Source: Lachnospiraceae bacterium NK4A144
GTDB lineage: Bacteria > Bacillota > Clostridia > Lachnospirales > Lachnospiraceae
Assembly: GCA_000424365.1 (NCBI GenBank)
Contig: AUJT01000003.1
Coordinates: forward strand, 124,001-188,000
Direction: 5' to 3'
Length of the DNA: 64,000 bases
Shown: in pieces, positions 1 through 64,000 of the stretch
Position numbering within the stretch: position 1 is the first letter of the stretch
How the letters are laid out: each line of letters starts with the position of its first letter
Position numbers and translations under genes: made by a program
Notes under the pieces: model-generated
What the model was told of the DNA's origin: nothing
Seen by the model: only the letters and a program-made list of their open reading frames with translations
The model's database searches: none

Positions 1-738
1 ACCGCAGGATACGAACTGATTTACAAAGTATTTCTCACGGTGAAGTATCTTTATATCCTTAACTGCTCCAAGTGCCTGATTTATTGCCTGATGCATCTTT
101 CCGTCATATTTCTGATTCATCTGACCATAAGAATGAACACGTTTCTTGGTCGCGATACGGAAAAGGCCCATACAGAGAACAAGGATACCGCCGACTATCA
201 CACACATAAGCGGATCGGAAATAATGAGATAAAGCATCAAAAGAACCGAAAGAAGTCCCTCACTTGAAACATTGAGGACTGACAGGATCAGCTGAAAGAG
301 TCTGTCTGTATCCAGCATGATATTTCGGATCATATCGGACGTGTTATGGTCCAGGTGATAGGTGTACTCTTTCTTCAGGTAGCAGTCTATAAGGCGTCCT
401 GCAACCTTTAACTGATTTTTATAGATGTATGAATACTGAAAATAGTACATGGCTGATAAAAAGATATTTTTTATCAGATACAAAAATATGATCACAAATA
501 CCAGAAACACAAAAAAATCCGTGATGTTCTTCATACCGAGCATCACGTATACAGCGTTTACGATTCCGGGCTTCTCTACCACATCAGGAGTTGATATCAG
601 CTGTATAAGCGGCATTATCAGGGAAACTCCTACAAGTTCAAGAGCTGCACCTATGAAAATAGCAACGAGAAGCAGTGCCATCTGACGCTTCTGTTTTCTG
701 TTAAAAATATAATTTAATTTTCCGAGTATATCCTGCAT
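1..738 (-). CDS. ABC transporter membrane domain, 3' part outside window
   Basis: Only the first 246 codons are present and the frame stays open through base 1. The protein begins MQDILGKLNY and shows hydrophobic segments near residues 18-48, 74-96 and 155-190, the pattern of the membrane domain of an exporter-type ABC protein. The nucleotide-binding domain would lie beyond the window, so no Walker motif is visible. It starts at ATG 738, 18 bp after the stop of a glycosyltransferase gene, and is the last visible gene of that operon. A PglK/MsbA-like flippase for a lipid-linked saccharide is the likely role; the substrate is inferred from context only. Confidence 0.7.
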   Translation of the reverse strand, partial: MQDILGKLNYIFNRKQKRQMALLLVAIFIGAALELVGVSLIMPLIQLISTPDVVEKPGIVNAVYVMLGMKNITDFFVFLVFVIIFLYLIKNIFLSAMYYFQYSYIYKNQLKVAGRLIDCYLKKEYTYHLDHNTSDMIRNIMLDTDRLFQLILSVLNVSSEGLLSVLLMLYLIISDPLMCVIVGGILVLCMGLFRIATKKRVHSYGQMNQKYDGKMHQAINQALGAVKDIKILHREKYFVNQFVSCG

Positions 739-755
739 TAATTGCTATTTTCCTT

Positions 756-1868
756 TCATCTATAGAACGCTGAATATATCATGTTCATGATCTTCTTACG
801 GTTCATTCCCGGGTAAAAATACCGCTCAAGAGCGCCTTTTCTAACTTTACCGTTTTTAACCGGTCTGGAAATATCATAAAGAAATATCCTGTGTCCGGCT
901 GTCCTGTACAGGATATTTGCATCTATAGGTCTGAGATCAAGTCCGTAACTGTCAACTTTTTCATATGGAAGTGTATCCACGGAATAAAAGAATTTATCCT
1001 GCGTATTTCCGCCTATAGCGCCGTCTCTCATTTTTAATCCGTAAAGATCTGACGGATGAGGCAGATCCATATTTTCGAAAAAAGCATCATATCGTGCTCT
1101 TGACTGCTCTACGGTAGAAAAAATATATTCTCCCCTGTGTACTGCCCTCATCGGGACCTGCAGATCCGTAACGGATGCCGAAGCGTGCTCACCTGCATCT
1201 GCAAAATTCGTGGTCTCTGAAACTCTTGGGTATAAAAAATACCGGTCAGTATCAACAAGGTAACGTATTGCATACTTAAGCCATGAACTGTCACCCCATT
1301 CGGCAACATTTGACGGCATGCCTGCATCATGAAGGTCTTCCCCGTCATGAGCTTCCTGCCATTCACGAAATCCGTCCCACTGCGAAGCTGTCCATGCCTG
1401 TCCCCAGCTGGACGCAAACTGGAAATACCAGTTGTCATATCCATCATCGACTGCTTCAAAAGGCAGACGCGCGAACACATTAAACCTGTGATTATAAAGA
1501 GAAACGCCTCCCACACGCGGATCCGAAACTGTATGAGAAAGTGCCTTTGATGCAAAATTATAAAAGTCCGGCGAAACATACAGATCATCTTCAAGCATGA
1601 TAATACTGCCATACTCATCTGCATAATTTCCGCAAGTCAGTATATGTCTCTTAAGGCCCATCCGTTCCTTACGTACAATGACCTTTTTTTCTCCATGCTT
1701 CCAGATAAATTTCTCTGCGGTCTTTTCAACCTCTGTCTTTCCACTGCGGTCCAGACTTATGATCAGAGTAATATCATCTTCAGCGTACTCCGCTGCAGCG
1801 ATGCTTCCAAGCAGACGTTTTAATGAATCTGCCCGATCGTATCCGATAACGACTATAGCTGGTTTCAT
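756..1868 (-). CDS. Glycosyltransferase (GT-A, GNT-I-like)
   Basis: A 370-residue cytoplasmic protein with a GT-A N-terminus: a nucleotide-binding start near residues 5-20 (VVIGYDRADSLKRLL) and an acidic metal-binding motif EDD at residues 93-95. The layout resembles bacterial sugar transferases related to N-acetylglucosaminyltransferase I rather than classical GT2 enzymes. Its ATG overlaps the stop of the acetyltransferase gene before it, so the two are translationally coupled. Donor and acceptor sugars cannot be read from the sequence. The operon suggests assembly of a surface polysaccharide. Confidence 0.75.
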   Translation of the reverse strand: MKPAIVVIGYDRADSLKRLLGSIAAAEYAEDDITLIISLDRSGKTEVEKTAEKFIWKHGEKKVIVRKERMGLKRHILTCGNYADEYGSIIMLEDDLYVSPDFYNFASKALSHTVSDPRVGGVSLYNHRFNVFARLPFEAVDDGYDNWYFQFASSWGQAWTASQWDGFREWQEAHDGEDLHDAGMPSNVAEWGDSSWLKYAIRYLVDTDRYFLYPRVSETTNFADAGEHASASVTDLQVPMRAVHRGEYIFSTVEQSRARYDAFFENMDLPHPSDLYGLKMRDGAIGGNTQDKFFYSVDTLPYEKVDSYGLDLRPIDANILYRTAGHRIFLYDISRPVKNGKVRKGALERYFYPGMNRKKIMNMIYSAFYR

Positions 1869-2551
1869 CTTTCACCTTTCCGTATAAACCTGTCTATATC
1901 AGAAAAATCTTCTATATGCTTTTCTATCCATGCGGTTTCTTTTTCCCACCATGGATCTGATAAAAGCGCCTGTATTTTTTCATCCGGGAAACGATAACGG
2001 ATCACTCTTGCCGGTACTCCTGCGGAAATACTGTATGGCGGCAGCTCTCCGGTCACGACAGCTCCGCTTCCGACAACCGCGCCATCCCCGATGACTGCGC
2101 CATCCAGGATCTTTACATCATTTCCTATCCATACATCACTTCCGATGAAAATACCTTTTGTCACGCTTTCCCAGTTCTTTTGGTTGACATAACTGTACCC
2201 AAAAACCTTCTCCGGGTCATTAAATGCCGGATGCATGGCCACATGTTCTAACGGATGGTCTCCGATCTCGGTCATGACTCTGGTCCCTATCGACGTATAT
2301 CTGCCGATCACAGTATGAGAAAAATCCCCTTCACGGTTTACATAAGTTCCATATCCTATCTTTCCATCCGTGAACGATGTCCTTTTTCCAAGATAATTTT
2401 TTCCCTCAAGCACAGTATTGCGGACGTACACTCCCGGACAGAGTATACTTCCGCTCTTTATTTCCAATATGCACTTTCTGATCGGATATATAAATGTCCT
2501 GTAAAGCCCGGACAGAATCCACATGATATGTCTCTTAACAAACATATTCAA
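1865..2551 (-). CDS. CatB-like hexapeptide O-acetyltransferase
   Basis: A 228-residue acyltransferase with a left-handed beta-helix. Hexapeptide repeats run from about residue 35 and again over residues 130-180 (IGSDVWIGNDV, GAVIGDGAVVGSGAVV). The loop with GDHPLEHVAMHPAF holds the histidines expected for the catalytic site of the CatB/xenobiotic acetyltransferase group. In a glycosyltransferase operon it most likely transfers acetyl from acetyl-CoA to a hydroxyl of a surface sugar; antibiotic acetylation is less likely in this context. It overlaps both neighbours by 4 bp. Confidence 0.8.
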   Translation of the reverse strand: MNMFVKRHIMWILSGLYRTFIYPIRKCILEIKSGSILCPGVYVRNTVLEGKNYLGKRTSFTDGKIGYGTYVNREGDFSHTVIGRYTSIGTRVMTEIGDHPLEHVAMHPAFNDPEKVFGYSYVNQKNWESVTKGIFIGSDVWIGNDVKILDGAVIGDGAVVGSGAVVTGELPPYSISAGVPARVIRYRFPDEKIQALLSDPWWEKETAWIEKHIEDFSDIDRFIRKGER

Positions 2552-3351
2552 ACCTTCTTCTGACCCCTGACAGTCCTCTGCACTTTTCTGATCACATATT
2601 TAAGCCAGCCCGGAAAATGATCCATTCCGAACTGCTTTAAGTCGATCCACCACATCTTTCGCTTAAGCTCATCATCGGTCGGCTGCGGTATCCCGTGAGT
2701 TCTTCTGATATGAATGCTTTCGATAAACGTGTCCTTAAGCCGCACGCTTGATGTTCCGGTCTTACTAACTCTTCCGACCAATACTCCACTGTCACTGAAC
2801 TTCTTTTTTTCGTCATTCAATGTCAGCAAAAAATTGTAATCCGCGCCTATCGGATATTTAAGATCAAAGGGGTGGCGGATCAGTTCTTCTCTGCGCACAA
2901 ATACACTCTGATGAGAAAACGGCATGCGTTCTTCGATAAGTTCCGGGCATTTCCTAAAGTAATGGAGTTCACCAAATTCTTCCTCTGCCATGTCGCCATA
3001 TATCAGATCGGTTCCACTCCAGTCCCTGTTCTTAAATACTTTTTCCAAAACATCATTTGAAAAAAATTCATCACCGGCGTTCATGAAATTTATCCATTCA
3101 CCACAGGCCTCTGCTACACCGGCATTCATTCCGTCATAAATGCCCTTGTCTCTTGCTGTGATCAGACGGAATTTTATTCCCTTTTCAACAAAGGCTTTCT
3201 CATAGGAACGGGCTATCGACACCGTATCATCCGACGATCCGCCATCCTTGATGATATATTCAAAATCGTGATATGTCTGCCCTAAAACGGACTCAATGGT
3301 GCCACGTATAGAATCGCGCTCATTATAACATATGGTTATTACAGATATCAT
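2548..3351 (-). CDS. Family 2 glycosyltransferase
   Basis: A 267-residue GT2 enzyme. The N-terminus ISVITICYNERDSIRGTIES and the motif DGGSSDDTV near residues 36-44 mark the nucleotide-sugar site; NAGDE at residues 91-95 takes the place of the metal-binding DxD. It ends in a basic tail. It overlaps the genes on both sides by 4 bp in a tightly coupled run of saccharide genes. The transferred sugar is not predictable. Confidence 0.85.
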   Translation of the reverse strand: MISVITICYNERDSIRGTIESVLGQTYHDFEYIIKDGGSSDDTVSIARSYEKAFVEKGIKFRLITARDKGIYDGMNAGVAEACGEWINFMNAGDEFFSNDVLEKVFKNRDWSGTDLIYGDMAEEEFGELHYFRKCPELIEERMPFSHQSVFVRREELIRHPFDLKYPIGADYNFLLTLNDEKKKFSDSGVLVGRVSKTGTSSVRLKDTFIESIHIRRTHGIPQPTDDELKRKMWWIDLKQFGMDHFPGWLKYVIRKVQRTVRGQKKV

Positions 3352-4442
3352 CTGTTCAGTACCTCATAAAGCTTTGCTACGATGGGCTCCCACCTGAAAT
3401 CATGCCATGCGTAATCTGCGATCTCACGTGCACGTGAATCCCAGTCCGCGCTTGAATTCATGAGGCGCACAAATGAACCTGAAAGTGCCGGTATGTCATC
3501 CGGCGGCACGATAAATCCAAATTTTCCATCGTTATATATATCCCTACCTGCCGGAACTCCGGTAGTAGTTATCAGGAAATCTCCATTTGCTGCAGCCTCA
3601 AGCAGAACTATTCCAAAGCTCTCACTTCTGGACGGAAGCACAAATATCTTTGCCCTCCTGTATATTTCCGCAAGTTTTTCCTTGTCTCTGATCTCGCCTG
3701 TGAAATGTATCCTGTCCTTCAGATCTTCATGACGGCTCATGAAATCACGGATAAATGGCTTGAAATCCTGCGCAATAGGTCCGACAAGTTCAAGTTTCCA
3801 GTCATTTCCGGCTGCTGCCCCTGCAAAGGCACGGAGAAGCGTATCGGTTGCCTTGGCATAGGTTCCGAGAGCGCCGACAGTAAGAATGATATTTTCTTTA
3901 TTAAAATTCCGGGCAGGCTCCGCTGCATAAAATCCGTTTGGAATATACAAAACTTTCCTGCCATACTTTATCTTAAGCTTTTGAGAAAGGACCGTGGTTT
4001 CTACAGATATCACATCTGCGAGCCACATAGTCAGCCGCTTTATAAGACCTACAGGATTTTTCATAAATAGTCTTTTATAACCCTTAAGGTCCATATCAAG
4101 CTTCAGATATCCCTTTCCTGAAGGCTTTTTTCTGAGTTTATAAATAAGCAGATACAAAAATGAAGACAGATTAAGATGATATACATTTAATACGTCTATT
4201 TTTTCTGCATTTTTCCATACATATTTCATTCCGGCGATCATCGGTGATACCGGATGCTTTTTTAAGAATTGAAGTTTAAGACCCTTAACTTCATTTCGTA
4301 TATAAGGGTAATCTTCCTCATTTCGTGCAGATACCACTATACTTTCAACGCCATGATCCCGATGAAGAATATATGGTATCATTCCTACATCTTTCAGCAG
4401 GTGAACATTTTCAAGTCTGGTAAAGAGAGTGACAAAAACCAT
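3348..4442 (-). CDS. Family 4 glycosyltransferase
   Basis: A 364-residue GT-B enzyme. The C-terminal domain contains the retaining-GT4 signature ESFGIVLLE (residues 274-282, E-x7-E), and a glycine-rich turn near 190 opens the second Rossmann fold. It is the first gene of the minus-strand surface-saccharide operon. ATG 4442 follows an AAAGGAAG ribosome site. Its start lies only 35 bp from that of a divergent glycosyltransferase, and both directions can use the same ATTATAAT core as a -10 region. Confidence 0.85.
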   Translation of the reverse strand: MVFVTLFTRLENVHLLKDVGMIPYILHRDHGVESIVVSARNEEDYPYIRNEVKGLKLQFLKKHPVSPMIAGMKYVWKNAEKIDVLNVYHLNLSSFLYLLIYKLRKKPSGKGYLKLDMDLKGYKRLFMKNPVGLIKRLTMWLADVISVETTVLSQKLKIKYGRKVLYIPNGFYAAEPARNFNKENIILTVGALGTYAKATDTLLRAFAGAAAGNDWKLELVGPIAQDFKPFIRDFMSRHEDLKDRIHFTGEIRDKEKLAEIYRRAKIFVLPSRSESFGIVLLEAAANGDFLITTTGVPAGRDIYNDGKFGFIVPPDDIPALSGSFVRLMNSSADWDSRAREIADYAWHDFRWEPIVAKLYEVLNR

Positions 4443-4470
4443 TGCCGCGCTTCCTTTCGGATATTATAAT
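4442..4470 (+). promoter_or_regulatory. Promoter of the 4478 glycosyltransferase, overlapping divergent promoter
   Basis: A -35-like TTGCCG (4442-4447) and a consensus -10 TATAAT (4465-4470) are separated by exactly 17 bp. The -10 box ends 7 nt before the A of ATG 4478, so transcription should begin at the start codon. The core ATTATAAT also gives TATAAT on the other strand (4463-4468) for the divergent GT4 gene, though no strong -35 is visible there. Confidence 0.6.
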
Positions 4471-4477
4471 TAACCTC

Positions 4478-5341
4478 ATGAATACTGCACTTATCGTACT
4501 TAACTATAATGATGCGGACCGTACAGCATCTCTTGTAAAAAAGATTTCCGGCTACCGCTCACTTTCTCATATTATCGTAGTAGACAACTGTTCTACAGAT
4601 GATTCATTTGAAAAATTGCTGCCGCTCATCGACAACAAGATCGATGTTATCCGTACTGAATCCAATAACGGATATGCTTCCGGCAATAATGCAGGTGTGC
4701 TTTTTGCTCTAAAGCATTATGCACCTGAATATCTGTATATTGCAAATCCCGATGTCTTCTTTGACGATGAGACCGCACTTGCCATGATAAACGCGCTTAA
4801 CAGCAATCCGTCTTACGGTGTTTCTGCGCCGCTCGTACGTCAGGGCACAAATGTATGGAATCTTCCCGGATTTGCAGGAATCCTTGAGAGCCTTTTCCTT
4901 GTATGGTTCACACTTGATAAAAAGCGTATCAGAAGAAATATTCTTAACGACGCTCGTTCCATCGTTCCGGTGGATGTAGTTGAAGGCTCATTTCTCGCTA
5001 TAAAAGCAGATGCATGGAAAAAGGCACGTGGCTTTGATAACAGGACTTTTCTCTATGCGGAAGAGATCATTTTCTCCCGCCGTCTGAGAAATGTCGGCTT
5101 TAATGAGTGCGTTCTTAAAGATTATCGCTACGATCATCTTCATTCTGCAAGCATCAAAAAGGCTCATAGATCAAGAAAAGCTGCTGCATTCCATTATTTC
5201 CGCGACAGTTTCAGGATATATAACCGTCACTACCTGCATACAAATCCGATTCAGAACGTTATCTTTGATATCTGCTGGGGACTCGGATATATCGAGAGAT
5301 ATCTTTATGACAATATCTGCTCATTCAAGTCCCGCCAGTGA
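4478..5341 (+). CDS. Family 2 glycosyltransferase (possibly leaderless)
   Basis: A 287-residue GT2 enzyme resembling rhamnosyltransferases. It has ALIVLNYNDADRT at the N-terminus, VVDNCSTDDSFE, then ANPDVFF as the metal-binding site, and ends with a conserved EEIIFSRRLR segment typical of this group. I chose ATG 4478 over the in-frame TTG at 4442, because the TTG lies in the -35 box of the probable promoter. No ribosome-binding site precedes ATG 4478. Its 3' end overlaps the convergent GT4 gene by 21 bp. Confidence 0.8.
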   Translation: MNTALIVLNYNDADRTASLVKKISGYRSLSHIIVVDNCSTDDSFEKLLPLIDNKIDVIRTESNNGYASGNNAGVLFALKHYAPEYLYIANPDVFFDDETALAMINALNSNPSYGVSAPLVRQGTNVWNLPGFAGILESLFLVWFTLDKKRIRRNILNDARSIVPVDVVEGSFLAIKADAWKKARGFDNRTFLYAEEIIFSRRLRNVGFNECVLKDYRYDHLHSASIKKAHRSRKAAAFHYFRDSFRIYNRHYLHTNPIQNVIFDICWGLGYIERYLYDNICSFKSRQ

Positions 5342-6427
5342 AGAAATGGTATCAACCATATGCTCCCAGCTGAATCTGTCGGAATCTTTATTTATATTTT
5401 CTTCAAAATCAACCTGATCCCTTAGTTCAAAGAATCTGCTTATGGCAGAGGACAGAGCTTTGGGATCATTTGGTTTACATAAAACCCCGGTCTCTCCATC
5501 TGTAACTACCTCGGGAAGACCACCTACTTCAGTAGCTATCACCGGTTTTCTAAAGCCAAATGCTATCTGAGCGATACCACTCTGAGTCGCATCGATATAC
5601 GGAAGCACTACAGCGTCCGCACTTTCAAAGTAGTTCTGAACTTCATGATCCGGTATGTATCCGTCATGAATTTCCGTTCTTTCAGTTATTCCACATTCAC
5701 GGATCTCATTTAAATATTCTTCTTTATGACCACCGAAATCTCCTACTATCATCAGTCTGACTCCGGGACATTCAGCCATTGCACGTATCAGTATATGAAG
5801 TCCCTTATACGGGCGCACAAACCCAAAGAAAAGCAGTGTTTTCTCATGAGGTGCTGCTTCCGCAAGCGGTCTCATCTGAAATGCATTATAGGTCGGATGC
5901 ATGTTAACTCTGTATGATGCATCTTTTAATATAGTCTTTAATTCATCTGCTTCTTTTGATGAATGAAGGATGAAATGATCACCCTTTCTGAGCGTCATCC
6001 TGGTAAGCAGGCGATCCATCGGAAATCTCTCATGCGGAAAAACATTGTGACAGGTAAACAGAATTTTTGCCTTTAACACACTGCAAAGGATCATATAACA
6101 TGGTGCAAAATACGGATGCCACCACTCTATTATCACAAGATCCGGTTTCCAGCGGTTGATATTACGGGCAACTGAGATAATGTTAAACGGATTTGCGGTA
6201 TTGATCAGATACTCTGTTCCATCTATCTTAAAGCTGTCATCCTCATAATTACGCTGTTCCTTCTTAAAAAGGATCTTCGGATACTGCATAGAATACGAAA
6301 CAGTCCGGACCTTGAAGCGTTCTGACAGGGCCCGGACGAGAAGTCCTGTATAATGGGAGATACCTCCCTTAAATGGATATACAGGACCTATTACTGCAAT
6401 TTTTTTACGCGTCTTTACTTTCGTCAT
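5321..6427 (-). CDS. Family 4 glycosyltransferase
   Basis: A 368-residue GT-B enzyme. The N-terminus AVIGPVYPFKGGISHYT is the glycine-rich donor-side loop of GT4 enzymes; the C-terminal part has FVRPYKGLHILIRAM and the EVGGLPEVV segment near the nucleotide site. It follows a GT2 gene with a 23-bp overlap, and AGGA 5 nt before its ATG supports the start. It probably adds a sugar to the same surface glycan or glycolipid as its neighbours. Confidence 0.85.
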   Translation of the reverse strand: MTKVKTRKKIAVIGPVYPFKGGISHYTGLLVRALSERFKVRTVSYSMQYPKILFKKEQRNYEDDSFKIDGTEYLINTANPFNIISVARNINRWKPDLVIIEWWHPYFAPCYMILCSVLKAKILFTCHNVFPHERFPMDRLLTRMTLRKGDHFILHSSKEADELKTILKDASYRVNMHPTYNAFQMRPLAEAAPHEKTLLFFGFVRPYKGLHILIRAMAECPGVRLMIVGDFGGHKEEYLNEIRECGITERTEIHDGYIPDHEVQNYFESADAVVLPYIDATQSGIAQIAFGFRKPVIATEVGGLPEVVTDGETGVLCKPNDPKALSSAISRFFELRDQVDFEENINKDSDRFSWEHMVDTISSLAGLE

Positions 6428-7373
6428 TCATATCCTCGCCGACTTCCATTCTCCGTATCCTGTACTGGATATCTTCCATGATCTTACGGTTGGCTGCCAT
6501 GAGATCAGCCTGAAGTCCCATCATAAATGTAGTAAATCCAAGCATCATAAGTGTACTTGCAAATACGAGGGACTGGATATGTCCATTACCTGTTCCGTTG
6601 ATAAAGAATAAAATGAAACGGATTCCAAGTACCAGACCTGCGATAAATGGTATCATTCCGACAACCGTGAAAAATACCAGCGGTCTGTACATCATATACG
6701 CACGGATTATGGTCAGCATGGATTTCTTGATATATCCTCCCATGCTGCTGAAAAGTCTTGATTTTCTAAGCTCAGCATTGGTACGGATCGGCACGCTGGT
6801 GATCGCCATCCTGTTTCTGCCTGCCTGAACTATAGTTTCCAGTGTATATGTATAGTTATTTATAACATTCAAATGCATTGCTGCATCTCTGGAAAAGGCT
6901 CTGAATCCGCTGGGTGCATCCGGAATATCCGTCGCGGATGCCTGGCGAACTACAAAAGAACCAAGATGCTGCAGTTTCTTCTTTAACGGTGAAAAGCCCG
7001 GTGTGTCATCAATCGGACGCTCACCGATCACGATCTCTGCCTTTCCATCAAGTATCGGACGTACCAGCTTCTCAATATCTTCGCCGCAATACTGATTATC
7101 TGCATCAGTATTTACAATGATATCCGCGCCATTCCTAAGGCATGCATCGAGTCCTGCGATAAATCCTCTCGCAAGACCCTTGTTATTTGCGAAACTAACA
7201 ACGTAATTCACGCCCCATTCCTTTGCGACACGAACGGTATCATCACTGCTTCCATCATTGATGATCAGATATTCAATTTCATCTATTCCATCTATGTGCT
7301 TCGGAAGATCGTCAAGCGCTACCGTAAGTGTTTTTGCTTCATTGAGACACGGAATCTGGATGATCAGTTTCAT
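6405..7373 (-). CDS. Membrane-anchored family 2 glycosyltransferase (DPM1/GtrB-like)
   Basis: A 322-residue protein: a GT2 catalytic domain with INDGSSDDT (residues 38-46) and NTDADNQ (D90, D92), then two C-terminal membrane segments near 230-255 and 270-292 and a short charged tail. This arrangement is known from polyprenyl-phosphate sugar transferases that charge undecaprenyl phosphate with hexose. It lies at the end of the housekeeping operon, 52 bp after the U32 gene, and overlaps the following GT4 gene. ATG 7373 is preceded by AAAGGA. Confidence 0.85.
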   Translation of the reverse strand: MKLIIQIPCLNEAKTLTVALDDLPKHIDGIDEIEYLIINDGSSDDTVRVAKEWGVNYVVSFANNKGLARGFIAGLDACLRNGADIIVNTDADNQYCGEDIEKLVRPILDGKAEIVIGERPIDDTPGFSPLKKKLQHLGSFVVRQASATDIPDAPSGFRAFSRDAAMHLNVINNYTYTLETIVQAGRNRMAITSVPIRTNAELRKSRLFSSMGGYIKKSMLTIIRAYMMYRPLVFFTVVGMIPFIAGLVLGIRFILFFINGTGNGHIQSLVFASTLMMLGFTTFMMGLQADLMAANRKIMEDIQYRIRRMEVGEDMNDESKDA

Positions 7374-7425
7374 AATATCCTTTCACAGACGCTTATCGCG
7401 TCAATTCAGTATTTTCGATATATCC

Positions 7426-8661
7426 TTACTCTTTTCTGCGGAGAATATCCAGTGCAGAAGGTGTTCCCGAAAGTTTGATATGAAGAAGCTGCTTCGGATG
7501 AGGCGCAGATTCCTGCGGTCCGTTTTCCGGATCTGTGATCGAAAGAACCTTTACGATCTCGTTTGTAAAGTCCGGCTTCATGATCTCGATCTCATCGCCT
7601 ACGGAGAATTTATTCTTCTGATGGATAACAGCTTCTCCATCGGAAGTAACTGCTTCTACCTGTCCGAGATAAGTATACTCCTGGACATAAGTATTGCTGT
7701 CATAAATCTGTGATTCTGCTCCGGGTTTACCAAAATAGAAACCTGTGGAGAAATTACGCATTGTGCACTTTCTGATCTCATCATGATACCACTGCATATT
7801 TGCCTGATATTTCTCCGGAGATTCAAAATAATCATCGATAGCACGGCGATATGTTCTGGCTGTAGTCGCAACATAAAGTGCTGTCTTCATACGACCCTCG
7901 ATCTTAAAGCTGTCGATACCAGCCTCAACGAGTTCCGGAATATGCTCTATCATGCACAGATCCTTTGAATTAAAGATGTATGTTCCTCTCTCATTTTCCT
8001 CGATCGGCATGTACTGTCCGGGTCTGGTCTGCTCTGCAACAGCATACTGCCAGCGGCACGGGTGAGTACATTCTCCATGATTGGCATCACGGCCGGTGAA
8101 ATAGTTTGAAAGAAGGCATCTTCCTGAATAGGATATGCACATCGCACCATGTATAAAAGATTCGATTTCAAGGTCATCCGGGATATGATCACGGATTTCA
8201 CGGATCTCTTTCAATGAAAGCTCTCTGGCTGTAACGATACGTGTCGCACCCATTCTGTGCCAGAAAAGAGCAGTCTGATAATTAGTATTATTTGCCTGTG
8301 TACTGATATGTATCTCTACATTCGGACAGTTCTCTTTTGCAAGAGTGAACATACCGGGATCCGCTACCAGCACTGCATCCGGGCGCACTTCATTAAGCTC
8401 GCGGAAATATTTTTCAGCTTCCTCAAGGTCGGAATTATGGGCAAAAATATTGGCGGTCACATATACCTTTACTCCGTGTTCATGAGCAAAAGCGATCCCG
8501 TCCCTCATCTCATCAAGTGTGAAATTTCTTGCATTGGCTCTGAGGCCCATGACCTCTCCTCCGATGTATATTGCATCTGCGCCAAAGTTTACCGCTGTTT
8601 TAAGTTCTTCCGGACCCTTTGCCGGTATGAGTAATTCAGGTTTTCTTCTCTTCATATTCAT
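7426..8661 (-). CDS. U32 family protein, probable tRNA wobble-uridine hydroxylation enzyme (TrhP-type)
   Basis: A 411-residue U32 protein. The family signature ESFIHGAMCISYSGRC lies near residues 167-182, and four cysteines at about 175, 182, 198 and 202 match the iron-sulfur cluster ligands of U32 proteins. U32 members TrhP/YrrN-YrrO use prephenate to make 5-hydroxyuridine at tRNA position 34. The gene directly follows trmR (overlapping ATGA), whose product methylates that base, so a TrhP role is better supported than a peptidase role. A 23S rRNA hydroxylase (RlhA) is the alternative. Confidence 0.8.
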   Translation of the reverse strand: MNMKRRKPELLIPAKGPEELKTAVNFGADAIYIGGEVMGLRANARNFTLDEMRDGIAFAHEHGVKVYVTANIFAHNSDLEEAEKYFRELNEVRPDAVLVADPGMFTLAKENCPNVEIHISTQANNTNYQTALFWHRMGATRIVTARELSLKEIREIRDHIPDDLEIESFIHGAMCISYSGRCLLSNYFTGRDANHGECTHPCRWQYAVAEQTRPGQYMPIEENERGTYIFNSKDLCMIEHIPELVEAGIDSFKIEGRMKTALYVATTARTYRRAIDDYFESPEKYQANMQWYHDEIRKCTMRNFSTGFYFGKPGAESQIYDSNTYVQEYTYLGQVEAVTSDGEAVIHQKNKFSVGDEIEIMKPDFTNEIVKVLSITDPENGPQESAPHPKQLLHIKLSGTPSALDILRRKE

Positions 8662-9296
8662 TTCTTTACTGCTAATGTAACTCCATCTCCGGTTGGCAGG
8701 ATCACCGAGCTGAATTTATCGGAATGTCTGACCTCTGTCAAAAATTCCCTCATCCTCTTATGAATGGTCCGGTCGCGTCTCATTACTGCATAACGTGATT
8801 CTAAAATATCTCCGTCCTGCAGACAATTATCCGCCGCCATCAGCCCGCCATGGATCAGCAGTCTCTCTGTTTCTTGCAAATAATAGGGGTACTGCGCCTT
8901 TGCGGCATCTATAAAGATGAAATCATATCCCGGTTCAAGTGTTGGCAGAATATCCTCTGCGTTTCCTGTAAGAAGTGTGATCCTTTCTTCAAAACCGGCA
9001 CGTTTTATATTTTCACGTGCCACCGGAATCCTTTTTTCGTAATTTTCAATCGTAGTAATGTGGGCTTTTTCACCCGCTTCAGCTGACATCAAAATAGATG
9101 AAAATCCAACTGCTGCACCTATCTCCAGTATATTTACCGGATGAAAGGAATTGATCAGGAATTTAAGAAGTGCCTGCGTTTCCTTCCGAATGATCGGAAC
9201 CCTGTTTCTCAGAGCTTCTTCCTCAATACTATCCAAAATAGGAATATTTCCGGGATCAAGCGAATTAATAAATGAAGCTAATCTCTGCTGATCCAT
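8658..9296 (-). CDS. trmR: tRNA 5-hydroxyuridine methyltransferase TrmR (YrrM-like)
   Basis: A 212-residue class I SAM-dependent O-methyltransferase. The SAM loop ILEIGAAVGFSS lies near residues 55-66, and FIFIDAAKAQY is the metal/substrate motif of catechol-type O-methyltransferases. In Bacillus subtilis the homolog YrrM (TrmR) converts 5-hydroxyuridine-34 to 5-methoxyuridine, and the neighbours here repeat the yrrK-yrrL-yrrM-yrrN order. It overlaps the mltG-like stop (TGATG) and the U32 start (ATGA), so the two modification steps are translationally coupled. Confidence 0.8.
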   Translation of the reverse strand: MDQQRLASFINSLDPGNIPILDSIEEEALRNRVPIIRKETQALLKFLINSFHPVNILEIGAAVGFSSILMSAEAGEKAHITTIENYEKRIPVARENIKRAGFEERITLLTGNAEDILPTLEPGYDFIFIDAAKAQYPYYLQETERLLIHGGLMAADNCLQDGDILESRYAVMRRDRTIHKRMREFLTEVRHSDKFSSVILPTGDGVTLAVKK

Positions 9297-9685
9297 CAGG
9301 GTGCCTCCTCCGTGGATTCTTCAGTCGCCGGACTCATAGCTGCCATCATTTCCTCTGATGTCATAGAAGTATTAAGAGAATATGTACCGGGCTCCAGTTT
9401 TCCATGGTATTCCGAAAGGAGTTCCTGTGCTACAAAAAGCTTATCATCGTTGATAAGTCCTGCATTTTTAAGGATCTTTCCGATCTCAGATGCATCAGAA
9501 CCAAGCGGTATCTGCACAACCACATCTGTTCCTGTCCCTTCTGCAACAGCCGGCTCCGCAAATACTCTATATCCAAAGTCATATGCCTTGAACGCCAGAC
9601 GGTAGATCATCAGAATAAGAAAAAGACATATAAGTATCCTGCATAAGATCGCAAGAACTGATAGTATGGCTTTGCCTATTTTCAT
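9296..9685 (-). CDS. MltG N-terminal-like membrane protein lacking the catalytic domain
   Basis: A 129-residue protein with one N-terminal membrane helix (about residues 8-28) and an extracytoplasmic LysM-like subdomain (DVVVQIPLGSDASEIGKILK, then LEPGTYSL), as found at the start of the YceG/MltG endolytic transglycosylases. It stops at that point with an acidic threonine-rich tail, so the catalytic glutamate domain is missing. It occupies the yrrL slot between ylbF and trmR. I prefer ATG 9685 (GAGGAG five nt upstream) to GTG 9691. It may be a regulatory or peptidoglycan-binding remnant; no frameshifted catalytic part follows. Confidence 0.65.
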   Translation of the reverse strand: MKIGKAILSVLAILCRILICLFLILMIYRLAFKAYDFGYRVFAEPAVAEGTGTDVVVQIPLGSDASEIGKILKNAGLINDDKLFVAQELLSEYHGKLEPGTYSLNTSMTSEEMMAAMSPATEESTEEAP

Positions 9686-9687
9686 AA

Positions 9688-10158
9688 TCACTCCTCAAGT
9701 ATACCATTCAAAATGCCATCAAACACATCCTGCATCATTTTGCAAAACGACGCTTCTGCACTCAGATAATCATATATCTCAGGAATCCTGTATAACGCCT
9801 CGTTATTCTCAGCAAACTTCAGAACTTCCTCTGCCACATCTTCATCGGATGCAGTCATATGGATATCAAAATTTTCCATGCGGAGAGTGTCCGCAGCCTT
9901 TTTTAACTCAGGATTTTCACTTATCTTCTTTTTTTGTGTCTGATAATTAATATATTCAGGTGTCTCACGGATGAGAGTCACAAATTCTTCCAATTCACCC
10001 GCGAGACTACCATATACAGCACTTCTGTCTGCACTGCCATAAGCTTCCGAAGCATGGTATTCATCACGTGCTCTTCTGTCAAACCGATCTCTCTGGTTTT
10101 TATTCCATCCACCGGTAACGCGACTCCGACCTGCATTTTTTCTTGCAGATTCAAGCAT
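9688..10158 (-). CDS. YlbF/YmcA family protein
   Basis: A 156-residue protein. The first 50 residues are basic and polar; the rest is helical and matches the YlbF/YmcA fold (EFVTLIRETPEYINYQ, then ADTLRMENFDIHM and a C-terminal helix ending FDGILNGILEE). In B. subtilis YlbF, YmcA and YaaT form a complex that directs RNase Y to polycistronic mRNAs. Here the gene lies 18 bp after rnj (RNase J), which supports an RNA-processing role. The basic N-terminal extension is unusual for the family. Paralogue assignment is not possible. Confidence 0.7.
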   Translation of the reverse strand: MLESARKNAGRSRVTGGWNKNQRDRFDRRARDEYHASEAYGSADRSAVYGSLAGELEEFVTLIRETPEYINYQTQKKKISENPELKKAADTLRMENFDIHMTASDEDVAEEVLKFAENNEALYRIPEIYDYLSAEASFCKMMQDVFDGILNGILEE

Positions 10159-10176
10159 ACGGCAGCCTCCTTATTT

Positions 10177-11853
10177 TTACTCTACTTCCATGATGATAGG
10201 CAGGATCATGGGACGACGCTTTGTCTTTTTCCACAAATAATCAGAAAGATCATCTCTTAATGTGCTCTTGATCTTTCCCCAATCAGTGATACCTCTGTCA
10301 GCAAGCTTATCCAGTGAATCCTCAAGTACATCTGTAGAATCCTCCAGAAGCGCGTCTGCCTCACGAACATATACAAAACCTCGTGAAATGATATCCGGTC
10401 CTGCGAGAACCTGTCCTGTACCACGCTCAAGAGTAAGTACGATGATAACGATACCATCTTCTGCCAGATGCTGACGGTCTCTAAGAACGACATTTCCGAC
10501 ATCACCGACACCAAGTCCGTCTACATATACTGTTCCTGTATGAACATGTCCTGCAATACGTCCTGTTTCCTCATCAAGTTCAATAATATCACCTGAATGG
10601 GCCATAAGAATGTGCTCATGATCATATCCAAGTTCTTCAGCTATAGTAGCCTGTGCTCTGCGGTGACGGAACTCACCGTGAACAGGGATCGAATACTTTG
10701 GCTTAACAAGGGAGTAAATGAGCTTGATCTCCTCACGGCATGCGTGTCCGGATACGTGAACGTCCTGGAAAATAACCTCAGCTCCCTTTGCCTCAAGTTC
10801 ATTTATAACCTTTGATACCGACTTTTCATTTCCCGGAATAGGATTAGAACTGAAAATGATGGTATCATTCGGCTTTATCTGAACCTTTCTGTGGATGTTC
10901 ATAGCCATCCTGGAAAGAGCTGCCATGGATTCTCCCTGGCTTCCTGTTGTTACAAGAACGATCTTTTCATCCGGATAATTCTTTATCTGGTCTATATCGA
11001 TAAGCGTATTCTCCGGAACCTTCAAATATCCGAGTTCCTGCGCCGTATCAATGACATTTACCATCGAACGGCCCTCAACTACTACCTTTCTGTCATACTT
11101 ACATGCAGTATTGATGATCTGCTGCACGCGGTCTACATTTGATGCAAAGGTAGCAACGATGATCCTGTTTCTGGAGTGCTCAGCAAACAGGCTGTCAAAG
11201 ATCTTTCCGATAGTCTTCTCAGACTTCGTAAAGCCTTCTCTTTCAGCATTTGTACTATCACACATAAGTGCCAGTACACCCTTTTTGCCTATCTCACCGA
11301 ATCTCTGCAGATCGATCGCATCACCAAATACAGGAGTATAGTCAACCTTAAAGTCTCCGGTATGTACAACTATTCCTGCCGGGCAGTAAATAGCCAGAGC
11401 AGATGCATCAGCAATAGAGTGGTTTGTCTTGATGAACTCGATCCTGAATGATCCGAGATTTATTGACTGGCCATGCTTTACGACCTTTCTCTTTACGGAC
11501 TTCAGGAGACCATGTTCTTCAAGCTTGTGATCAATAAGACCTACCGTAAGCTTTGTTGCATAGATCGGTGCATTTACTTCTTTCAGGACATACGGAAGCG
11601 CGCCGATATGATCCTCATGACCGTGAGTGATTACGAATCCCTTTACCTTTTCTATATTGTCCTTAAGAAAAGATACATCCGGAATACAGAGATCGATACC
11701 AAGCATGTCATCTTCCGGGAAAGCAATACCGCAGTCTACTACGATAATACTATCCTCGTATTGAAACGCAGTGATATTCAGACCGATCTGTTCCAGACCA
11801 CCCAGCGGAATGATCTTCAGCTTCGATACGGGTCCTTTATTCAGTTTCTTCAA
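10177..11853 (-). CDS. rnj: Ribonuclease J
   Basis: A 558-residue metallo-beta-lactamase/beta-CASP ribonuclease. The zinc motif HGHEDH is at residues 77-82, VHTGDFKVD and CDSTNAEREGFTKSE follow, and the beta-CASP region with GSQGESMAALSRMA comes before the C-terminal domain. RNase J has 5' exonuclease and endonuclease activity in mRNA decay and rRNA maturation. The length is normal. It lies between fur (18 bp) and ylbF (18 bp) in one transcription unit. Only one J paralogue is seen, so RnjA versus RnjB is left open. Confidence 0.93.
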   Translation of the reverse strand: MKKLNKGPVSKLKIIPLGGLEQIGLNITAFQYEDSIIVVDCGIAFPEDDMLGIDLCIPDVSFLKDNIEKVKGFVITHGHEDHIGALPYVLKEVNAPIYATKLTVGLIDHKLEEHGLLKSVKRKVVKHGQSINLGSFRIEFIKTNHSIADASALAIYCPAGIVVHTGDFKVDYTPVFGDAIDLQRFGEIGKKGVLALMCDSTNAEREGFTKSEKTIGKIFDSLFAEHSRNRIIVATFASNVDRVQQIINTACKYDRKVVVEGRSMVNVIDTAQELGYLKVPENTLIDIDQIKNYPDEKIVLVTTGSQGESMAALSRMAMNIHRKVQIKPNDTIIFSSNPIPGNEKSVSKVINELEAKGAEVIFQDVHVSGHACREEIKLIYSLVKPKYSIPVHGEFRHRRAQATIAEELGYDHEHILMAHSGDIIELDEETGRIAGHVHTGTVYVDGLGVGDVGNVVLRDRQHLAEDGIVIIVLTLERGTGQVLAGPDIISRGFVYVREADALLEDSTDVLEDSLDKLADRGITDWGKIKSTLRDDLSDYLWKKTKRRPMILPIIMEVE

Positions 11854-11871
11854 TTTTTACCTCCGTAGAAA

Positions 11872-12366
11872 TCAGTTAAGTTTCAGCTTTTTGGCACATC
11901 CGGCGCAATAGCCGTAGAACTTGACTTCGTGATCCCGGATAATAAAACCTGTTGTATCTGTTACACTGCATTCGAGGTTGTCCAAAAGATCATGTTCAAA
12001 CGGCATGATCTTTCCGCAGTTGATACAAATCAGGTGGTGGTGACGATGATGACCCGCAGATTTTTCTTCGAGATCTCCGATTTCATAACGCACGAAGCCA
12101 TCATCAAGATTGATCCGATCCACCAGTTCAAGCTGTGTCAATAGCTGTATGGTTCTATAAACAGTGGCGAGTCCGATTCCCGGCAGCATACCACATGTCT
12201 CTCTGTATATTTCTTCGGCAGTCAGATGTTTGCCTCTGTTTTCTGCCAGAACGCGCAACACGATAAGCCTCTGCTGTGTAACCTTGAGGCCCTTTTCCTT
12301 TAGAAGATTTTTAAGTTCTTCCTCTATCTTTTTGCGTTCTTTACTGTTCAATGCTGACATCTCCAA
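11872..12366 (-). CDS. Fur family metalloregulator
   Basis: A 164-residue regulator: an N-terminal winged helix (GLKVTQQRLIVLRVL, then LTAEEIYRE and GIGLATVYRTIQLL as recognition region) and a C-terminal metal-binding domain with the histidine-rich GHHRHHHLICINCG and the second pair CAGC near the end. The two CxxC pairs form the structural zinc site. Iron (Fur), peroxide (PerR) and zinc (Zur) types cannot be told apart safely. Its start overlaps the DUF1292 gene, so it is co-expressed with housekeeping genes rather than next to metal transporters. Confidence 0.88.
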   Translation of the reverse strand: MEMSALNSKERKKIEEELKNLLKEKGLKVTQQRLIVLRVLAENRGKHLTAEEIYRETCGMLPGIGLATVYRTIQLLTQLELVDRINLDDGFVRYEIGDLEEKSAGHHRHHHLICINCGKIMPFEHDLLDNLECSVTDTTGFIIRDHEVKFYGYCAGCAKKLKLN

Positions 12367-12607
12367 GTACGGATTCGAAAGCAGGTATCACCTTTGCGAT
12401 CTCATCTTCATCTGTAACCATCTCGTAAACAGACTCTTCTTCACCGTCTGAATTTTTTTCAGTGATATATTTTAATATAAATGCTTCGGCGTCTTCTTCA
12501 TTTTCTTCTGAAACAAGAAGGTACTCTGTTCCATCTGCCTCTGCTCCGGCAATGATGAAATATTCCTGCTTTTCGCCATCGTCTGATGTAAATGTAAGTT
12601 TATCCAT
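12341..12607 (-). CDS. DUF1292 family small acidic protein (YrzB-like)
   Basis: An 88-residue acidic protein (KLTFTSDDGEKQEYFIIAG, YLLVSEENEEDAEAFI) matching the DUF1292/UPF0473 family, whose B. subtilis member YrzB lies next to yrrK. The function is unknown. I start it at ATG 12607, with a GAAAG element upstream; an in-frame TTG at 12631 overlaps the ruvX stop but has no suitably spaced ribosome site. The 3' end overlaps fur by 26 bp. Confidence 0.8.
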   Translation of the reverse strand: MDKLTFTSDDGEKQEYFIIAGAEADGTEYLLVSEENEEDAEAFILKYITEKNSDGEEESVYEMVTDEDEIAKVIPAFESVLGDVSIEQ

Positions 12608-12627
12608 AATAATTCTTTCAGTTTTCC

Positions 12628-13056
12628 TCAACTGCCGGCATGTTCATTCAGATAATCCTGAAGTATCACAGCCGCTGCTATACTGTCTACACGGTCTTTT
12701 CTATCTTTACGATCTTTTACTCCCGTGTCATCCATGATCTCATATGCTTCAACGGTACTGAGCCTTTCGTCCATAAAATGTACGGGAAGCCCTGTACGAC
12801 GAGATACCATCTCTCCAAAGGCTCTGGCTTTTTCTGCCCTGTCTCCCTCAGTTCCGTCCATGTTAAGCGGCAGGCCGATGACTATCTCATCTACCTGCTC
12901 CGCTACTATAATTTCTTCAATTCTTGCACAGGTACGTCGAAGACGTTTTTCTGAATCTCTCCTGACTATCTCCACACCGTGAGGTATCGTTCCTGTAGCA
13001 TCGGTCAGTGCAACGCCGACCGTTTTTGCACCATAATCAAGCCCTATATATTTCAC
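12628..13056 (-). CDS. ruvX: RuvX/YqgF pre-16S rRNA nuclease
   Basis: A 142-residue RNase H-fold protein. [15 protein letters not shown] holds the first catalytic aspartate, [16 protein letters not shown] is the family signature, and DERLSTVEA and [13 protein letters not shown] supply the later acidic residues. YqgF proteins process the 16S rRNA 5' end and have been annotated as Holliday junction resolvases. The gene overlaps the ireB stop, giving the conserved ireB-ruvX-DUF1292 triplet. Confidence 0.9.
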
Positions 13057-13322
13057 TTCTGATCCCAGCCATTACTTCTTATATACTGTTTCAAAAGTTC
13101 CTCTACGAGCTCGTCACGCTCAACCTTCATAATAAGGCTTCTTGCATTATTATGACTAGTGATATAAGTCGGATCTCCTGACATGATATATCCAACGATC
13201 TGACTTATCGGGTTATAACCTTTTTCTGTCAGTGCTTCATAAACCGTTGAAAGGACAACTTTCACGCCCGTCTCAGGTTCTTTTTCCACACGAAACATCT
13301 GTGTACTACCTAAATCCTTCAT
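13053..13322 (-). CDS. IreB family regulatory phosphoprotein
   Basis: An 89-residue protein with the UPF0297/IreB sequence: [10 protein letters not shown] at the N-terminus, [19 protein letters not shown] and [14 protein letters not shown]. In Enterococcus faecalis IreB is phosphorylated on N-terminal threonines by the PASTA kinase IreK and lowers cephalosporin resistance; a threonine is present here at residue 7. It is the first gene of a long operon that runs towards the U32 gene. Confidence 0.88.
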
Positions 13323-13337
13323 AGTCTCTCACATTCC

Positions 13338-13370
13338 GGAGCACATCCACGGCGATGACGACAGTGCTCC
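13338..13370 (-). promoter_or_regulatory. Hairpin in the ireB leader
   Basis: A seven-base-pair stem (GGAGCAC at 13338-13344 with GTGCTCC at 13364-13370) lies between the probable promoter and the ireB start, 15 nt from the ATG. It has no T tract, so it is not an ordinary terminator. It may stabilise the 5' end or control access to the ribosome site. Confidence 0.4.
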
Positions 13371-13405
13371 ATCTGCCATCACCACAAAAGCGTATATTCG
13401 TTTTT

Positions 13406-13434
13406 ATCTTATCGCAGCCCCGCAAAAAAAGCAA
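13406..13434 (-). promoter_or_regulatory. Probable promoter of the ireB operon
   Basis: On the minus strand TTGCTT (13429-13434) and TAAGAT (13406-13411) are 17 bp apart, about 85 nt before the ireB ATG. Both boxes match consensus only in part. Confidence 0.45.
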
Positions 13435-13477
13435 CGAAACCGCGTCTTGCACGGACTATTGTACACATATAAGTTTT

Positions 13478-14158
13478 TTAACTATGATATTCGCCATTGT
13501 AACGGATAAGTGTGACATCCTCAACACCGTCAAGTTCCTTGATCTCCTCTACAACGATCATATCTTTCTCAGGAAGATCTACTGTAACTGTAAGCTCCTC
13601 TGTTTCTCCGCGGAGTATGCAGGACTTAACTGCATGAGAAATTCCTGAAAGCTTCTCAAGAGCCTTCTTTTCACCCTCACTGCTGCAATGAAGGATAAGC
13701 ACATACGCACCGGCTTTCTCCTGTCTCTTGTGCATTACCGCTACGAGGAGCAGCATGATGAGCATACCAACAGCTGCAAGAAGATACATGCTTGCTCCTA
13801 TTGTAATACCCATTGTGATCGCCCAGAATAGATACATTATATCCAACGGTTCCTTAACAGCTGTACGATAACGTACGATAGAAAGTGCACCGACCATACC
13901 AAGTGAAATAACTATATTTGTACTGATCGCGAGTGTTACCATACATGTAAGAACTGTCATTCCAACAAGTGTCAGAGCGAATGTCCTGTTGTAAACAACG
14001 CCTTCATAAAACTTCTTGTAGATCTCATAGATCAAAAGACCTATCACCAGTGCGATAGCCATATCCACAAGGATCGTGAGTAATGTACTAAGAGATATTG
14101 ACTGATTGTACATATCAGATTCCAGGATTGACTTTTTGATCATTGCCTTTACGCTCAT
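13478..14158 (-). CDS. DUF4956 membrane protein
   Basis: A 226-residue protein with four predicted membrane helices within residues 25-145 (LLTILVDMAIALVIGLLIY first) and a C-terminal cytoplasmic alpha/beta domain of about 70 residues. The linker GALSIVRYRTAVKEPLDI is the conserved core of DUF4956 proteins. These genes commonly lie beside VTC-domain and CotH genes; here the VTC gene is 28 bp upstream and a CotH gene 6 kb away. The biochemical function is unknown to me. Confidence 0.8.
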   Translation of the reverse strand: MSVKAMIKKSILESDMYNQSISLSTLLTILVDMAIALVIGLLIYEIYKKFYEGVVYNRTFALTLVGMTVLTCMVTLAISTNIVISLGMVGALSIVRYRTAVKEPLDIMYLFWAITMGITIGASMYLLAAVGMLIMLLLVAVMHKRQEKAGAYVLILHCSSEGEKKALEKLSGISHAVKSCILRGETEELTVTVDLPEKDMIVVEEIKELDGVEDVTLIRYNGEYHS

Positions 14159-14185
14159 TTTTATCCTCTCATTTCTTTAAATGAT

Positions 14186-14902
14186 TTATAAATTGATACC
14201 GCGAAGCTCTCTCATGGCATCGCAGCACATAACATATTTACTTGCCGCTACCTGCTCTGCCGCATTAAGCGGAAGAATATCTCTCATTATCTGCGGTATG
14301 AATTCCGTAAACTTAACCTCCATGATAAGTTTTCCCGGTTGAAGCGTCTCATATACAGGTATAGTTCCATCAAACAGATCCCAGCTCATAAAACCGGATC
14401 TCACATGTTCATCAAATGTAACACGCACTGTACCCGCGTCCATGATAAACGGTCTGCGGTCATAATCCACGATAACCTCCGGTCTGAGTCCGTTTGAAAG
14501 AAGTTCTACCGCAAACTGAGAACATACCTCTTCTTTTCTGCCAAAAAGGAAATGATAATTTCCATGAAGGATATCCTGCAATTCATCTGTCGTGAGTCTT
14601 GCAGATATCTTTCTGATGTAGCTTCCTTCTTTCTGCTTGCACTCAAGACTTATGAAATCATCGCTTAGATTATAGATCCTGATCCTGTATTTCTTTCGAC
14701 TCGCAACTCCCGCTTCTTTGTCTTCATAGGCGCTGCGTCCTATATCATCAAAGTAAAGACTCCTGATGAAATAGCTGCCATTCTTCGTATGCGGATCTGT
14801 TTTTGTAAATTCTTTCAGACGAGGCAGAAGTATATCCCTCTCTCTCTCCGAGATCAGGAACTTTAGCTCATGGCGAAAAACCACCTTTTTTTGCTTTGTC
14901 AT
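14186..14902 (-). CDS. VTC domain protein (polyphosphate polymerase-like)
   Basis: A 238-residue protein with the CYTH-like tunnel fold of VTC domains. Strand motifs RHELKFLI, YFIRSLYFDD, KKYRIRIYN, SLECKQKEGSYIRK and LIMEVKF supply the alternating basic and acidic residues that bind polyphosphate and metal. In yeast Vtc4 this domain makes polyphosphate from ATP. Bacterial copies paired with DUF4956 are thought to act similarly at the membrane, but activity here is inference. It probably has its own promoter and is followed by the DUF4956 gene. Confidence 0.75.
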   Translation of the reverse strand: MTKQKKVVFRHELKFLISERERDILLPRLKEFTKTDPHTKNGSYFIRSLYFDDIGRSAYEDKEAGVASRKKYRIRIYNLSDDFISLECKQKEGSYIRKISARLTTDELQDILHGNYHFLFGRKEEVCSQFAVELLSNGLRPEVIVDYDRRPFIMDAGTVRVTFDEHVRSGFMSWDLFDGTIPVYETLQPGKLIMEVKFTEFIPQIMRDILPLNAAEQVAASKYVMCCDAMRELRGINL

Positions 14903-14945
14903 TTTTTCCTCTTTCGCTCACGATGTTTGACGCAATACTCGTTTC

Positions 14946-14973
14946 ATTATAACATCATTCGCAAATTAGTCAC
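14946..14973 (-). promoter_or_regulatory. Probable promoter of the VTC-DUF4956 pair
   Basis: A consensus TATAAT on the minus strand (14946-14951) with GTGACT (14968-14973) 16 bp upstream. The second box overlaps the stop region of the preceding membrane protein gene, and transcription would start about 37 nt before the VTC ATG. Confidence 0.45.
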
Positions 14974-16681
14974 TATACGTATCAAGTCCAGGCACAGGCT
15001 CTTTTACAGCGACCCATGTGCCGTCGAGTTTATAAATGTTCACCGGGTAATCTTTCCAGATCTCATAGTTTTCTTCATCGAGAAGCACTATGTAGTCTGC
15101 AGGGAGCAGTCCCTTTTCCGCTTCGGATCTGACTCTCTCAGCCTCAGCTTTCACAACGTGGCTGACACTTCGCGCAAAATAAAAACGATTCATTGTGAGA
15201 CCGTGCTTATATGCGTAATGAGCATAATCCATATCCTCGATCTGATCATCATATGTCATAACAATATGACTGTAATGATCGATATTAGCAGTCATTACGG
15301 GATCATCCAGATCGCAGTGATTTGGCTTAAATTCTTTCGAAAGTTCTGCCTTAAAGGAAGAAAGATACGGTCTCATGTCACGCGCCTGAACCACAAGACA
15401 CAAAAGTGTCAAAGCGTAAGCTGCTGCAAATGCAGCTTTCACTCCGATAAGTTCTTTTCCATACCTTGCGATAGCCCAAAAAGCAAAAGCATATATCAGG
15501 TAAACCGCAACCCATACAAAGCGTCCGTTTGAACGAAAATAACCGACGATGACCTGCATCCACTTCGTAAGTGGGATCCTGAAAAACAAGTGATCATTAA
15601 TGGCAACTTTCGGAAAAAAGGAAAAGAGAGCATAACAAATGCCGGCTATCAGTGCAAGACACCATCTCCTGTGATTCTTAAAAAGATATTTTACGGACAA
15701 AACTTTTTTCCCACGCTTAATTACATGGGCGATCACAAGAACTACCGCCGCAAAAAGCAGGATAAACATACCACATCCCAGATATCCGAACCCCTCATAC
15801 TGGAAGCCGTCCTGAAGCGGAAGTTCCTTAATAAGCGATCCATACTTCAAAGGATTTATAAATGCGTTAAAGTTTCCTTCAAACTGTCCGATAAAGTCTT
15901 CCGAATCAAGACTTTTACTGAATGCCCCCATGACAAAGAGCGACACCACTCCTGATATGAGAATGGCTGAAAGCCTGATAATGACTTTCCGTAAATCTTT
16001 ATCCGAAAGATAACTATCCAAAAGGGCAAAGCAAAGTACGCCGACTGCCATTGCCCATAAATACGGATGCGTCATCATCACAAGCACTGAGAATACCGTC
16101 CATACGACAGTGCCTTTCATAAATGAGCCGTATCTGCCTTCTTCCAGCCATAACAGTATCGCCGCCACGAGCATCCACTGAGCCGTAAGTGTCGTATGAT
16201 AAAACATTCTCTGTATTATCGGGAAACTCAGCGCAAAAAACGGAGTTCCAATAACAGATAATACATCATTTCCGGTTACTCTCTTAATGAGCAGCGCAGA
16301 AAAGCCGCCCATTAACGCGAGCGAAACCAGACCATACCATCCAAGATACTGAAATGTCTCCGGCAGCACACTTCGAAAGATCTTAAAAAAGAATGCCCAT
16401 ATAGGTATCGAATCCGTATATAAGACAGACACTTCATACGGATAAGACAGCCTGTTCATCATACCTAACGGAAAGGTCCAGTCCGAAACCCTAAAGTGAC
16501 ACCATCCCAGATAATGCTGCTCTATATCCGGATCGGTAAGTCCAAATATCCATTCATCATAGGTTACGTCCAGCACTCTTGTGCCAAAAGCCCATATAAA
16601 AAGAAGAGCTCCTATCACACAACCTATAAGAAATAATTTCTTTTCACGAAAAACACTTCTCTCTGAGATGTTGCCCTTCAT
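14966..16681 (-). CDS. Polytopic membrane protein, GT-C/DUF6311-like
   Basis: About 571 residues with roughly eleven hydrophobic helices between residues 15 and 440 and a C-terminal soluble domain of about 120 residues. The first large loop holds DVTYDEWIFGLTDPDIEQHYLGW, shown here as the acidic loop between TM1 and TM2 that resembles that of lipid-linked sugar transferases. I place it in the GT-C-like DUF6311 group from overall layout only. It follows thiI closely; ATG 16681 is 11 nt from AAGGA, while TTG 16687 has a better spacing of 5 nt and is a real alternative. Substrate unknown. Confidence 0.6.
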   Translation of the reverse strand: MKGNISERSVFREKKLFLIGCVIGALLFIWAFGTRVLDVTYDEWIFGLTDPDIEQHYLGWCHFRVSDWTFPLGMMNRLSYPYEVSVLYTDSIPIWAFFFKIFRSVLPETFQYLGWYGLVSLALMGGFSALLIKRVTGNDVLSVIGTPFFALSFPIIQRMFYHTTLTAQWMLVAAILLWLEEGRYGSFMKGTVVWTVFSVLVMMTHPYLWAMAVGVLCFALLDSYLSDKDLRKVIIRLSAILISGVVSLFVMGAFSKSLDSEDFIGQFEGNFNAFINPLKYGSLIKELPLQDGFQYEGFGYLGCGMFILLFAAVVLVIAHVIKRGKKVLSVKYLFKNHRRWCLALIAGICYALFSFFPKVAINDHLFFRIPLTKWMQVIVGYFRSNGRFVWVAVYLIYAFAFWAIARYGKELIGVKAAFAAAYALTLLCLVVQARDMRPYLSSFKAELSKEFKPNHCDLDDPVMTANIDHYSHIVMTYDDQIEDMDYAHYAYKHGLTMNRFYFARSVSHVVKAEAERVRSEAEKGLLPADYIVLLDEENYEIWKDYPVNIYKLDGTWVAVKEPVPGLDTYSD

Positions 16682-16688
16682 AAACAAC

Positions 16689-17876
16689 TTAGTCCTTCCC
16701 TACAACGATCACTTCATCAGTCTCGATCGCTTTCTGCATGAGATCATCAATAACCTCATTAAGTCTCTGTTCTGAGCACTTGATCACATTGAGGTTCGGC
16801 TTTGTAACCGGATGCTTTGCTACAAAGATCGTGCAGCAATCCTCATATGGCAGTATGGAAATATCAGCTGTTCCGATCTCCTCAGCTTTGTCGATGATAT
16901 CCTGCTTATCGAAGCCGATAAGAGGACGATATACAGGAAACTCTGCTGCATCATCAGTGCAGTAGAGGCTCTTCATGGTCTGGCTCGCAACCTGTCCTAT
17001 CGACTCTCCTGTAACGAGTCCGAGACAATCCTTGGTATTTTCAGCCAAATGCTTTGCGATCTTCATCATATAACGACGCATGATGATAGTGAGCTCATCG
17101 TGAGGACACTTCTGATAGATCGCCATCTGGATATCTGTGAAGTTAATGATGTGAAGTCTGATCTTTCCGCAATATTCTGACAGAACCTCAGCAAGATCGA
17201 TAACCTTCTGCTTTGCGCGGTCAGATGTATAAGGCGGCGCATTGAAATAAACCGCGTCCATATAAACACCTCGTCTCGCGATCATATATCCTGCGACCGG
17301 AGAATCGAATCCACCTGAAAGAAGCAGCATAGCGCGTCCGTTTGTTCCGAGCGGAAGTCCTCCTGCACCTTTTATGAGCTTGGAATACATAAAGATCTCT
17401 GCTCGAAGTTCGATACTTAAAACAACTTCCGGATTATGAACATCAACGTGTGTTTCAGGGAAGGCGTTCAGAATTGCCTCTCCGACTCTCGCATCCATCT
17501 CCATAGACGGAACCGGATATCCCTTATTTGCGCGGCGTGTGTTTACCTTAAAGGAGAAATTTTTATCCTTATAATTATCTGCGATAAACTGAACTGCAGC
17601 CTTTATAACAGCTTCCGGCTCCTGATCCTCGATCTGAGTTACAGGGCAGATTCCTACCACACCAAAAACCTTCTGCATGGCTTTGATAGCTTCATCGTAA
17701 TCATACTCAGACTTTGTCTGTACAAAAATTCGTCCGTTGATACGACTTACTTCAAATTCACCCTCAACCTTCTCCAGTTTATGCGCAACTTCTTTTACGA
17801 GCGCATCTTCAAAAACATGTCGGTTTTTTCCTTTTAAGCCGATCTCGGCATATTTAAGCAGAAATGCGTGAAACAT
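16689..17876 (-). CDS. thiI: tRNA 4-thiouridine synthetase ThiI
   Basis: A 395-residue protein: an N-terminal ferredoxin-like and THUMP region (to about residue 165), then the PP-loop LLLSGGFDSPVAGY near 184-197 and the conserved EDCCTIF with a candidate catalytic cysteine near 350. It adenylates uridine-8 of tRNA for sulfur transfer. There is no rhodanese domain, as in most Firmicutes, so sulfur should come straight from the cysteine desulfurase encoded immediately upstream, whose stop overlaps the thiI start. Confidence 0.93.
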   Translation of the reverse strand: MFHAFLLKYAEIGLKGKNRHVFEDALVKEVAHKLEKVEGEFEVSRINGRIFVQTKSEYDYDEAIKAMQKVFGVVGICPVTQIEDQEPEAVIKAAVQFIADNYKDKNFSFKVNTRRANKGYPVPSMEMDARVGEAILNAFPETHVDVHNPEVVLSIELRAEIFMYSKLIKGAGGLPLGTNGRAMLLLSGGFDSPVAGYMIARRGVYMDAVYFNAPPYTSDRAKQKVIDLAEVLSEYCGKIRLHIINFTDIQMAIYQKCPHDELTIIMRRYMMKIAKHLAENTKDCLGLVTGESIGQVASQTMKSLYCTDDAAEFPVYRPLIGFDKQDIIDKAEEIGTADISILPYEDCCTIFVAKHPVTKPNLNVIKCSEQRLNEVIDDLMQKAIETDEVIVVGKD

Positions 17877-19027
17877 TATTTTCTTGTAAACCTCCGTAAT
17901 GCAGGGATGATCTCCCCAAGCTCTTTAAGCGTATGATCAATTTCTTCTTTTGTGGTATATGGCGAAAAGCTGAGACGTACCGTCGAATCCAACGCATACG
18001 CAGGTACTTCTATGCTTTTCAGAGTTTCTGAAATATGAGGCTGATTTGATGAACAAGCCGAACCTGCTGAAACATAGATATCTTTTGCTTCAAGCGCATG
18101 CAAAAGTACCTCTGCTCTCACATCTTTTACAGTAAGCGATACGATATGAGATGCCGCATGCTCAGCGCTGCCGTTTATGGTAATATCAGAAATCTTCTCG
18201 ATTTCATTTATAAAGTATTCGCGAAGCTCTTTCATATGAGCTTCATGTTCTTTCAGATTCGAATACATTTCTTTTGCAGCCATTGCAAATCCGGCTACTC
18301 CCGGCACGTTTTCCGTACCGGATCTCATTCCGTTCTGCTGACCGCCACCGTAAATGATCGGAAGTGTATGTGCCTTTTCAGACATATATAAAAGACCGAC
18401 TCCCTTAGGTCCATGCAGTTTATGCGAGCTTGCCGACAAAAAATCGATCCCGCATTTTTTCGGGATCAGTGGGAGCTTTCCAAAGCCCTGTATATCATCT
18501 ACATGGAACAGACAATCCGGTGCGATCTCCTTAATGATCTTTCCTGCTTCCTCAACCGGCTGGATAGTTCCGATCTCATTATTAACATGCATAATAGATA
18601 CCAGCACGGTATCCGGTCTGAGCTTTTCTCTAAGTTCATCAAGACTGATACGTCCCTCATGATCAACGCCTAACCGGTCTATCTCCCAGCCCTGCTTCTC
18701 AAGAAAGTTCATTGGGCTGGAAACAGCAGCATGTTCTATCGCGGTGGTGATCATGTGATGACCCCTCTTGCCTCTCGCAAGAGCTGTACCAAGTATCGCC
18801 GTATTGTTGCTTTCTGTTCCGCCCGATGTAAAGAAAATTTCTTTTCTGCTGCACTTCAAAATATCAGTAAAAACATCGCGTGCCTCTGTGATATATCGCT
18901 CTGCCTCAAAACCCTTTTTGTGAAGGCTTGACGGATTACCGTAATCACGCAGATAAATCTCATCCATGAGTTTTACGACCTCGGGAAGAACCCTGGTCGT
19001 TGCCGAATTGTCAAGATAACATTCCAT
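17876..19027 (-). CDS. Cysteine desulfurase (IscS/NifS family, ThiI partner)
   Basis: A 383-residue PLP enzyme. CYLDNSATT opens it, EHAAVSSP and HVDDIQGFGK line the cofactor pocket, lysine in SSHKLHGPKG (about 203) binds PLP, and SAGSACSS carries the persulfide cysteine near 328. It releases sulfur from cysteine as a protein persulfide. Overlap with thiI indicates supply of sulfur for 4-thiouridine, as with B. subtilis NifZ. ATG 19027 has AGG seven nt upstream and fits the family N-terminus; GTG 19051 is less likely. Confidence 0.92.
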   Translation of the reverse strand: MECYLDNSATTRVLPEVVKLMDEIYLRDYGNPSSLHKKGFEAERYITEARDVFTDILKCSRKEIFFTSGGTESNNTAILGTALARGKRGHHMITTAIEHAAVSSPMNFLEKQGWEIDRLGVDHEGRISLDELREKLRPDTVLVSIMHVNNEIGTIQPVEEAGKIIKEIAPDCLFHVDDIQGFGKLPLIPKKCGIDFLSASSHKLHGPKGVGLLYMSEKAHTLPIIYGGGQQNGMRSGTENVPGVAGFAMAAKEMYSNLKEHEAHMKELREYFINEIEKISDITINGSAEHAASHIVSLTVKDVRAEVLLHALEAKDIYVSAGSACSSNQPHISETLKSIEVPAYALDSTVRLSFSPYTTKEEIDHTLKELGEIIPALRRFTRK

Positions 19028-19066
19028 CTTAATACCTGATCCTAAGCGCACCTCGGCGCAAATCCA

Positions 19067-19807
19067 TTACTTCTCGTATCTGTATATGAGCCATGAAAGC
19101 ACGACCATGGCTGCAGTCTCCGTACGGAGAATCCTGTGGCCGAGAGTTATCGGCGTGATACCTGCCTCACTTGCAGTCTGCACTTCTTCTTCAGAAAAGC
19201 CACCCTCAGGGCCTATGAAAATACCTATACTGCTGCCGTCACTAATACTTTCGATCGCTTCTCTCGTTGCAGCAAAATTCTCAGCATGCTCATAAGGTAT
19301 CAGCCTGAGATCCAGCGCCTCGGCATCTTTCATAGCTTCCTTCATGGTCATTACAGGAGTGACCACGGGAATAACAGCTCTCTTACTCTGTTTTGCGGCT
19401 GCCTCAGCTTTTCCATTCCAGTGCTCTACGCGCTTTGCAGCTTTTTTTGCATCGAGTTTAACAACGGACCTGCTGCATGCCACAGGAACGATCCTGCTGA
19501 CACCCAGTTCAACGCACTTCTCTACGATGAGGTCCATCTTATCTGCCTTGGGAAGTCCCTGATAAAGCGTCACCTGTACCGGAAGCTCCGTATCAGCTTC
19601 CTCGATAAGATCAATTATCAGATGCACGCGTTCATCTTCAAAATCCTCTATATGACAGCGGTAATCTTTTCCGGAAATACCATCACTTACGGAAACCTCT
19701 TCCCCCTGCCTCATACGGAGAACATTCTTTATATGATTAAAATCTTTCCCTTCGAGGTAGATATCTTTCTCAAAGATATTACCCGACTCTGTGAAAAAGT
19801 GATACAT
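19067..19807 (-). CDS. rsmE: 16S rRNA m3U1498 methyltransferase RsmE
   Basis: A 246-residue SPOUT methyltransferase. The N-terminal PUA-like part ends near residue 70; QGLPKADKMDLIVEKCVELG, IGPEGGFSEEEV and LGHRILRTETA are the family motifs that form the knot and bind SAM. It methylates N3 of U1498 in 16S rRNA. It overlaps the prmA stop by 29 bp; the prmA-rsmE pair is conserved in Firmicutes. Confidence 0.93.
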   Translation of the reverse strand: MYHFFTESGNIFEKDIYLEGKDFNHIKNVLRMRQGEEVSVSDGISGKDYRCHIEDFEDERVHLIIDLIEEADTELPVQVTLYQGLPKADKMDLIVEKCVELGVSRIVPVACSRSVVKLDAKKAAKRVEHWNGKAEAAAKQSKRAVIPVVTPVMTMKEAMKDAEALDLRLIPYEHAENFAATREAIESISDGSSIGIFIGPEGGFSEEEVQTASEAGITPITLGHRILRTETAAMVVLSWLIYRYEK

Positions 19808-20753
19808 AGCACACCCATTCGCCGTCCTGCTGTTTTTCGATGATCTCGAATCCGGCCTTTTCGAGAAATCCCTTTACCATGTCTGCTTTCTCTGCGATTA
19901 TACCGGACACGATATACATGCCGCCGTCCTTCAGGAGTCCCGGAACCATCGGAGTAAGCGGTTCAAGAACATCCGGAAGAATATTTGCAACGACAAGATC
20001 ATACTCTTTTCCGACCTTATCCTGTACACTCCTATCATCAAGGATATTTCCGAGGATCAGTTCAAAGTCAGCATTTGCAAGTCCGTTTCGCTCAAAGTTT
20101 TCCTTAACTGCCGGAACAGCTCCCGGATCAAGATCCGTGCCTATTCCCTTTGCAGCACCAAAAAGGAAGAGCATCAGCGCAAGAATACCGCTTCCTGTTC
20201 CAATATCAAGGAAACGCAAACCTTCCTTTGCATATTTCTGCAGCGCACGTATACAAAGTCTCGTTGTCTCATGCGCACCAGTGCCGAATGCTGTACCCGG
20301 ATCGATATGCACTACATAATCGTGCTTTCCTTCCTCCGGAAGATTTTCCCAAGATGGGATAAAGAGCGCATTCTTTCCGTCTTCAAAAGAGATCTCAAAC
20401 TGATGGAAATATTCCTTCCAATTGTTGATCCAGTCCTCATCAGCTGTAGAAGACACGGAAATACCGCCGTCTCCCATATCGATGTTCTCCCGAAGTCTCT
20501 CTATCAGAGCTGAGACATCATGAAGTACTGCGCTCCTGTCCTTTCCTTCTGCAAGGTAAAAGCTCACAAGTGCCTCTCCTTCCGGCACCACGCTTTCCGG
20601 GAGCTCATCATAAAATATCTCACTACCGCGGATCTCATCCGGGATACTGTTATCATCGATCTCAACACCGTCAACACCAAGCTCTGTAAGCTCGGCTGAC
20701 AAAATATCTTCTGCCTGTACAGTTGTTTTAATTGTATATTTATCGTATTTCAT
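19779..20753 (-). CDS. prmA: Ribosomal protein L11 methyltransferase PrmA (possibly leaderless)
   Basis: A 324-residue SAM-dependent enzyme: an N-terminal L11-binding domain, then DPGTAFGTGAHETTRL and FLDIGTGSGILAL, the SAM site of PrmA. It trimethylates lysines and the N-terminus of L11. I start it at ATG 20753 (MKYDKYTI), which matches the family; an upstream in-frame TTG at 20786 would add eleven hydrophobic residues and falls in the -35 region. No ribosome-binding site precedes ATG 20753, and the -10 box ends 8 nt before it. Confidence 0.9.
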   Translation of the reverse strand: MKYDKYTIKTTVQAEDILSAELTELGVDGVEIDDNSIPDEIRGSEIFYDELPESVVPEGEALVSFYLAEGKDRSAVLHDVSALIERLRENIDMGDGGISVSSTADEDWINNWKEYFHQFEISFEDGKNALFIPSWENLPEEGKHDYVVHIDPGTAFGTGAHETTRLCIRALQKYAKEGLRFLDIGTGSGILALMLFLFGAAKGIGTDLDPGAVPAVKENFERNGLANADFELILGNILDDRSVQDKVGKEYDLVVANILPDVLEPLTPMVPGLLKDGGMYIVSGIIAEKADMVKGFLEKAGFEIIEKQQDGEWVCYVSLFHRVG

Positions 20754-20761
20754 AAGAAGTA

Positions 20762-20790
20762 ATGATAACATAAAACCTATAAGCAAACAA
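20762..20790 (-). promoter_or_regulatory. Probable promoter of the prmA operon
   Basis: On the minus strand TTGTTT (20785-20790) lies 17 bp before TATCAT (20762-20767), which is preceded by an extended TGT. The -10 box ends 8 nt before the prmA ATG, so the mRNA would start at or one base before the start codon. Confidence 0.5.
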
Positions 20791-20805
20791 GAAAGACGTT
20801 CTTTA

Positions 20806-20814
20806 TGTTATAAT
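20806..20814 (+). promoter_or_regulatory. Extended -10 promoter of the cotH-like gene
   Basis: TGTTATAAT combines a consensus -10 (20809-20814) with the extended TGN motif. No -35 is visible, which is common for extended -10 promoters. The box ends 7 nt before ATG 20822. Confidence 0.5.
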
Positions 20815-20821
20815 GCAGATT

Positions 20822-22657
20822 ATGTTGAAATTTATACGCTTTTTATCAAAAAAGGGTTTATCGATACCGCTCCTTATAGCAGCAGCCATTTGTCTGTTCG
20901 CCCTTGCGCTGCATCTGACAGCTTCTGAAAACAGTCAGACTGTTCCATCGCCGGTTTTATCCAAAACCAGCGGTTTTTTTGATGAACCTTTCTCACTTTC
21001 GATCAGATCACGAAGTGATCTTACTATACATTACACGCTTGACAGTTCCGATCCGACATTAGATTCGCCTGTATATACGGAACCGCTTTCAATAACTGAC
21101 CGAAGTGACGAACCCAACCTTTACGCAGGAAATCCACAGATCTCTGTAGATTATTTTTCATATTCCAAAAGACACGGCTACACCTTACCGACCACTCCTG
21201 TAGATAAATGCACAGTTGTCAGAGCAGCCGCATTTGATAGTGAGGGTAATCGCAGTGACATCATTACCGCTTCTTATTTTATAGGTTATCAAAACCGTCC
21301 ACAGTATGACGGATATGGAATTCTCTCACTTGTGAGCGATCCGGATGGTCTTTTCGGTAATGATAACGGGATATTTGTAATCGGAAAACTTGGGCAGGAT
21401 GCTTTCCTCAAGCGCCTTATGAAGAGAGAAGATACCTCCGCATATCTAAAGGAAAATCCGGACACGCCTCTGGACGGAAGCGTCAGTGTATGCGGTATCG
21501 GTATGGAAGAAGATTTTATATATAACTATTCTCAGTCTGGTATAAACTGGGAAAGAGAGACAAGCGCCACCTTCTTTGATGAATGGCAGCTTCCGCTCGT
21601 TTCTTCCACCCTCGGGCTCAGGATCCGCGGAAATAATTCAAGGAATTTTCCTCAAAAAAGCATGGCTCTTTTTCAGCGTGATACCTACACCGATTCCAGA
21701 TTCTATTTCCCTTATCTCCATGAATCTGTGAAAGATACGGTGGCAATATCCGGCGGCGCCGATGACATGTATACCAATGTCCGCGACAAATTCTGTTCAA
21801 AGCTCTTTTCTTCTCTGAACTTCGGAAATATGGAGTTTAGTTCTCCATTCTATATTTTCCTTAACGGAGAATTTTGGGGAACCTATCTGATGAGCGAAAA
21901 ACAGAATGCCGCATATATCAAACGTCATTATAAAGTAGACGAAAACAACGTTCTCGTAGTAAAAAACGGAATGCTTTCAGATGGTGACGAATCTGCTTTT
22001 AATGAACTCTATACAGAGTTCCGCGATTTCCTGCGCGAAAGAGACTTTACTACCGAAGAAACTTACAGAGATTTCTGCAAAATGGTTGACATCGACAGCC
22101 TTATGGACTACTATGCAGCCCGGCTGTATATAGATGAAGGAAATGACTGGCCAAAATCAAATGTCGCCTTGTGGCGCACCGTAAAACCCGATAAGCAGCC
22201 CTATGCTGACTGCAAGTGGCGTTTTCTTAATTTTGACAACAATTCGGATCTGCTCCCTTATTCCATCGATGTAAATACTATCGAAAGGATACTTGAAAAG
22301 GGCGCCGGTGACGAAGAAGAAGTATTAGAAGACTGGGCTTCCGGAAAAGGCTATCGCTATACAAAATTTGAGCGAATGCTTTTTTACGAACTCATGAAAA
22401 ACGATCAGTTCCGCAAAGATTTTCTTGAACGCTTTACCGAAATGTGCGATACAATATATGAACCTGATAATGCTATCGCTATCCTTGATAAAGTTGCAGA
22501 AGAGATGCGTTATCCCATTGTTATCGGCTACAGCCGCTGGTACGGTGACAGATGTTCATTTAGGGATTTTGATTCAAAGATCGAAGAGATGCGTACATTC
22601 CTGCGCGAGCGCAGACAGTATATACTACCCTACGTTGAGGAAGCGTGTACAAAGTAA
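20822..22657 (+). CDS. CotH kinase family protein with N-terminal membrane anchor
   Basis: A 611-residue protein with an N-terminal membrane helix (about residues 10-33), a chitobiase/FN3-like beta-sandwich near 50-150 (HYTLDSSDPTLDSPVY) and a CotH domain. RIRGNNSRNFPQKS, then GTYLMSEKQNAAYIKRHY and the later DNNSD region are the ATP and metal motifs of CotH kinases. B. subtilis CotH phosphorylates spore-coat proteins; in a probable non-coat context the target is unknown. I prefer ATG 20822 to ATG 20813, which lies inside the -10 box. It is divergent from prmA. Confidence 0.8.
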   Translation: MLKFIRFLSKKGLSIPLLIAAAICLFALALHLTASENSQTVPSPVLSKTSGFFDEPFSLSIRSRSDLTIHYTLDSSDPTLDSPVYTEPLSITDRSDEPNLYAGNPQISVDYFSYSKRHGYTLPTTPVDKCTVVRAAAFDSEGNRSDIITASYFIGYQNRPQYDGYGILSLVSDPDGLFGNDNGIFVIGKLGQDAFLKRLMKREDTSAYLKENPDTPLDGSVSVCGIGMEEDFIYNYSQSGINWERETSATFFDEWQLPLVSSTLGLRIRGNNSRNFPQKSMALFQRDTYTDSRFYFPYLHESVKDTVAISGGADDMYTNVRDKFCSKLFSSLNFGNMEFSSPFYIFLNGEFWGTYLMSEKQNAAYIKRHYKVDENNVLVVKNGMLSDGDESAFNELYTEFRDFLRERDFTTEETYRDFCKMVDIDSLMDYYAARLYIDEGNDWPKSNVALWRTVKPDKQPYADCKWRFLNFDNNSDLLPYSIDVNTIERILEKGAGDEEEVLEDWASGKGYRYTKFERMLFYELMKNDQFRKDFLERFTEMCDTIYEPDNAIAILDKVAEEMRYPIVIGYSRWYGDRCSFRDFDSKIEEMRTFLRERRQYILPYVEEACTK

Positions 22658-22665
22658 TAAAGAAT

Positions 22666-22692
22666 GGGCAAATACACCATGTGCATTTGCCC
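22666..22692. terminator. Convergent hairpin between cotH-like and HPr-like genes
   Basis: An eight-bp stem GGGCAAAT/ATTTGCCC (22666-22673 and 22685-22692), extended inside by CAC/GTG. It lies between two convergent stops. T-rich sequence follows on the minus strand (ATTCTTTATT), so it should end the HPr-like transcript; it is weak on the plus strand. Confidence 0.55.
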
Positions 22693-22718
22693 TCCAATAC
22701 ATAACCAGTCAATCAAGA

Positions 22719-22949
22719 TCAAACGATATACGGATCAAGTACCTTCATTACTTCATCAACGTTATCTTCTGCGTGGATATTCAGATCAATAGGCTTGCTG
22801 AGATCCAGGGAGAAGATACCCATGATAGACTTAGCGTCGATTACGTATCTGCCGGATACGAGATCAAAGTCATAGTCAAACTTGGTAATATCATTTACGA
22901 AAGACTTAACCTTGTCGATAGAATTCAGAGAAATTCTGACTGTTTTCAT
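22719..22949 (-). CDS. HPr-like protein without the phosphorylatable histidine
   Basis: A 76-residue protein with the HPr fold. KSIMGIFSLDLSKP aligns with the serine-46 region of HPr, where the serine is kept. The N-terminal GLHARPA loop with His-15 is replaced by SIDKVKSFVNDI, so it cannot take phosphate from enzyme I. It is therefore unlikely to be a PTS carrier and may act as a regulatory or adaptor protein. It is monocistronic, with a good GGAGGG ribosome site and its own promoter. Compare the Crh-like gene at 37517. Confidence 0.75.
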   Translation of the reverse strand: MKTVRISLNSIDKVKSFVNDITKFDYDFDLVSGRYVIDAKSIMGIFSLDLSKPIDLNIHAEDNVDEVMKVLDPYIV

Positions 22950-22989
22950 ATAGAACTGCCCTCCTTATGCGATAAACGGTTATGTTTAT

Positions 22990-23018
22990 ATCGTATGATT
23001 GACGGGAATAAAAGTCAA
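22990..23018 (-). promoter_or_regulatory. Probable promoter of the HPr-like gene
   Basis: TTGACT (23013-23018) and TACGAT (22990-22995) on the minus strand are 17 bp apart, about 40 nt before the ATG. Confidence 0.5.
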
Positions 23019-23060
23019 CTATCAAACAGCACGAAATTTTGCACATAATACAGGATAACC

Positions 23061-23086
23061 TGCCGGAATCCGGCATATATTTTTGA
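23061..23086 (+). terminator. Small hairpin with T tract before mtaB
   Basis: TGCCGG/CCGGCA (23061-23066, 23070-23075) with a three-base loop is followed by TATATTTTTG. It looks like a short intrinsic terminator or attenuator 15-40 nt upstream of the mtaB start. No gene that it would terminate lies directly upstream on this strand, so attenuation of mtaB is possible. Confidence 0.35.
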
Positions 23087-23100
23087 TTTAGGAAGTAAAA

Positions 23101-24414
23101 ATGAGTAAAAAAACAGTTGCAATGCACAACCTTGGCTGCAAAGTCAATGCTTACGAAATGGAACACATAGCTGACTCTCTCCAGGAGTCTGGATACAAGA
23201 TCGTCCCCTTCGAGGATAAGGCGGATTTCTACATAGTCAATACCTGCTCTGTCACTAATATCGCTGACAGAAAATCTCGTCAGATGCTTCACCGGGCAAA
23301 AAAGGAAAACCCTGATGCAGTTGTGATAGCTGCCGGATGTTATGTAAACACCCGCGGTGAAGATAACGTACTTGCAGACGGAATAGATATCGTAGTTCCC
23401 AATGAAGAAAAAAAGAATATGGTCGATATCATCCGCTCATGGGAAAGATCACATCAAAATGAAGATCTTCCGTTTGAGGCTGATCCTTATCCTGACGAAG
23501 CCCCTGTAAGCGCTTATGAACGCGATCATGCACCTGCCGAGGGTGGATATACCAGATCTTTCTTAAAAGTTCAGGACGGCTGCAATATGTTCTGCAGCTA
23601 CTGCATCATCCCCTATGCCCGCGGACGCATAAAGAGCCGCACCATCGCGGATGTAACTGAAGAAGTAAGATCTCTTATTTCCAAGGGTTATCACGAATTT
23701 GTAGTTACAGGCATCCACCTTTCATCCTTCGGAAAAGACAGACCTGACGATCATGAAGATCTCATGGATCTCCTTCGTGCCATCGATGCGATCCCGGGTG
23801 CTGACAGGATCCGTATGGGGTCTCTCGAACCACGTATAATCACAGACGAATTTGCAGCATCCCTGGCTGAGATACCTTCTATATGTCCTCAGTTCCATCT
23901 GTCTCTCCAGAGTGGCTGCGACAGCGTTTTGAAGCGCATGAACCGTCATTACACTGCCCAGGAGTTTCTTGACGGCGTTGAACGGCTTAGAAAGGTATTC
24001 AAGGATCCTGCGATCACGACTGATGTCATTGTAGGTTTCCCGGGAGAAACACCGGAAGAGTTTGAAGAAACCCACAATTTCTTAAAAAATATTTCTTTCT
24101 ACGAAACTCATATTTTCCCTTACTCAAGGAGAAAAGGTACGCCGGCAGACAGAATGTCCGGTCAGCTCTCAAAAGCTGAAAAGCATGACCGTCTGGTGAT
24201 CCTCAGTGATCTCAACGTAAAAAACAAGACTGCTTTCCAGAATATATGGACAGACGGCAGAACCGTGGAAGTACTTATAGAAGACAATAACGAAGGTTAC
24301 ACCCGTGAATATGTCAGAGTCAGATCTGTATCTGCCCTGCCTTCCGGTACTATCGTACGCGGCAGGATAACAGGACGGATCGATGCAGACACTATGGAAT
24401 TTACACCGGAATAA
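23101..24414 (+). CDS. mtaB: tRNA ms2t6A37 methylthiotransferase MtaB
   Basis: A 437-residue radical-SAM methylthiotransferase. The N-terminal UPF0004 domain has three cluster cysteines (NLGCKVNAYE, VNTCSVTN, AAGCYV); the radical-SAM motif CNMFCSYC near residues 161-168 binds the second cluster; a TRAM-like domain closes the protein. It converts t6A37 to ms2t6A37 in tRNAs reading ANN codons. The start is supported by AGGAAG. A GT-C gene follows 23 bp downstream. Confidence 0.92.
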   Translation: MSKKTVAMHNLGCKVNAYEMEHIADSLQESGYKIVPFEDKADFYIVNTCSVTNIADRKSRQMLHRAKKENPDAVVIAAGCYVNTRGEDNVLADGIDIVVPNEEKKNMVDIIRSWERSHQNEDLPFEADPYPDEAPVSAYERDHAPAEGGYTRSFLKVQDGCNMFCSYCIIPYARGRIKSRTIADVTEEVRSLISKGYHEFVVTGIHLSSFGKDRPDDHEDLMDLLRAIDAIPGADRIRMGSLEPRIITDEFAASLAEIPSICPQFHLSLQSGCDSVLKRMNRHYTAQEFLDGVERLRKVFKDPAITTDVIVGFPGETPEEFEETHNFLKNISFYETHIFPYSRRKGTPADRMSGQLSKAEKHDRLVILSDLNVKNKTAFQNIWTDGRTVEVLIEDNNEGYTREYVRVRSVSALPSGTIVRGRITGRIDADTMEFTPE

Positions 24415-24437
24415 GGCGCATTTTAAGGAACTGGGTC

Positions 24438-26033
24438 ATGAAACAGAATTTACTGCAAAAACTCCCTATACTCAGCGTTATGCTTCTCTATCTGATCCTG
24501 ACGCTGATATTCGGTCATTATAAAGCATACCTGTACGAAGATGAAGTTCTCTCCTATACTGCTGCAAACTCACAGTCGGGAATGAGACCTTCATTTGAAA
24601 GAAACTCCGTAACTGACGGAAAGACCTTCGTACAGAATGCTGTAACCGTATCCCCGGAACACCGTTTTGATTTTGCAAATGCAGCGAAGAATACATCTTC
24701 CGATCCACATCCTCCGCTGTATCTGTTCCTTTTGCACGGGATATCATCTTTATTTCCCGGATTGTTCTCCAAGTGGTTCGGCATCGCTATAAACCTTCTT
24801 TTCGGATTGCTTACTCTGTACTATCTTTACAGGACTTCCGAAAAGATCACAGGCAGCATCTTTATGGCTGCGATAGTATCCATTATCTATGCCACTTCAC
24901 TTGGTTTCCTGCATCAGACCGTATTTTTACGCATGTATCTCATGCTTCAGGCCTTTACGATGATGCTCACAGAGCAGTATGTGGATCTTCTGATCTCACG
25001 TAGTGCTCTCAACCGTAAAAGACTCGTCACGCTCTTTTTCACCGTAGTCCTCGGAACGCTGACTCATTACTATTTTCTTATATACGCGTTCTTCTGTGCT
25101 GCGTTTTATTCGATACGGTTATTTTTCATCGGAAACAAAAATCAGCTGATTCGGCACGTTCTGCTGTATGTTGCCTCAGGTTTAGCCGTGATCATATTGT
25201 TTCCATCGATTTTCTGGCAGCTTACCGGCAGTGATGTAGGAAGTGAATCCTTTGAGGGCAGGACACTGTCCATGATCGTTCATCGCGCACGAACAATGCT
25301 CTCTCTCCTTAATCTGGATCTTTTCGGTGGAAACCTTAAATACTATGCGCTGGCATTCTTCTTTTTTGCGGCGCTGCTTGTTCTGTCTGTACGACATTCC
25401 GGCATACGTGAACTTATATATGGACTTGAACGCAAAGACTCACCACGAGTTTTTTACATGCTTTCAAAGCCTGAAAAAATAGCCATTTTATTTATTTTAA
25501 CTACTGTGGTATGCTATTTTACGGTGATTTCAGTCACAACTCCGTACCTCACGGACCGTTATCTGACACCGATATATCCGCCGGTAATATTACTAACGAT
25601 GTTGGCATTTACCCCGATCATACAGGCGCTTTTCAGAAGCCCTATAATGGGTCTTATGCTTTTTCCGGTCATAATGATGATGCCGTTATTTTCCGAAATG
25701 GGGAACGGCCTTTATGACTCTTCAAAAGCAGAAATGCAGGCCCTTGCCTCTCAGCACAGTGACGATTACTGCATTTACTTTAGCGGAATATCGAATGAGG
25801 AAAACTACTTTGAACTGGAATTGTACCGCGGAATATACGCAATGAAGCTTGATGATGATACACCTATCATCGATGAGGTTGCCTCTTCTGACGAGCTCAT
25901 CGTATATATCCCCGAAGGCAAAGATCCCGAACTGTATTTCAAACGGGTACAGAAATCATGCCCGGAGCTCACAGATATTTCCAGGCTATATAAAGCCTAT
26001 TATTCTGACGCATATTTAATGAAAGGGAATTAA
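24438..26033 (+). CDS. GT-C membrane glycosyltransferase-like protein (family 39-like)
   Basis: A 531-residue polytopic protein with about ten hydrophobic helices. After TM1 the first loop has LYEDEVLSYTAAN, where the acidic pair fits the GT-C catalytic loop of ArnT/PMT-type enzymes that use lipid-linked sugars. The conserved SSDPHPPLYLFLLHG region lies near residue 90. The end is a soluble domain of about 110 residues. It is followed after 4 bp by manC, suggesting a mannose-containing product, but the link is by context. Confidence 0.7.
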   Translation: MKQNLLQKLPILSVMLLYLILTLIFGHYKAYLYEDEVLSYTAANSQSGMRPSFERNSVTDGKTFVQNAVTVSPEHRFDFANAAKNTSSDPHPPLYLFLLHGISSLFPGLFSKWFGIAINLLFGLLTLYYLYRTSEKITGSIFMAAIVSIIYATSLGFLHQTVFLRMYLMLQAFTMMLTEQYVDLLISRSALNRKRLVTLFFTVVLGTLTHYYFLIYAFFCAAFYSIRLFFIGNKNQLIRHVLLYVASGLAVIILFPSIFWQLTGSDVGSESFEGRTLSMIVHRARTMLSLLNLDLFGGNLKYYALAFFFFAALLVLSVRHSGIRELIYGLERKDSPRVFYMLSKPEKIAILFILTTVVCYFTVISVTTPYLTDRYLTPIYPPVILLTMLAFTPIIQALFRSPIMGLMLFPVIMMMPLFSEMGNGLYDSSKAEMQALASQHSDDYCIYFSGISNEENYFELELYRGIYAMKLDDDTPIIDEVASSDELIVYIPEGKDPELYFKRVQKSCPELTDISRLYKAYYSDAYLMKGN

Positions 26034-26037
26034 GAAC

Positions 26038-27108
26038 ATGAAAAAAACAGCACTTATCATGGCTGGCGGTCACGGAGAACGCTTCTGGCCAAGAAGCCGC
26101 AGAAACCTGCCGAAGCAGTTTCTGTCACTCACAAACGACGGAAAGACTCTTATCCAGCTCACAGTTGAGCGTATCCGTCCTTTAGTTGACAGTGAGGATA
26201 TCTACATCTCAACTAATAAGGACTATGCAGATCTGATCCACGAACAGCTTCCTGACATCCCAAGGGAAAACATCCTCTTTGAGCCTGTGGGACGAAATAC
26301 AGCACCTTGTATCGGAATGGGCGCAGCATTTGTATCAAAGAAGTATAACGATGCACTTATGATCGTCCTGCCCTCCGATCATCTGATAAAGTATAATCAG
26401 ATGTTTGTAAGCACTCTTAAAGATGCATGCGATATTGCTGAGTCTAATCCGGCACTTGTTACTATCGGAATCGCGCCCACATTCGCAGAGACAGGCTACG
26501 GCTACATCCGTTTTGATCCTAACAATACGCTTAACCGCGGTTATAAGGTGCAGAACTTCACTGAGAAGCCGTCACTGGAAGTCGCTAAGGAATATGTTTC
26601 CAGTAACGAATATCTCTGGAACTCCGGAATGTTCGTATGGAAGGCATCTTCTATCCTTGAGCGTTTTTCACGCCTGATGCCCGATGTATATGAAAACCTC
26701 GAGATCATCAAAAATGCCATCAATACCAGTCAGCAGGAGGAGATCATCGAGAAGATATTCCCGAATTTCCCGTCTATCTCCATCGACTACGGTGTAATGG
26801 AGAAGTCCGACAATATCTACACAATCCCCGGAACATTTGGCTGGGACGATGTAGGAAGCTGGCTTGCAATGGAGCGTATCCGCAAGACCAATGAATTCGG
26901 AAATATCACAGACGGAAATGTAATGACCATCAAAACCCAGAATTGTATCATTGAAGGTCATAAAAAGCTCATTGCCTGCGTTGGAGTGGAAGATTTGGTC
27001 ATTGTGGATACTGATGACGCAACACTCATCTGTTCCAAGGACTCCACTAATGATATAAAGAAAGTCATTGAAAATCTGAAAGTATGGAACAGAGACGAAT
27101 ATCTCTGA
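26038..27108 (+). CDS. manC: Mannose-1-phosphate guanylyltransferase
   Basis: A 356-residue nucleotidyltransferase that makes GDP-mannose. It has LIMAGGHGERFWPRSR with the pyrophosphorylase signature, LPSDHLI, ETGYGYIRF and FTEKPSLEVAKEYV. The length fits the pyrophosphorylase domain alone, so the phosphomannose isomerase domain of bifunctional enzymes is absent. It forms an operon with the GT-C gene and ends at a strong terminator. Confidence 0.92.
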   Translation: MKKTALIMAGGHGERFWPRSRRNLPKQFLSLTNDGKTLIQLTVERIRPLVDSEDIYISTNKDYADLIHEQLPDIPRENILFEPVGRNTAPCIGMGAAFVSKKYNDALMIVLPSDHLIKYNQMFVSTLKDACDIAESNPALVTIGIAPTFAETGYGYIRFDPNNTLNRGYKVQNFTEKPSLEVAKEYVSSNEYLWNSGMFVWKASSILERFSRLMPDVYENLEIIKNAINTSQQEEIIEKIFPNFPSISIDYGVMEKSDNIYTIPGTFGWDDVGSWLAMERIRKTNEFGNITDGNVMTIKTQNCIIEGHKKLIACVGVEDLVIVDTDDATLICSKDSTNDIKKVIENLKVWNRDEYL

Positions 27109-27115
27109 TCTACGT

Positions 27116-27143
27116 GGGATCCGGCTTTGCCGGATCCCTTTTT
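27116..27143 (+). terminator. Intrinsic terminator of manC
   Basis: A perfect ten-bp stem (27116-27125 with 27129-27138), three-base loop and five Ts, eight bases after the manC stop. Confidence 0.93.
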
Positions 27144-27187
27144 AATACAAAGAAACGGCGTATCGAATTTCATCGTCGATACGCCGT
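27144..27187 (-). terminator. Intrinsic terminator of the dnaK operon
   Basis: A perfect 12-bp stem (27155-27166 with 27176-27187) followed on the minus strand by TTTCTTTG. It lies 15 bp after the dnaJ stop, back to back with the manC terminator. Confidence 0.85.
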
Positions 27188-27202
27188 TCTTATATTCAGG
27201 AT

Positions 27203-28366
27203 TTAGAAAAATCCCTTCTTCTTTTTCTTTTCCGGTTCTTTACCGTTCTGTTTCTCTGCAGCATGAAGAGAATCACCTGTAATCTCATCAAACTGCTTTA
27301 AAAGATCCCTTGCTGATGCAGTAAGACCTGTAGGCACCTGAACCACAAGTGTTACATAATGGTCTCCACGTACGTCCTTTCTCTGGAGCGTAGGAACACC
27401 CTTGCCCTTCAGACGGATCTTTGTATCAGTCTGTGTTCCGGGCTTAACATTATATACTACCTTGCCATCAATAGTGTCGATGACAACATCACCGCCAAGC
27501 GCTGCCTGTGCATAGCTTATAGGAGCTGTTGAATATATATTGTATTCCTGCCTCTGGAAGATCGGATGTCTGGAAACGATAACCTCAACCAGCAGATCTC
27601 CACGAGGTCCGCCGTTTGTTCCGGGTTCACCCTTTTCACGAAGCCTTACCATCTGACCATTGTCGATACCTGCCGGAATAGAAACCTGAAGCTTCTTTTT
27701 CCTTGCGATATAGCCTGTACCGTAGCAGTCAGGGCACTTATCCTTAACGATCTTACCTGTACCGCCGCAGTCCGGACATGTCTGGACATTTCTCACGGTT
27801 CCGAAAAGACTCTGCTGTGTAAATACAACCTGTCCCTTACCACCGCACTTAGGACATGTAACAGGGCTTGTTCCGGGCTTTGCACCGGTACCGTGACACT
27901 TTTCACAAGTATCCTTAAGAGTCAGCTCGATCTCCTTCTCACAGCCGAATACAGCCTCTTCAAAGGTGATACGAACCTGAGTCCTGAGATTTGCGCCCTT
28001 CATCGGTCCGTTATTTGCAGCACGTCCTCTGCCGCCTCCAAAGATATCTCCGAATATATCTCCAAAGATATCTCCAAAATCAGCACTGTTAAAGTCGAAG
28101 CCACCAAAGCCTCCGGCTCCGCCGCCACCGCCGTTTTCAAAAGCGGCCGGTCCAAACTGGTCATACTGCTTACGCTTCTGAGGATCAGAAAGCACCGCAT
28201 ATGCCTGTGATGCTTCCTTAAACTTCTCCTCTGCCGTCTTATCACCCGGGTTCATATCCGGGTGATATTTCTTGGCAAGGACACGATATGCCTTTTTTAT
28301 GGTCGCGTCGTCTGCATTTTTATCAACGCCAAGGACCTCATAATAGTCTCTTGAATGTTCTGCCAT
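27203..28366 (-). CDS. dnaJ: Chaperone DnaJ
   Basis: A 387-residue type I J protein. The J domain has HPD in [11 protein letters not shown] (residues 34-44), a glycine/phenylalanine-rich linker with repeated IFGDIFGD follows, then four CxxCxGxG zinc motifs between about 150 and 215, and the substrate-binding C-terminus. It stimulates DnaK ATP hydrolysis. It is the last gene of the hrcA-grpE-dnaK-dnaJ operon, 22 bp after dnaK. Confidence 0.97.
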
Positions 28367-28388
28367 AGTTCCTCACAATCCTACAGTC

Positions 28389-30266
28389 TTATACTTCTCT
28401 GTAGTCTCCGTCAACAACGTCCGGACCTGCACCATTATCAGCACCGTTACTCTGTGCTCCCATATCCGGACCTGCCTGACCAGCAGCTCCCTGTGCAGCC
28501 TGTGCGTTCTCGTACATCTTTGCGAAGAGCTTCTGTGCAGACTGCTCAAGCTTCTCTCTTGCAGCCTTGATATCAGCAACGTCAGCATCTGTCATTGTAG
28601 ATGCATCCGGATGCTTTGCAAGGATATCCTTCATTGCCTGAAGGTCAGCCTCTACAGCTGTCTTATCGTTAGCATCGATCTTGTCGCCAACTTCCTCCAT
28701 TGCCTTCTCTGTCTGGAATGCAAAGGAATCAGCATCGTTGCGGGCATCGATAGCTTCCTTACGCTTCTTATCCTGAGCTTCGTACTCAGCAGCTTCCTTA
28801 ACAGCCTTATCGATCTCATCGTCAGACATGTTAGAACCACCTGTGATAGTGATGTGCTGCTCGTGACCTGTTCCAAGATCCTTAGCGGAAACATTTACGA
28901 TACCATTTGCATCGATATCGAATGTAACCTCGATCTGCGGAACACCTCTTCTTGCAGGCGGGATACCATCAAGACGGAACTGTCCGAGTGACTTGTTATC
29001 CTTCGCGAACTGACGCTCACCCTGCAGAACGTTGATATCAACTGCAGTCTGGTTATCTGCTGCTGTTGAGAATACCTGACTCTTCTTTGTCGGGATAGTT
29101 GTATTTCTCTCGATAAGCTTTGTAGCTACGCCGCCCATTGTCTCGATAGAAAGAGAAAGCGGAGTTACATCAAGAAGAAGTACATCGCCTGCACCCGCAT
29201 CACCTGCGAGCTTACCACCCTGGATGGAAGCACCGAGAGCTACGCACTCATCAGGATTAAGTGTCTTGCTGGGCTCTTTACCTGTAAGCTGCTTAACCTT
29301 TTCCTGTACGCAAGGGATACGTGTAGAACCACCAACAAGGAGAACCTTTGTGATGTCGCTGTAGTTCAGACCTGCATCCTTCATAGCGTTCTGTACAGGG
29401 ATAACTGATCTCTCTACGAGACCGGAGATAAGCTCCTCGAACTTAGCACGTGTAAGGTCCATGTCGAAGTGCTTAGGACCCTCAGCTGTTGCTGTGATGA
29501 ACGGAAGGTTGATGTTTGTAGTATTGGCGCTTGAAAGCTCCTTCTTTGCCTTCTCTGCAGCTTCCTTGATTCTCTGCATTGCCATCTTGTCGCCGGAAAG
29601 ATCAACGCCTTCCTTCTGTCTGAAGTCATCAAGCATATACTGTGCAACTGCATTATCAATATCATCACCACCAAGGTGTGTATCACCGTTAGTAGCGAGA
29701 ACTTCAATAACTCCGTCACCGATCTCGATGATAGATACATCGAATGTACCACCACCAAGGTCATAAACCATGATCTTCTGCTCGCTCTCGTTATCAAGAC
29801 CGTATGCAAGAGCTGCTGCTGTAGGCTCATTGATGATTCTCTTTACATCAAGACCGGCGATCTTACCGGCATCCTTTGTAGCCTGACGCTGAGCATCGTT
29901 GAAGTAAGCAGGAACAGTGATAACTGCCTCTGAAACAGTCTCACCAAGATAGCTCTCTGCATCAGCCTTAAGCTTCTGAAGGATCATAGCAGAGATCTGC
30001 TGCGGTGAATATCTCTTATCATCAATTGTACGGCCATGATCTGTACCCATATCACGCTTGATAGAAGCGATGGTACGATCAGCGTTTGTTACAGCCTGAC
30101 GCTTTGCCGGCTCACCAACAAGACGCTCGCCATTCTTTGTGAATGCAACAACAGACGGTGTAGTACGTGCGCCCTCTGCATTTGCGATAACGGTGGGCTT
30201 ACCACCTTCCATAACTGCTACGCAGCTATTAGTAGTACCAAGGTCGATACCAATAATCTTACTCAT
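28389..30266 (-). CDS. dnaK: Chaperone DnaK (Hsp70)
   Basis: A 625-residue Hsp70: [18 protein letters not shown] at the N-terminus, the single-deletion nucleotide domain typical of Gram-positive DnaK, the linker [14 protein letters not shown], a substrate domain and a C-terminal glycine/glutamine-rich tail ending [13 protein letters not shown] 30266 is preferred, because AGGAGG lies 8 nt before it and only 2 nt before ATG 30272. The operon is under HrcA control. Confidence 0.97.
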
Positions 30267-30296
30267 AACCATAACCTCCTGGTTTTCTCTTACTTA

Positions 30297-30932
30297 TTAC
30301 TGAACAACACTTACCATTGAGTGTCTAACAACTGAATCTCTGTATGTATAACCCTTTAATAACTCTTTGCAGATGATACCGGACTCAAATTCCTCGGATT
30401 CTTCCTGCATAACGGCATTGTGGAAATCAGGGTTAAATTCCTTTCCAACTGCCTCGATAGGCTTCACACCTATCTCATCAAGACCTGCCTGAAGCTGCTT
30501 GTAAACCTTTTCCATTCCGTCCATGAACGGATCTTTCTCAGCATCTTCATCTGCATTTTTCTGCTCAGCCATCTGCAGAGCACGTTCGAAATTATCTACA
30601 ACGGGAAGGATCTTTTCAACCACGCTCTTTGCGCCGGTCTCAAACATCTGATCCTTTTCCTTTTCAGAACGCTTACGGAAATTCTCAAACTCAGCCATCA
30701 GTCTGACATGTTTATCATTAAGCTCCTCGATCTTTGCATCTCTCGGATCTTTCTTTTCTTCCTCAGGCTCAGTTTTTTCCTCAGGCTCAGTCTTTTCCTC
30801 AGCTTCACCGCTCTTGGCATCTACAGTTTCTTCTGCCTCGGCAGCTCCGTCTGTTTCCGTCTCCTCTGTATCGCTCACGGCATCGGCCTTCTCTTCTACT
30901 TCGATGTCCTCGATATTTTTCTTATCACTCAA
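30297..30932 (-). CDS. grpE: Nucleotide exchange factor GrpE
   Basis: A 211-residue protein. The first 75 residues are a very acidic, glutamate-rich region with a short repeat (EEKTEPEEKTEPEEEKK); a long coiled coil follows, then the beta domain with GVKPIEAVGKEFNPDFHNAV. It releases ADP from DnaK. It sits between hrcA (18 bp) and dnaK (30 bp). Confidence 0.94.
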   Translation of the reverse strand: MSDKKNIEDIEVEEKADAVSDTEETETDGAAEAEETVDAKSGEAEEKTEPEEKTEPEEEKKDPRDAKIEELNDKHVRLMAEFENFRKRSEKEKDQMFETGAKSVVEKILPVVDNFERALQMAEQKNADEDAEKDPFMDGMEKVYKQLQAGLDEIGVKPIEAVGKEFNPDFHNAVMQEESEEFESGIICKELLKGYTYRDSVVRHSMVSVVQ

Positions 30933-30950
30933 AAGCCTTCGCCTCCTCTA

Positions 30951-32000
30951 TCAGTCTTTTTTTCTATATAGTGCATCCAGCTGATCCTGCAGCGTCTTCA
31001 GCGTCTTTGCGACCTTTTCATAATCCATACGCTTCGGTCCGATGATACTCATCATTCCTTTCATACCATCTTCCAGCTCATAGGTCGCTGTCACAACAGA
31101 GCAGTCCTTCATGGACTGTATCGGGGATTCATTTCCGATGTAGACCTGAATACCCGTACTGTTTTCATTTCCGGCATTAGCTTCATTCAGCGACTCTTCC
31201 ATCAGTCGTCCGAACTGTTCTTTCTCCTCTATTGTGCTGAGGATCTCACTGGTCTTAGTATTATTATCAGTAAGCTCCGGATACTTCAGAATATTATTCG
31301 CTCCGCTGCTGTAGATTTCCAGATTTTCGTCCGCTCTGATTGCTTCTGCCACAGCATCGATAACAGATCCCACGAGATCAGAATGAATACCCGCCCTTTC
31401 CTTGATCAGAGTAATCAGGCCCAGGTTGATCTCCTCCAGTGAAAGACCGTTAAGATGCGTATTCAGTAACAGATTCAGCTTCAGTACAGTATCGTCATCC
31501 AACTCACCGTCTACGCGGATCATCTTGTTTTTAATGATATTTCCCTCCACGACGATGACGGCAAGGATGCTGTTCGCATCCACTTTTGACAGCTGAATGA
31601 ATTTCAGCTTGTTGTGATGGATCTGCGGCGATGAGATCATCGCTGCATAATGTGTGTTGTCTGCAAGAAGCTTTGCAACCTGCTGCAAAAGCACCGAAAG
31701 CTGGTCCGCTTTCTGTACCACGACTTCGTGCATTTCTTCCACTTCTTTTTCCTTATCTTTCATAAGGCGGTCTACATAAAACCGATATCCCTTATCAGAT
31801 GGAATCCTTCCGGAAGAAGTATGCGGCTGGAGAATATAGCCCATCTCCTCAAGGTCAGACATTTCATTTCGGATAGTTGCAGGGCTGAGCTTCATATCAC
31901 TGCACTTGGAAATCGTACGTGATCCCACCGGTTCGCCTGTTTCCAGATAATTCCGAATAATGGCCTCGAGTATTTTTGTTTTCCTTTCGCTCATCTCCAT
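30951..32000 (-). CDS. hrcA: Heat-inducible repressor HrcA
   Basis: A 349-residue repressor. The winged helix reads RKTKILEAIIRNYLETGEPVGS and SPATIRNEMSDLEEMGY, and the rest contains the GAF-like regulatory domain (TGIQVYIGNESP near the C-terminus). It binds the CIRCE element and needs GroEL for folding. ATG 32000 (GAGG 9 nt upstream) is preferred to ATG 32015. It is first in its operon and autoregulated. Confidence 0.95.
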   Translation of the reverse strand: MEMSERKTKILEAIIRNYLETGEPVGSRTISKCSDMKLSPATIRNEMSDLEEMGYILQPHTSSGRIPSDKGYRFYVDRLMKDKEKEVEEMHEVVVQKADQLSVLLQQVAKLLADNTHYAAMISSPQIHHNKLKFIQLSKVDANSILAVIVVEGNIIKNKMIRVDGELDDDTVLKLNLLLNTHLNGLSLEEINLGLITLIKERAGIHSDLVGSVIDAVAEAIRADENLEIYSSGANNILKYPELTDNNTKTSEILSTIEEKEQFGRLMEESLNEANAGNENSTGIQVYIGNESPIQSMKDCSVVTATYELEDGMKGMMSIIGPKRMDYEKVAKTLKTLQDQLDALYRKKD

Positions 32001-32073
32001 AAAAAGTAACCTCATATCTGTCGGATCTGACCGACAGTCTCAGGGTCAAACGTTTCCGCCTGCCTCTGTCGTG

Positions 32074-32100
32074 TTAGCACTCAATTTATACGAGTGCTAA
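32074..32100 (-). promoter_or_regulatory. CIRCE operator
   Basis: The perfect consensus TTAGCACTC-N9-GAGTGCTAA, 74 nt before hrcA and just downstream of the -10 box. HrcA bound here blocks the dnaK operon until heat stress. Confidence 0.97.
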
Positions 32101-32114
32101 TATCTACATCACAT

Positions 32115-32143
32115 AAGATAGCACCAGCCTTTTATTTTGTCAA
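32115..32143 (-). promoter_or_regulatory. Vegetative promoter of the hrcA operon
   Basis: TTGACA (32138-32143), a 17-bp spacer and TATCTT (32115-32120) on the minus strand. Transcription would begin in or next to CIRCE. Confidence 0.85.
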
Positions 32144-32154
32144 CAACAGCGCAT

Positions 32155-32183
32155 CAAAAAGGAGAGGACAAAAATCCTCTCCT
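32155..32183 (-). terminator. Intrinsic terminator of the 32199 gene
   Basis: A nine-bp stem AGGAGAGGA/TCCTCTCCT (32160-32168, 32175-32183) followed on the minus strand by TTTTT, 16 bp after the stop codon. Confidence 0.9.
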
Positions 32184-32198
32184 AAAAGCTTCAAAATA

Positions 32199-33902
32199 TC
32201 ACTTTAATACCCAAAACTGAACATCCCAGCTCCATCGTCCAGTCTTCAATGTCAAAGTTTTTTCCGGTTTATATTTTTCTTTCAGATCATTTTCATCAAA
32301 TACCTGATCATAGTCCGTAATATAAGTAACCACTGAGTACTCACCGTTACGTACTTTTTCTTTCACTTTTTCACGATATTCAAGATGCGACGAAAAGATC
32401 TCTCCTGCATAGGGATAAGATTTTTTATCCTCTTCCGACTCAAGATATCTGTTATAAAACTTCTCTGTTATAACAAAGGGCTGTCCTGTGTTATAGATGT
32501 ATATGCCGTTTCTTATACCGTAATATGCAAGCGGAGGGTATAGATACATATCGCCCTTGTTCGCATCGAGAAGCGCCTCTGCTTCCTCCCACTGCTCATA
32601 ATTTTCCTCATTGAGCGGCGATACCGGAAGTCTGGTCCCTGTGCGGAGGATTGTAAATCCGACAAGCAACAGATAAAAAGCAGCGTAAGCGGTAACAAAC
32701 CATTCCTTTTTAGGAAGTTCAGCCGCAATTCCATCTGTAAACTTAAGTCTTATGCCCCACGGCTTAGGAAGCTTTTTGCTGTCCGGAAGCATTACCTTCT
32801 CTATCATTATCATCGCGCCGATAACCAGTGCCGGAACGAAGAGTTCAAGATAGTATGAAAGCCATGCTCCATCATTCTTTCCAATATACAGGAGACAAAT
32901 TCCCGCAACAGCCATGTGCCCGAGCATCAGCAGATCCACCCGGTCAAGTCTCTTTCTGAAGAAAGAAACCACTACGCCGATCGTCTCTGCGATAAACAGC
33001 ATGAGATACATACCGCCTATGGACATGATCTGCATAAAGTTATAAGCTTCTCCGGACATTTTTACCGTTCCGCGGGTAACGGTTCCCGCTACACCGGACC
33101 CCGGTCCCTTTGCAAAGTAAATGAGATAAGTCCAGAATAACGGCATTTTCCACTGAATGATAAATGTACCTGCTGCCGTAAGCACCGCAAGATAAAACAG
33201 ATACTTAAATGATTCAGACTTTTTCTCGAATAAAAAGAGCCACGCCGTTACTGTGCCTGCGATAAGCAGGAAGTACTGCTTCGTGAGTAACATCGAAAGC
33301 GTAAGAACCGCGCACACGATTGCTTTATGACGGAACCTTTTCCTTGTCAGGACGAAAAAGACCACTATCATAAACATCAGTGCCATACTGTCCGGCACAG
33401 CATTTACGTAGTTATATCTCCAGTGACACGTGATCAAAAATAAAAATGCAGCCAGCGGAGCCGTGATCGTACTTGTCCTCTCAGCCGTGATCCAGGCGCC
33501 AAGAAACGCTGATATCAGTATCGCTGCAAAAGTGACCATGTAATGCAGCAGTACCACATCTACATGAACTACTTTTCCTACAAGCGCTACTATGACTGAA
33601 TACAACGGTCCGTACAGATATACCATTGGCGGAAGATCACCATTAAGCGCTGACAACGAGTATGGGTTATTACCTGACATAAACTCTTTCGTCAGCAATA
33701 CGTTTGCCGCCTCACGATATTCATTTGGATATCCGGCATCCATAAGCGTATGATTAAGAATTCCAAAGAGAAACCATACCAGATAGATGATCACCGGTAT
33801 ACTGATGATATTTATAACCTTTTGAGGTCCGTTTACCTGCTGTTTTAGAAAAAGCCGGATGCTTTCGTATCCGGCTTTTTTTTCATTCGTAATATTATTC
33901 AT
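32199..33902 (-). CDS. Polytopic membrane protein, GT-C-like
   Basis: A 567-residue protein with about ten hydrophobic helices and a C-terminal soluble part of roughly 150 residues. The first outer loop contains MDAGYPNEYREAANVLL and the SALNGDLPPMVYLYGPLY region, a layout seen in lipid-linked sugar transferases of the GT-C fold. I do not recognise a named family. ATG 33902 begins 10 bp after the preceding stop with only a weak ribosome site (GGA). A terminator-like hairpin lies inside codons 8-18, which is odd for a translated start region. No later ATG precedes the first helix. Confidence 0.6.
   Translation of the reverse strand: MNNITNEKKAGYESIRLFLKQQVNGPQKVINIISIPVIIYLVWFLFGILNHTLMDAGYPNEYREAANVLLTKEFMSGNNPYSLSALNGDLPPMVYLYGPLYSVIVALVGKVVHVDVVLLHYMVTFAAILISAFLGAWITAERTSTITAPLAAFLFLITCHWRYNYVNAVPDSMALMFMIVVFFVLTRKRFRHKAIVCAVLTLSMLLTKQYFLLIAGTVTAWLFLFEKKSESFKYLFYLAVLTAAGTFIIQWKMPLFWTYLIYFAKGPGSGVAGTVTRGTVKMSGEAYNFMQIMSIGGMYLMLFIAETIGVVVSFFRKRLDRVDLLMLGHMAVAGICLLYIGKNDGAWLSYYLELFVPALVIGAMIMIEKVMLPDSKKLPKPWGIRLKFTDGIAAELPKKEWFVTAYAAFYLLLVGFTILRTGTRLPVSPLNEENYEQWEEAEALLDANKGDMYLYPPLAYYGIRNGIYIYNTGQPFVITEKFYNRYLESEEDKKSYPYAGEIFSSHLEYREKVKEKVRNGEYSVVTYITDYDQVFDENDLKEKYKPEKTLTLKTGRWSWDVQFWVLK
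33849..33883. terminator. Terminator-like hairpin inside the start of the 33902 gene
   Basis: A 12-bp stem with A and T flanks (33849-33860 and 33869-33880) around GCCGGAT/ATCCGGC, with eight Ts on the plus strand (33876-33883) and five on the minus strand. It probably ends most transcripts of the basic-tailed gene at 33912-34325 and reduces expression of the membrane protein gene that overlaps it. Confidence 0.65.
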
Positions 33903-33911
33903 AAAATCCGA

Positions 33912-34325
33912 TCAGATCGGGAAACTTCCTCTGTCCTCTTCCTCTCCGTTTACAACGAAGTATACTGCTGAATCCTCAGGCTTTACGTAGAAAGCAACTG
34001 ATTTAACTTCACCGATCTTTCTTCCAAAATCTTTTGTCCATACATCCTGAAAACGATGCTCGATTGTTTCCTTGCTGACTTCACGTCCGCGGAACTGAAC
34101 GATAAATGTTTCCTTCTTAGAAGCTGCCTTTTTTGTAGTAGTCTTCTTTGCTGTTGTTTCCTTATCGGTAGTCTTCTTTGCTGTCGTTTTCTTTGCAGCC
34201 GTAGTCTTTACGGTTGTTTTTGCTGTAGTTTTTACTGCGTCAGCACCCTTCACTGCTTCAGCTGATGTTTCTTTGCCAGAAGCGTTTGTATCAGAAGGTG
34301 CAACTGCTCTTCTTCGAATAGCCAT
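33912..34325 (-). CDS. Small protein with Lys/Thr/Ala-rich tail (DUF6465-like)
   Basis: A 137-residue protein in two parts. Residues 1-75 are low complexity with repeated KTTAKKTT-type units, like histone H1 or HU tails; residues 75-137 form a compact domain (ETFIVQFRGREVSKETIEHRF, SVAFYVKPEDSAVYFVVN). The C-terminal part resembles the DUF6465 group I recall from Lachnospiraceae, which I could not verify. The basic tail suggests nucleic-acid binding, with no direct evidence. It has a strong promoter (TTGACA-17-TAGTAT) and ATG 34325 seven nt after GAGGAG, so expression should be high. Confidence 0.65.
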   Translation of the reverse strand: MAIRRRAVAPSDTNASGKETSAEAVKGADAVKTTAKTTVKTTAAKKTTAKKTTDKETTAKKTTTKKAASKKETFIVQFRGREVSKETIEHRFQDVWTKDFGRKIGEVKSVAFYVKPEDSAVYFVVNGEEEDRGSFPI

Positions 34326-34384
34326 GCTCACTCTCCTCTCGTTTCTCTATCTGACTAACATTTTTTTGAAATTTTTTCTTTTCC

Positions 34385-34413
34385 ATACTATCGCAAACCC
34401 CTTGTATTGTCAA
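34385..34413 (-). promoter_or_regulatory. Strong promoter of the basic-tailed protein gene
   Basis: Consensus TTGACA (34408-34413), 17-bp spacer and TAGTAT (34385-34390) on the minus strand, about 50 nt before the start codon. Confidence 0.8.
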
Positions 34414-34584
34414 CGTTTCCGTATTTTTGTCTGTTTCTTGTACGGATTCACATACCCTTGTTCATTTCTCGTTCATAAATCATTTGAAAAAACTTCATTA
34501 GTAAACTAAATTTTGTACACATGCTTTCTGTATACTAAGACCATCGAAAGAGATAAATCCTTTCAAACCACATAAGACAGACTG

Positions 34585-34645
34585 ATAGTATTCAATACTA
34601 TATAAAAACTTTTTCATAATATGCCAGGCGCCGGGCGCCTGGCAT
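34585..34645. repeat. Palindrome and G+C-rich hairpin in the 34326-34666 gap
   Basis: This 341-bp gap contains the promoter at 34385-34413, a small palindrome ATAGTATT-C-AATACTAT (34585-34601), and a strong hairpin (ATGCCAGGCG... at 34621-34631 with its complement at 34635-34645). The hairpin follows the GNAT stop on the minus strand by 21 bp and probably serves as its terminator, although the T tract after it is poor. I see no gene or RNA gene in the remainder. Confidence 0.55.
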
Positions 34646-34666
34646 CCTCCCTTTTAAACACAAATT

Positions 34667-35527
34667 TTATTCCATTTCCAATCTGTAGATCTGCATGATC
34701 TTACCCTCTTCAAAGGCTTCTCCGATCCGCTTAAATCCCAGTTTTTCTGCAAGTCTGATTGAGTCCGTATTATCTGCCTGAATGAAAGCATTATAAGTAG
34801 TGTGTTCCAGATAGTCCCTTCCATATGCCAGTATCGCCCTGCATATTTCTTCCGCTATTCCCTGACCTCTGTATTTTTCCTTTATCAGATAGCCAAGTTC
34901 CAGCTTGTCATAACCTGCCCTTGGCGATATGCCTGCGCGGCCTATCACATCACCTGATCTCTTATCAAGCACCAGCCAGTAGCCAAATCCGCAGACACCA
35001 TACATTTTTTCAATGTACGCCCTTTCAAATTCGATCTCATCCTCTCTCTTTTCATAAAGCGGAGGAATATATTTCTTTATCATTGGATCGCTGTACAGTT
35101 CGTAGAGTTCATCTATGTCATCAAGTGTCAGTTCTCTTATAACAGTTCTTTGTGTTTCAAGGATCTTCCATGGAATGCCGTTATATCTCTGAAACAGTTT
35201 CTCTATAAAATCTGCCGTGATCTCATCAAATCCTTCTATAACGCACAGCGCGTTTTCACAAGGGAACGTTTTGTCACCATCCGATATGAAAGCAGCATAA
35301 CCAATACCGCTATTTTCCGCGAAGAATCGTCCTGCAGGTACATCTGTGATAACAAAGCACTCATCAGGAACTTTAGTCATATCTCCGGTCTTCATATCCG
35401 ACTCGACAAATGCCGTACCTATACCATTTTTTTCCAGGTCATCCAGAACTTCATCGATATACGGAGGATTCTGATCCGCCAGACAAAAGATCACGAGTTT
35501 AAGTTTTTTTCCGTTATATTTGTACAT
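34667..35527 (-). CDS. GNAT N-acetyltransferase with N-terminal extra domain
   Basis: A 286-residue protein. The C-terminal half (about 125-286) is a RimJ/RimL-type GNAT domain with TVIRELTLDDIDELYEL, the acetyl-CoA loop EKYRGQGIAEEICRAIL and NTDSIRLAEKLGFKRIGE. The first 120 residues form an alpha/beta domain (KLVIFCLADQNPPYIDEVL, ENALCVIEGFDEIT) that could be a degenerate HAD-like fold; I cannot assign it. The substrate is unknown. It lies alone downstream of the fba terminator. No ribosome site precedes ATG 35527, and TATAGA ends 6 nt before it. Confidence 0.75.
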   Translation of the reverse strand: MYKYNGKKLKLVIFCLADQNPPYIDEVLDDLEKNGIGTAFVESDMKTGDMTKVPDECFVITDVPAGRFFAENSGIGYAAFISDGDKTFPCENALCVIEGFDEITADFIEKLFQRYNGIPWKILETQRTVIRELTLDDIDELYELYSDPMIKKYIPPLYEKREDEIEFERAYIEKMYGVCGFGYWLVLDKRSGDVIGRAGISPRAGYDKLELGYLIKEKYRGQGIAEEICRAILAYGRDYLEHTTYNAFIQADNTDSIRLAEKLGFKRIGEAFEEGKIMQIYRLEME

Positions 35528-35543
35528 TTTTTATCTATAAGCT

Positions 35544-35571
35544 AAAAGCGCGTCCCCAAAAGCGGACGCGC
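35544..35571 (-). terminator. Intrinsic terminator of the fba operon
   Basis: GCGCGTCC/GGACGCGC stem (35548-35555, 35564-35571) with TTTT on the minus strand, 8 bp after the fba stop. Confidence 0.85.
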
Positions 35572-35578
35572 CTATTAT

Positions 35579-36520
35579 TTACGCCTTATTTTCTGATCCG
35601 AGCACGTTTATTATCTTGTCCCGAACAAGAACCTTTACATTGTTTCTGCCATCGCTAAGATACTGACGAGGATCAAAGTGTGACGGATATTTTGTAAGAT
35701 GCTCTCTTACACCGGCTGTCATGGCGAGTCTCAGATCCGAATCGATATTTATCTTGCAGACTGCGCTCTTTGCAGCCTCACGAAGCTGATCCTCAGGTAT
35801 GCCGATAGCCCCCTGAAGTGCTCCGCCATATTCATTTATAGTCTTAACATGTTCCTGCGGAACAGATGAGGATCCGTGAAGAACGATAGGGAATCCCGGA
35901 AGTTTCTCTACGATATCAGCAAGGATATCCAACCGGATATGCGGCTGAGTGCCGGGCTTAAACTTATACGCTCCATGACTCGTTCCTATAGCGATAGCCA
36001 GTGAATCCACGCCTGTGCGGTTCACAAAGTCGACCACCTGATCAGGATCGGTATACTGAGCTGTTTCAGCAGCTACATTTACGTCGTCTTCGATACCTGC
36101 CAGTGTTCCGAGCTCCGCCTCGACCACTACGCCATGCTCATGAGCGTAATCCGCAACCTGTTTTGAGACCTCGATATTTTCTTCATAAGGTCTGGAAGAA
36201 CCATCGATCATGACCGATGTAAATCCATTATCAATGCAGTCCTTACAAATATCAAAATCCGCACCATGATCCAGATGCAGCGCGATCGGAATCTCGTCAT
36301 TAGTAGCTTCTACAGCAGCCTCTACCAGATGCTTCAGATACGCTGCCTGCGCATACTTCCGCGCACCTGCCGAAGCCTGAAGGATAACAGGAGAATGAAG
36401 CTCTCTCGCAGCTTCCGTAATGCCCTGAACAATCTCCATATTATTCACGTTGAAGGCTCCGATAGCATAACCTCCATCATAAGCCTTTTTGAACATTTCA
36501 GTAGTTGTAACTAACGGCAT
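35579..36520 (-). CDS. fba: Class II fructose-1,6-bisphosphate aldolase
   Basis: A 313-residue zinc aldolase of glycolysis. AFNVNNMEIVQGI, ALHLDHGADFDICKDCI (zinc histidines), SVMIDGSSRPYEENI, EAELGTLAGIEDDV and LHGSSSVPQEHVKTI are the metal and phosphate motifs of the FbaA group. I start at ATG 36520 (MPLVTTTEMF), matching the family, not at the upstream in-frame codon at 36550. It lies at the end of the carbon-control operon, 26 bp after the lipid-kinase gene. Confidence 0.95.
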   Translation of the reverse strand: MPLVTTTEMFKKAYDGGYAIGAFNVNNMEIVQGITEAARELHSPVILQASAGARKYAQAAYLKHLVEAAVEATNDEIPIALHLDHGADFDICKDCIDNGFTSVMIDGSSRPYEENIEVSKQVADYAHEHGVVVEAELGTLAGIEDDVNVAAETAQYTDPDQVVDFVNRTGVDSLAIAIGTSHGAYKFKPGTQPHIRLDILADIVEKLPGFPIVLHGSSSVPQEHVKTINEYGGALQGAIGIPEDQLREAAKSAVCKINIDSDLRLAMTAGVREHLTKYPSHFDPRQYLSDGRNNVKVLVRDKIINVLGSENKA

Positions 36521-36546
36521 ATCTTCCCATCCTTTCTGTACTTTTT

Positions 36547-37500
36547 TCACAAACCGGACTCGAGCTCAGGCTCTTTTTCCGGTATAGCGACCTTCATACA
36601 CGGCAGGTCTGCATTATTTGGCACAACCATCTGTAGTACCCTATGCATGTTTTCGAGTTCGACTACCTTGGGTCTGCCGCCGAATTCTCCGTCAAGAGTC
36701 CACGGAACTTCCTCCATACTCTCAAATCGAATACGGCTCGCCTTGAAATTCACAACAAATTTACTCTGGGTATTCGTTAAAATAGAACCGGCTATTTCCG
36801 TATAATCCTGCACTTCCTTAGGCATACGGATAAGCGTTACTTCAAAAAGCCCGTCATCTAAAACCACATCCGGTCCTGTCAGATATTTAATACCTCCGAC
36901 AGACAATGAATTACTGATCATTCCATAGAGAAAATCATCCTCTATCTCCTGATCATCCCATGAAACTTTCATATGATAGGATTTTATCTGAGGAAGACGT
37001 GTTGCTGCTTCGATCAGATATGCCAGATGACCGAAAGTATTCTTAAGGTCCTGTTTCGTCTCATACGAAACATCCGTAAAAATTCCAAATGCAGCTACAT
37101 ACACAAAAGACATGTAGTTGAACTTTCCCATATCACACGAAAAAAGCTTACCATTAACGGCAACATTAGCTGCCTCAAGCATATCGGATGGGATTTTGAG
37201 TGTTTCGGCAAAGTCATTTGTGCTTCCTGCCGGCACGTATCCAATAGGAATACGTGTATCGCGCTGAAGCATGCCTGCCACAACTTCATCAAGGGTACCA
37301 TCGCCCCCCGAGCAAACAAGAAGATCATAGAACCCGCTTTTTTCCCGGGTCCACTGAATCGCATCTCCCTGTTTTTGTGTCGGATACACTGTTATCTCAT
37401 AACCGGCTCCGGCAAAAATATCTATAATATCCAGCAGATTATTTCGGATCTTTGCAGTTCCGGCATGGGGATTATAGATAAAGAGCATTTTTTTGCTCAT
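36547..37500 (-). CDS. Diacylglycerol kinase family lipid kinase (DagK/YegS-like)
   Basis: A 317-residue DAGK-catalytic protein: LFIYNPHAGTAKIRNN, the nucleotide loop CSGGDGTLDEVVAGML, GYVPAGSTNDFAETL and a C-terminal DDGLFEVTLI with WTLDGEFGG. Such enzymes phosphorylate diacylglycerol, recycling lipid left after lipoteichoic acid synthesis, or related lipids. Exact substrate unproven. ATG 37500 follows GAGG by 10 nt; it sits 16 bp after the Crh-like gene. Confidence 0.85.
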   Translation of the reverse strand: MSKKMLFIYNPHAGTAKIRNNLLDIIDIFAGAGYEITVYPTQKQGDAIQWTREKSGFYDLLVCSGGDGTLDEVVAGMLQRDTRIPIGYVPAGSTNDFAETLKIPSDMLEAANVAVNGKLFSCDMGKFNYMSFVYVAAFGIFTDVSYETKQDLKNTFGHLAYLIEAATRLPQIKSYHMKVSWDDQEIEDDFLYGMISNSLSVGGIKYLTGPDVVLDDGLFEVTLIRMPKEVQDYTEIAGSILTNTQSKFVVNFKASRIRFESMEEVPWTLDGEFGGRPKVVELENMHRVLQMVVPNNADLPCMKVAIPEKEPELESGL

Positions 37501-37516
37501 ACACAAACTACCTCAT

Positions 37517-37786
37517 TCAACCGGCTGCCTGTATATCTCCTCCGAGATACTGACTGATCTTTGCAGCGGCGTCCTCTTCATCAGCGCCTTCAGCAACTAC
37601 ATTGACACTGTCACCGTTCTTAAGTGCCAGAGTCATCATTCCCATGATGCTCTTTGCATTTACATGTTTAGATTCATGCTCTATATATACTGTAGAATTA
37701 TACTGGCTTGCCATCTGAACCAGCATCGCTATAGGACGTGTGTCAAGATCTTCCTGCAGAGATACCTTAACTGTCTTTGTTGTCAT
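37517..37786 (-). CDS. Crh-like HPr family protein
   Basis: An 89-residue HPr-fold protein. The loop that normally carries His-15 reads DLDTRPIAMLV, with threonine in place of the histidine, whereas the serine-46 region NAKSIMGMMTLAL is intact. That pattern fits Crh, which is phosphorylated only by HPr kinase and supports CcpA. hprK lies 3.7 kb upstream in the same operon. It overlaps the whiA stop by 20 bp, like crh after whiA in B. subtilis. Confidence 0.82.
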   Translation of the reverse strand: MTTKTVKVSLQEDLDTRPIAMLVQMASQYNSTVYIEHESKHVNAKSIMGMMTLALKNGDSVNVVAEGADEEDAAAKISQYLGGDIQAAG

Positions 37787-38702
37787 AACATCTCCTCCTT
37801 ATGTCGTCTGCAATTTCACTCAACTTACGCAATCTGTGGTTTACTCCGGATTTCCCGACCGGCGGAGAAAGATACTTTCCAAGCTCTGAAAGAGTTGCCT
37901 CCGGATATGTGAGTCGAACCTCTGCCATTTCTCTGAGAGAATCGCTTAACGTATGCAGACCTTCCGTATCACGGATAAGCTCAATATCATTTACCTGCTT
38001 TACGGCTGCACTTACTGTTTTCGCTATATTTGCAGTTTCGCAGTTCACTCGACGATTTACAGTATTTCTCATCTCCTTGATAATGCGGGTGTTCTCCATA
38101 CTCATAAGGGCTTCCGGTGCTTCCATGATGTTCAGCATCGTGACGATTTCATCGCCCTCCTTTAGATATACCACAAAATACTTCTTCCGTCTTACTATTT
38201 TGCTGTTCATTCCGAAACTGTTTATCACATTTCTGAGCTGATCTGCGATCTCATTCGCATCACACACAATTTCCATATGATAAGAACGAGCCGGATCATT
38301 CATGGACCCGGCGGCAAGAAAAGCTCCTCTGATCAACGCTCTTTTACAACATGCCTTTTCGATAAGAAGCTCATTTACTGAATCCTTTTCGACTGACAAT
38401 TTTAGCGCATCAGCGATCGTGCTCGCTTCATCGCCACTGATTTTCAGCAGATATACGGGGTTTTTTCCCCCTCTAACAAGCACATCAACAATTATTCTAC
38501 TCACTTTTTTTAGCAATGTAAAGCAGATTCTTGCTACCGTAAGGTTCTCTGTTTGCAGGAAAATCATGGCATTTCTGCCATCTCTCCTGCCGCTCCAATT
38601 ACCACACAGAGTAAAGATCCCGGCAAGCTCGGCAAGCTGACAATGTCTGGATGCCGGGACCGTTGATGCAATTTCGGTTTTAACTTTCTGGGAAAATGAC
38701 AT
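37767..38702 (-). CDS. whiA: DNA-binding protein WhiA
   Basis: A 311-residue protein with a degenerate LAGLIDADG N-terminal part (ELAGIFTLCGNWSGR, GAFLAAGSMNDPARSYHMEI) and a C-terminal helix-turn-helix (TLSELGKYLSPPVGKSGVNHRLRKL, shown as the DNA-binding region). WhiA controls sporulation division in Streptomyces and has division and envelope links in Firmicutes. It lies 10 bp after rapZ. Confidence 0.93.
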   Translation of the reverse strand: MSFSQKVKTEIASTVPASRHCQLAELAGIFTLCGNWSGRRDGRNAMIFLQTENLTVARICFTLLKKVSRIIVDVLVRGGKNPVYLLKISGDEASTIADALKLSVEKDSVNELLIEKACCKRALIRGAFLAAGSMNDPARSYHMEIVCDANEIADQLRNVINSFGMNSKIVRRKKYFVVYLKEGDEIVTMLNIMEAPEALMSMENTRIIKEMRNTVNRRVNCETANIAKTVSAAVKQVNDIELIRDTEGLHTLSDSLREMAEVRLTYPEATLSELGKYLSPPVGKSGVNHRLRKLSEIADDIRRRCYDNKDS

Positions 38703-38712
38703 AAAACAAACC

Positions 38713-39579
38713 TTATCTTCTCAGATTATCTTTCTCTATATCACGGTGTTCGATCTTTATACCGTACTTACCGTGAGAAGCAAGCCTTTCATATATCTTA
38801 TTGGCGAGAGTAACACTTCTGTGCTTTCCGCCTGTACATCCAATGGCTATTACCAGCTGATTCTTTCCTTCGATCACGTAGTTTGGAATGAGGAACATAA
38901 GCATATCTTCAAGCTTATCCAAAAATTGTCCCGCTTCCTTAAAGCTCATGACATATTCCTGTACTTCTTTGTCATTTCCGCTCTTCGGCTTCAGTTCATC
39001 AATATAGTACGGATTCGGCAGGAATCTCACATCAAATACCAGATCGGCATCGTTAGGGATACCATATTTATAACCGAAAGAAAGTACCGTTATAAACAGA
39101 TTTCCGTAGCCCTTGTTTTTAGAAAAGATATCGTTAACTTCGGATTTCAGTTCCCTGGTCAGCATGTGACTGGTATCAATGATATAAGAAGCATTCTTTT
39201 TAAGATACTTAAGGAGATTTCTCTCTTTATTTATACCTTCTTCAACCCGTCCGTTTGCAACAAGCGGATGAGAACGCCTTGTTTCCTTAAATCTCTTGAT
39301 CAGAACATCATCCTCAGAATCAAGATAGAGTATCTCAAACTCACATCCCTGCTCTTTCAGACTTTCAAGAGCAGCTTCCACATCCTTGAGACCGGTACGT
39401 ACATCAATACCGATTGCGACTTTTTCCAATTCGCTGTTGGGGCCATATGCAAGTTCTGCAAATTTCCCGATAAGAGGTACCGGCAGATTATCTACACAAA
39501 AATACCCAAGGTCCTCCAGCATTTTTAATGATGTACTTTTTCCGGCACCGCTCATACCGGTAACGACAACAAATTTCAT
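38713..39579 (-). CDS. rapZ: RapZ/YvcJ nucleotide-binding protein
   Basis: A 288-residue protein: an N-terminal P-loop GMSGAGKST (residues 8-16), VDNLPVPLIGKF, DVRFLPNPYYIDEL and the C-terminal AIGCTGGKHRSVTLA that forms a small-metabolite pocket. In Escherichia coli RapZ senses glucosamine-6-phosphate and guides RNase E; in B. subtilis YvcJ affects competence. No yvcK/glmR gene lies between it and whiA. It is 15 bp after murB. Confidence 0.92.
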   Translation of the reverse strand: MKFVVVTGMSGAGKSTSLKMLEDLGYFCVDNLPVPLIGKFAELAYGPNSELEKVAIGIDVRTGLKDVEAALESLKEQGCEFEILYLDSEDDVLIKRFKETRRSHPLVANGRVEEGINKERNLLKYLKKNASYIIDTSHMLTRELKSEVNDIFSKNKGYGNLFITVLSFGYKYGIPNDADLVFDVRFLPNPYYIDELKPKSGNDKEVQEYVMSFKEAGQFLDKLEDMLMFLIPNYVIEGKNQLVIAIGCTGGKHRSVTLANKIYERLASHGKYGIKIEHRDIEKDNLRR

Positions 39580-39594
39580 TGCTCCTCTATTCCG

Positions 39595-40506
39595 TCAGAA
39601 TTCTCCGACTATACGGACTTCCGGCTCAAGTCTGACTCCAAAACGCACCTGAACTTTTTCCTGCACCTCATGAATGAGATCAAGTATATCAGCGGCAGTG
39701 GCATTTCCCGCGTTTACAACAAAACCACAATGCTTTTCCGAAACACGTGCTCCGCCTATCATATAACCGCCAAGTCCGGCATCCATGATAAGTTTTCCCG
39801 CAAAAAATCCCTCAGGTCTCTTGAATGTGCTTCCGGCACTGGGAAAATTCAGCGGCTGCTTTGACCTGCGCATCTCTATGAGCTCGTTCATCCTGCTGCG
39901 GATTTCTGTCTGATCTCCGTTTTTAAGAGAAAAAACTGCTCCGATCACGGTTGATCTGTCCCTTTGCAGGATACTTTTTCTGTATGCGAATTCCATCTCG
40001 GAAACCGAACGTGTAACAATCTCTCCATCCGGTGTCAACAGGTCAACAGATACTACAACGTCTCCCATCTCAGAGCCGTAAGCACCGGCATTCATAACCA
40101 TTGCTCCGCCTACTGTTCCGGGGATCCCTGCTGCAAATTCAAAACCGGCAAGTTCCGACTTGCATGCAGCCTCAGCAACAGCCGAAAGAAGCGCGCCTCC
40201 TCCTGCAGTTATAGTGTCACCACTCACTTCCACCTTTTTAAAATTCTCACCCAGATGAACGATAACTCCTCTGTAGCCATGATCTCCGACCAGGAGGTTA
40301 CTGCCGTTTCCAACGATCATATACTCACGCTCGACCAGATTAAGATATCTGATAAGAGCCGATAATTCCTCTGTATCACGAGGTGTGATAAAGAAATCCG
40401 CGGGGCCTCCCACGCGGAAAGTTGTATGCTTAGACATAAGCTCATTCCGGAGGATCCGTTCCTCCGGAATGAGAGTTTTCAGATAATCAAAAAAATATTC
40501 ACTCAT
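39595..40506 (-). CDS. murB: UDP-N-acetylenolpyruvoylglucosamine reductase
   Basis: A 303-residue FAD enzyme. HTTFRVGGPADFFI begins the FAD domain, NGSNLLVGDHGYRG and AAGIPGTVGGAMVMNAGAYG bind FAD, AYRKSIL and AGSTFKRP carry the reductase residues, and GARVSEKHCGFVVN closes the site. It is the second committed step of peptidoglycan precursor synthesis. It follows the ROK kinase by 2 bp. Confidence 0.95.
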   Translation of the reverse strand: MSEYFFDYLKTLIPEERILRNELMSKHTTFRVGGPADFFITPRDTEELSALIRYLNLVEREYMIVGNGSNLLVGDHGYRGVIVHLGENFKKVEVSGDTITAGGGALLSAVAEAACKSELAGFEFAAGIPGTVGGAMVMNAGAYGSEMGDVVVSVDLLTPDGEIVTRSVSEMEFAYRKSILQRDRSTVIGAVFSLKNGDQTEIRSRMNELIEMRRSKQPLNFPSAGSTFKRPEGFFAGKLIMDAGLGGYMIGGARVSEKHCGFVVNAGNATAADILDLIHEVQEKVQVRFGVRLEPEVRIVGEF

Positions 40507-40508
40507 TT

Positions 40509-41450
40509 TTACAATACAAGTTTAGCAGCGCCAAAGATTCCACCATCGTTACCAAGTACAGCTCTTACGAACTTTGTGTCCTTGCACGCGTGGAAAGCAA
40601 ATTTCTTAAAGTTTTCTGTGATAAACGGCATGATGACATCTCCGGACATAGAAACGCCTCCACCGATAATGATAAGCTCAGGATTTACTACACTTGCAAT
40701 ATTAGCAAGTCCAAATCCAAGATAATAGCCAAACTGCTCTGCTACTCTCTTTGCAAGAGCATCGCCGGCTTCTACCGCATCCCATACATCTTTTGCAGTA
40801 TGCTTTTTCTCATTCATGAGGGTCTGTTCATCCGGATTAGCTGCGATTTCTTTCTCAAGCAGACGTACGATACCTGTTGCAGAAGAAAACTGCTCAAGAC
40901 ATCCATGATTACCACAGTTACATGCTGCTGTTTCAGAAGGCTCTACGCAGATATGACCGATCTCTCCGCCTGCACCTGTAGCACCACTGAGCATATTGCC
41001 GTCTACGATGATGCCACCGCCTACTCCTGTTCCGAGAGTTACCATTACAACGTCCTTGCAGCCTTTTCCGCTGCCGACCCATGCCTCTCCGAGTGCTGCG
41101 ACATTCGCATCGTTTCCTGCCTTAACCTTCATTCCATTGAGTAGTTTTGACAGTTCCTCTGCTACGTTAAATGTATTTTCCCAGTGCAGATTAACTGCCT
41201 TGCGGATCACGCCGTCTGAATCTACCGGTCCAGGAAGTCCGATACCTGCTCCGACTACGTCCTCGTCAGAAAGATTCTTTTCTTCCTTCTTCTTAAGAAC
41301 TGACTTTGCGATATCCGGAAGAATATCTTTTCCTCCGTTATCCGAACGAGTGGGGATAGACCACTTCTCAACGAGCTCACCCTCTACTGTAAAAAGTCCG
41401 AGCTTTACAGATGTTCCGCCTACATCAATTCCGAATGCATACTTTCCCAT
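40509..41450 (-). CDS. ROK family glucokinase
   Basis: A 313-residue sugar kinase: the phosphate loop GIDVGGTSVKLGLF, AGNDANVAALGE with the catalytic aspartate, GTGVGGGIIVDG and the zinc motif CNCGNHGCLEQF, then IIIGGGVS. There is no N-terminal helix-turn-helix, so it is an enzyme and not a repressor. Glucose is the most likely substrate, other hexoses possible. Placed between hprK and murB. Confidence 0.9.
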   Translation of the reverse strand: MGKYAFGIDVGGTSVKLGLFTVEGELVEKWSIPTRSDNGGKDILPDIAKSVLKKKEEKNLSDEDVVGAGIGLPGPVDSDGVIRKAVNLHWENTFNVAEELSKLLNGMKVKAGNDANVAALGEAWVGSGKGCKDVVMVTLGTGVGGGIIVDGNMLSGATGAGGEIGHICVEPSETAACNCGNHGCLEQFSSATGIVRLLEKEIAANPDEQTLMNEKKHTAKDVWDAVEAGDALAKRVAEQFGYYLGFGLANIASVVNPELIIIGGGVSMSGDVIMPFITENFKKFAFHACKDTKFVRAVLGNDGGIFGAAKLVL

Positions 41451-41458
41451 AACTTAAA

Positions 41459-42394
41459 TCATTCCTCCTCGCGGCGTTTCTGCAGATTATCCTGCACTCT
41501 CTTATAGAGTTCCTGCGCCGCATTGTATCCCATTTTTTTCTGTCTATAGTTAACAGCTGCTGTCTCGCAGATGATCGCCAGATTTCGGCCGGGACGGATA
41601 GGAATGTTATGACAAACTACTTTCTTTCCAAGATATTCTGTATATTCTTCTTCAAGACCAAGGCGGTCATAATCCTTGTCTTTATCCCAGTCTTCCAGTC
41701 TGATAACAAGATCTATCGACTGTGTATCTTTTACGCTCATCGTACCAAACAGAGCCTTAACGTCTATAATACCAATTCCTCGGAGTTCAATAAAGTGTTT
41801 TGTTATATCCGGTGCTGATCCGATAAGTGTATCATCGCTGACTTTTCTGATTTCTACTACGTCATCAGAGATAAGACGATGTCCTCTCTTTACAAGTTCA
41901 AGAGCGGCTTCACTCTTACCGATACCGCTTTCACCTGTGATCAGAACACCTTCACCATTTACATCTACAAGGACACCGTGGATAGAGATGCACGGAGCGA
42001 GCTTAACATTGAGCCAGCGGATAACCTCAGCCATGAATCCCGAGGTCGACATAGATGTCTTAAGTACCGGCACGCCGTTCTGCTCTGCTATCTTTATAAA
42101 AATCTCATCAGGATCAAGATCACGGCAAAAGATCACTCCGGGTACTGCACTGTCGAGAAGCTTTCCGTATATTTCCTGCTTCCTGTCGTCCGGCATCTGC
42201 TGCATATATGTATATTCTACAAATCCAACGATCTCCAAACGTGCTGTATCATAATGTTCAAAGAAGCCTGTAAGCTGCAGTGCCGGTCTGTTTATCTCCG
42301 GCTGTGTGATCTTTCTTCCGGTTACTTCGATCCCCGGTGTCAGATTAATGAGATTCATCTTATCGATCAGGCTTTTTAATGCTACAGTTGCCAT
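41459..42394 (-). CDS. hprK: HPr kinase/phosphorylase
   Basis: A 311-residue protein. The C-terminal domain has the P-loop GESGIGKS (residues 154-161), LISDDVVEIRK, and the HPrK signature LRGIGIIDVKALFG. It phosphorylates HPr and Crh on serine-46 when glycolytic intermediates are high and removes the phosphate when they are low. ATG 42394, with GAGGAGG 8 nt upstream, is preferred over ATG 42418. The Crh-like partner is encoded in the same operon. Confidence 0.94.
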   Translation of the reverse strand: MATVALKSLIDKMNLINLTPGIEVTGRKITQPEINRPALQLTGFFEHYDTARLEIVGFVEYTYMQQMPDDRKQEIYGKLLDSAVPGVIFCRDLDPDEIFIKIAEQNGVPVLKTSMSTSGFMAEVIRWLNVKLAPCISIHGVLVDVNGEGVLITGESGIGKSEAALELVKRGHRLISDDVVEIRKVSDDTLIGSAPDITKHFIELRGIGIIDVKALFGTMSVKDTQSIDLVIRLEDWDKDKDYDRLGLEEEYTEYLGKKVVCHNIPIRPGRNLAIICETAAVNYRQKKMGYNAAQELYKRVQDNLQKRREEE

Positions 42395-42565
42395 GACAGA
42401 TCCCTCCTCAATGTTCATTTGTATTTTATATTTTTCATTGTTTCCAATTCATGATGACACGAATCCCAAATAAAAAATCCTTTTTGTGCACGCACGATCG
42501 AATTTTTTGCTTTGGACCCTTTTATCATTTTATCATCTATGCTTCTCCGCTACAACGCGGAAAAA

Positions 42566-44431
42566 CTAGCGGCTATTCCGAAAAAAGTCAACTACTGCCT
42601 CGGCTGCACGGGCATTCATGCCAGGAACTCTGGCAAGCTCCTCTTCCGATGCTTTTTTGATGGCATCTATTGAGCCAAACGCCTTCATCAGCGCCTTTCT
42701 CCTTGTATCACCTATACCCTGAATATCATCGAGTACGGAATGCAGCTGTGCTTTTCCGTGCAGTGACCTGTGATATTCTATGGCAAATCGGTGGGTTTCG
42801 TCCTGCACTCTGGTAACAAGACGAAATGCTTCTGAATGTGAATCTATTGGCAATTCGACATTATTAAAGTAAATGCCCCTGGTTCTGTGATGATCATCCT
42901 TTACCATTCCTGCTACAGGAATAGTGAGACTCAGCTCACCTAAAACTTCAAGAGCAATGTTTACCTGTCCTTTTCCACCGTCCATAAGGATCAGATCAGG
43001 TGCTTTCGCAAAAGAATCCGTATCTTCCGATCCTCCTGCTTCTATATATCTCCTGAATCTTCGCGTCAGTACTTCCTTCATGCTTGCATAGTCATTTGGT
43101 CCGACTACTGACTTTATCCTGAATTTTCTGTAATCTGAGTGTTTTGCTTTTCCGTTCTCAAAAACGACCATGCTTCCTACAGATTCAAAGCCGCTGATAT
43201 TGGAAATATCGTAGGATTCGACACGTTCCGCGCTTTCTATCCCGATAAGATCCGCAAGTTCCTGTGCTGCTCCTGTAGTTCTCGCAGTTTCTTTTCTGAG
43301 TTTATCCTTATCGGTTGTGAGTACCAGCTCCGCATTTTTCTTTGCAAGGCGGATAAGTCGCTCTTTCATGCCTCTCTTCGGCACAAGAAGTGTAACCTTT
43401 GCGCCTCTTTTGTTTGTGAGCCACTCTTCGATAACTTCCCTGTCTTCCACGTCTGTTTCAAGCATGATCTCTCGCGGCAGAAAAGCTGTGCCCGAATAAA
43501 ACTGCTTTACAAAATTTTCTATAACTTCGGAATCCGTTAAGTCCTGAACACCCGTCATGTAAAAATGGTCGCGACCGACGAGACGTCCGTTTCTCACAAA
43601 GAAGATCTGGATAACCGCTTCATCCTGATCGCTGTACAGCGCGACTACATCTCTGTCCTCAGCATCACTGCTGGTTATCTTCTGCTTCTGCGCTACAGTC
43701 TTTACGGAATTTAGGAGATCCCGCCATGTTATGGCATCTTCATACCTAAGTTCCTCAGATGCCTTCGCCATCTTTTCCTCGAGCATCTTTAATATCGGTG
43801 CATAGTTTCCATTTAGAAAATCCAGCGCACCATCAACGTTTTCCCGGTATTCCTCCGGCGTAACACAACCGGATTTACACGGACCGGAGCACATATTAAT
43901 GTGATACTTAAGGCATGGCCTCTCTTTATCTATGTCCCTCGGGAGAACTCTGTTGCATGTCCTTAAATGATAAATCTTATTAATAAGGTCTATGGTATCC
44001 CTGACTCCCCAGGCTGAGGTATAAGGGCCGAAAAATTTTGCCTTTGATCTATCCGATCCCGTATCGCCCTGAGGCTTTCTGGTAAAAATGATCCTTGGAT
44101 AATCTTCTTTTATCGTGACCTTGATGTACGGATAACTCTTGTCATCCTTTAGCATCGTATTGTATCTGGGGCGATGCTTCTTTATAAGGTTACTCTCAAG
44201 TACGAGAGCTTCCAGCTCCGAATCAGTAACGATATACTCAAAATAGTTAATGTGAGTAACCATCTTCTGTATTTTCGGACTTTTTTTATTTTTCCTAAAA
44301 TAATGATGCACACGGTTAAAGAGATTTATTGCCTTTCCGACATATATGATCTCATCATTAGCCGCGTGCATTATATATACCCCCGGCTTCTTTGGAAGTT
44401 TTGCCAGGTTTTCTTCTATATCAAATTCCAT
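42566..44431 (-). CDS. uvrC: Excinuclease ABC subunit C
   Basis: A 621-residue nuclease: the GIY-YIG domain at the N-terminus ([19 protein letters not shown]), [13 protein letters not shown], a UVR segment near 200-235, the RNase H-like endonuclease domain ([19 protein letters not shown]) and tandem helix-hairpin-helix motifs at the end. It makes both incisions in nucleotide excision repair. I start at ATG 44431 (AGGA seven nt upstream); a TTG 18 bp earlier is less likely. Confidence 0.95.
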
Positions 44432-44463
44432 GGTGATTTCCTCGCGCAAGGGGCATTCATGTG

Positions 44464-45111
44464 TCAGTTGTGAAATGCTATCCTCGATACATGTTTATGA
44501 TGTTCTCCTGTTATCCAGTCTACATCATCAGTGTACCACGTCATGATCTCCAGCATTTTCTTTTCCCACTTAACAGTATCCTCGCGGCTCTGCTCAGTCT
44601 CAGCTTTTTCCATTGTAGTGTCTATCTCATCATATCCGAAAATATAGCCGCCTGCACTCCATATAGAAAAATTACTGTCCGGTCCGGGAGTCGGCTTATC
44701 TCCGCGAGCCTCTTCCAGTGCTGCATGACGGCGTCTGTACTCATCCTCCACCGGTCCTTTAAGTTTTGTCGCAAATACTCTGTGACGTATCAATTCCTTA
44801 TTTTCACGAACGATACCAAAATCCTGATACATGAGACGCATGGGCTTCCAGGGCTCAGATATCCATTTAGCGATATCCTTAAACTGATCCTCTATGACCG
44901 CCAGCGCGATCTTTTCGCTGTCGGACGGTATTATCACGTCATCCGTTTCATAATACCCGAATACCAGATCTTCTATATTCCATAGACTCATATTCCGGGC
45001 GCCTATCATATCCAAAAGTTTCACGGCATCAGGCCATATCTGACCCAGTTTAGCCCGAAATTCATTAAACTTACCTTCATTGATCTTTACTGCAAATGCC
45101 TTACGATTCAT
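44464..45111 (-). CDS. Tandem L-rhamnose mutarotase-like protein (two DUF718 domains)
   Basis: A 215-residue protein with two copies of the RhaM ferredoxin-like fold. The first (1-105) starts [20 protein letters not shown] and has [20 protein letters not shown]; the second (108-215) starts [22 protein letters not shown] and repeats [18 protein letters not shown]. RhaM is normally a single 104-residue domain that forms a dimer and interconverts alpha- and beta-rhamnose, so this may be a fused dimer. The copies are strongly diverged. The rhamnose-type importer 2 kb away fits that role. GGAGGGG precedes the start. Confidence 0.72.
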
Positions 45112-45138
45112 ATCCCCTCCATATACAAATGATGTTTA

Positions 45139-45444
45139 TCAAAGCAGAAATGTCGGAAGCTCATCATTCACGCCATAATGAGCATTAATCCCCTTATCTT
45201 TTGCGATCGTCGCAAAAACCTGCTTATCGGTTCCGGTCACGACATGTGCTTTAACTTCTGTCTCTTTATTATCAGCTTTTACCTTCACAACAATCTTTTT
45301 TGAAGGAGCTTTCTTTTTTGCCGATTTTGCAGCTTTCTTTACAGTTTTTTTCTCCTCTGTCTTAACGGCCTCAGGCTGCTTTGCGATTTCCTCCGGATTA
45401 ACTGTAGCTGCCGCACGTTCAATACTGCTCTTACCAAGTGTCAT
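45139..45444 (-). CDS. Small lysine-rich protein
   Basis: A 101-residue basic protein. After a short N-terminus (MTLGKSSIERAA) there is a lysine/alanine tract (KKTVKKAAKSAKKKAPSKK, residues 32-50) and a small C-terminal domain (IVVKVKADNKETEVKAHVV). I do not recognise a named family. Its position 61 bp after an orphan parA-like gene, where parB would normally be, and its basic nature suggest a DNA-binding or adaptor role; this is inference. Confidence 0.6.
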   Translation of the reverse strand: MTLGKSSIERAAATVNPEEIAKQPEAVKTEEKKTVKKAAKSAKKKAPSKKIVVKVKADNKETEVKAHVVTGTDKQVFATIAKDKGINAHYGVNDELPTFLL

Positions 45445-45505
45445 CTCTCATTTCCTCCTGAAAATGTTCTGTAATATCTAACTTATCGGTAACTGTTCGT
45501 TCCGT

Positions 45506-46288
45506 TTATAATCTCGTTAAAATCTCATCCGTAAGTGCCCTGTACTCTTCCGCACTTCGGGCATTTCTCCTGTAGGCAGTCACAGGTTTACTGTTGTCCT
45601 GCGCCCACTCTACCATGCTGTCATTTCGGATCACTGTATCAAAAACATAAATCTCTTTCATGTCACTTAAGAATTCTTCCGTCTGGCGGAAATAGTTCTT
45701 TCTGACATTAACTCTTGTAAGTACTATCCCGAGAATCCCCAGTTTCGGATTCTTTTTCTCTGCTTCCTTTATAAATGACACCATACTAGCAAGTCCGAAA
45801 AGTCCCCAGGGCGATGCTTCCACAGGGATCACCACATGATCTGTTACATGCAGCACATTTCTGTCCCATAGCCCTATGGTCGGCGGTGTATCTATGACTA
45901 TGTAATCATACTCGCCGGACTCTCTCACTTCAGAGATCACCTTCTCAAACACGTCTTCACGACCACCCTTTTTGAACAGTTCCTCCTCGATCCCGCTCAT
46001 CAGCATGGATGACGGAACCAGATCCAGATTTTCATATGGCGTCCTTATGATCGTATCCGACATATCTTTTTCCGAAAGGATTGCTGTGTACAAATTATTG
46101 TCACTCTGTGCCAGACTCAGGACTTCGTCCTCCCCCAGAAAAGACAGCGACAGATTCATCTGCATGTCACCATCTATCATGAGAACCTTTTTCCCTTTAT
46201 CAGCCAGACAATACGCTACATTAGAGCAGGTCGTTGTTTTTCCCGATCCACCCTTATTATTCGCAAAGGTAATCACTTCGGTCTTCAT
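45506..46288 (-). CDS. ParA/Soj family ATPase
   Basis: A 260-residue deviant-Walker ATPase. NNKGGSGKTTT (residues 10-20) has the signature lysine, VLMIDGDMQMNLS is the A' motif, and YIVIDTPPTIGLWDRN is Walker B. ParA proteins form nucleotide-dependent dimers on the nucleoid and move DNA or protein cargo. No parB, origin genes or plasmid genes lie nearby, so it may position a cellular cargo rather than a replicon. It is the first gene of the ParA, basic protein, mutarotase-like run. Confidence 0.85.
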   Translation of the reverse strand: MKTEVITFANNKGGSGKTTTCSNVAYCLADKGKKVLMIDGDMQMNLSLSFLGEDEVLSLAQSDNNLYTAILSEKDMSDTIIRTPYENLDLVPSSMLMSGIEEELFKKGGREDVFEKVISEVRESGEYDYIVIDTPPTIGLWDRNVLHVTDHVVIPVEASPWGLFGLASMVSFIKEAEKKNPKLGILGIVLTRVNVRKNYFRQTEEFLSDMKEIYVFDTVIRNDSMVEWAQDNSKPVTAYRRNARSAEEYRALTDEILTRL

Positions 46289-46395
46289 AATCTGTCACCA
46301 TCCCCATATACATTTTTCTGTACCCATTTTAACATGACAACAGGCCGAATTGATACGTGGGTTTTCGTTTTTCCCCGTTGCGTGAAACGTCAATC

Positions 46396-46542
46396 GTTAC
46401 TGTTCAGACGCAACCGGAGCACTACGCTGCGGAGGTTGCGACCATAGAATAAGGCGAGCCATTATGATTTTGCCCATCGCCGTAGGCGATTTAATTGGCA
46501 AAATCAGTTACTGGAACGAGCTGATAGCGAGTGAACAGTAAC
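46396..46542. repeat. Structured element E (nested hairpins)
   Basis: Outer arms GTTACTGTTCA (46396-46406) and TGAACAGTAAC (46532-46542) enclose CGCAACC/GGTTGCG (46409-46415, 46434-46440), GATTTTGCC/GGCAAAATC (46466-46474, 46497-46505) around ATCGCC-GTA-GGCGAT, and a GTTACTG/CAGTAAC hairpin (46507-46542). The last two modules have direct counterparts in element C with compensating changes. The gap to element D (46543-46633) has smaller hairpins and no gene. Confidence 0.75.
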
Positions 46543-46633
46543 CGTCAATCCCATTCGGGACATTCGCACTTTTCTCTCCACCGGAGCGAGCCAGCGAGCA
46601 ACCGGTTCGTCACACTTGACTCTATGTAAGTCA

Positions 46634-46806
46634 GCGCGAGATGTATCACCGTACCTGAAGCATCATTTAGAGGCGTTTAGCCGGAGAATGATACACTGTC
46701 CGTATCGCTGCGCGAGCCCGTTCTAAGGGCGAGTGCTTAGCGAGACGTGACCGGGATTATTCGACGGCTGCCGAGATGCTTCATGGTACGGTGATACATC
46801 TCGCGC
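46634..46806. repeat. Inverted-repeat element D
   Basis: Arms of 31 paired bases with one bulged T: 46634-46655 pairs with 46785-46806 and 46656-46664 with 46775-46783. The arms end GTCAGCGCG... and ...CGCGCGTCACC, the same outer pattern as elements B and C, but the inner arm sequence is different. The 110-bp interior is rich in GCGAG-type motifs. It lies about 60 bp beyond the rhaS-like stop codon. Confidence 0.8.
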
Positions 46807-46814
46807 GTCACCAT

Positions 46815-46848
46815 AGCAAAAGAGGACGAGCAAACGCCCGCCCCCTCT
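46815..46848 (-). terminator. Terminator of the rhamnose-type importer operon
   Basis: AGAGG/CCTCT stem with an inner G+C-rich stem (46821-46848) followed by TTTTGC on the minus strand, 21 bp after the substrate-binding gene stop. Confidence 0.7.
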
Positions 46849-46868
46849 GTGGTTAAGATATAAAAAGA

Positions 46869-48041
46869 TCAATAAACATCCTTCCACTCTGCAATGTTAT
46901 CAGGATCAAATTTGAAAGGAGGTCCAAGGATGATCTCAGAACCATTGTCGCCTGCATCAGTAAGAGTATAATCACCCATATCGCCTGCTGTGAAAGTATC
47001 ACCAACGGCACCTGTGATATCGCCGTTTACAAGAGCAATTGCAGAATAAGCTGCCAGTCTTCCAAGATCGATAGGATTCCACAGGAACATGTACGGGCAG
47101 GAATGAGCATCATCAGCACCGATGTACTCAGCCATCTCAGAAGGAAGGCCAAGACCTGTAAGCTTTACAGAAGAACCCTGGTCCTGAAGAACCTTAGCTG
47201 CAGCAGAAACACCAACAGTAGTAGGTGCGCAGATAACCTTAAGGTCAGGATACTTGGAAAGAAGAGCCTGAGTCTGGTCTGTAGACTTCTGAGGCTCATC
47301 ATCACCATAAGCAACCTCAACAAGCTCAAGTTTAGAGTACTTAGAATCACCCTCAGCAATAGACTTCATAGCATCGATCCATGCATTCTGGTTAGTAGCC
47401 TGAGAAGTAGCAGAAAGGATAGCATACTGTCCCTCGCCGCCTGTCAGATCATAAACAGCATCGAGAAGCGTCTGACCAACTTCCTGAGTACCTGCCTGAT
47501 TAACAAAAGTCATACGAGAATCAGCATTGGTCTTGGAATCAAAGCCGTTAACCTTGATGCCCGCTGCCATAGCTTCCTCAAGAGTAGCCTGAAGAGCATT
47601 CTCATCATTAGCAGCAACAGAAATAGAATCAACACCCTGAGAAATAAGAGACTGAATAGCAGTGATCTGAGCATCAACCGTAGCTGCCTCAGGCTCCTTA
47701 ACTACAACAGTACCGCCGGCTGCTTCAATAACCTCCTTAAAGCCTTCCTCTTCCTTTGTGTTGTATGCATTACCAGCAGACTTAACAACGATCGCAAAAG
47801 TCTTTCCGGATGCATCAGCTCCACCTGTTGCCTGAGCAGCCGCATCTGCACCTGCCTCACTCGCTGCATCAGTTGCAGGAGCTGCCTCGCTTGCTGCCGG
47901 AGCTGCTTCACTCGCTGCCGGAGCTGCTTCACTCGCTGCCGGAGCAGACTCACTTGCTGCACCTGAAGAGCCGCCGCAGCCGGACAGAAGTGCTGCTGTC
48001 ATAGCTGCAGAAAGCAGTACACTTAACGCTTTTCTTTTCAT
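46869..48041 (-). CDS. Sugar ABC importer substrate-binding lipoprotein (RhaS/LsrB-like)
   Basis: A 390-residue lipoprotein. The lipobox LLSGC is at residues 18-22, an Ala/Pro/Ser/Glu-rich linker of about 55 residues with a seven-residue repeat (AAPAASE) follows, then a type I periplasmic binding fold. The C-terminal LGLPSEMAEY, FLWNPIDLGRLAAYSA and ILGPPFKFDPDNI agree with rhamnose-binding RhaS proteins and their AI-2-binding relatives. Rhamnose is favoured because a mutarotase-like gene is close. It is the last gene of its operon, with AAAGGAGG upstream. Confidence 0.85.
   Translation of the reverse strand: MKRKALSVLLSAAMTAALLSGCGGSSGAASESAPAASEAAPAASEAAPAASEAAPATDAASEAGADAAAQATGGADASGKTFAIVVKSAGNAYNTKEEEGFKEVIEAAGGTVVVKEPEAATVDAQITAIQSLISQGVDSISVAANDENALQATLEEAMAAGIKVNGFDSKTNADSRMTFVNQAGTQEVGQTLLDAVYDLTGGEGQYAILSATSQATNQNAWIDAMKSIAEGDSKYSKLELVEVAYGDDEPQKSTDQTQALLSKYPDLKVICAPTTVGVSAAAKVLQDQGSSVKLTGLGLPSEMAEYIGADDAHSCPYMFLWNPIDLGRLAAYSAIALVNGDITGAVGDTFTAGDMGDYTLTDAGDNGSEIILGPPFKFDPDNIAEWKDVY
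47893..47955 (-). repeat. 21-bp tandem repeat in the lipoprotein linker
   Basis: Three consecutive 21-bp units, the first two identical, encode the AAPAASE heptads between the lipid anchor and the binding domain. Slippage here would alter linker length in steps of seven residues without a frameshift. Confidence 0.8.
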
Positions 48042-48115
48042 AACCTTTTTCCTCCTTTAATATCACTAACTACCTGTTTATACTCAACACCTCACCGGAT
48101 GTCAGTATCATTTCC

Positions 48116-49126
48116 TCATCTCGCCTGTTTAAGCTTCCTGCGAGCCTTAAGATTTGCCTGGATTCCCGGGATCAATACAGCGATGATCAGCATCGCTCCA
48201 ATGATAACCAGGATAAGCTGTGAATTAAGATTGATCTGTCCAAGAGCGATCCTAAGAAGAACTATGATCGCGCCTGCAATGATAGCTCCGATCAGATTTC
48301 CCTTACCGCCTGTAGTTGCTATACCTCCAAATACACACATCGCAATGACTTCCATCTCAAAGCCCTGACCTGTCGTCGTATTTGCGCCATACATGTAAGC
48401 TGTAAGGAATAATCCACAGGCACCTGCCATAAGTCCCAGAAGACTGTATGCGATAAACCTGCATTTCTGAACCTCAACACCTGCATAAAAAGCAGAAAGT
48501 TTATTAGAACCTATCGCATAAAGTTCACGGCCAAAAGTACATTTCGCAAGAACCACTGTAAAGATCACCGCAGCAATGATAACTACAAAAAGCACTACCG
48601 GGACAGGTCCGATCTTTTTAGAAAGAGGCATGATCTTCTTTGTATCATTGAAAGACACCGAACCGCCGCTTCCAAGAGAGATCTCCGCAATACCACGGTA
48701 AATGATCTGTGTTCCGAGTGTAATGATCATACTCGGAAGTTCCGGAAATCTGGTTGCAACAGCCCCGTTTACCATTCCGCAGATAAGACCAACCGCAAGG
48801 CATCCTATGTAAGTAACGATAGCAGGAGCTCCTGCATTGCTTATAAAACAGGTCATCGTAGCGCAAAGACAAACAATAGATCCAACCGAAATATCAATGT
48901 CTCCAAGAACCAGAATGTAAGCCATCGGAAACATCATCAATATCTCTGCCAGATACTTTGGCATCTCTCGTAAGATATTTGTAACCGTATAACTCGGTGA
49001 AATACTTGCATTAAAAATATTAAGTAAGATTATCAGGATGAAGAGAGCACCTTCCCAGCTAAATATCAGCTTCTTAAAGCTCACCTCCTGCTCCGCTTTA
49101 ATGGAACGTCCGGATTTTCCTGCCAT
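48116..49126 (-). CDS. Sugar ABC importer permease (RhaP/RhaQ-like)
   Basis: A 336-residue BPD-type permease with eight to ten helices. FPMAYILVLGDIDISVGSIV and VFGGIATTGGKGNLIGAIIAGAII are the conserved cytoplasmic and loop motifs of CUT2 permeases. It should form a heterodimer with the preceding permease. It overlaps that gene by one base and is followed 75 bp later by the binding protein gene. Confidence 0.88.
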   Translation of the reverse strand: MAGKSGRSIKAEQEVSFKKLIFSWEGALFILIILLNIFNASISPSYTVTNILREMPKYLAEILMMFPMAYILVLGDIDISVGSIVCLCATMTCFISNAGAPAIVTYIGCLAVGLICGMVNGAVATRFPELPSMIITLGTQIIYRGIAEISLGSGGSVSFNDTKKIMPLSKKIGPVPVVLFVVIIAAVIFTVVLAKCTFGRELYAIGSNKLSAFYAGVEVQKCRFIAYSLLGLMAGACGLFLTAYMYGANTTTGQGFEMEVIAMCVFGGIATTGGKGNLIGAIIAGAIIVLLRIALGQINLNSQLILVIIGAMLIIAVLIPGIQANLKARRKLKQAR

Positions 49127-50106
49127 TACATTTCCCTCCTCTCAAGGTTCTGCTTATCGATCATTCTCTGGCTCACAACATTGACGATAACAACCACCAG
49201 AATAATGACACCCTTGACTGTGTTCTGTGCGATAGAAGGCACATTAACAAGAGGGAGAGCCTTTGCAACGATAGCAAGTATCAATGCTCCTAAGAATGTA
49301 CCGACGATCGTTCCGCGTCCACCACTCATCGATACACCGCCGATAACACAGGCTGCGATAACATCCATCTCCTTACCGTACTGCATATTCGGCTGAGCAG
49401 ATGCATATATAGAAACCGAAAGCGCACCGGCAAGACCTGCCATAAGTCCCATAATGGTATATGCAGAAATAAGAACATTATCTACATTGATACCTGACAC
49501 TCTGGCTGCCTCAGCATTTGAACCAACCGCATAAATCTTTCGTCCGAACTTTGTCCATTTCATGAGTACAAAGAAAAGTCCGTATACAACTATCAAAATA
49601 ATGTACGGTCCTGCAGTTCCATCCTTACCAAATTTAGCAAACTGCGATACATCTTCACCGGAAGCCCAGGAGCTGTTTCCAACCACATATGCCATTCCTC
49701 TCCAGATGTACATGAAGCCCATGGTGCATATGATAGGAGCAACTTTACCCTTTGAAATGATAAGGCCATTTAAGAATCCGGCTATACATCCTATTCCCAT
49801 TGCTATAAGGAACATAAGGAGCGTGCTCTGAACAATGTCATGCTTCTGCAGCATACCAATAGACATTCCCGAAAATGCCAGGGTAGATGTAATGGAAATA
49901 TCAATACCTGCTGTAAGCATTACGCAGAACATTCCGACCGCCATGATCATGATGATCGCATTATTTCTGAATATCTGCGCTATATTTGTCGGTGAAAAAA
50001 ATGTCGGATTAAGTATCGTAACAACAACACCAAGTGCTATGAGGATGCAGAAAAGCAATGCTTCTCTGGAACCTGTTATCTTTTTGATCAGTGATTTCTG
50101 TTCCAT
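49126..50106 (-). CDS. Sugar ABC importer permease (RhaP/RhaQ-like)
   Basis: A 326-residue CUT2 permease. MAVGMFCVMLTAGIDISITS and CVIGGVSMSGGRGTIVGTFLGALIL are the family motifs, with about nine helices. Overlap of its ATG with the ATPase stop (TAATG) indicates coupled translation. It is not a copy of the downstream permease but a diverged partner. Confidence 0.88.
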   Translation of the reverse strand: MEQKSLIKKITGSREALLFCILIALGVVVTILNPTFFSPTNIAQIFRNNAIIMIMAVGMFCVMLTAGIDISITSTLAFSGMSIGMLQKHDIVQSTLLMFLIAMGIGCIAGFLNGLIISKGKVAPIICTMGFMYIWRGMAYVVGNSSWASGEDVSQFAKFGKDGTAGPYIILIVVYGLFFVLMKWTKFGRKIYAVGSNAEAARVSGINVDNVLISAYTIMGLMAGLAGALSVSIYASAQPNMQYGKEMDVIAACVIGGVSMSGGRGTIVGTFLGALILAIVAKALPLVNVPSIAQNTVKGVIILVVVIVNVVSQRMIDKQNLERREM

Positions 50107-51626
50107 TACTGTGCCGCCTCCTTTTTCTTATCACTATGCTCCATTGAAAGAGAAAGGATGTGTTCCTGAGATGCTTCCTCACGGTTCAGGCAGCCTGTAA
50201 TGCGGCCATTGCACATAACATAGATCGTATCTGACATACCAAGGATCTCCGGCATTTCGGACGAGATCATGATTATCGCGTAACCTTTCTTTGCAAGTTC
50301 TCCCATAATGGCATAGATCTCAGCTTTAGCTCCTACGTCAACGCCCTTTGTAGGCTCATCAAGTATGATCACTTTCATATTGTCCTGAGCTAACGCTTTA
50401 GCTACGACAACCTTCTGCTGATTACCACCTGAAAGCGAACTTGCAGGATCAAATATTGAAACAGCCTTTGTATCAACTTCCTCCAGGAAATCTCTGGCCA
50501 GTTCATTTTCTTTTTTGATATCGTTAAAAAATCCCTTTGCCAGTTTCTTCTGTATAGGCAGGGTCACATTTCTGCCAAGTCCCCATGTGAGGATCAGTCC
50601 CTGTGTAGAACGGTTTTCCGGAAGCAGGATGATTCCTTCTTTCATGGCATCCGAAGGCTTTTTGATCTTCAGCTGTTTTCCGTTAAGAAAAACTTTTCCT
50701 TCGTCCGGCTTTGTAATACCACAGACCGCTTCCATGACTTCGGTACGTCCGGCACCTACAAGTCCCGTCATACCAACGATCTCTCCGGCATGAACACTGA
50801 GAGAAACGTTTTTGAAAAATCCTGTTCTGCTAAGCCCTTCTATCTTAAAGATCTCTTCTCCGATCTTTACATCAGGCTTAGGGAACATATCCGTGATCTC
50901 ACGGCCAACCATTGCCTTAATGAGATCTGCGTTAGTGATCTTATCTACATCATAAGTACCGATGTACTGCGAATCACGAAATACCGTTACGCGGCTCGCC
51001 AGCCTGTACATATCTTCAAATCTATGAGATATGAAAATAACAGATACGCCATCATCTCTTAATTTCTCAACGATCCTGTACAGTTCCTCAGATTCATTTG
51101 CCGTAAGTGAAGCTGTAGGCTCGTCAAGGATAACTATCTTTGCATTTGTTGAAAGCGCCTTTGCGATCTCTGTCATCTGCTGCTGTGCAACCGAGAGCGC
51201 ACCCATTTCATCTGTGGACTTAAAATTCGCATGAAGTTTTGAAAGCAGTTCATCCGCCTGGCGGTTCATCTCTTTCCACTGGATCATCCCGTTCTTTATG
51301 ATCTCATGACCCATGAAAATATTCTCCGCTACAGAAAGAGTGGGATAAGTCGTAGGATGCTGATACACTGCTGCAATACCTGCTTTTGATGCATCTTTCG
51401 GTCCCTTAAAATGTACCTCTTCTCCTTCGAGATACATATGACCTTCTTCTGCCGCATGCACACCGGTGATAACCTTTATGAATGTGGATTTACCCGCACC
51501 GTTTTCTCCCATCAGCGCATGGATCTCACCACGTTTCAGCTGGAACTGCACACGATTAAGCGCTTTAACACCAGGGAATATCTTCGTAATATCTTTAAGT
51601 TCAAGAATGTATTCCGAATCTGACAT
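50106..51626 (-). CDS. Sugar ABC importer ATP-binding protein (RhaT/CUT2 type)
   Basis: A 506-residue protein with two ATPase halves as in all CUT2 importers. The first has GENGAGKSTFIKV and LSVAQQQMTEIAKAL; the second has a degenerate P-loop GLVGAGRTEVMEA and LSGGNQQKVVVAKAL with LDEPTKGVDVGAK. It energises both permeases. ATG 51626 is preferred (GGAG six nt upstream) over TTG 51638. First gene of the operon, divergent from the two-component genes. Confidence 0.92.
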   Translation of the reverse strand: MSDSEYILELKDITKIFPGVKALNRVQFQLKRGEIHALMGENGAGKSTFIKVITGVHAAEEGHMYLEGEEVHFKGPKDASKAGIAAVYQHPTTYPTLSVAENIFMGHEIIKNGMIQWKEMNRQADELLSKLHANFKSTDEMGALSVAQQQMTEIAKALSTNAKIVILDEPTASLTANESEELYRIVEKLRDDGVSVIFISHRFEDMYRLASRVTVFRDSQYIGTYDVDKITNADLIKAMVGREITDMFPKPDVKIGEEIFKIEGLSRTGFFKNVSLSVHAGEIVGMTGLVGAGRTEVMEAVCGITKPDEGKVFLNGKQLKIKKPSDAMKEGIILLPENRSTQGLILTWGLGRNVTLPIQKKLAKGFFNDIKKENELARDFLEEVDTKAVSIFDPASSLSGGNQQKVVVAKALAQDNMKVIILDEPTKGVDVGAKAEIYAIMGELAKKGYAIIMISSEMPEILGMSDTIYVMCNGRITGCLNREEASQEHILSLSMEHSDKKKEAAQ

Positions 51627-51671
51627 CACTTTCTCCAATCCATTATTTTTCCCATTTATTACCTGTCCATA

Positions 51672-51700
51672 GTCATATTATTAAGCATGTTACACAACAA
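51672..51700 (-). promoter_or_regulatory. Candidate promoter of the rhamnose-type importer
   Basis: TTGTTG (51695-51700) and TATGAC (51672-51677) on the minus strand, 17 bp apart. Poor matches suggest activation by the divergent AraC-type regulator. Confidence 0.35.
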
Positions 51701-51717
51701 TAAAATCGTAATATATT

Positions 51718-51746
51718 TTGATAGGGGTAAAATTTTATGATAGTAT
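51718..51746 (+). promoter_or_regulatory. Promoter of the two-component operon
   Basis: TTGATA (51718-51723), 17-bp spacer and TAGTAT (51741-51746), about 39 nt before the response regulator start. Confidence 0.65.
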
Positions 51747-51791
51747 ACGAAAAGAAGGTAATTTTTAAGTAATTATGGAGACATATTGTAT

Positions 51792-53348
51792 ATGAAGATA
51801 CTTATAGCAGATGATGAAATACTGACCCGTGAAGGATTAAAAAAGACCATCGACTGGTCACGTCTCGGTATCACCGAGATATTGGAATCCGACGATGGTC
51901 TGAATGCTCTCGACACGGCTAAGCGTGAACATCCTGACATTATTTTGAGCGATATCCGGATGCCTCGTCTGAACGGATTAGAGCTGGCCCACGAGCTCCG
52001 AAAGATCCTGCCTGATATAAGTATCATATTTATGAGTGGTTTTTCTGATCGAGAATATCTAAAAGCCGCTATCCGGCTAAAAGCCGTGAGTTATGTAGAA
52101 AAACCTGTAAACATCTCCGAAATAGAGGATGCTATTTTGGAAGCTGCTGAAAACAATCTGGCTTTTCACCGCTCCCAGCAGACCCTTCAGCGAGATATGC
52201 TGGCACAGGCAGGCCGCCTTGCGTTATGGATGACATTTCCTCCGGGACAGGCCGGAGATTTTTCCGATTCCATGCTTCAGGATGCAGATCCATCTCTCCG
52301 TTCTGACATGTATTTCGTGTGCTTTATCGTAAAATTTTCTGCGCCGACAGAAACAATTCCGGAGTCCATGCGTCAGAGATTTCTGGCGCCTTTTGATGCT
52401 GTTCTCTCCTCCATGCATATGTCCGAACTTCATGTTGAAAAACACGATATTTATCTCGTGATCCACGTTTACAGCGTTATAAAACCCGGTGACACAGCGA
52501 TTCGTCGTATTTGTCATTCATTGGAAAACTGCCTTGAGGACCTTCCTCACTTTTTTATCTCAGTCGGGTCTGTAGTCTCAGGAATCGAAAATGCTTATCG
52601 TTCCTATAACGCTGCCGTAATACTGATGCAGAGCAGCTTCTTTTCTGACTGGGACACCTGCCTTTTTAGCGAAACAGACGTTGTCTCAGATCCGGCTTTT
52701 ATACCTGATTCCGCTGCATCATACCGCGACATCCTTTTGACAGGTGACGCTGACCGGATCCATAAATTTGAGGATCAGCTCTTTAATTCCTTTAAAAACA
52801 GCCGCAAACTCCTGCCAAATCAGGTTAAGGACATCTATTACCAGATGTTTCTCTCTATAGTTTATATCTGCCGCACACAAAATCTGCATCAGGACTCTCT
52901 CATCCCTCTAAACGAGTCAATGATGGAGCATATACAAAGCTGTGGTACTCTCAGGGAATTAGCAGAACTTCTCCGCACAAAGTCCGACGAATATCTTCAT
53001 CTCATTAAGACGAAAGAGCCCGAAAATCCGGTTATCCTCTCAATACGGGATTTCATACATAAAAATATTGCCAGGGAGAATCTGTCTGTAAAAGAGATCG
53101 GCGAATACGTCCATCTGACTTCAACCTATGTATGTACAGTTTTTCGTAATGAGACAGGCACTACCCTTAACCAGTACATTACTCAGGTTCGCATGGAGCA
53201 GGCCAAGAAACTGCTTTCAGAAACTACGCTTTCGATTTCAGATATTTCCGCCCGTGTCGGATATTCCGACGGTAATTATTTTGGAAAGTCTTTTAAGAAA
53301 TATTCCGGACAGACTCCGTCCGAATATAGAGAGAAGGCTTCCATATGA
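51792..53348 (+). CDS. AraC-type response regulator (YesN-like)
   Basis: A 518-residue regulator. The receiver domain KILIADDEILTREGL has its phosphoacceptor Asp54 in LSDIRMP and lysine in VEKPVN; a central region of about 270 residues without clear motifs follows; the end is an AraC double helix-turn-helix (ENLSVKEIGEYVHLTSTYVC, IYSDGNYFGKSFKKYSGQTPSEYR-like segment). It probably activates the divergent importer. ATG 51792 fits the family; a TTG two codons upstream is possible. Overlaps the kinase gene by 4 bp. Confidence 0.9.
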   Translation: MKILIADDEILTREGLKKTIDWSRLGITEILESDDGLNALDTAKREHPDIILSDIRMPRLNGLELAHELRKILPDISIIFMSGFSDREYLKAAIRLKAVSYVEKPVNISEIEDAILEAAENNLAFHRSQQTLQRDMLAQAGRLALWMTFPPGQAGDFSDSMLQDADPSLRSDMYFVCFIVKFSAPTETIPESMRQRFLAPFDAVLSSMHMSELHVEKHDIYLVIHVYSVIKPGDTAIRRICHSLENCLEDLPHFFISVGSVVSGIENAYRSYNAAVILMQSSFFSDWDTCLFSETDVVSDPAFIPDSAASYRDILLTGDADRIHKFEDQLFNSFKNSRKLLPNQVKDIYYQMFLSIVYICRTQNLHQDSLIPLNESMMEHIQSCGTLRELAELLRTKSDEYLHLIKTKEPENPVILSIRDFIHKNIARENLSVKEIGEYVHLTSTYVCTVFRNETGTTLNQYITQVRMEQAKKLLSETTLSISDISARVGYSDGNYFGKSFKKYSGQTPSEYREKASI

Positions 53349-55174
53349 TAAGGTATCTCAGGCGCTTTCTTCACCACTTTAATTACGACGTTCCGATATC
53401 CAGAAAGCTCCATGCCATAACGCTTCTCCTGATCCTGCTTCCAACCATCGCTGTGACAGCGCTTCTCTATGGACAGATAAATCAGTTGATCGTAACAGTA
53501 ACCATTGAAAGTGAAAAGAAGGTTTCCGAGCAGACTGTAAATACTATCGATACAAATATCCAGACAGTAAAAAACGTGTCCGGGATCCTTGCAAATGATT
53601 CTTACATGAGAGAAATCGTCAAGCATCCGGCTTTCTCTCATATTTCTCATGTAAAGAATCCTGAACAGCTCACTGATTCCTTTGTTAATTCCATCGAATC
53701 CTGTATCGACGGAACTTTGATAAAGGATATCCGCATTTATCTGGATACTCCTTATGATGACCTTTACAAAGGCTCTTCCGATCACAATTTTTTCCAATCC
53801 ATGGAAAATGTGCGCGGGATCTACTGGTCCGGCATAATGGGGGCCGTTTCGGACAATACACTTTTTTGTCCATCTTTCTATCTGTCTCAGCACGAGATCC
53901 GTGAGTATGCTGATCTGGCATATGTTAAGCGCATACGTTATGCAGGTACCGGTTACGATGAAGCTACCGCTGCCTACCTTGTTATCTATTTTTCATCCGA
54001 TCCGCTTACTCTTGCACTAATGCCTTCCGAGGATCAGTCACAGGCTGTTAACTATATCGTTAACGAGCGTGAGAATATCGTTGTGAGCTCTAACAGAAAG
54101 CTTTCTGCCATGTACTTCATGAATCACACAAATCTCGACCGTCTCATTGGGAAAGAGGACACCTTTGTGAGAAGGCATGTACTCGGACGACAGGTTTATA
54201 CGAGCTACTATTCTATAGAAGGTACCGACTGGAAGCTGGTTTCTATCATCCCTGCGTCTCCGCTAATGCGCCACGGTCAGATCATGATCATGGAATACAT
54301 AGGTATATATGCGCTGGCTCTGATCATTGCGCTCGGTATCTCGGGTTTTATTTCCAGATCCATTTCTGAACGTTTGGAAAACGTAGTACACAAAATGGAA
54401 CGTACTCACCATACTAAAGTCCACAAATTGAAGGATGCTGAGGGCATGGATGAGATTGGTGATTTTGTGATCACCTACAACCACATGGCTGATCAGATAA
54501 ACCAGCTCATTGAACGCCAGACGGAAGCTGCGGAGAAGCTGAAAACCTCTGAATTTAATGCCCTTCAGGCCCAGATCAATCCGCATTTTCTCTATAACAC
54601 GCTGGACATGATAAACTGGATGGCTCTTGAGGGAGAGACAGATAAGGTTAGTGATGCGATCCGCTCACTTTCAAAATTCTACAAGCTTACCCTCTCGAGA
54701 AAAAACACCATTGATTCCATAGAGAGAGAGCTCGAGCATGTTTCTCTATACGTCAAACTCCAAAATATGCGTTTTTCTGACAGGATCGAATTTATCGCAG
54801 ATGTGCCGGATACGCTTATGGATTATGAGATTCCCAAACTTACTTTCCAACCGATAGTTGAAAATGCTATCCTGCATGGGATTTTTGAAAAAGAAGATAA
54901 GTCAGGTACTATCGTCATTACAGCCTGGGAAGAGGACGGCGATATTGTTTTTCTGATTTCGGATGATGGTGTCGGAATGGACAAGGATACCTGTGAGCAT
55001 CTGCTTGATGACAGAAAGATCTTTATTCCCAAGAATAAGGGAAGCAGCATCGGTATCTACAATACTCATCAACGTTTAAAGTTACTCTACGGAAAGTCTT
55101 ATGGACTGCATTATGAAAGTACCTTGGGCGAAGGCACGGAAGTTACTGTACGCATACCGGCAATTAGGCTGTAA
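53345..55174 (+). CDS. Sensor histidine kinase (YesM-like)
   Basis: A 609-residue membrane kinase: TM1 near 25-50, an extracytoplasmic dCache-like region of about 240 residues, TM2 near 305-330, a HAMP linker, then the His_kinase domain with AQINPHFLYNTLDMINWM (phosphoacceptor His414) and an ATPase domain with VENAILHGI and SDDGVGMD. It signals to the YesN-type regulator encoded just upstream. A signal from the sugar or its binding protein is likely but not shown. Element A begins 22 bp after its stop. Confidence 0.92.
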   Translation: MIRYLRRFLHHFNYDVPISRKLHAITLLLILLPTIAVTALLYGQINQLIVTVTIESEKKVSEQTVNTIDTNIQTVKNVSGILANDSYMREIVKHPAFSHISHVKNPEQLTDSFVNSIESCIDGTLIKDIRIYLDTPYDDLYKGSSDHNFFQSMENVRGIYWSGIMGAVSDNTLFCPSFYLSQHEIREYADLAYVKRIRYAGTGYDEATAAYLVIYFSSDPLTLALMPSEDQSQAVNYIVNERENIVVSSNRKLSAMYFMNHTNLDRLIGKEDTFVRRHVLGRQVYTSYYSIEGTDWKLVSIIPASPLMRHGQIMIMEYIGIYALALIIALGISGFISRSISERLENVVHKMERTHHTKVHKLKDAEGMDEIGDFVITYNHMADQINQLIERQTEAAEKLKTSEFNALQAQINPHFLYNTLDMINWMALEGETDKVSDAIRSLSKFYKLTLSRKNTIDSIERELEHVSLYVKLQNMRFSDRIEFIADVPDTLMDYEIPKLTFQPIVENAILHGIFEKEDKSGTIVITAWEEDGDIVFLISDDGVGMDKDTCEHLLDDRKIFIPKNKGSSIGIYNTHQRLKLLYGKSYGLHYESTLGEGTEVTVRIPAIRL

Positions 55175-55196
55175 GGGATTTGTCTCAGAAAGTAAC

Positions 55197-55418
55197 GACC
55201 GCTCGAAGGGGTACATCATACACGTGAACACATCGCCTCGTCGTCAGCGCTCCGCCGCCTATTCTCAAGTGCTTCGGCAACTCGGGCACTTTGCTCCCAT
55301 GCGCTCCGCGCAGAGCACAAAGTACCCTCAAACAGCGCCTCTCGCACTTGAGCTACGCTCGCGCTTCTGTCCTCGGCTCGAATCGTTCACTTAGTATGAT
55401 GTACCCCTCCGGGCGGTC
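55197..55418. repeat. Inverted-repeat element A
   Basis: A 222-bp element with 25-bp terminal inverted repeats (55197-55221 and 55394-55418; two mismatches) around the core GGGGTACATCATAC. Its interior is homologous to elements B and C but in opposite orientation. The inner stem reads CAAGTGC/GCACTTG where B and C have CAGGTGC/GCACCTG, a compensated change. It lies just past the yesM stop and may work as its terminator. Confidence 0.85.
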
Positions 55419-55431
55419 TGAGTTATCTCTT

Positions 55432-55481
55432 GCAAAAAACTCCCAATATAAGGATACATTTAATACCTTATATCAGGAGTT
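55432..55481 (-). terminator. Terminator of the truncated nuclease gene
   Basis: AACTCC/GGAGTT and ATATAAGG/CCTTATAT stems (55438-55481) separated by a symmetric two-base internal loop, followed on the minus strand by TTTTTT. Between this hairpin and the nuclease stop at 55523 there is nothing else recognisable. Confidence 0.8.
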
Positions 55482-55522
55482 AATAGTCCCAAGTATTCTA
55501 TTGTCTTTATCATGCGTTCAGC

Positions 55523-55915
55523 TTACAGATTCTTCTGCAGTTCCAGCACGGTCTGGAGTGACATTTCTGTAGCAGCTGCTACATATTCCGGTGTGCTTCC
55601 GGATTTGAGTAAGTTCCTTGCAATGTTTTCTGATACACTCTTTGTTACTGTTGTAGTAACACTTTCAGTAACAGTCTTCGTGGTCTCAGCAACTTTTTCG
55701 GCTATTGCATCCAGTTTTTCTTGTTCTATTATCTGCTCTACTTGTGTCTTCATAAGCATCCTCCTTATCTTTTCTGCAAAAGGTTTTAATATCACCTTAT
55801 CACAAAAAACAAGTAATCCTTTTAGTACGAATACTCTTTGACGTTCATCGTCGATATTGTCCAAAAGATATATAACATAATAATCACAAACTGTCAGCCC
55901 GCGTTGAGAGGTCAC
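55523..55915 (-). pseudogene. C-terminal fragment of an Rpn/PD-(D/E)XK transposase-like nuclease
   Basis: 130 codons remain. The sequence matches the C-terminal part of Rpn family proteins: a helix ending FAEKIRRMLMKTQ, a charged coiled coil (EQEKLDAIAEKVAETT) and the small end domain GSTPEYVAAATEMSLQTVLELQ. The nuclease domain is absent, and the first residues MTSQRGL come from the terminal repeat of element B, so the element probably replaced or deleted the 5' part of the gene. Translation from the repeat-derived ATG is possible but lacks a ribosome site. Confidence 0.7.
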
Positions 55916-56120
55916 ATCATACTAAGCGGACGATTCGAGCCGGAGGCAGAAGCGCGAGCATAGCTCAGGTGCGAGAGGCACTGTCTGAGGGTACTTTGGG
56001 CATCGCGCGGAGCGCATAAGCACAAAGTGCCCGAGTTGCCGAAGCACCTGACGATAGGCAGCGCAGCGCTTCAACAGAGGCGATGTGTCCGCGTGTATGA
56101 TGTGACCTCTCCACGCGGGC
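55897..56120. repeat. Inverted-repeat element B
   Basis: A 224-bp element whose arms (55897-55931 and 56087-56120) share the core GAGAGGTCACATCATAC and its complement, with outer GCCCGCG/CGCGGGC. The interior has the stem CAGGTGC/GCACCTG and an inner GGGTACTTTG/CAAAGTGCC stem. It is nearly identical to the first 150 bp of element C. It ends at the Rpn fragment on one side and 70 bp before the ATPase promoter on the other. Confidence 0.88.
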
Positions 56121-56189
56121 GTCACTATCTCTTACAAACAAGTTACGCTAGGCTCGAAAATACCTCGCTAAGTGCTCAGCATAATTAAG

Positions 56190-56235
56190 ATTTTAGCATA
56201 TTATAGTCAATATATGTGCTATAATATGCTAAAAT
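56190..56235 (+). promoter_or_regulatory. Perfect 17-bp inverted repeat over the ATPase promoter
   Basis: Arms 56190-56206 and 56219-56235 are perfectly complementary over 17 bp with a 12-bp spacer. The right arm contains TATAAT (56220-56225) preceded by TGC, an extended -10 promoter, so a dimeric protein bound to the repeat would cover the promoter. It is too A+T-rich and lacks the T tract of a terminator. Confidence 0.7.
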
Positions 56236-56279
56236 ATAATTCAAAATGATGGTTTCAGCAGATTATAGGTGAATTACGC

Positions 56280-57707
56280 ATGAAAATTATTGGAAGAAAA
56301 AGAGAACAGGATATTATTTTAAGATGCCTCGAATCCAGGAGACCGGAATTTATGGTAGTGTTTGGTCGCCGTCGTGTTGGAAAAACTTTTTTGATCCGAG
56401 AATTTTTTAATGACCATTTTTCATTTTATACTACCGGAATTCCAGACGAAAAGACGCGTAACCAACTAAAGGCTTTTAATGAGTCGCTGTCAATCTATGG
56501 AGATGAAACAGGTACTATTCCAAGGGACTGGTTTGAGGCATTCCGTCGTCTCCGAAAAATATTGGAAAACGGACAGGTCTACCGCGATTATTCAAGTGGG
56601 AAAAGAATCGTATTCCTGGATGAAGTTCCGTGGATGGATACTGCCAGATCTGATTTTAAGTCTGCATTTGATTTTTTCTGGAATAGTTGGGGGTCTACGC
56701 AGGAAGACTTGTTATTGATTGTTTGTGGTTCTGCGACATCGTGGATTATCAATAATATTTTGAATGATAAGGGCGGATTTCATAACAGAATTACAAAGCA
56801 GATGCAAATAGAGCCTTTCAACCTTGGAGAGTGTGAGCAATATTATGAAAGTAATAATATTGTCCTAAGCCGAGATAAGATAATAGAGAGCTACATGATC
56901 TTTGGCGGTATACCATATTATCTAAATCTGTATGACAGAAGACTCAGCTTGGCACAGAATGTAGACAGTTTGATATTTGACGATAGAGGCGATCTGCATA
57001 ATGAATATTATCAGCTATTCAGATCATTGTTCAAAAAACCTGATAATCACATCAAGATCATAGAAACAATGGCGGAAGTGAAGCGAGGGATTCAAAGAAC
57101 GGATCTTGCAAAAAAATCCGGTGTTCCAGATGGAGAGGGGCTTACAAAAGCGCTTCGGGAGCTGGAACAGTGCGGTTTTATAAGGCACTACAATAATATC
57201 TCCTCTCGTAAGAATGGTGGTCTTTATCAAGTGATCGATCCTTTTATCCTTTATTGCCTTTACTTTATTCGTGATGAACGAACAAAATCTTGGCAAGCTT
57301 TTATAAAGTCTCCTGACTATTACGCATGGAGAGGAAATGCCTTTGAAATGGTCTGCCTTGCGCATATCCCACAGATTAAATCTGCACTTGGAATATCCGG
57401 TGTGGAAAGCTCGGAATATTCCTGGAAAAGCAAGCAAAAGGATAATGGAGCGCAGATTGATCTGCTGATTGACAGAAAAGATGATGTGATAAATCTTTGT
57501 GAAATGAAATGTACTGACAAAGAATTTGAAATAAACAGGAAATACAGAGACAATCTTATCAATAAAGTCGAGACTTTCAGAAACGAGGTCAAACCTAAAA
57601 AAGCTATACATATCACTATGATCACATCTAATGGTTTGAAACATAACGAATATTCGGATGTAGTTCAAAATATCGTAGACCCTAAATGTCTCTTTGTTCA
57701 GTTTTAG
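56280..57707 (+). CDS. Archaeal-type AAA+ ATPase with C-terminal DUF234 nuclease-like domain
   Basis: A 475-residue protein. The N-terminal ATPase domain starts IIGRKREQDIILRCLE, with P-loop GRRRVGKTF (residues 29-37) and Walker B RIVFLDEVPWM near 108-118. A winged-helix region lies near 260-320 (RTDLAKKSGVPDGEGL). The C-terminal DUF234 domain has GAQIDLLIDRKDDVINLCEMK, an acidic/ExK pattern of PD-(D/E)XK nucleases. The cellular role of this group is unknown; defence or mobile-element functions have been proposed. The gene is more A+T-rich than its neighbours and flanked by elements B and C, which suggests acquisition. Confidence 0.85.
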   Translation: MKIIGRKREQDIILRCLESRRPEFMVVFGRRRVGKTFLIREFFNDHFSFYTTGIPDEKTRNQLKAFNESLSIYGDETGTIPRDWFEAFRRLRKILENGQVYRDYSSGKRIVFLDEVPWMDTARSDFKSAFDFFWNSWGSTQEDLLLIVCGSATSWIINNILNDKGGFHNRITKQMQIEPFNLGECEQYYESNNIVLSRDKIIESYMIFGGIPYYLNLYDRRLSLAQNVDSLIFDDRGDLHNEYYQLFRSLFKKPDNHIKIIETMAEVKRGIQRTDLAKKSGVPDGEGLTKALRELEQCGFIRHYNNISSRKNGGLYQVIDPFILYCLYFIRDERTKSWQAFIKSPDYYAWRGNAFEMVCLAHIPQIKSALGISGVESSEYSWKSKQKDNGAQIDLLIDRKDDVINLCEMKCTDKEFEINRKYRDNLINKVETFRNEVKPKKAIHITMITSNGLKHNEYSDVVQNIVDPKCLFVQF

Positions 57708-57720
57708 CTATGTGTAACCA

Positions 57721-58052
57721 GCCCACGAGGAGAGGTCACATCATACTAAGCGGACGATTCGAGCCGGAGGCAGAAGCGCGAGCATAGCTCAGGTGCGAGA
57801 GGCGCTGTCTGAGGGTACTTTGGGCATCGCGCGGAGCGCATGAGCACAAAGTGCCCGAGTTGCCGAAGCACCTGATGTCTACAATTAGCAGGAAGCGCTC
57901 CGCCGCTGACTGCGTATGAAAGTGATGTGGGAGTGAGCGCATTTTTCGCCGTAGGCGAACTCTCATAAATGCGCGAAGGGTTACTTGAGCGAACTATTGT
58001 GAGCGAATAGTAACACGTGTCCGCGTGTATGATGTGACCTCTCCACGCGGGC
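57721..58052. repeat. Inverted-repeat element C with extra hairpin modules
   Basis: A 332-bp element with the same arms as B (57721-57755 and 58019-58052). About 150 bp of its left part is nearly identical to B; the right part carries additional modules: GCGCATTT/AAATGCGC (57937-57944, 57967-57974) around TTCGCC-GTA-GGCGAA, then GTTACT/AGTAAC (57980-58014). These modules correspond to those of element E. It starts 14 bp after the ATPase stop. Confidence 0.88.
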
Positions 58053-58063
58053 GTCACCTTTTT

Positions 58064-58110
58064 CCAAAAACAAAGAAGCTGCCACACCATCAGATGTGAC
58101 AACTTCTTTT
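58064..58110. terminator. Bidirectional terminator after the monosaccharide importer
   Basis: A long imperfect stem (58072-58086 with 58095-58109, ends AAAGAAG/CTTCTTT) with a T tract on both strands. On the minus strand it follows the permease gene. Between it and the permease stop is a 12-bp direct repeat, ATCATGACTTAC at 58137-58148 and 58178-58189, the second overlapping the stop codon. Confidence 0.75.
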
Positions 58111-58178
58111 ATACAGTAATGTCTGATTAAGGGAGAATCATGACTTACTATCAAATTATTTTGATAAGTCCGAATGTA

Positions 58179-59336
58179 TCATGACTTACCTGTCTTGTGG
58201 TTGCTGACTACGTCGAATACAACGGCCAGCAGAAGAACTGCACCCTTTACAACATACTGCCACTGATCAGGAAGACCGTAGATGGACATACCCTGGTTAA
58301 TAACACCGAGGAGGATAGCACCAACCATGATTCCGGGAACAGTACCGGATCCACCGTAAGCACTTGCGCCACCGATGAAGCAGGATGCGATAGCGTCCAT
58401 CTCGTAGGAGTTACCCATGTTACCATCAACAGAACCGATTCTTGCTCCAACAAGGAGACCTGACAGACCAGCTAAAAGGCTCATAAGGAAGTAAGCCCAG
58501 AAGTAAACCTTTCTAGGATCGATACCGGAAAGCTTAGTAGCCTTCTCGTTACCACCAACTGCGTAGAAATAACGTCCGAAAACTGTAGAACTTGTGATGA
58601 AAGCAAAAGTAAGAACAACAACAAGGATCCAAACAAGCATAACCGGGATTCCCTTGTAGTGCATGAGCTTCCATGCGTAAGCAATAACAAGAACATCGAT
58701 AAGACCGATCTTAACAAGAGAACCTGCAACAGAACCAACTGCATAACCACGAGCCTTCTTGGAATTGTGGCTAACAAATGTAGCAGCTGTGATGCCGATA
58801 GCAACGATGATACCAACTACAAGAGCTGACGGGCAGTTACCCTTCTGATCCACACCCGGAATAGTAATGTAAGATGTGAAGATGTTAAGGAAATCCTTGT
58901 TCATGAAAGAAATCGTTCTGGAATCAAGTACGACTCTCGCAAGACCACGGAACAGGAACATACCTGCCAGTGTACAAATGAACGGAGGAATATGTACATA
59001 ACCGATCATGTAGCCGTTGAATATACCGATCGTAGCAGCTACAAGAAGTGAGCAGGCAATAGCCACTACAGGGCTCTGTCCCAGATCCATGAGCTTTGCT
59101 GAAAGAGCAGCTGAAAGGCAGAGAGTTGAACCTACGGAAAGGTCAACGTTACCACCTGTCAGGATACAAAGCAGCATACTACATGCCATAACCAGAACGT
59201 ATGCGTTCTGAAGTAACAGATTGGAAATATTCTGTGCAAGTATAAGCTTTCCACCTGTCAGAATTGTAAAGAAGATAAATACAACGACCAGAGCGATGAC
59301 CATTGTATATTTTTTTATAAAAGCGGTTGCATTCAT
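58179..59336 (-). CDS. Multiple-monosaccharide ABC importer permease (GguB/MmsB-like)
   Basis: A 385-residue CUT2 permease, longer than the rhamnose-type ones because of an extra central pair of helices, as in the GguB/XylH group. LVMACSMLLCILTGGNVDLSVGS and FIGGASAYGGSGTVPGIMVGAILLGV are the family motifs. It is last in its operon and overlaps the ATPase stop (ATGA). Confidence 0.9.
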   Translation of the reverse strand: MNATAFIKKYTMVIALVVVFIFFTILTGGKLILAQNISNLLLQNAYVLVMACSMLLCILTGGNVDLSVGSTLCLSAALSAKLMDLGQSPVVAIACSLLVAATIGIFNGYMIGYVHIPPFICTLAGMFLFRGLARVVLDSRTISFMNKDFLNIFTSYITIPGVDQKGNCPSALVVGIIVAIGITAATFVSHNSKKARGYAVGSVAGSLVKIGLIDVLVIAYAWKLMHYKGIPVMLVWILVVVLTFAFITSSTVFGRYFYAVGGNEKATKLSGIDPRKVYFWAYFLMSLLAGLSGLLVGARIGSVDGNMGNSYEMDAIASCFIGGASAYGGSGTVPGIMVGAILLGVINQGMSIYGLPDQWQYVVKGAVLLLAVVFDVVSNHKTGKS

Positions 59337-60892
59337 GCCTGTGCCTCCTTAGTGTCATTGCTGTTTGAAAGGATCGCACTCATGATCCTCTCCTGTGTAG
59401 CTTCCTCTGCAGAAAATTCTCCTGCCATTCTTCCTTCATTCATAACGTAGATACGATCACACATACCGAGAAGTTCAGGAAGTTCTGATGAGATCATGAT
59501 AACTGCCTTACCCTCTTTAACCATGTCATTCATGATACCGTAGATCTCATACTTCGCACCAACGTCGATACCTCTTGTAGGCTCATCGAGGATCAGGATA
59601 TCCGGATCTGCAAAAAGCCATTTTGAAAGAAGAACCTTCTGCTGATTACCACCGGACAAGTTACCAACGTGCTGATCAACACTCGGAGTCTTTGTCTTCA
59701 TTGCTTTTGCGTAATCCTCAGCAACTCTCTTTTCCTTAGCCGTATCTATAATTCCCCATTTGCTGGAAACCTTCTCCATCTTTGCCATCGTAGTATTCCA
59801 TGCAATGGTATCACTAAGAACCAGTCCATCAGTCTTTCGGTCCTCTGTAGCATATGCAAGGCCGTGCTCGATAGCATCACGCTCATTCTTAAGGAAAACT
59901 TCCTTACCCTTAATGTACTCATGACCGCTGATACGGCTGCCATAGCTCTTACCGAAAAGACTCTTTGCCAGCTCGGTACGACCTGCACCCTGCAGACCGG
60001 AGAAACCAATGATCTCACCGGCATGTACCTTAAAGCTGATGTTCTTATCCATACATTTTTCTGTATAGACCGGATGATAAACTGTCCAATCCTTTACTTC
60101 AAAGAGTACCTCATCACTGATGTTGTGCTCACGGGAAGGATAACGGTCTGTAAGTTCACGACCAACCATTCCCTTGATGATCCTTTCTTCATCAATGTTG
60201 TGCTCAGGATTCGGGATAGTCTCGATAGTAGAACCATCTCGAAGGACTGTGATATTATCAGCACAATAAGCAACCTCATTAAGTTTATGAGTGATGATGA
60301 TACTTGTAACACCTTCCTTTTTGAAGCCAAGAAGCATGTCGAGAAGCATCTTGGAATCTTCTTCATTAAGTGAAGATGTAGGCTCATCGAGAACCAGGAG
60401 CTTAACATTCTTACTAAGCGCCTTTGCGATCTCTACAAGCTGCTGCTTACCTGTACCTATATCCTTGATAAGTACAGAAGAGGTTTCCTTCAGACCAACC
60501 CTCTGCATAGCTTCCTGAGCCTGTTTATATGTCTCATTCCAGTTAATGACGCCCATTCCGTTTCGACGCTCATTACCAAGGAACATATTTTCCGCTATTG
60601 TAAGTTCAGGAATAAGTGCCAATTCCTGATGTATAACAACTATCCCCTCTTTTTCAGAATCCTTCAGGTTTGCAAACTTGCATTCCTGTCCGTTGTAAAC
60701 AACCTGTCCGGTATACTGTCCATGCGGGATCTCACCAGATAAAACCTTCATAAGAGTTGATTTACCGGCACCGTTCTCCCCAACCAGCGCATGTATCTCG
60801 CCTCTTTCTACCTTAAAATTAACATTGTTCAGAGCCTTAACACCCGGATACTCTTTTACAATGCTTTTCATTTCCAAAATATAATCAGACAA
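59333..60892 (-). CDS. Multiple-monosaccharide ABC importer ATPase (GguA/MmsA-like)
   Basis: A 519-residue double ATPase: GENGAGKSTLMKVLSG, LVEIAKALSKN and LDEPTSSLNEED in the first half, GLQGAGRTELAKSLFG and LSGGNQQKVLLSKWL with LDEPTRGIDVGAK in the second. I start at TTG 60892 (SDYILEMKSI) because GGAGG lies seven nt upstream and family proteins begin there. Upstream in-frame codons would add 33 unrelated residues and read through the intercistronic hairpin region. Confidence 0.88.
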   Translation of the reverse strand: MSDYILEMKSIVKEYPGVKALNNVNFKVERGEIHALVGENGAGKSTLMKVLSGEIPHGQYTGQVVYNGQECKFANLKDSEKEGIVVIHQELALIPELTIAENMFLGNERRNGMGVINWNETYKQAQEAMQRVGLKETSSVLIKDIGTGKQQLVEIAKALSKNVKLLVLDEPTSSLNEEDSKMLLDMLLGFKKEGVTSIIITHKLNEVAYCADNITVLRDGSTIETIPNPEHNIDEERIIKGMVGRELTDRYPSREHNISDEVLFEVKDWTVYHPVYTEKCMDKNISFKVHAGEIIGFSGLQGAGRTELAKSLFGKSYGSRISGHEYIKGKEVFLKNERDAIEHGLAYATEDRKTDGLVLSDTIAWNTTMAKMEKVSSKWGIIDTAKEKRVAEDYAKAMKTKTPSVDQHVGNLSGGNQQKVLLSKWLFADPDILILDEPTRGIDVGAKYEIYGIMNDMVKEGKAVIMISSELPELLGMCDRIYVMNEGRMAGEFSAEEATQERIMSAILSNSNDTKEAQA

Positions 60893-60983
60893 ACGAATAC
60901 CTCCTCGTGATGAAACCTTCTTCTGCCACGCAGCAGGTTCTTTATTACTGTACGCGATAAATCCTGTTTTTTCATAAAACGAG

Positions 60984-61048
60984 CGGGGCACGCTGCCCCG
61001 CCCGCATTAAACTACTTCCGAACGCCGGCTCCGAATACTTATGTATTC
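60984..61048 (-). terminator. Intercistronic hairpins between binding protein and ATPase genes
   Basis: GAATAC/GTATTC (61033-61048) and the strong GCGGGGCA-CGC-TGCCCCGC (60984-61002, plus-strand reading) lie in the 175-bp gap. A weak T run (TCGTTTT) follows the second on the minus strand. They likely cause partial termination or protect the upstream message, so that binding protein exceeds membrane components. Confidence 0.6.
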
Positions 61049-61067
61049 TGACCTTTAATCCATTAGA

Positions 61068-62318
61068 TTACTGTACAGGATGCGGATATCCATCATCACC
61101 CATTGTGTAGTAACCAGTGTCAACAAGCTCAGTCTGGATGTTATCCTTTGTAACTACTGTAGGAACGAGCAGGTAAGAAGGAATAACGCCTGTGCCGTTG
61201 TCATAAGACTCTGTATCATATGCGCAATCGAAGCTCCATCCTGCCTTGTCGATAAGACCTGCATCAGGTGTCTCACCCTTAAGGATTGCATCAGCAAGAT
61301 CGATAGTAGCAACTGCCTCGTTTGCAACTGCCTTATAAACTGTCATGCTCTGCTTGCCGTCAACAACGTTTGCGAGGTTAGCCTCATCACCGTCCTGACC
61401 TGTGATGATAACTGTGTTTGTTCCAGCATAGTCAGACTCGATAGCCTGTGTAACACCAAGTGCTGTAGAATCGTTAGAGCAAAGAGCTACATCAAGCTGA
61501 GTTCCATCAGAGTAGTTGGAAGCCAAGATGTTCTGCATACGTGTCATAGCTGTAGCTGTATCCCACTGCTTTGTAGCAACCTGCTCAAAGGATGTCTGTC
61601 CTGAAGGAATTACAAGAGTTCCCTTGTCGATGTAAGGCTTCAGAGTGTCATAAGCACCGTTGAAGAAGAAGCCTGCGTTGTTATCAGCCGGATCACCTGC
61701 TGTGAACTCAATATTGTAGGTCTTGTCTCCTGCATTGTCGAGGTCGAGCTGATCGATAACGTACTGACCCTGAAGCTTACCAACTGTGTAGTTATCGAAG
61801 GAGATGTAGTAGCTAACTGCATCTGTGTTCATGATCAGACGGTCATAGGAGAGAACCGGGATTCCAGATTCCTTTGCCTCTGCAAGAACCTGTGAAAGAG
61901 ACTCACCATCGATAGCTGCAACAACAAGAAGGTTTACGTTATCAGCGATAAGACCCTCGATGTCCTTAACCTGCTGATCGATCTTGTTATCAGAATATGT
62001 AAGCTCTACGTTGTATCCCTTTGCCTTGAACTGCTCCTCAAGGTAAGAACCATCACGATTCCATCTCTCAAGAGACTTGGTCGGCATTGCGATACCGATA
62101 GTCATATCACCGTTAGCTGCTGTGTCTGCTGCAGGAGCTGCTTCACTTGATGCTGCCTCAGATGCCGGAGCTGCTGCTTCACTTGCAGGAGCTGCTGCCT
62201 CAGATGCCGGAGCTGCCTCACTTGCTGCACCACCGTTTGATGCTCCGCCGCCACATCCTGTAATAAGGGATGCTACCATTGCTGCTGAAAGAATTGCACT
62301 TACGACCTTTTTCTTCAT
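61068..62318 (-). CDS. Multiple-monosaccharide binding lipoprotein (ChvE-like)
   Basis: A 416-residue lipoprotein: signal peptide with lipobox LITGC (residues 18-22), an Ala/Ser/Glu/Pro-rich linker to about residue 65, and a type I binding fold. GIAMPTKSLERWNRDG, AAIDGESLSQVL, SYDRLIMNTDAVSYYISFDN and ITGQDGDEANL match ChvE and XylF-related proteins that bind xylose, glucose, galactose and arabinose. Exact ligands unknown. ATG 62318 has GGAGG eight nt upstream. First gene of its operon. Confidence 0.9.
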   Translation of the reverse strand: MKKKVVSAILSAAMVASLITGCGGGASNGGAASEAAPASEAAAPASEAAAPASEAASSEAAPAADTAANGDMTIGIAMPTKSLERWNRDGSYLEEQFKAKGYNVELTYSDNKIDQQVKDIEGLIADNVNLLVVAAIDGESLSQVLAEAKESGIPVLSYDRLIMNTDAVSYYISFDNYTVGKLQGQYVIDQLDLDNAGDKTYNIEFTAGDPADNNAGFFFNGAYDTLKPYIDKGTLVIPSGQTSFEQVATKQWDTATAMTRMQNILASNYSDGTQLDVALCSNDSTALGVTQAIESDYAGTNTVIITGQDGDEANLANVVDGKQSMTVYKAVANEAVATIDLADAILKGETPDAGLIDKAGWSFDCAYDTESYDNGTGVIPSYLLVPTVVTKDNIQTELVDTGYYTMGDDGYPHPVQ

Positions 62319-62415
62319 TACTTTTTCCTCCCTATTTGTATAAAGAAAAACCTTTTGTGGATCTGTATCCGTCATATTGACTAATCATTTCCGCCACAAA
62401 TAAAGATTACCATGC

Positions 62416-62525
62416 AGTATAACGAATGAAAACAGGAACTTTTTGCGCAAGAACAACAAAAAGTGCACATCATGACATATGACGTGCACTTTTTATAGCA
62501 TATTTTGACAAGTGCTAGCACTTGT
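62416..62525. promoter_or_regulatory. Terminator, palindrome and -10 box upstream of the ChvE-like gene
   Basis: This gap contains an 18-bp perfect palindrome ACAAGTGCTAGCACTTGT (62508-62525), a bidirectional terminator stem AAAAAGTGCAC/GTGCACTTTTT (62458-62468, 62484-62494), and TATACT on the minus strand (62416-62421) as a possible -10 without a good -35. The palindrome has the form of a dimer operator; its protein is unknown. Confidence 0.6.
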
Positions 62526-62583
62526 TTGTTATTTTAGAGGAATTTCTGTCAATTTTTTGTACTTATGTAACCCGTTTACCTCA

Positions 62584-63639
62584 TTATTTCGAGTCCACAT
62601 GGAAATAAACGTCTTCTCTCATATGAAACCCACTGTCTATTATTATCGAATCCAGATTATGCTTGTTTACACTGTACGGCTCCAGCCTGACATAAGGGAT
62701 ATCAAACGAACCATCATTTACTGACAGCACATTTTCTATTTCTTCTCCCTTTGCCATTTTAACAGCACAGTCTGCAGCTCGACCTGCCAGTTCCTCTATG
62801 GGTTTATACACCGTCATAGCCTGTGTACCCTCTGCTATCCTCTGGCATCCGTCCAGATCCGCATCCTGTCCGGTGACGATCACCTTACCCGCAAGCCGCT
62901 TCTCCGCCAGATACTGTATAGCACCGCCTGCCAGCGCATCATTACCGCACATGATCGCCTGGACTCCACGCGTATCTTCCTCATGAGCATTGAGATAATC
63001 ATAGGCTTCTTCGCTTTTCCAGAACGGAGCGGAGAAATCATCCACGACAGATATCTGATGCCCGCGTATTTCTTCATCAAAGCCTTCGTTTACAAGTGAA
63101 ACATTGTGATCTTTCTCAGGCCCTGTGATCTTCAGGATCCTGCCCCCCAGAGGAAGATTTCCTATGATTGCATCAGCCATCAGCTTGCCCACTGTCACGT
63201 TATCAAAGGAAATGTACAGATCCGTATCTGAATCCGTTACGAGTCTGTCATAGGAGATGACAGGAATATTGTGATCATGCGCTTTTTTCACCTCATCTGA
63301 AAGAGCTGAGGAATCAACAGCGACGATCATTATCACATCCACCTTCTTTTTTATGAAATAATTGATCTGCTGTTTCTGCTCCTCAACGTCTCCGTTAGCA
63401 CTCTGGACATTTACATCAGCACCAAGTTCCCGGGCTCTTGATACAAAAACATCCCTGTCACGAAGCCATCTCTCATTTATAAACGAATCAAAAGTAACGC
63501 CTATCTGTACCCTCTCCGCGCTTTTATTTTGTTCCTTCTGGTCATTCCCACTTGCCTGAGTTTTTGCGCACCCGCTAAGACTCAGTATGGATATTAGCAG
63601 CACTATACAAAAAAATGCTGTCCCCCCCACTCTTCTCAT
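62584..63639 (-). CDS. Sugar-binding lipoprotein, ChvE-related sensor component
   Basis: A 351-residue lipoprotein with lipobox LSGC (about residues 20-23) and a type I binding fold related to the ChvE-like protein (IVAVDSSALSDEV, ISYDRLVTDSDTDLYISFDN, VTGQDADLDGCQRI). It lacks the low-complexity linker and overlaps the stop of an AraC-type response regulator gene by 4 bp. No permease or ATPase is attached to it. It may present sugar to a sensor kinase, as periplasmic sugar-binding proteins do for LytS-type sensors, and so control the adjacent importer; that role is inference. Confidence 0.8.
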   Translation of the reverse strand: MRRVGGTAFFCIVLLISILSLSGCAKTQASGNDQKEQNKSAERVQIGVTFDSFINERWLRDRDVFVSRARELGADVNVQSANGDVEEQKQQINYFIKKKVDVIMIVAVDSSALSDEVKKAHDHNIPVISYDRLVTDSDTDLYISFDNVTVGKLMADAIIGNLPLGGRILKITGPEKDHNVSLVNEGFDEEIRGHQISVVDDFSAPFWKSEEAYDYLNAHEEDTRGVQAIMCGNDALAGGAIQYLAEKRLAGKVIVTGQDADLDGCQRIAEGTQAMTVYKPIEELAGRAADCAVKMAKGEEIENVLSVNDGSFDIPYVRLEPYSVNKHNLDSIIIDSGFHMREDVYFHVDSK

Positions 63640-64000
63640 TTCTGATTTACCTCCCTGTACTCGGTAGGTGTCATCCCCGTCGTCTTCTTAAAGATCCTTG
63701 AGAAATAATTCGGATCCGTATACCCTACCGAAACGCAGATTTCCTTCATAGGCCTTGATGTATTATTCATGAGTTCCTTCGCCTTATTTATGCGTATACC
63801 CGTAAGGTACTCCATGAAGTTTTCGCCTGTCTCTTCCTTGAAAAGTCTGGAGAGATAATATGCACTGACATTTTCTTCTCTGGATATCAGATCCAGAGAT
63901 ATCTCACCCTGATACTCCAGAGCTATCCTGTTCCTGACTCTTGATATCAGATCGTCAGATGTCTCATCCTTCTTAGTCGCCACATCCCTCGCAGCCTGTA
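63636..64000 (-). CDS. AraC-type response regulator, C-terminal part
   Basis: The frame is open to the window edge, so the N-terminal receiver domain lies outside; the GTG at 63983 is probably an internal codon. The visible 121 codons hold an AraC-type double helix-turn-helix: ISLDLISREENVSAYYLSRLF and GYTDPNYFSRIFKKTTGMTP, the second being the family signature. It resembles the YesN-type regulator at 51792. It probably activates the downstream ChvE-GguAB-like operon. Confidence 0.85.
   Translation of the reverse strand, partial: QAARDVATKKDETSDDLISRVRNRIALEYQGEISLDLISREENVSAYYLSRLFKEETGENFMEYLTGIRINKAKELMNNTSRPMKEICVSVGYTDPNYFSRIFKKTTGMTPTEYREVNQK

Follow-up and report, generated by a model that had tools for sequence, protein, structure and literature searches.

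Described repeat families and the elements of the window

In the REP/RAYT and IS200/IS605 systems, a hairpin is recognized by its shape and an unpaired foot, and no target site is duplicated. A MITE is expected to have terminal repeats in common with an IS. RUP, NEMIS, and ERIC are bacterial MITEs named by Di Nocera et al. (2013; PMC3733652). The CGTC-tagged REPs described in that paper are palindromes dispersed outside genes, with a CGTC left unpaired at one hairpin end; they are simple hairpins of 20 to 40 bp that fall into several families, have no known dedicated transposase, and are listed there for five phyla, the Firmicutes not being among them. The bcr1 repeat of the Bacillus cereus group, which are Firmicutes, is dispersed and 147 to 167 nt long according to an excerpt of PMC2267715, and the title of a paper cited there gives it a conserved foldable structure and the characteristics of a mobile element.

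The elements reported here lie in a 64,000-nt stretch of DNA from Lachnospiraceae bacterium NK4A144 (contig AUJT01000003.1, positions 124,001 to 188,000), which we call the window. Like the CGTC-tagged REPs, the elements of the NK4A144 genus are dispersed, are of several types, have no known dedicated transposase, and have an unpaired CGTC foot, but they are rods of 144 to 231 nt (339 nt in element C) in which the internal loops are conserved and CAG forms a second foot. They resemble bcr1, as it is described, in being dispersed foldable repeats of a Firmicute. Hypervariable compensated arms and shared feet are not known from bcr1. With MITEs such as RUP, NEMIS, and ERIC they share inverted ends, a lack of coding sequence, and a position that often adjoins genes; however, it is the arms that vary in them, and the sequence scanned contained no IS with such ends. 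As in REP/RAYT and IS200/IS605, there is a hairpin with an unpaired foot and no target duplication was found, but a Y1 transposase does not track our elements and there is no replication-strand bias. The first-pass annotation had asked for a comparison with described repeat families, and neither Rfam nor the open-access literature searched gave a match. With Rfam 15 at the gathering score there were no matches in the window and three in 20 other loci, none of them at an element; matches below the gathering score were mostly to microRNA families on long hairpins and were set aside as chance.

Element A (55192 to 55420, − strand; earlier given as 55197 to 55418) runs from a CAG foot to a CGTTAC foot, and elements B (55895 to 56125, + strand) and C (57719 to 58057, + strand) run from CAG to CGTCAC. 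The long inverted-repeat ends that had been claimed for all three are real: the arms were recovered at 55197 to 55221 and 55394 to 55418 in A (92% complementary), at 55897 to 55922 and 56095 to 56120 in B (96%), and at 57721 to 57746 and 58027 to 58052 in C (92%), and every quoted arm core and inner stem (CAAGTGC/GCACTTG and CAGGTGC/GCACCTG) is present. A is inverted relative to B and C and matches them as an inverted repeat, at 84% over 190 nt (B) and 88% over 138 nt (C). Within C is a foreign segment of 141 nt (57876 to 58016, + strand) where B has 33 nt (56052 to 56084). Other copies in the same genome also have such segments; C carries one in genomes G000 and G030, and the orthologous copy in G009 is intact. 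Compared with dinucleotide shuffles, the folding z scores were −9.8 for B, −9.7 for A, and −6.8 for C.

At 229 to 339 nt, the elements are too short to hold a transposase gene. ORFs of at least 80 amino acids overlap them; the only one of these that was searched (55523 to 55915, − strand, between A and B) had no Pfam match. It resembles the tail of a 300-amino-acid ORF that stands whole at other element sites, and by eye it looks Rpn-like. The gene between B and C (56280 to 57707, + strand) encodes an ATPase_2/AAA_14 ATPase of 475 amino acids and is a neighbor, outside the element.

The conserved core of B (55949 to 56072, + strand; 124 positions) was modeled as R1. The model search gave 13 core copies at E < 0.01 in the own genome, some of them incomplete, and BLAST with B gave 22 matches there, 5 of which are arms matching the opposite strand. 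In G366, which is a single contig, there were 18 model matches and 5 more places found by BLAST. These copies bear out the earlier proposal of a dispersed, non-autonomous element. Under stricter filters, 14 of the 298 other Lachnospiraceae genomes sampled contained relatives, and none of the 390 genomes sampled from the rest of the class did. Strains MC2017, KH1P17, and [Eubacterium] cellulosolvens LD2006 are among the carriers. Two exact 18-mer matches in two related viral contigs lie within coding genes, without an element, and were attributed to chance. Our tentative reading, which is quite possibly correct, is that A, B, and C are gene-less, non-autonomous mobile elements (about 230 nt in this genus) that are recognized by shape and whose + strand fold is under selection.

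Covariation and the folded strand

A structure drawn by hand on 24 full-length copies paired 91.5% of cells. Both sides had changed in 46 of its 72 pairs (183 cells), a result reached by none of 500 shuffles, and slid controls gave 11 to 18 pairs. The short inner helices between conserved loops (helices 5 to 8) also covary. Thus, covariation exceeds background in an alignment larger than that of the three elements, and the first-pass annotation's attribution of compensated change to selection on the fold held up, the more so because double changes are also seen between species: one A-T to T-A in the C12b ortholog pair and two A-T to G-C in the C12a pair. The fold used for ortholog pairs is a two-sequence consensus in which single changes that break a pair are zero by construction, and that class is not usable. 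In four ortholog pairs, differences fall at 9 of 811 sites within the element and at 177 of 2,932 sites in the flanks, or about fivefold better conservation of the element. Two more pairs give a less clear picture: in the C12b pair, conservation of the left flank (15 differences in 400) slightly exceeds that of the element (11 in 222), and in the C12a pair the only link is the right flank (82.5% identity versus 54.7% on the left), a weak orthology. The sequence of the element appears to drift while its folded shape is protected by evolution.

Core mismatches read on the + strand are G.A in 58 cases and C.T in 6. The + strand folded more stably in 39 of 43 copies (versus 43 of 84 for flank controls) and in all 15 element sequences that were folded on both strands. 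DNA parameters also favored it in 39 of 43 copies; therefore, the strand preference alone does not imply RNA. Among nearest-neighbor single changes from Watson-Crick pairs, G.U outnumbered A.C by 21 to 5 in the inner helices without H7 (P = 0.002), by 41 to 21 in the whole A1 structure (P = 0.015), and by 32 to 20 in the A3 core (P = 0.13). When the poorly aligned terminal stem was included, the asymmetry was absent (35 G.U versus 36 A.C in 44 thinned copies). Omitting five terminal-loop-stem pairs, whose alignment is poor in distant and B-type copies, gave 27 versus 14 (P = 0.06), an omission that was chosen after seeing the data. The arms had no clear asymmetry (132 versus 110, P = 0.18; in a second test, 18 versus 11, P = 0.26). 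A control with 11 tRNAs gave 15 G.U and no A.C but is biased, the finder permitting G.U. The P values for strand asymmetry and orthologs assume independent sites or copies and, given the shared ancestry of the copies, overstate significance.

Because the core fold is mainly strand specific, the symmetric cruciform that had been proposed is disfavored, although the G.U/A.C asymmetry disappears when one badly aligned stem is counted. The proposal of a cis-acting RNA regulator found no support, because orientation to neighboring genes is mixed (28 copies sense and 18 antisense among 90, P = 0.18). A different possibility, which we consider somewhat unlikely, is a structured non-coding RNA, with its own transcript or at the ends of mRNAs, that has spread in the genome, its mobility being incidental and present selection being for RNA function. 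Such an RNA would suit the strand-specific core, with its mismatch bias and more stable + strand, and the mostly better conservation of orthologs than of flanks; it would fit less well with the even counts once the terminal stem is included, the A3 core and the arms, the DNA parameters, the mixed orientation to genes, and the lack of an Rfam family. Element D (46632 to 46811, + strand), which has a different interior, CAG and CGTCAC feet, and long inverted arms, is identical at 180 of 180 positions in G000, G009, and G030 while its flanks differ; this is what retained RNA function would give, but recent exchange could explain it too.

Arms, feet, and insertion sites

Arm complementarity was tested with 92 copy records (two sites were entered twice), of which 90 were scored. 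The median score of a copy's own left and right arms was 23.5, versus 8.0 for arms taken from different copies, and 81 of the 90 records exceeded the 95% point of the cross comparisons. The arms are the least conserved part of the element, differing between subfamilies while remaining complementary within each copy. Template switching or gene conversion between the arms of a palindrome, that is, mutation rather than selection, might rewrite arms in this way. Very long perfect arms (uninterrupted pairing of 61 pairs in L177 and 37 in L108), the lack of clear strand asymmetry in arms, and the intact C of G009 beside the segment-bearing ones, which suggests conversion between copies, are consistent with such rewriting; nevertheless, it is improbable given that the short inner helices and single base pairs between species covary, that the core has its G.A/C.T asymmetry, and that the flanks have mostly changed more than the element.

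In the window's genus, the feet of the hairpin, 5′-CAG and 3′-CGTCA, are fixed, and they recur in four more types of element, D among them, whose interiors are different. T2 carries these feet in several genomes. With the strict foot, 464 kb contained 6 CAG/CGTCA hairpins (B type twice, D twice, and the single copies E and F), versus 0 to 2 for each of 12 permuted feet; a wider foot pattern gave 9 hairpins, three of them probably chance. A search in the genus that demanded CGTC or CGTT found 49 hairpins, a few probably chance, of which 44 had CGTC feet (29 CGTCAC, 7 CGTCAA, 5 CGTCCC, 2 CGTCCG, and 1 CGTCAT). By eye, the CAG/CGTCA foot was not seen in the distant genomes G366 and G275, the latter being the sole sampled member of its genus.

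It is quite improbable that the arms came from the target, by insertion into existing palindromes such as terminators or by inverted copying of one flank. There are 76 distinct arms among the 90 scored records, some grading into flank, and the copies lie near gene ends, 23 between convergent and 10 between divergent genes (P = 0.035; n = 90, 11 lacking an ORF on one flank), all of which a target origin would accommodate. Against this, in the window's genus a given core subfamily keeps its arms across many unrelated loci (B type and C39/C4b type), and the G366 arms look mutually alignable by eye. At A's site, G009 has only a bare 19-nt hairpin, which might be taken for a target palindrome, but its feet are those of the element, which is what a deletion would leave, and G030 has neither element nor hairpin there. 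No other clean empty site came from the joined-flank search, in which matches were mostly gene-only; one continuous match proved on reading to be a deletion remnant. In G397 the element is missing from the L127 site, where divergence is too great to place the ends, and at the L177 site relatives bear other hairpins that look terminator-like by eye. An ordinary MITE or fossil repeat, with shared descent, decay, and an unselected fold, would account for the cut-down or deleted copies (C3:87775 in G000, its counterpart on C21 in G009, and the C12b site in G009) and for the foreign segments inside C and other copies, but it is very improbable in view of covariation far beyond the shuffled and slid controls, ortholog conservation, and arms less conserved than any other part, contrary to the terminal repeats of a MITE.

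Mobilization and the meaning of a conserved shape

At the CAG/CGTCA ends of the 49 hairpins, no offset gave target-site duplication clearly above shuffled flanks. Single-strand transposition predicts a replication-strand bias, and its absence in G366 (13 copies with and 9 against, 1 set aside, P = 0.52; skew-based hand tally) counts against that route. Of 9 carrier genomes, 5 lack the Y1 transposase (among them G009, which is 75% complete), and 6 of 6 non-carriers have it. A scan of the window, L232 to L251, L025, L027, and L057 to L089 yielded no autonomous copy whose matching ends lie within 6 kb; its three long-range end pairs link copies already known, or one such copy with a core-less copy nearby.

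The copies are dispersed, their changes are compensated, the core fold is strand specific, and the foot is common to types with different interiors. For the mobile elements that we favor, the + strand of B would fold into a rod, with a terminal helix of almost free sequence followed by the conserved core with its fixed internal loops. A putative trans-acting enzyme of this genus would read the folded hairpin, as either RNA or single-stranded DNA, by its shape and unpaired feet and not by arm sequence; arm sequence could therefore drift while complementarity would have to stay. Since most orthologous copies have changed less than the sequence flanking them, the fold may be useful or retained after insertion, perhaps through transcripts that carry it. 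A broader proposal, which is unlikely as it stands, is a Lachnospiraceae superfamily of gene-less mobile elements in which the folded shape is the selected unit of heredity: rods unrelated in sequence would share one pair of feet and one shape-reading mobilizing enzyme, and arms and even interiors would be freely replaceable as long as fold and feet stayed. Were the folded molecule RNA, the superfamily would amount to mobile RNAs that spread without a protein of their own.

The usual definition of a mobile repeat relies on conserved terminal sequences. In these elements the ends change fastest, and only complementarity and a small foot are kept, which suggests that repeat families are missed when their ends are sought by sequence. 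Shape recognition by a mobilizing enzyme is directly testable, and the elements form a large natural collection of compensated variants.

The folded shape of elements A, B, and C

The window holds three inverted-repeat elements, A (positions 55197-55418), B (55897-56120), and C (57721-58052), as the first-pass annotation described them. A is inverted relative to the other two. Folding is much more stable in all three than in shuffled controls (z = -9.7, -9.8, and -6.8 for A, B, and C, respectively). No Rfam family matched A, B, or C at the gathering score; two weak Rfam matches nearby were chance-like. C carries a 141-nt segment at the position of 33 nt in B. The orthologous C in genome G009 is without this GC-rich segment, although G009 is closer than genome G030 to the window's own genome (G000) here, which suggests conversion between element copies. 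The segment (57876-58016) is a second repeat that recurs at other copies (loci L025, L027, and L042).

The annotation had also argued that compensated changes among these elements imply selection for a folded RNA or a cruciform. We counted covariation with a single hand-drawn structure on 24 full-length copies. Paired cells made up 91.5% of 1685 versus 80.1% in shuffles, a percentage that is inflated because the structure was fitted to the same 24 sequences. Both sides had changed in 46 of 72 pairs (21.6 in shuffles), the count least affected by this fitting and by the relatedness of the sequences, which inflates some covariation measures. Double-change cells numbered 183 (50 in shuffles), and all three observed values lay beyond every one of 500 shuffles. 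When partners were slid by 1 to 3 columns as a control, 30 to 47% of cells were paired and 11 to 18 pairs had changed on both sides. Each of the eight helices had at least one covarying pair.

Compensation was also seen between species. The own-genome copy C12b differs from the ortholog in G030, with flank identities of 96% and 87%, by one A-T to T-A double change, and copy C12a differs from a G030 copy by two A-T to G-C double changes; the C12a pair is tied by its right flank, at 82.5% identity, and alignment on the left is poor. Four ortholog pairs differed at 9 of 811 element sites versus 177 of 2932 flank sites (Fisher P = 1e-10, assuming independent sites). The C12a pair agrees (element, 12 of 222; flanks, 107 of 236 and 43 of 246), and the C12b pair is mixed (element, 11 of 222; flanks, 15 of 400 and 51 of 392). 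Thus, covariation, between-species compensation, and ortholog conservation together uphold the main inference of the annotation, and A, B, and C are best explained by selection for shape. At loci L179 and L181 (genomes G384 and G391), 180 nt of element has two differences between two species; the ribosomal protein gene downstream is, judging from its start, presumably rpsL.

Strand of the fold

Among 44 thinned copies, with one badly aligning stem left out, core mismatches were 58 G.A versus 6 C.T and 27 G.U versus 14 A.C; G.U and A.C became equal (35 and 36) once that stem was counted. The + strand folded better in 39 of 43 copies, versus 43 of 84 in the flank control. Nearest-neighbour single changes gave 21 G.U and 5 A.C in the inner helices (P = 0.002) and 18 and 11 in the arms, the terminal inverted repeats (P = 0.26). 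The asymmetries indicate that one strand matters in the core, and a symmetric cruciform is therefore disfavoured. Because DNA folding parameters gave the same + strand preference (39 of 43), the preference does not prove an RNA.

Feet, arms, and other element types

In the window's genus, unpaired CAG stands directly before the hairpin and CGTCA directly after it; we call these the feet. When 464 kb from the own genome were searched, unguided, for CAG/CGTCA hairpins, six were returned, versus 0 to 2 for each of 12 permuted feet. Two belong to the B family, two to type D, and one each to types E and F. D lies in the window at 46632-46811, with feet CAG...CGTCAC and an interior unlike that of B; its second hairpin is at C3:195502. 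E (C3:19108; L232:19108-19315) and F (C4:97925; L248:17925-18068) are rod-like, have the same feet, and were each seen once. D is a repeated type, as is T2, a rod-like repeat that carries these feet in several genomes (L030, L062, L066, L074, L080, and L088). D is identical across 180 nt in G000, G009, and G030, where its flanks differ, and diverged copies occur elsewhere in these genomes. T2 lies close beside a B-family copy in four of its six loci (L030, L062, L080, and L088). The feet are likely a recognition signal; by eye, they could not be seen in G366 or G275, two distant genomes. Their nearest parallel, in the available part of the source, is the published CGTC-tagged REPs (PMC3733652).

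Arms could be scored in 90 of 92 copy records, in which two sites are present twice. The median match score was 23.5 between left and right arms of the same copy versus 8.0 between different copies, and 76 arms were distinct. In the window's genus, arm type tracks core subfamily at unrelated sites, so the arms seem to have been inherited along with the element and to have drifted later with compensation. A MITE would be expected to be most conserved at its ends; here the pattern is reversed, the arms being variable. Copies from other genomes include some with very long perfect arms, such as 61 uninterrupted pairs in L177 (genome G403), where the element adjoins a gene resembling, by eye, a methyltransferase. 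Next to full copies lie short ones, at L058:3673-3769 and L039:2303-2386, that have retained arms and feet but not the core; thus, the core can go while the ends stay.

Distribution and genomic setting

B gave 22 BLAST matches in its own genome (4.09 Mb), 5 of them arms on the opposite strand, and R1, a 124-position covariance model of the core, found 13 places there at E<0.01, at least 3 of them incomplete. Searching 98 other genomes, including 47 others of the window's genus, with the DNA of B gave three carriers (G009, G030, and G039), all within that genus. Scanning named genomes for a DNA pattern yielded 33 stretches; the 7 genomes that they came from carry the labels Eubacterium, Lachnospiraceae, or Clostridia. 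With the covariance model, relatives turned up in 14 of 298 further genomes sampled from the family; in the genus of G366 they did so in 6 of 23 genomes, with 18 hits in G366 itself. The wider model R2 found none in 390 other genomes drawn from the class, a sample with few family members searched under stricter filters. Two viral matches were judged to be chance.

The site of A shows presence/absence variation: the element is complete in G000 and absent from G030, and G009 has just a 19-nt hairpin bearing the feet of the element, probably through deletion. No target duplication was found, G366 showed no replication-strand bias (13 versus 9), and a Y1 transposase was absent from five of nine carrier genomes. 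At the same place between histidine kinase and permease genes (window 55895-58057; L037:1498-2830), two elements that point the same way have an AAA ATPase gene between them in G000 and G009 and other small ORFs in G030; the cargo thus differs between fixed elements. One 300-aa family, Rpn-like by eye and with no Pfam hit, is represented by ORFs or their tails beside elements at four places (window 55523-55915, - strand; L023:1868-2770, -; L037:342-1220, -; L039:1922-2200, +), at three of which A-type elements or fragments lie 3' of the gene. L039 also holds a Transposase_31 ORF.

No earlier description of a superfamily of this sort was found in the open-access papers searched. In kind, the elements are a variant of known gene-less structured repeats (REPs, MITEs, and bcr1), as far as the available parts of the sources describe these (PMC3733652, PMC2267715), and differ from them in that their arms vary with compensation, their feet are shared, and their interiors are not alike. 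A, B, and C are real and belong to a superfamily of structured repeats in Lachnospiraceae. Copies lie in both orientations to neighbouring genes (sense in 28 cases, antisense in 18), and convergent sites exceed divergent ones (23 versus 10); this pattern suits a mobile element that is kept out of promoters better than it suits a fixed cis regulator.
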